Shown here one piece after another: positions 1 to 12,631 of a DNA stretch of 12,631 nucleotides. Source of the stretch: Solirubrobacterales bacterium 70-9 (GTDB lineage: Bacteria; Actinomycetota; Thermoleophilia; Solirubrobacterales; 70-9); contig MKSH01000122.1 of the NCBI GenBank assembly GCA_001898095.1, forward strand, positions 34,130 through 46,760. The letters run 5' to 3'. A program made the translations under genes and the position numbers. The notes beneath the pieces are model-generated. The model did no database searches. It worked only from the letters and a program-made list of their open reading frames with translations, and had not been told where the DNA came from. The first letter of the stretch is position 1. Every line of letters begins with the position of its first letter.

Positions 1-339
1 CACCTCGTGGTTGGCGAGCGCCGCATCGATGCCCCCCGCTTCCGCCGCGACTTCCCGGACCGCGGCGACGTTCGCCTCGATGTAGAAGGCCAGCTCCTCC
101 TCGGTCAGCTCGGGAAAGGTCTTGACCTCGAAACCCTCGTAAGGATCTTTGACGTAGACCGGCAGCAGGCCGCCGATGTCGGGATTGTGGATCTGGACGC
201 CGGGGATCTTCACCTCGCGGTCCTGGCAGAGCAGGTGCACCTCGTGGCCGAGCCGCGCCAGCGCCGGCGCCAGATTGACGTTGTAGATGTTGCTGCCGGT
301 CCCGCGCAGCATGTAGCCGTGGAAGATGAGGACGCGCAT
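1..339 (-). CDS. Glycosyltransferase family 4-like protein, N-terminal part (3' end outside window)
   Basis: The reading frame starts at an ATG (complement 337-339) and stays open for 113 codons to the window edge, so only the N-terminal third or less is visible. The start reads MRVLIFHGYMLRGTGSNIYN, followed by an LAPALARLGHEVHLLCQD stretch. This is the usual opening of a GT-B glycosyltransferase: a first beta strand, a glycine-rich loop (RGTGSN), then a helix and a GHEV strand. Family members transfer a sugar from a nucleotide-sugar donor in the cytoplasm, often for surface glycans or glycolipids. The acceptor and donor cannot be read from this fragment, and the donor-binding C-terminal domain is outside the window. 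It is transcribed away from the zinc-ribbon gene, with only 33 bp between their start codons. The family call is fairly secure; the substrate is unknown. Confidence 0.82.
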   Translation of the reverse strand, partial: MRVLIFHGYMLRGTGSNIYNVNLAPALARLGHEVHLLCQDREVKIPGVQIHNPDIGGLLPVYVKDPYEGFEVKTFPELTEEELAFYIEANVAAVREVAAEAGGIDAALANHEV

Positions 340-372
340 GTCTTTCCGCCCAAGCTATTAGTCTGTCCGGCG

Positions 373-636
373 ATGAACTCGAAGCAGCTTTTCAGGATGC
401 GTGCCCCGGCCTCCGGCCGCGAGGCGATCGCCGCCACCGAGCCGGGCCAGATCTACCGCGATCGTGAGACCGGCGAGGAGATGTTCCCGGTCGCCATGGT
501 CCTGCCGCTGGCCCCGTCCTCCTCCTCGCTGCCCCGCAGCCCCGAGAACCTGCGGGCCTGCCACCGCTGCGATCAGCTGATCGGCATCGACGTCTCTGAC
601 TGCCCCTACTGCGGCTTGAGGCAAGGCGCCCTTTAG
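373..636 (+). CDS. Small zinc-ribbon protein of unknown function
   Basis: This is an 87-residue frame ending in TAG. Its C-terminal 25 residues carry two CxxC knuckles (C63/C66 in CHRC and C77/C80 in CPYC), spaced as in a zinc ribbon. The preceding 60 residues are polar and Ser/Pro-rich, with no recognised domain, signal peptide or membrane segment. Such proteins often bind nucleic acid or a protein partner, but nothing here says which. The ATG at 373 is used; an in-frame ATG at 397 is an alternative and would leave 79 residues. Neither has a strong Shine-Dalgarno sequence. A GC hairpin directly after the stop supports a real transcript end. The frame is open further upstream to position 7, but that stretch is antisense to the glycosyltransferase and is not taken as coding. 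Confidence 0.55.
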   Translation: MNSKQLFRMRAPASGREAIAATEPGQIYRDRETGEEMFPVAMVLPLAPSSSSLPRSPENLRACHRCDQLIGIDVSDCPYCGLRQGAL

Positions 637-642
637 CCTCGC

Positions 643-662
643 GACCCCCCCCTGGGGCGGTC
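643..662. terminator. Putative bidirectional terminator hairpin
   Basis: The outer arms GACC (643-646) and GGTC (659-662) enclose a C-run that can pair with GGGG (654-657), leaving a small loop and one bulged C. It lies in the 39-bp gap between two convergent genes, the zinc-ribbon stop at 636 and the secreted-protein stop at 676. There is no T-tract on either strand, so it would be of the tract-less type often proposed for high-GC actinobacteria. The role is inferred from position. Confidence 0.4.
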
Positions 663-675
663 AAGACCTCAGCTG

Positions 676-1452
676 TTATTCCGTCGTTTCGGCCGCCGGG
701 GTTTTGACCAGCGTCGCCGTGTAGAGCAGGCGGGCGTTCGAGTAGTAGCAGCCGTAGGTCTTCGTCTTGCCGACGCCCTGCTGCGGATGTTCGTTCTGGA
801 TGTCTTCTTTGGACGAGCAGTGTTCCGGCAGGCGACTGCCGCGCCAGGTGTTTTCGCTGGAGACGTTGAAGGCGAACATCGGCGCCCAGGTGGGCACGGT
901 GAGGGCGACGACCTGGCCCTGGAGGACCGAGAGCGGGTGCTTGAGGGCGAAGATGGGGGTCGTGCCGAAGTAGGGGTTCAGCACCTGCAGCGGGCTCTGA
1001 CGGACCAGGGTGTATTTCGGCGGGTTGGTCCCTTCGATCGGTTTGAGGATCCCGATCCGGGCCTCCGACGGTTCACCGAGGAATTCGTCGAAGAAGCCGA
1101 CCTCGTTGGTGGTCGTCGCCGTTTCCTTCGTCGAGGGCTTGGCGAGGGTGATCGACCAGGCGACGATCTTGCCGTCGTAGGGCGCCTCGTAGGGGCGCGC
1201 GATCCCGTCGGCGATCGACTGGAAGCCGGTGACGTGGCCCTCCACCCGGCACGGCGTCACCTCGACGTTGTTGACGATTTTGCCCGGGCAGGAGGCGGGC
1301 GGCGTTTCCGCGGTCTGGCCGAGGACGGTGACCGTGAGCGGCGCCGAACTGGCCGAGCCGGGGTTGAGCACGGCGAAGACCGCGGCGAGGCAGGCAGCGA
1401 AGGCGAGCGCCAGGGCGGCGTGGCGGCGGCTATGGGTGGACGAATTCGGCAT
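676..1452 (-). CDS. Secreted protein of unknown function
   Basis: The product is 258 residues from the ATG at 1450-1452, which has a CAGG about 9 bp upstream. A TTG 15 codons further up (1497) is open but less likely, because the ATG gives a proper signal-peptide start. Residues 1-37 form that signal: a basic stretch (HSRRH), an Ala/Leu-rich core, and a probable signal peptidase I site after an ASSA motif. There is no lipobox and no later membrane helix, so the mature protein is probably exported and released or wall-associated. Four cysteines remain in the mature part (C55, C68, one in PEHC, one in YGCYYS), enough for two disulfides. The body is rich in beta-type sequence and matches no family I can name. 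It diverges from the glycoside hydrolase gene across 187 bp. Confidence 0.8.
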   Translation of the reverse strand: MPNSSTHSRRHAALALAFAACLAAVFAVLNPGSASSAPLTVTVLGQTAETPPASCPGKIVNNVEVTPCRVEGHVTGFQSIADGIARPYEAPYDGKIVAWSITLAKPSTKETATTTNEVGFFDEFLGEPSEARIGILKPIEGTNPPKYTLVRQSPLQVLNPYFGTTPIFALKHPLSVLQGQVVALTVPTWAPMFAFNVSSENTWRGSRLPEHCSSKEDIQNEHPQQGVGKTKTYGCYYSNARLLYTATLVKTPAAETTE

Positions 1453-1639
1453 TGAATACCTGGCAACACCGGGTCGGCGGGCCAGTTGCGGAGGCAATCT
1501 TTACGAGCCGGGCGGCTCGATGCAGCTTCCCGACCCCCGTTGCACGATCTTGGCCAGTCTGGGCGGGTGCGTTCGCAGCAATGACCGCATAGCGGCCAGA
1601 AGTGCGAACGCATCGGGCGGCTCGGTAGCGTCCGCGGCC
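1453..1639. promoter_or_regulatory. Divergent intergenic region between secreted protein and glycoside hydrolase
   Basis: These 187 bp separate two start codons facing away from each other, so both promoters should lie here. I see no convincing -35/-10 pair for either gene. The region contains a small perfect hairpin at 1504-1519 (CGAGCC / GGCTCG) and the 45-bp palindromic repeat at 1568-1612. An 11-bp direct repeat, CGGGCGGCTCG, occurs at 1509-1519 and again at 1614-1624, exactly 105 bp apart. The palindrome ends only 27 bp before the hydrolase ATG, so it would lie in or near that gene's leader. Confidence 0.45.
1568..1612. repeat. Dispersed palindromic element, copy 1 (intergenic)
   Basis: Perfect 10-bp outer arms TGCGTTCGCA (1568-1577) and TGCGAACGCA (1603-1612) enclose a second, smaller palindrome CCGC-ATA-GCGG (1585-1595). 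The same unit recurs at 7454-7498, with 40 of the first 44 positions identical. Flanking sequence is not shared, so the unit is about 45 bp. On the minus strand this copy would read CVRTSGRYAVIAANA, close to the peptide that copy 2 contributes to NnrE, but here it lies in no accepted gene. Confidence 0.85.
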
Positions 1640-2839
1640 ATGGACGACGCCCAACGCGCCCTCGCCGAGGCCGAGCGGGTCTTGCGCCAGAACTGGCGCG
1701 AAGGCGAGGCCGACGGGGTCCCCTACGCCTACTCCGAACCCAGCCCCGGCCGCTATCCCTGGCAGTGGTACTGGGACAGCTGCTTCGCCGCGATCGTCAA
1801 CCGGCGCTTCGAGCCGGACCGCTCGCGGGCCGAGCTGGAGAGCCTGCTGGCGGCCCAGCGGCCGGACGGGTTCATCGGCCACACGATCTTCTGGGGACGC
1901 CCGGTCTCCGGCTTCCGCCGCGCCTTCTACAACGTCGCCACGCGGACCGCGAGGCAGACCGAGTCGATCCAGCCGCCCCTCCTCGCCTGGGCCTGGCGGA
2001 TCGCGGTCGGCGACCCCGCCGCGGAGCCGCGGATCGGCGCCCAGGCCGACTGGCTGCTCGCCAACCGCGATCTCGAGGGCGACGGCCTGCTCTGGATCGT
2101 CCAGGGGGACGAGTCCGGTCTCGACGCCTCGCCCAAGTTCGAACCGGTCTGGGGACGCGGCTCGGTCGGCCGGGCCGGCTTCCCCTTCCTGGTCGAGCGC
2201 AACCGTCGGCTCGGCTGGGACGCGCGGCGGATCCGCGAGCGCGGCGGCCCGGTCCTCTGCGAGACGCTCGTCAACACGCTCTGGTCGCTCTCCCTGCGGA
2301 GCCTCGGCCGCGAGTCGGCGACGCCGGCGCTGGTCGACCGGCTCTGGGACGAGGAGCGCGGCCTCTTCGTCGACGAAGCCCAGCCGGGCGGCCTCCGCCC
2401 CGCGCCGATCACCTGGCCGAGCCTGGCACCGCTGGCACTCCCCGACCTGCCGGAGGCGATCGGCCGGCGCCTGGTCGAGGAGCACCTGCTGAACGAGCGC
2501 GAGTTCCTCACCCCGGTGGCGCCGCCCTCGGTGGCGGTATCCGAGCCCAGCTACGAGCCGGGCGGCGGCCACGGCCCGATCCGCCGCTACTGGCGCGGCC
2601 CGACCTGGATCAACTCGGCCTGGATGGTCTGGATCGGGATGCGTCGGCTCGGTTACCTGGAGCAGGCCGAGCGACTCGCCGCAGGGGTGATCGGAGCGGT
2701 CGCCCGCTCAGGCCTGCGCGAGTACTACGATCCGCGCGACGGCACCGGCCTCGGTGCCCGCGACTTCGCCTGGTCCGCGCTCGTCGCGGAGTTGGCCGCG
2801 CCCACCGAGTCCGACCTACCGCTTCAAAGAGTCGTCTGA
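1640..2839 (+). CDS. GH63/MGH1-like glycoside hydrolase
   Basis: The product is 399 residues with an (alpha/alpha)6-barrel type sequence resembling the GH63 mannosylglycerate/glucosylglycerate hydrolases and related trehalase-like enzymes. Visible family signatures are PWQWYWDSCFAA near residue 35, the segment GDESGLDASPKFEPVWG around residue 160, YWRGPTWINSAW in the last quarter, and REYYDPRDGTG...FAWSAL near the end. By comparison with the known catalytic Asp/Glu pair of these hydrolases, D162 (in GLDASP) is the likely general acid and E361 (in REYYDP) the likely base. There is no signal peptide, so a cytoplasmic glycosidase acting on a small glycoside or oligosaccharide is expected. The ATG at 1640 gives the expected N-terminus, although the frame stays open upstream through the intergenic repeat. 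The substrate is not deducible. The gene stands alone on the plus strand. Confidence 0.8.
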   Translation: MDDAQRALAEAERVLRQNWREGEADGVPYAYSEPSPGRYPWQWYWDSCFAAIVNRRFEPDRSRAELESLLAAQRPDGFIGHTIFWGRPVSGFRRAFYNVATRTARQTESIQPPLLAWAWRIAVGDPAAEPRIGAQADWLLANRDLEGDGLLWIVQGDESGLDASPKFEPVWGRGSVGRAGFPFLVERNRRLGWDARRIRERGGPVLCETLVNTLWSLSLRSLGRESATPALVDRLWDEERGLFVDEAQPGGLRPAPITWPSLAPLALPDLPEAIGRRLVEEHLLNEREFLTPVAPPSVAVSEPSYEPGGGHGPIRRYWRGPTWINSAWMVWIGMRRLGYLEQAERLAAGVIGAVARSGLREYYDPRDGTGLGARDFAWSALVAELAAPTESDLPLQRVV

Positions 2840-2951
2840 CAAGGAACTCGCGCTGCGCGCTCGCACCCCGCTTCCAGCGGGGGTCGCGAGCCGAGGGGAG
2901 CGCACTCCAGTGCGTAACCCGAGGCGAGCGACCGAGGACGCCGTCAGACGC
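2840..2951. terminator. Convergent spacer with two hairpins, putative bidirectional terminator
   Basis: The 112-bp gap lies between the stop of the glycoside hydrolase (+) and the stop of infA (-). Hairpin 1 spans 2860-2890: CTCGC/GCGAG outer arms and CCCCGC (2866-2871)/GCGGGG (2877-2882) inner arms, with a small internal loop. Hairpin 2 spans 2901-2914: CGCACT/AGTGCG. Neither is followed by a T-run. Position and pairing suggest transcript ends for both the hydrolase gene and the long minus-strand operon. Confidence 0.5.
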
Positions 2952-3170
2952 CTATTTGTAGCGGTAGGTGATACGGCCTCGGTCGAGGTCGTACGGGCTC
3001 AACTCGATCTTCACGCGGTCGCCCGGCAGGATGCGGATGTAGTGGCGGCGCATCTTGCCGGAGATATGGCCGAGCACGTCGTGCCCGTTGTCCAGTTTGA
3101 CCCGGAACATCGTGTTGGGGAGGGCCTCGGTGATCTCGCCCTCCATTTCGATCTTTTCCTCTTTAGCCAT
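2952..3170 (-). CDS. infA: Translation initiation factor IF-1
   Basis: This is a complete 72-residue IF-1 (S1/OB-fold). It opens [19 protein letters not shown] and carries the family motifs [26 protein letters not shown] and a [13 protein letters not shown] end. IF-1 sits in the A site of the 30S subunit during initiation and assists IF-2 and IF-3. Length and every conserved block match the family, so it should be functional. It is the last gene of the minus-strand operon, 18 bp after the cca stop; no clear Shine-Dalgarno sequence precedes it (the upstream bases are pyrimidine-rich). In most bacteria infA lies in the large ribosomal-protein cluster near rpmJ/rpsM; its location behind cca is unusual and raises the question of a second copy elsewhere in the genome. 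Confidence 0.97.
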
Positions 3171-3188
3171 GCGGTCGGGGAGCGTATC

Positions 3189-4601
3189 TCAACCGCGCAG
3201 CAGGCCGAGCGCGCCATCCCGGTCCGTAACCTCGCCTGCATACTGCGCCGCCTCCAGCTCGGCCAGCTTCTGCCCGATCTCGGGCCCCTCGATGCCGAGC
3301 TCGGTGGCGATCTCGTCGCCCCGGAGGAGCGGCTCGGGCGGGCCGTCGCGGAGCCAGTCGAGCGCCGCGCCGACCATCTCGCGGGCCAGGTCGAGGTGCG
3401 CCTGGACCATCTCCGGGGCGGCGATCGGCCCGGCGCCACGGGCCGAGAGGCGGTCGGCGACGGTCAGCAGCGTGACGTCGATCGTCACCGGTTCGGTCGC
3501 CCGCAGGTAGTCGTGGACGCGGCGCGGCGGCAGCGGCACCTCGCGGACCATGAAGCCGAGCCGCAGGTGGTGGAGCGTCAGCGCCTGCAGGTAGCGGGTG
3601 AGCTTGCGGGAGGCACGCAGCCGTCCCATGATCTCGCCGATCACCACGGCGCCCTCGACGTCGTGCCCTTTGAAGCCGACGAAGCCGTCGCGTTCGGCCC
3701 GCGTGGCGGGCTTGGCGATGTCGTGGAGGAGGGCGCCGAAGCGCAGGGCGGTCCGGCGGTCCATCTCGTCGGCGAGCGGCTCGGCGAGGAAGGCGGCGGC
3801 CTCGGCGGCGCGCGCGGGGCCGACGAAGCGCGGCAGGTCGCGCTCGATCTCCAGCGTGTGGGCGAGCACCTCGAGCGTGTGCCCGTGCACGTCGAGGTGG
3901 TGGTTGGGGCCCTGGCCGACGCCCTTCGTCCCCTCCAGCTCGGGGAGGACGACGGCGGTGAGGCGGAGCTCGTCGAGCAGTTCGAGGCCGCGCAGCGGGG
4001 CGGGGCCGGCGAGCAGCTGGCGCAGCTCCGACAGCTGGCGCTCGCCCGCCGGGTCGGCGGCCAGCCCGGCGGAGTCGTGGGCGAGGGCGACGGTGTCGGG
4101 ATCGATCGTCAGCTCCAGGACGGCGGCGAGGCGCGCCGCCCGCAGGAGCCGCAGCGGGTCGTCGACGAAGCTGGTCGGGCCGACGACGCGGAGGACGCGG
4201 CGCTCGAGGTCGGCGAGGCCGTCGAACGGATCGATCGCCTCGCCCGCCGCCAACGGCACGGCGACCGCGCCGACGGTGAAGTCGCGCAGCGCCAGATCGG
4301 CCTCGATCGAGCCGCCGCGCAGGGCGGTGACGTCGACCTGCCAGCCGCGCGAGGGGGCGACGACGCGCCAGGTGCCGAACTCGGCGGAGAGCTCGAAGGC
4401 GTGCTCGCCGAGCTCGCGGGCAAGCGCTTTGGCGACCGGGCCGGGATCGCCGGCGACGGCGAGATCGAGGTCGACGACGTCCTTGCCGAGGGCAGCGTCG
4501 CGGACCGCGCCGCCGGCGATCCAGACGCCCTCCGCCCCACCCAGCGCGCGAAGCGCCGCCTGGGGCAGCTCGGCGGCGCGCAGTTGGTCGGCGAGGCTCA
4601 T
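3189..4601 (-). CDS. cca: CCA tRNA nucleotidyltransferase / poly(A) polymerase-type protein with HD domain
   Basis: The 470-residue product is a class II nucleotidyltransferase with a C-terminal HD domain. Motif A is GGAVRD (30-35) with the metal-binding DLD (D44, D46). D90 and the LRDFTVGA motif (about 105-112), a variant of the usual RRDFT, form the nucleotide site. DPLRLLRAARLA (148-159) is the conserved RNA/nucleotide-binding helix. The HD motif is H293-D294 in LLHDIAKP, with a further H313-D314 in KGHD. These enzymes add or repair the 3' CCA of tRNAs; some relatives are poly(A) polymerases or A-adding only, and sequence reading alone cannot exclude that. The ATG overlaps the alr stop by 4 bp (ATGA), so translation is probably coupled. 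The window shows no tRNA gene from which to judge whether CCA is genome-encoded. Confidence 0.88.
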   Translation of the reverse strand: MSLADQLRAAELPQAALRALGGAEGVWIAGGAVRDAALGKDVVDLDLAVAGDPGPVAKALARELGEHAFELSAEFGTWRVVAPSRGWQVDVTALRGGSIEADLALRDFTVGAVAVPLAAGEAIDPFDGLADLERRVLRVVGPTSFVDDPLRLLRAARLAAVLELTIDPDTVALAHDSAGLAADPAGERQLSELRQLLAGPAPLRGLELLDELRLTAVVLPELEGTKGVGQGPNHHLDVHGHTLEVLAHTLEIERDLPRFVGPARAAEAAAFLAEPLADEMDRRTALRFGALLHDIAKPATRAERDGFVGFKGHDVEGAVVIGEIMGRLRASRKLTRYLQALTLHHLRLGFMVREVPLPPRRVHDYLRATEPVTIDVTLLTVADRLSARGAGPIAAPEMVQAHLDLAREMVGAALDWLRDGPPEPLLRGDEIATELGIEGPEIGQKLAELEAAQYAGEVTDRDGALGLLRG

Positions 4602-5755
4602 CCTCCCTCCGTAACCCGCGGGACGCGCGGGGAGATCGCGCAGGTGACCTCGTAGTTGATCGTCTCCAGGCGGGCGGCGATCTCCTCGGCGCGGATCTCC
4701 TCTTCGCCCTGGCGCCCGATCAGGACCGCCTCCGCCCCCGGCTCGATCTCGGTCTCGGGGCCGAGGTCGATCGTCAGGTTGTCCATCGAGACGGTGCCGA
4801 CCAGCGGATAGCGGCGGCCGGCGACGAGGACGTCGCAGTGGTTGGTGAGCGCCCGGCGCACCCCGTCGCCGTAGCCGAGCGGCACGAGCCCGACCCAGGT
4901 GTCCTCGGGGGCCTTCCAGCGGCGGCCGTAGCCGGCACTCTGCCCGACCGGGAAGCGCTTCACCGCGGCGACGTGCGAGTGCCAGGAGAGGGCCGGGCGC
5001 AGGCCGCGGGAGGTGGGGTCGTCCTGGAACGGGTCGAGCCCGTAGATCGCGACGCCGCAGCGGGCCATGTCGAAGTGGGAGCGCGGCGAGCGGAAGACCG
5101 CAGCGCTGTTGGCGGCGTGCACGGTCACCGCGGGGAACTCGGCGCGGACCGCGGCGGCGACCGGCTCGAAGCGGTCGAGCTGCTCGAAGAAATAGCCCCC
5201 GTCGTCGTCCGGTTCGTCGGCGGTGGCGAAGTGGGTCCAGACCCCGGCGAGCTCGAGGTCGGGATCGGCGGCGACGGCGCGGGCGAGCGCCACCACCTCC
5301 TCGCCGTCGAAGGTCCCCAGCCGGCCCATGCCGCTGTCGTGCTTGACGTGGACGCGGGCCGGGCGGCCGAGCGCGCGGGCGCGGGCGGCGACCAGCTCGA
5401 GGAAGCCGGGGCGCCAGACGCTGATCGCCGAGCCGGCGCCGAGCACGACGTCGACCTCGGCGTCGGTGAGGGCGCCGAGCGTGATCAGCTCGGGGGCGCC
5501 CTTGGATCCGGCGCCGGCGGCACCGTCAGCTCCGACGAGCCCCGCCGCGGCAAGCTCCGTCGCCTCGGTCGCGACGGCCACCGCGAGGGCACTCGCCCCT
5601 CCCGCCAGCGCCGCCCCTGCGCAGGCCGCCGCGCCGTGACCGTAGCCGTCCGCCTTCACCACCGCGCAGAGCCGCGACTCCCCCAGCTCGGCCCGCAAGC
5701 GTTCGCAGTTGGCGCGCAGCGCGCCCAGGTCGATCCGGGCGAACGCCCGCTCCAT
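4598..5755 (-). CDS. alr: Alanine racemase
   Basis: The 385-residue product is a fold-type III PLP enzyme that interconverts L- and D-alanine, supplying D-Ala for peptidoglycan. The PLP lysine is K34 in VVKADGYGHG. The second catalytic base is Y276 in SAGYGRRW, and HDSGMGRLG (R145) and PLGYGDG (295 region) are also present. SMDN (323-326) closes the active site. Length is normal. An Ala/Gly-rich insertion around residues 75-87 (GADGAAGAGSKG) probably makes a loop. The start at 5755 gives the standard opening RAFARIDLGALRAN. It follows the CBS-protein stop by 4 bp and overlaps cca by 4 bp, which suits one polycistronic mRNA. In many actinobacteria alr follows nnr in the same order, which supports the assignment; there tsaE/tsaB come next, but here cca does. 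Confidence 0.96.
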   Translation of the reverse strand: MERAFARIDLGALRANCERLRAELGESRLCAVVKADGYGHGAAACAGAALAGGASALAVAVATEATELAAAGLVGADGAAGAGSKGAPELITLGALTDAEVDVVLGAGSAISVWRPGFLELVAARARALGRPARVHVKHDSGMGRLGTFDGEEVVALARAVAADPDLELAGVWTHFATADEPDDDGGYFFEQLDRFEPVAAAVRAEFPAVTVHAANSAAVFRSPRSHFDMARCGVAIYGLDPFQDDPTSRGLRPALSWHSHVAAVKRFPVGQSAGYGRRWKAPEDTWVGLVPLGYGDGVRRALTNHCDVLVAGRRYPLVGTVSMDNLTIDLGPETEIEPGAEAVLIGRQGEEEIRAEEIAARLETINYEVTCAISPRVPRVTEGG

Positions 5756-5759
5756 GGCG

Positions 5760-6221
5760 CTACCCGTCGACGACGGCGGCGAGGGCGTCGGCCCGCGTGA
5801 CCATGCCCGCCAACCGCCCGTCCTCGTCGACCACCGGCAGGTGGTTGTGATGGTGATCGGCGATCTTCTTCGCCACCCGGTCGGCCGCCTCGTAGGTGTG
5901 GACGGTGATCGGGTCCGCGGTCATCAGCTCCGAGACTTTCGTCGCGAAGGCTTTTTCGAGCCGCTTCTCGAAGCCCTTCATCGAGCCGACGAAAACGATC
6001 CCGCCCATGATGTTCAGGTAGTGCGGCAGGTGCAGATCGGACTGCTCGTCGGCGAGGATCAGGTCGGACTCGCTGACGATGCCGACCACCTTGCGATCCT
6101 CGTCGACCACCGGGACCGCGCCGTGATCGGTCTTCGCCAGGAGGTCGATCGCGGTCCGCGCGTCGTCCTCGGGCGTCACGCGCTCGATGTCGCGGTCCAT
6201 GATCTCGCCGGCGGTCTTCAT
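5760..6221 (-). CDS. Tandem CBS-domain protein
   Basis: The 153-residue soluble protein consists of two CBS modules, which together form one Bateman module. CBS1 covers about residues 5-58 (IMDRDIERVTPEDDARTA ... GAVPVVDEDRKVVGIVSESD). CBS2 covers about 95-150 (LMTADPITVHTYEAADRVA ... HHNHLPVVDEDGRLAGMVTRAD). They are joined by a longer linker with LPHYLNIMGG and a GFEKRLEKAFATKV helix, a pattern seen in stand-alone CBS proteins. CBS pairs bind adenosine nucleotides and act as energy or ligand sensors. No catalytic domain is attached, so a regulatory or partner-binding role is inferred. It sits between nnr (14 bp upstream) and alr (4 bp downstream), in the same operon. The three adjacent histidines in DHHHNHLP are noticeable but such runs occur in the family. 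Confidence 0.9.
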   Translation of the reverse strand: MKTAGEIMDRDIERVTPEDDARTAIDLLAKTDHGAVPVVDEDRKVVGIVSESDLILADEQSDLHLPHYLNIMGGIVFVGSMKGFEKRLEKAFATKVSELMTADPITVHTYEAADRVAKKIADHHHNHLPVVDEDGRLAGMVTRADALAAVVDG

Positions 6222-6235
6222 CGCGGCCCGCGAGA

Positions 6236-7831
6236 TTATTCGACCGGCCCGGCGGAGCGCAGGCCCGCCGGGATCGCGGCGATCACGTCGGTGGCGATCA
6301 CCGACTCGGCGACGCCGCCCAACCGGCGCGCCGCCTCCTGGCCCGCGCGGGCGTGCGCGTAGACCGCACAGCAGGCGGCGGCGAAGGGCGCGAGGCCGCG
6401 GGCGAGGAGCGCCGCGGTGACCCCGGAGAGGACGTCGCCGCTGCCTGCGGTCGCCAGGCCCGGCGCCGCGACGGCGTTGACGGCGACCCGCTCGCCGTCG
6501 GTGACGATCGTGTCGTCGCCCTTGAGGACCACGATCGCACCGCTCCAGGCGGCGGCCTCCTTGGCGGCGGCGAGGCGGCGGGCGGCGATCTCCTCCGACT
6601 CGCGCTCCAGCAGGCGGCCGAGCTCCCCCGCGTGCGGGGTGAGGACGGTCGCCGCGGTGCGGGCGGCGAGCCGGTCGAGCTGGCCGGCGAAGGCGTTCAG
6701 GCCGTCGGCGTCGATCACCAGCGGCGCCTCGATCCGCGGCGCAACCTCGCGGGCGAGCGCGAGCGAGTCCTCGTCGCGACCCATCCCTGGGCCGAGCACG
6801 CCGGCGGCGGCGCGCTCGAAGGCAGCGAAGAGGTCATCGACGGCATCGGTCCCGAGCCGCCCCGGCGTGGCGCCGATCCCGCGCGACATCACCTCGACCT
6901 CGGCGGCTTCGAAGATCGGCTCGAGATCGGCCGGGACGGCGACCGTCGCGTACCCGGCGCCGGCGCGGATCGCCGCGGTCGAGGACATCCGCACCGCTCC
7001 GGTGAGCCCGCGCGAGCCGCCCGCGATCGTCACCTGGCCGGAGGAGAACTTGGTCGATTGGGCGCCGCGCTTCGGCGGCAGGTCGAGGACCGCGGGCCCG
7101 ATCACCCCGGCCGCCTCGGGTGCCGGGGCCCCCGCCGGGATCCCGATCGGGGCGACCACCAGCTCGCCGGTGGCCCACTTGCCGGGGGCGACGTAGTGGC
7201 CGACCTTGGCGCCGTGGAAGGTGACGGTGACGTCGGCCTCGACCACCGCCCCGGCGACCTCGCCGGTCGCCGCGTCGACCCCGGAGGCGACGTCGCAGGC
7301 GACCACCGGCACTCCTTCGGCCCGCCGCGCCCCGATCGCCCCGATTGCCCCCGCGGCGGGCTCCCGCGGCGCCCCCGCGAACCCGGTCCCGAAGATCGCG
7401 TCGACCACCGCCCCCGACCCGGCCAACCGCGCCCCGACATCGCCCCCCGCCGATGCGTTCGCAGAAATGGCCGGATAGCGGCCGGAAGTGCGAACGCCAT
7501 CCCCGGCGCCGGCGCCGGGGCCGTTCAGGCGCTCGAGGTTGGCGGTGGCATCGGGGCTCAGCTCATCGGCGGGCCAGAGGAGCAGGACCTCGGCCTCGAA
7601 GCCCATCTCGCGCAGCAGGCGCGCGGCGACCAGGCCGTCGCCGCCGTTGTTGCCCTTGCCGCAGACGACCCGCACGGGGCCCGCCGGCGAAAGCCGCGCC
7701 ACCGCCTCGGCGACCGCCCGCCCGGCGGCCTCCATCAGGCCAAGCGAGGAGATGCCCTGGCCCTCGATCGCCCAGGAGTCCGCGGCCCGCATCCCCTCGG
7801 CGTCGTAGAGACCTCGCAGCCATGACTCCAT
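6236..7831 (-). CDS. nnr: Bifunctional NAD(P)H-hydrate epimerase / ADP-dependent NAD(P)H-hydrate dehydratase
   Basis: The 531-residue protein fuses NnrE and NnrD, which together repair hydrated (damaged) NADH and NADPH: the epimerase interconverts the R and S hydrates, and the dehydratase restores the S form using ADP. The NnrE half (1 to about 225) shows LMEAAGRAVAEAV, VVCGKGNNGGDGLVAARLL, DAIFGTGFAG and CDVASGVDAATGEV. The NnrD half (about 245-525) shows TKFSSGQVTIAGGSRGLTGA, LGPGMGRD, VIDADGLNAF, LTPHAGELGRLL and the nucleotide-binding ATAGSGDVLSG. All key motifs are present. An oddity is that residues 112-126 are encoded exactly by a 45-bp palindromic repeat also found at 1568-1612; the segment lies between the ATANLERL helix and the VVDAIFGTG strand, a likely surface loop. 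The ATG at 7831 is 20 bp after the lipoprotein stop. Confidence 0.95.
   Translation of the reverse strand: MESWLRGLYDAEGMRAADSWAIEGQGISSLGLMEAAGRAVAEAVARLSPAGPVRVVCGKGNNGGDGLVAARLLREMGFEAEVLLLWPADELSPDATANLERLNGPGAGAGDGVRTSGRYPAISANASAGGDVGARLAGSGAVVDAIFGTGFAGAPREPAAGAIGAIGARRAEGVPVVACDVASGVDAATGEVAGAVVEADVTVTFHGAKVGHYVAPGKWATGELVVAPIGIPAGAPAPEAAGVIGPAVLDLPPKRGAQSTKFSSGQVTIAGGSRGLTGAVRMSSTAAIRAGAGYATVAVPADLEPIFEAAEVEVMSRGIGATPGRLGTDAVDDLFAAFERAAAGVLGPGMGRDEDSLALAREVAPRIEAPLVIDADGLNAFAGQLDRLAARTAATVLTPHAGELGRLLERESEEIAARRLAAAKEAAAWSGAIVVLKGDDTIVTDGERVAVNAVAAPGLATAGSGDVLSGVTAALLARGLAPFAAACCAVYAHARAGQEAARRLGGVAESVIATDVIAAIPAGLRSAGPVE
7454..7498. repeat. Dispersed palindromic element, copy 2 (inside nnr coding sequence)
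   Basis: TGCGTTCGCA (7454-7463) and TGCGAACGCC (7489-7498) form outer arms with one mismatch. An inner perfect palindrome GGCCG (7469-7473)/CGGCC (7479-7483) sits inside. It differs from copy 1 at four of the first 44 bases. In the nnr frame it is exactly 15 codons, giving GVRTSGRYPAISANA (residues 112-126), with no stop and no frameshift. The two copies have opposite relations to genes: one is intergenic and one is translated. Confidence 0.85.
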
Positions 7832-7851
7832 GGCCCCAGCCTAAAGCCGGA

Positions 7852-9420
7852 TTACTTGGAGACGCCGATGATCATCTTCGCCGTGGTCGTCGAGCCCTTC
7901 GCTTCCGAGCCGACCGCGACGTAGGAAATCTTCTGCAGGTAGGACTTCGCCGAGTCGAATTTGACCCGCGCATCCGGGTTCAGCGTCGTATCGAGCAGCT
8001 CCAGCGCCGGGCCGCCGCTGACGAAGGCCGCGATCGGGGTCGAGCCGAGGGTGCTCTTGGCCGCTTCGAAGTCGGCGGTCGTGCCGAGCGTCTCGGCGTT
8101 TGCCCGCAGGGCCTGCGCCGCCGCCTGCGGCCCGTAGGAGAAGACCAGCTTCTCCCCCGCCGCGCCGACGATCAGCGGTTTCGACCCGATCCCGGAGGAG
8201 CGGATCGAGAAGCCGCTCACTTCGCCGTGGATCGCGGTGACGCCCGCGGTGCCGGTGGCGCGCAGCAGCAGGCCGAGGTTGGAGACGGTGTTGCGGGCTT
8301 CGGTCGCGTTGTCGGTTTCGATCACCACCGCGCCGCCGAGGCTCGCCTTGCTCGTGCCTTCGAGGAAGCCGCCGACGTCGCCGAGCGATTCGGTCAACGA
8401 GTCGAAGTCGATGCCGATCGATTCGAGAGCGGGCTTGAATTCACCCGGTTCGACCTGGCCTTCGATCCCTTCTTCGTTCAGGGTGTCGATCTCTTCGCCC
8501 AGCGCTTTGCCGAATTCGGGCGTCGCGAACGCGGCGACGGCGGTCGCGGGCAACGATTCGAGCAGCTTCGAGGCGTCGCCGCTGAGGCTCGAGGCTTTGC
8601 CGAGGTTGGTCGAGATGTCGACCTCCACCTGTTCGGAGTGCGGGACCACGGTGGCGACCGCGGTCGCCTTGCGCGGTTCGATCCCGAGGATCGCGAAGCC
8701 GGCCTGGTCTTCGGCCGAGATCTGCGCTTTCGCCTGTTCGATCGCGCCGCCGATGTCGATGTAGAGGGTGCCGACTCCTTCGTCCGGCGCCGCTTCCATC
8801 GCCGACTTGAACTTTTCCGCTGCGTTCAGCCCTTCGTCGCCTTCGGAGACTTTCACCATTTCTTCGAAGTCGGCCTTGGTTTCGCCGTAGACGATGAACT
8901 CGCCGATGAAGCCGACCACCGATTCGTCGTCGTCGCTGACCCAGAACTTGTCGCCTTCGAATTCTTCGGTTTCCGCAGGTTCGTCCGATTCCTCGTTCTT
9001 CTTTTCGAAGAATTCTTCGGCTTCGCCGACGTTGCTCGTTTCGACGGCGATGCCGCCGCCGTGGAATTCGTCACCGTCGTATTCCTTGAGGAAGAGGCCT
9101 GCCTTTTCGCCCACCCAGGGCTGGACTTCTTCTTCGTAATCGAACTTTCCGCCGCCGTCGAAGGACACCGCTTCTTCAAGTTTTTCGGCGATGAAGCCGC
9201 TCACGTCTTCGATCCCCAGCGTCGTGTCGGCTAGCTGGTCGAGTTCTTCGCTCACCTTCGCGCCGGGCGCCAGGTTCGCTTCGAAGTAGAACGGCACGTC
9301 GGCAGGCGCCAGGCTCGCCGGTTCGCCGCCGCCGGAGCTGTCAGAGCTGCCGCCGCAACCGGCGACGATCAGCGCCGCCGCCGCCAGCGCCGCGAGCAGT
9401 ACCGCGAAGCGCTTCTTCAC
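7852..9420 (-). CDS. DUF3352-like lipoprotein
   Basis: The 522-residue product starts with a lipoprotein signal: basic KKR, an Ala/Leu core, and a lipobox ending LIVAGC with C22 as the lipidated residue, then a Gly/Ser linker. It should be anchored to the outer face of the membrane. The body resembles DUF3352-type proteins: an early ADVPFYFEANLAP segment, a very acidic region around residues 65-200 (many Glu/Asp and Phe), and later repeats of strand-helix units (LPATAVAAFATPEFG, GGAVVIETDNATEARN, GEKLVFSYG). No enzymatic motif is seen and the function is unknown. The start is GTG (9418-9420), overlapping the glmS stop by 4 bp (GTGA), so translation is likely coupled. The gene uses GAA for Glu much more than its neighbours do, most clearly at about 8880-9200. 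Confidence 0.88.
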   Translation of the reverse strand: MKKRFAVLLAALAAAALIVAGCGGSSDSSGGGEPASLAPADVPFYFEANLAPGAKVSEELDQLADTTLGIEDVSGFIAEKLEEAVSFDGGGKFDYEEEVQPWVGEKAGLFLKEYDGDEFHGGGIAVETSNVGEAEEFFEKKNEESDEPAETEEFEGDKFWVSDDDESVVGFIGEFIVYGETKADFEEMVKVSEGDEGLNAAEKFKSAMEAAPDEGVGTLYIDIGGAIEQAKAQISAEDQAGFAILGIEPRKATAVATVVPHSEQVEVDISTNLGKASSLSGDASKLLESLPATAVAAFATPEFGKALGEEIDTLNEEGIEGQVEPGEFKPALESIGIDFDSLTESLGDVGGFLEGTSKASLGGAVVIETDNATEARNTVSNLGLLLRATGTAGVTAIHGEVSGFSIRSSGIGSKPLIVGAAGEKLVFSYGPQAAAQALRANAETLGTTADFEAAKSTLGSTPIAAFVSGGPALELLDTTLNPDARVKFDSAKSYLQKISYVAVGSEAKGSTTTAKMIIGVSK

Positions 9421-11267
9421 TCGACCGTCACCGTCTTCGCCAGGTTACGCGGCTGGTCGACGTTCAGGCTGCGCGCCCGGGCGATGTCGTAGGCGAGCAG
9501 CTGCAACGGCAGCACGGCGAGGATCGGCTGCAGGATCCAGTCGCTCGCGGCGACCTCGATCGTCTCGTCGGCCACTTCGCGCACCCGCTCGTCGCCGGCA
9601 GTGGCGATCGCGATCGTCTGGGCACCGCGAGCGCGGACCTCCTCGACGTTGGAGAGGACCTTCTCCAACACCGGGCTGGCGGTGGCGATGCAGATGACCG
9701 GGGTCGACTCGTCGAGCAGCGCGATCGGCCCGTGCTTCATCTCCCCCGCCGCGTAGGCGTCCGTGGGGATGTAGGAGACCTCCTTCAGCTTCAGCGCCCC
9801 CTCGAGACAGACCGGCAGGCCGATGTGGCGGCCGAGATAGAGGAAGAACTCCTGCTCGAAGTGGCGTTCGGCGACGCCGCGGACCGCGCCTTCGGTCGCC
9901 TCCAGGGTCTCGTCGATCTTCAGCGGCAGCGCCTTCATCTCGGCGACCAGCCCTTCGATCCGCGCCTGCGGCAGGGTCCCGCGCAGCTGGGCAAGACGCA
10001 GTCCCAGCAGGTACATCACCGCCACCTGGGCGAGGAAGGTCTTGGTCGCGGCGACGCCGATCTCGAGCCCGGCGCGGGTGTAGAGGACGGCGTCGGCGTC
10101 GCGCGTCGCCTGGCTGCCCATGATGTTGGTGACGGCGAGCACCTTCGCCCCCGCCTCGCGGGCGAGCCGCATCGCGGCCAGCGTGTCCGCGGTCTCGCCC
10201 GACTGGGTGATGCCGACGACCAGGTCCCCCGGCCCGACCACCGGGTTGCGGTAGCGGTACTCGGAGGCGATGTCCATTTCCACCGGGACCCGCGCCCACT
10301 CCTCGATCGCGTAGCGCCCGACCAGGCCCGCGTGGTAGCTGGTCCCGCAGGCGACGATCACGATCCGGCCGACGTCGCGGAGGAAGTCGTCCTCGAGGTC
10401 GACGTCGGAGAGGTCGACGCCGTCGTCCTCGGGCAGGCGGTCGGTGATCGTCTCGGCGACCGCGTCGGCCTGTTCGTGGATCTCCTTCAGCATGTAGGTC
10501 TCGTAGCCGCCCTTCTCGGCGGCTTCGGCGTCCCAGGTCACCTCTTCGGAGGCACGCTCGATCGGGTTGCCGTCGGTGTCGGTGATCCGCACCTCGTCGG
10601 CTTCGATTTCGACGATCTCGCCGTTTTCGATCGGCACCGCGACGCGGGTGTCGGCGAGGAAGGCGGGGATCGCCGAGGCGAGGAAGGTCTCCCCCTCGCC
10701 GACGCCGGCGACCAGCGGACACTCCTTGCGGGCCCCGAGCAGGCGGTGCGGCTCGTCGGCATGCATGGCGACGAAGGCGTAGTGGCCGCGCAGGTCGGCG
10801 TAGGCGGCGCGGGTGGCGGCGGCGAGGTCGCCGTCGTAGTGGTGGGCGATCAGGTGGGCGACCACCTCGGCGTCGGTCTCCGAGGTGAAGTCCTCGCCTT
10901 CGGCGATCAGGCGCTTGCGCAGCTCGGCGTGGTTCTCGACGATCCCGTTGAGGACGATGTGGACCTTGCCGGTGCTGTCGTCGTGCGGGTGGGCGTTCTC
11001 CTCGGTGACCCGGCCGTGGGTGGCCCAGCGGGTGTGGGCGATGCCGGTCTCGGCCGGGGCCGGCGTCCCGCTGCCGTCGGCGGCGCGCTCGACCGCGGCG
11101 CGCAGGTTGGCGAGGTTGCCGACCGCGTGGACCGAATCGACCTCGCCGTCGTCCTGGAGCAGGCTGATGCCCGCGGAGTCATAGCCACGGTATTCGAGCT
11201 TTTCGAGGCCGCGAAGGAGAAGCTCCTCGCAGGGCCGCTTGCCCACGTATCCGACGATGCCGCACAT
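9417..11267 (-). CDS. glmS: Glutamine--fructose-6-phosphate aminotransferase (isomerizing)
   Basis: The 616-residue enzyme makes glucosamine-6-phosphate from fructose-6-phosphate and glutamine, the first committed step to UDP-GlcNAc. The N-terminal glutaminase domain begins MCGIVGYVG with C2 as the nucleophile, then YRGYDSAGI, HTRWATHG and an NGIVENHAELR motif. Two SIS domains follow: CGTSYHA, TQSGETADT and GLEIGVAATKTFLAQ in the first, and EVSYIPTDAYAAGEMKHGP in the linker and second. The C-terminal QPRNLAKTVTVE tail that closes the sugar site is intact. Length matches the family. The start lacks a Shine-Dalgarno sequence; the bases just before it are pyrimidine-rich. It lies 115 bp after the glmM stop, with a strong hairpin between, and overlaps the lipoprotein start by 4 bp. 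Confidence 0.97.
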   Translation of the reverse strand: MCGIVGYVGKRPCEELLLRGLEKLEYRGYDSAGISLLQDDGEVDSVHAVGNLANLRAAVERAADGSGTPAPAETGIAHTRWATHGRVTEENAHPHDDSTGKVHIVLNGIVENHAELRKRLIAEGEDFTSETDAEVVAHLIAHHYDGDLAAATRAAYADLRGHYAFVAMHADEPHRLLGARKECPLVAGVGEGETFLASAIPAFLADTRVAVPIENGEIVEIEADEVRITDTDGNPIERASEEVTWDAEAAEKGGYETYMLKEIHEQADAVAETITDRLPEDDGVDLSDVDLEDDFLRDVGRIVIVACGTSYHAGLVGRYAIEEWARVPVEMDIASEYRYRNPVVGPGDLVVGITQSGETADTLAAMRLAREAGAKVLAVTNIMGSQATRDADAVLYTRAGLEIGVAATKTFLAQVAVMYLLGLRLAQLRGTLPQARIEGLVAEMKALPLKIDETLEATEGAVRGVAERHFEQEFFLYLGRHIGLPVCLEGALKLKEVSYIPTDAYAAGEMKHGPIALLDESTPVICIATASPVLEKVLSNVEEVRARGAQTIAIATAGDERVREVADETIEVAASDWILQPILAVLPLQLLAYDIARARSLNVDQPRNLAKTVTVE

Positions 11268-11321
11268 AAGAGGGGGAGAGAGGTTAGAGGCTGTCTCGGC
11301 TCGGCAGGAACACGGCTTGAA

Positions 11322-11372
11322 TGTCGATGGGCCGAAAAGCGCTCTATATCAGCGCTTTTCGGCCCATCGACA
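11322..11372. terminator. Perfect 22-bp inverted repeat in the glmM-glmS spacer
   Basis: The left arm (11322-11343, starting TGTCGATGGG) and right arm (11351-11372) are exact reverse complements over 22 bp, with a 7-nt loop CTATATC. The structure begins 10 bp after the glmM stop codon and ends 54 bp before the glmS ATG. Neither strand has a T-run after the stem, so this is not a classical intrinsic terminator. It could be a tract-less terminator for glmM, an attenuator or processing site controlling glmS, or an mRNA-stabilising hairpin. The hairpin is directly visible; its role is inferred. Confidence 0.7.
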
Positions 11373-11382
11373 CGGTTGGGCG

Positions 11383-12631
11383 TCAGCCGAGCTCGGCGCG
11401 CACGAGGTCGACCAGGCGGCCGCAGACGGCGTCGGCCTCCGCGGCCTCCGGGGCCTCGACCATCACCCGCACCAGCGGCTCGGTGCCGGAGGGGCGCAGA
11501 AGCACGCGGCCACGGCCCTCGAGGGCCTGGTTCTCCTTCGCCACCGCGTCCCAGACGGCGCCGGCGCCGGCGAGGCTCTCGCGATCGGCGACCTCGACGT
11601 TGACGAGGAGCTGCGGCAGCTTGTCCATCGCCGGGGCGTCGGCGAGCGCCGCCTCGCCCAGCTCGCGCATGGTCAGCAGCGCCGCGGCGATCCCGTCGCC
11701 GGTGGCGACGATGTCGGAGGCGATGATGTGGCCCGATTGCTCGCCGCCGAGCTTCCACTCGCGGCGCAGCATCTCGTCGATCACGTAGCGGTCGCCGACC
11801 TGGGTGACCGCGACTTCGATCCCGGCCGCCTCCATCGCCTGGTGGAAGCCGAAGTTCGTCATCACAGTGACGACCACGCCGCCGCCGAGTTCGCCCCGCG
11901 AGGCGAGCCCGCGGGCGGCCAGCGCGATCAGCTCGTCGCCATCGTGGACGCGTCCGGAGGCGTCGACGGCCAGCACCCGGTCGCCATCGCCGTCGAAGGC
12001 GAAGCCGATCTCGGCGTCGGAGGCGGCCACCCGCTCGGCCAGCGCCTCGACGTGGGTGGAGCCGACGCCCGCGTTGATGTTGCGACCGTCGGGATCGACG
12101 CCGATCGTCTCAACCGTGGCGCCGAGCTGCTCGAAGATCCGCGGCGCGACCCGGTAGGTGGCCCCGTTGGCGCAGTCGAGCATCACCTTGCGCCCGCCGA
12201 GGTCGATCTGGAAGGCGGCGGCGAGCTCGCGCAGGTAGTCGTCCTCGCCGCCGTGCAGCTCCTCGATCCGGCCCGGCTCGGCGGCGGGCGGCGGGCCGTC
12301 CCCCTCCATCAGCGCCTCGATCCGCGCCTCGACATCATCGGGGAGCTTCGTCCCGGCACCGGAGAAGAACTTGATCCCGTTGTCCTGGAAGGGGTTGTGG
12401 GAGGCGGAGACGACCGCCGCCAGGTCGAGCCCGAGCCGGCGCACGAGGATCGCCGCCGCCGGGGTCGGCAGCACCCCGCCGAGCAGCGCGTCGCCGCCCG
12501 CCGCGGCGATCCCGGCGGCCAACGCCGACTCCAGCATCGGCCCCGACTCGCGCGTGTCGCGGACGATCAGGACCCGCGGGCGCTCCTTCTCCAGGGAGGC
12601 GGTCGCGGCGCGGCCGAGGGCCGTCGCCAGC
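11383..12631 (-). CDS. glmM: Phosphoglucosamine mutase (5' end outside window)
   Basis: The frame is open from the right edge (first full codon ends at 12630) to a TGA at 11383, giving 415 residues; compared with the usual 440-450, about 25-35 N-terminal residues are missing. GlmM converts glucosamine-6-phosphate to glucosamine-1-phosphate, the step after GlmS. Family motifs are RDTRESGPML near the visible start, the active-site phosphoserine in SASHNPFQDNGIKFF (codon near 12401), the metal-binding FDGDGDRVLAVD, the sugar-binding GGEQSGHII and the phosphate-binding RPSGTEPLVRVM near the end. All are intact. GlmM rather than a phosphomannomutase is favoured by these motifs and by the glmS gene immediately downstream, a common actinobacterial pairing. 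Confidence 0.95.
   Translation of the reverse strand, partial: LATALGRAATASLEKERPRVLIVRDTRESGPMLESALAAGIAAAGGDALLGGVLPTPAAAILVRRLGLDLAAVVSASHNPFQDNGIKFFSGAGTKLPDDVEARIEALMEGDGPPPAAEPGRIEELHGGEDDYLRELAAAFQIDLGGRKVMLDCANGATYRVAPRIFEQLGATVETIGVDPDGRNINAGVGSTHVEALAERVAASDAEIGFAFDGDGDRVLAVDASGRVHDGDELIALAARGLASRGELGGGVVVTVMTNFGFHQAMEAAGIEVAVTQVGDRYVIDEMLRREWKLGGEQSGHIIASDIVATGDGIAAALLTMRELGEAALADAPAMDKLPQLLVNVEVADRESLAGAGAVWDAVAKENQALEGRGRVLLRPSGTEPLVRVMVEAPEAAEADAVCGRLVDLVRAELG

Follow-up and report, generated by a model that had tools for sequence, protein, structure and literature searches.

A 45-bp palindrome in frame in the NnrE enzyme of a Solirubrobacterales bacterium as a copy of a probably mobile, lineage-specific element family

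The stretch of DNA analyzed here (the window, 12,631 nucleotides) comes from a draft genome of a Solirubrobacterales bacterium (G000; 4.2 Mb in 278 contigs, 84% complete, 5.7% contamination). On its minus strand, positions 6236–7831 hold an intact reading frame of 531 codons that, based on the frame and its YjeF_N and Carb_kinase domain matches, is assigned as an nnrE-nnrD fusion for a bifunctional NAD(P)H-hydrate epimerase/dehydratase. Within this gene, the sequence, its folding and genome-wide matches delimit a 45-bp palindromic element at 7454–7498. The element is composed of a left arm (TGCGTTCGCA, plus strand 7454–7463, consensus TGMGTTCGCA), a hairpin-forming 25-bp core that by sequence and pairing belongs to the CCGNATAGCGG subfamily of the species (7464–7488), and a right arm (TGCGAACGCC, plus strand 7489–7498, consensus TGCGAACKCA) whose last base is its one mismatch; both arms are defined by the sequence and the flank profile of 106 copies. 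Read on the minus strand (GGC GTT CGC ... GCG AAC GCA), the palindrome encodes GVRTSGRYPAISANA, in agreement with the original prediction that it covers codons 112–126 without breaking the frame. Each strand of this copy folds better than all 200 of its shuffles (z −4.5 and −3.9). A second copy, placed by sequence and gene prediction at 1568–1612, is intergenic, flanked by two divergent predicted genes whose 5′ ends are about 116 and 28 bp from it. It shares 35 of 39 core-unit bases with the NnrE copy and its folding likewise beats all 200 shuffles; its minus strand reads CVRTSGRYAVIAANA, which matches the NnrE peptide at 11 of 15 residues as had been claimed. No Rfam family reached its gathering score in the window. 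A third copy lies nearby, outside the window (L179:15507–15545), where it falls in frame close to the C-terminal end of a permease of the ABC-3 family. The window also contains a separate inverted repeat at the 3′ end of the predicted gene 1640–2839 (2814–2840 and 2943–2969; 27 nt, 89% complementary, 102 nt apart).

The palindrome is dispersed through the genome at high copy number. The pattern GTTCGCA-N17..47-TGCGAAC has 157 exact matches in G000 and its reversed control has none. The length of the unit is fixed: although spans of 31–61 bp were allowed, the core unit is 39 bp in all 108 G000 copies read, in 46 of 47 matches in the sister species (G009) and in 49 of 50 in G007. In the 212 half sites, conservation extends beyond the search pattern (T at −3 in 170, G at −2 in 211, and C or A at −1 in 155 and 57), so the unit is taken to be 45 bp, TGMGTTCGCA-25-TGCGAACKCA, with nearly invariant 10-bp arms and a 25-bp core that pairs with itself. 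Pairing in the inner stem of unlike representatives is 0.68–0.70 Watson–Crick, compared with 0.44 when the partners are dealt out at random. Past the arms, C prevails in the left flank and G in the right, with no consistent copy-by-copy covariation that would indicate an outer stem. Identical 39-mers occur at two to four places. With A at the M position, the arm supplies a TGA stop codon; in 13 copies this TGA is the stop of a predicted gene that runs exactly to the core. A copy has, on average, 3.7 stop-free frames out of six; the palindrome is thus not limited to the single such frame first ascribed to it.

Among sister species, presence of the element is patchy. The relatives compared are labeled as Solirubrobacterales and Actinomycetota metagenome-assembled genomes. 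Within the genus, core matches number 157 in G000, 133 in G007, 119 in G009, 64 in G003, 24 in G006 and two in G001; there are none in G002, G004, G005, G008 and G010, and the one in G011 equals its control. Controls of the core pattern gave zero or one match per genome, and G019, from another genus, has four. The 45-mer with at most one mismatch is present in seven of 50 genomes of the family, G000 included, and a narrower pattern had no match in 24 genomes drawn from the order's other families. In a viral contig collection, the exact 45-mer pattern was on no contig. The IspE gene of G008, a species without intact copies, contains a 39-bp relic with altered arms (L236). Such a relic would fit the loss of a maintaining activity, or G008 may carry a variant arm.

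Copies strongly avoid genes, since 85% of the fetched stretches is coding and only a minority of copies fall there. The positions of 108 G000 copies were read in 80 stretches (462 kb): 76 lie between genes, 14 lie inside them and 18 touch the end of one. Three further stretches place two of four copies in genes, so that the in-gene count of 16 of 112 copies refers to 83 stretches (478 kb) of the G000 genome. Gene calls were made with a codon model trained on the genes of the window; this model places a copy in a gene only if the frame is open, so frame-breaking insertions would go unseen. Outside genes, copies prefer 3′ ends. Of the 94 non-genic copies, 68 have a 3′ end as their closest gene end (53 within 50 bp) and 26 a 5′ end (12 within 50 bp), and 53 of all 108 lie at most 50 bp behind a stop codon. 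The 16 in-gene copies use frame 0 in nine cases, frame 1 in six and frame 2 in one. Their hosts, as named from Pfam domains, include NnrE, a MurC-like ligase, MurT, IspE and a RibB-flavin reductase fusion (MurC and RibB being domain labels), as well as acyl-CoA dehydrogenases, GNATs, an ABC-3 permease, hydantoinase B and rhodanese. Five of the 16 cases are backed by orthologues and the others by Pfam, with three of the 16 lacking a Pfam match. The expectation that such peptides recur in unrelated proteins of the same genome therefore holds. In G009, six of 46 copies of 39 bp are in genes, four of them in stretches fetched as orthologues, and a seventh in-gene match spans 60 bp. The corresponding counts are 0 of 50 in G007, 2 of 13 in G003 and 0 of 5 in G006; given the zero for G007, coding insertion is no constant habit of the family.

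This placement could also be read as that of regulatory hairpins, namely terminators, mRNA-end stabilizers or nucleoid-protein sites selected behind genes, with the in-frame copies as side effects. The strong 3′-end preference, the 13 stop codons supplied by arms, the covarying hairpin and the arms that are unchanged in in-gene copies shared between species are all consistent with such a role. In contrast, the flanks are G+C-rich and contain no T run, G008 keeps the tested NnrE, MurC-like ligase, MurT and IspE genes with no core match in its genome, and the palindrome is in frame in at least five enzyme genes that have insert-free orthologues. Insertion at 3′ ends is, moreover, also the least harmful. 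Selected regulatory hairpins are consequently a rather unlikely explanation.

In enzymes, the palindrome is tolerated in frame. In NnrE, the affected loop has 39 residues in G000 compared with 21 in G003, 20 in G007 and G008, 19 in G005, and 18 in G002, G010 and G019, all of whose NnrE loops lack the element. The palindrome itself accounts for 15 codons, whereas the net gain over the nearest congeners is 18–19, rather than the exact 15 first proposed. Among the 120 closest homologues, the median loop length is 39 with the element and 20 without, and the structure 2ax3 has 18 fewer residues than G000 NnrE between matched blocks. An alignment of NnrE across relatives, set beforehand as a test, found the residues absent from 27 of 29 and the element version in the remaining two (G009 and G006). 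Together with the other host proteins, these insert-free relatives support the Rickettsia-like reading of an in-frame palindrome. By alignment, the insert appears to sit in a variable loop, and most likely it has no function for the enzyme and would be tolerated cargo.

Insert-free orthologues were found for all five genes tested (NnrE, MurC-like ligase, MurT, IspE and the RibB-flavin reductase fusion), and in the latter four the orthologues without the insert keep their flanks intact. MurT provides the crispest case: the shortest loops have 4 residues without and 17 with the element. For each gene, the 120 proteins are those most like a query that itself has the element. Such a ranking favors element-bearing matches, so the following fractions are not population frequencies. 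The NnrE loop peptide VR[TS]x-x6-xAN is present in 30 of the 120 closest public proteins, two with an altered R or N. The element is in 57 of 111 MurT proteins (a low count, since several with the loop cut at ..NC or ..KC were not scored as positive) and in 70 of 110 IspE proteins; 9 of 120 MurT and 10 of 120 IspE proteins were left out for unmatched loop borders. Trees of these proteins are poorly resolved, with support below 80% for 60 of 117 inner branches in NnrE and for 53 of 108 and 54 of 107 in the MurT and IspE analysis. On a loop-free NnrE tree, the element label requires 26 changes (27.0 after shuffling, with 172 of 500 shuffles needing no more than 26), at least 10 of which are imposed by well-supported branches. 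In MurT and IspE, the label clusters on the tree (27 versus 37.5 changes with at least 6 forced, and 24 versus 32.9 with at least 5 forced; 0 of 500 shuffles as low in either case), so descent accounts for part of the sharing in these two genes. The absence of the NnrE peptide from distant lineages, on which the original prediction had counted, held in part: the peptide is present in NnrE proteins of other species down to 80% identity, but it is scattered over the tree with changed cores, and this pattern favors recurrent insertion or turnover over a long-standing protein feature.

These loops hold further palindromes. Two IspE proteins (P0258 and P0349) have two element peptides in tandem in one loop. 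Unrelated palindromes are in frame in the same loops of IspE in G006 and G007 (L238 and L239) and of the MurC-like ligase in G006 and G003 (L200 and L201). Of 120 other IspE proteins, at least 8 also contain the unrelated IspE palindrome, which encodes an EAFWSQDDQ-like peptide. As dispersed families, these two other loop palindromes were not found in the fetched stretches, where the shorter IspE arm had two loose matches, each of them single. Stretches of G009, G007, G003 and G006 additionally share a recurring hairpin word, GCTGTTCCT. The genus seems to hold several palindrome families.

Between constant arms, the cores turn over. In G000 and G009, 15 pairs of copies lie at similar distances beside or in the same orthologous genes (two G000 copies share one G009 partner; a stricter limit leaves 14 pairs). 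The paired cores are alike at 11.2 of 25 positions versus 11.3 of 25 for shuffled pairs (p 0.66), and each paired G000 core has a nearest neighbor in its own genome that is alike at 19–25 of 25. One pair, L165/L276, is an exception (19 of 25). Five in-gene copies are common to both genomes, four of them found by protein likeness alone and the fifth through the element. In these five, the arms are identical at 70 of 70 positions and the cores at 49 of 125, whereas the four-fold sites of the same genes are identical at 803 of 1147 (0.70). The cores thus change faster than silent sites while the arms remain unchanged.

A composite repeat in G000 offers a second comparison. This intergenic palindrome mosaic of about 620 bp occurs in 13 copies (L122, L126, L133, L140, L151, L158, L160, L166, L168, L169, L189, L192 and L341) and is laid out as a left hairpin, a second 45-bp palindrome with TCCGTTCGCT arms, the element and a right hairpin. 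The loop of the right hairpin is the reverse complement of that of the left, and the outer hairpins could be aligned in 12 of 13 copies. At its fixed place in the composite, the element has one core type in 11 of 13 copies (22–25 of 25 alike). The cores of L133 and L341 are identical to each other (25 of 25) but alike at 5–6 of 25 positions to the other 11, with arms alike at 18–20 of 20. The flanks of these two copies are 0.87 and 0.83 alike, which is within the ranges to the rest (0.80–0.90 and 0.75–0.87), on their upper side.

These data bear on whether the copies are single old insertions inherited by descent, with cores that diverged by point mutation under a pairing constraint and with no exchange or re-insertion. 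Several observations agree with this: sites shared by G000 and G009 keep a similar spacing to the same genes, the NnrE tree joins G000, G009 and G006 with weak support, and the element is clustered on the MurT and IspE trees. However, point mutation is hard to reconcile with cores that outpace four-fold sites between unchanged arms, with orthologous cores that are no closer than shuffled pairs and resemble those of their own genome, or with the foreign core of L133 and L341 among composites of similar flank identity; the number of label changes on the NnrE tree, close to that after shuffling, also speaks against it. Descent without exchange is accordingly quite improbable. Core sequences follow the genome rather than the site. 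In the simplest reading, the cores seem to be replaced as units, either through an exchange inside the arms or through loss of a copy followed by a new insertion at that site. A possible, still tentative view is that the arms are docking sites and the 25-bp core an exchangeable cassette, overwritten by an enzyme or by annealing of a small folded single strand. If so, this would be a homing palindrome of 45 bp with arm-directed core replacement, in which copies, including those in enzymes, follow the current core types of their genome. Such a mode of concerted evolution would have no description for REP, RPE or MITE elements in the portions of the literature compared.

Constant arms might also be expected of DNA-uptake or other recognition sites with the 10-bp arm as the unit, and DNA-uptake-type sites in other bacteria are often paired behind genes. 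In the stretches read, this explanation is refuted and has very little probability left: arms do not occur alone in the 462 kb of G000, the only two solitary 10-mers deriving from copies with one mutated arm, and outside elements GTTCGCA is rarer than expected (9 versus 34.8). Also refuted, and almost devoid of probability, is a real conserved loop of the NnrE family that resembles the repeat by chance or convergence, since the peptide, despite its presence in 30 of the 120 closest NnrE proteins, is missing in most aligned relatives, is unmatched in 2ax3, and has the same DNA arms at 157 places and like peptides in other proteins.

The palindrome in NnrE is best explained, with a probability of roughly 0.8, as one member of a family of small, mobile and lineage-specific palindromes in a Solirubrobacterales genus, tolerated in enzyme loops. 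That the copies are active is inferred from sequence comparisons. They would be non-autonomous and depend for movement or renewal on an enzyme provided in trans, which may recognize the arms and their fixed spacing, probably on a folded single strand. Because its length is divisible by three and its frames are mostly free of stops, a copy landing in a loop would let the host protein keep working and would itself be retained. A search for the Y1 transposase family PF01797 found no match in six draft genomes and matches in 5 of 14 control genomes; this was the one family covered. No mobilizing gene was identified among the five genes scanned of 31 predicted between neighboring copies, all of which are ordinary: an Fpg-type glycosylase, a DNA polymerase III subunit, a GNAT, a member of the endonuclease/phosphatase family and a secreted repeat protein, with no transposase.

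The closest known system is that of the Rickettsia palindromic elements (RPE), also present in Wolbachia, which the excerpts compared describe as likewise palindromic, multi-copy, lineage-specific, and both intergenic and in frame in unrelated genes (PMC3767692, PMC2229807, PMC10969869). The present element shares this defining behavior (16 of 112 copies in genes; five of five tested genes with insert-free orthologues). In R. japonica, the RPE group at or close to a given locus may differ between orthologues, according to the part of that report consulted (PMC3767692). Units of RPE, as given in an excerpt, measure 105–146 bp (PMC2229807), compared with a fixed 45 bp here; their host is an intracellular rickettsia rather than an actinobacterium with a 4-Mb genome, and the sections of the RPE literature compared make no mention of core replacement between constant arms. 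The element works like an RPE but is not classed as one, given its 45-bp length, its other host and a likeness drawn from published descriptions. REP/REPIN-RAYT systems, in the passages compared, are also short palindromes (20–40 bp) in many copies near gene ends (PMC12306157, PMC3733652, PMC3116915), a position shared by the present element (53 of 94 non-genic G000 copies at most 50 bp from a 3′ end). They possess a Y1 transposase, in contrast to the six PF01797-free drafts here, and the element is not classed as REP-RAYT. The consensus neither begins nor ends with the GTAG/CGTC of REPs, and REPs, as one excerpt states, seldom overlap coding regions (PMC12306157), in contrast to the in-gene copies of G000. 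MITEs (Correia, ERIC, RUP and others) are also short and presumably non-autonomous with terminal inverted repeats, comparable to the 10-bp arms. Their target-site duplications have no counterpart here, as direct-repeat matches for k 2–9 are the same as in shuffles, although old copies could have lost a duplication, and no related insertion sequence was seen in the search of the Y1 family. MITE units of about 100–200 bp, the size stated in the text available (PMC2229807), exceed 45 bp. Inverted repeats in protein genes are also described, in the excerpt compared, for Nematomorpha mitochondria, as coding palindromes of up to 284 bp (PMC6649704), whereas the element here is a short dispersed insert that is missing from insert-free orthologues. 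Among the matches listed in literature searches on Actinobacteria, Thermoleophilia, coding palindromes and Solirubrobacter, there was no description of such elements in this lineage.

Palindromes that encode protein have been described chiefly in Rickettsia and Wolbachia, which have small intracellular genomes. A smaller counterpart of RPE in the GC-rich, presumably free-living Solirubrobacterales, with 4-Mb genomes, would make in-frame palindrome insertion a more general route to new loops in enzymes. Many species have these sites filled, empty or occupied by another core, so comparison alone can test the mode of movement, and the shared insertion sites serve as natural replicates of the way enzymes accommodate an insert.
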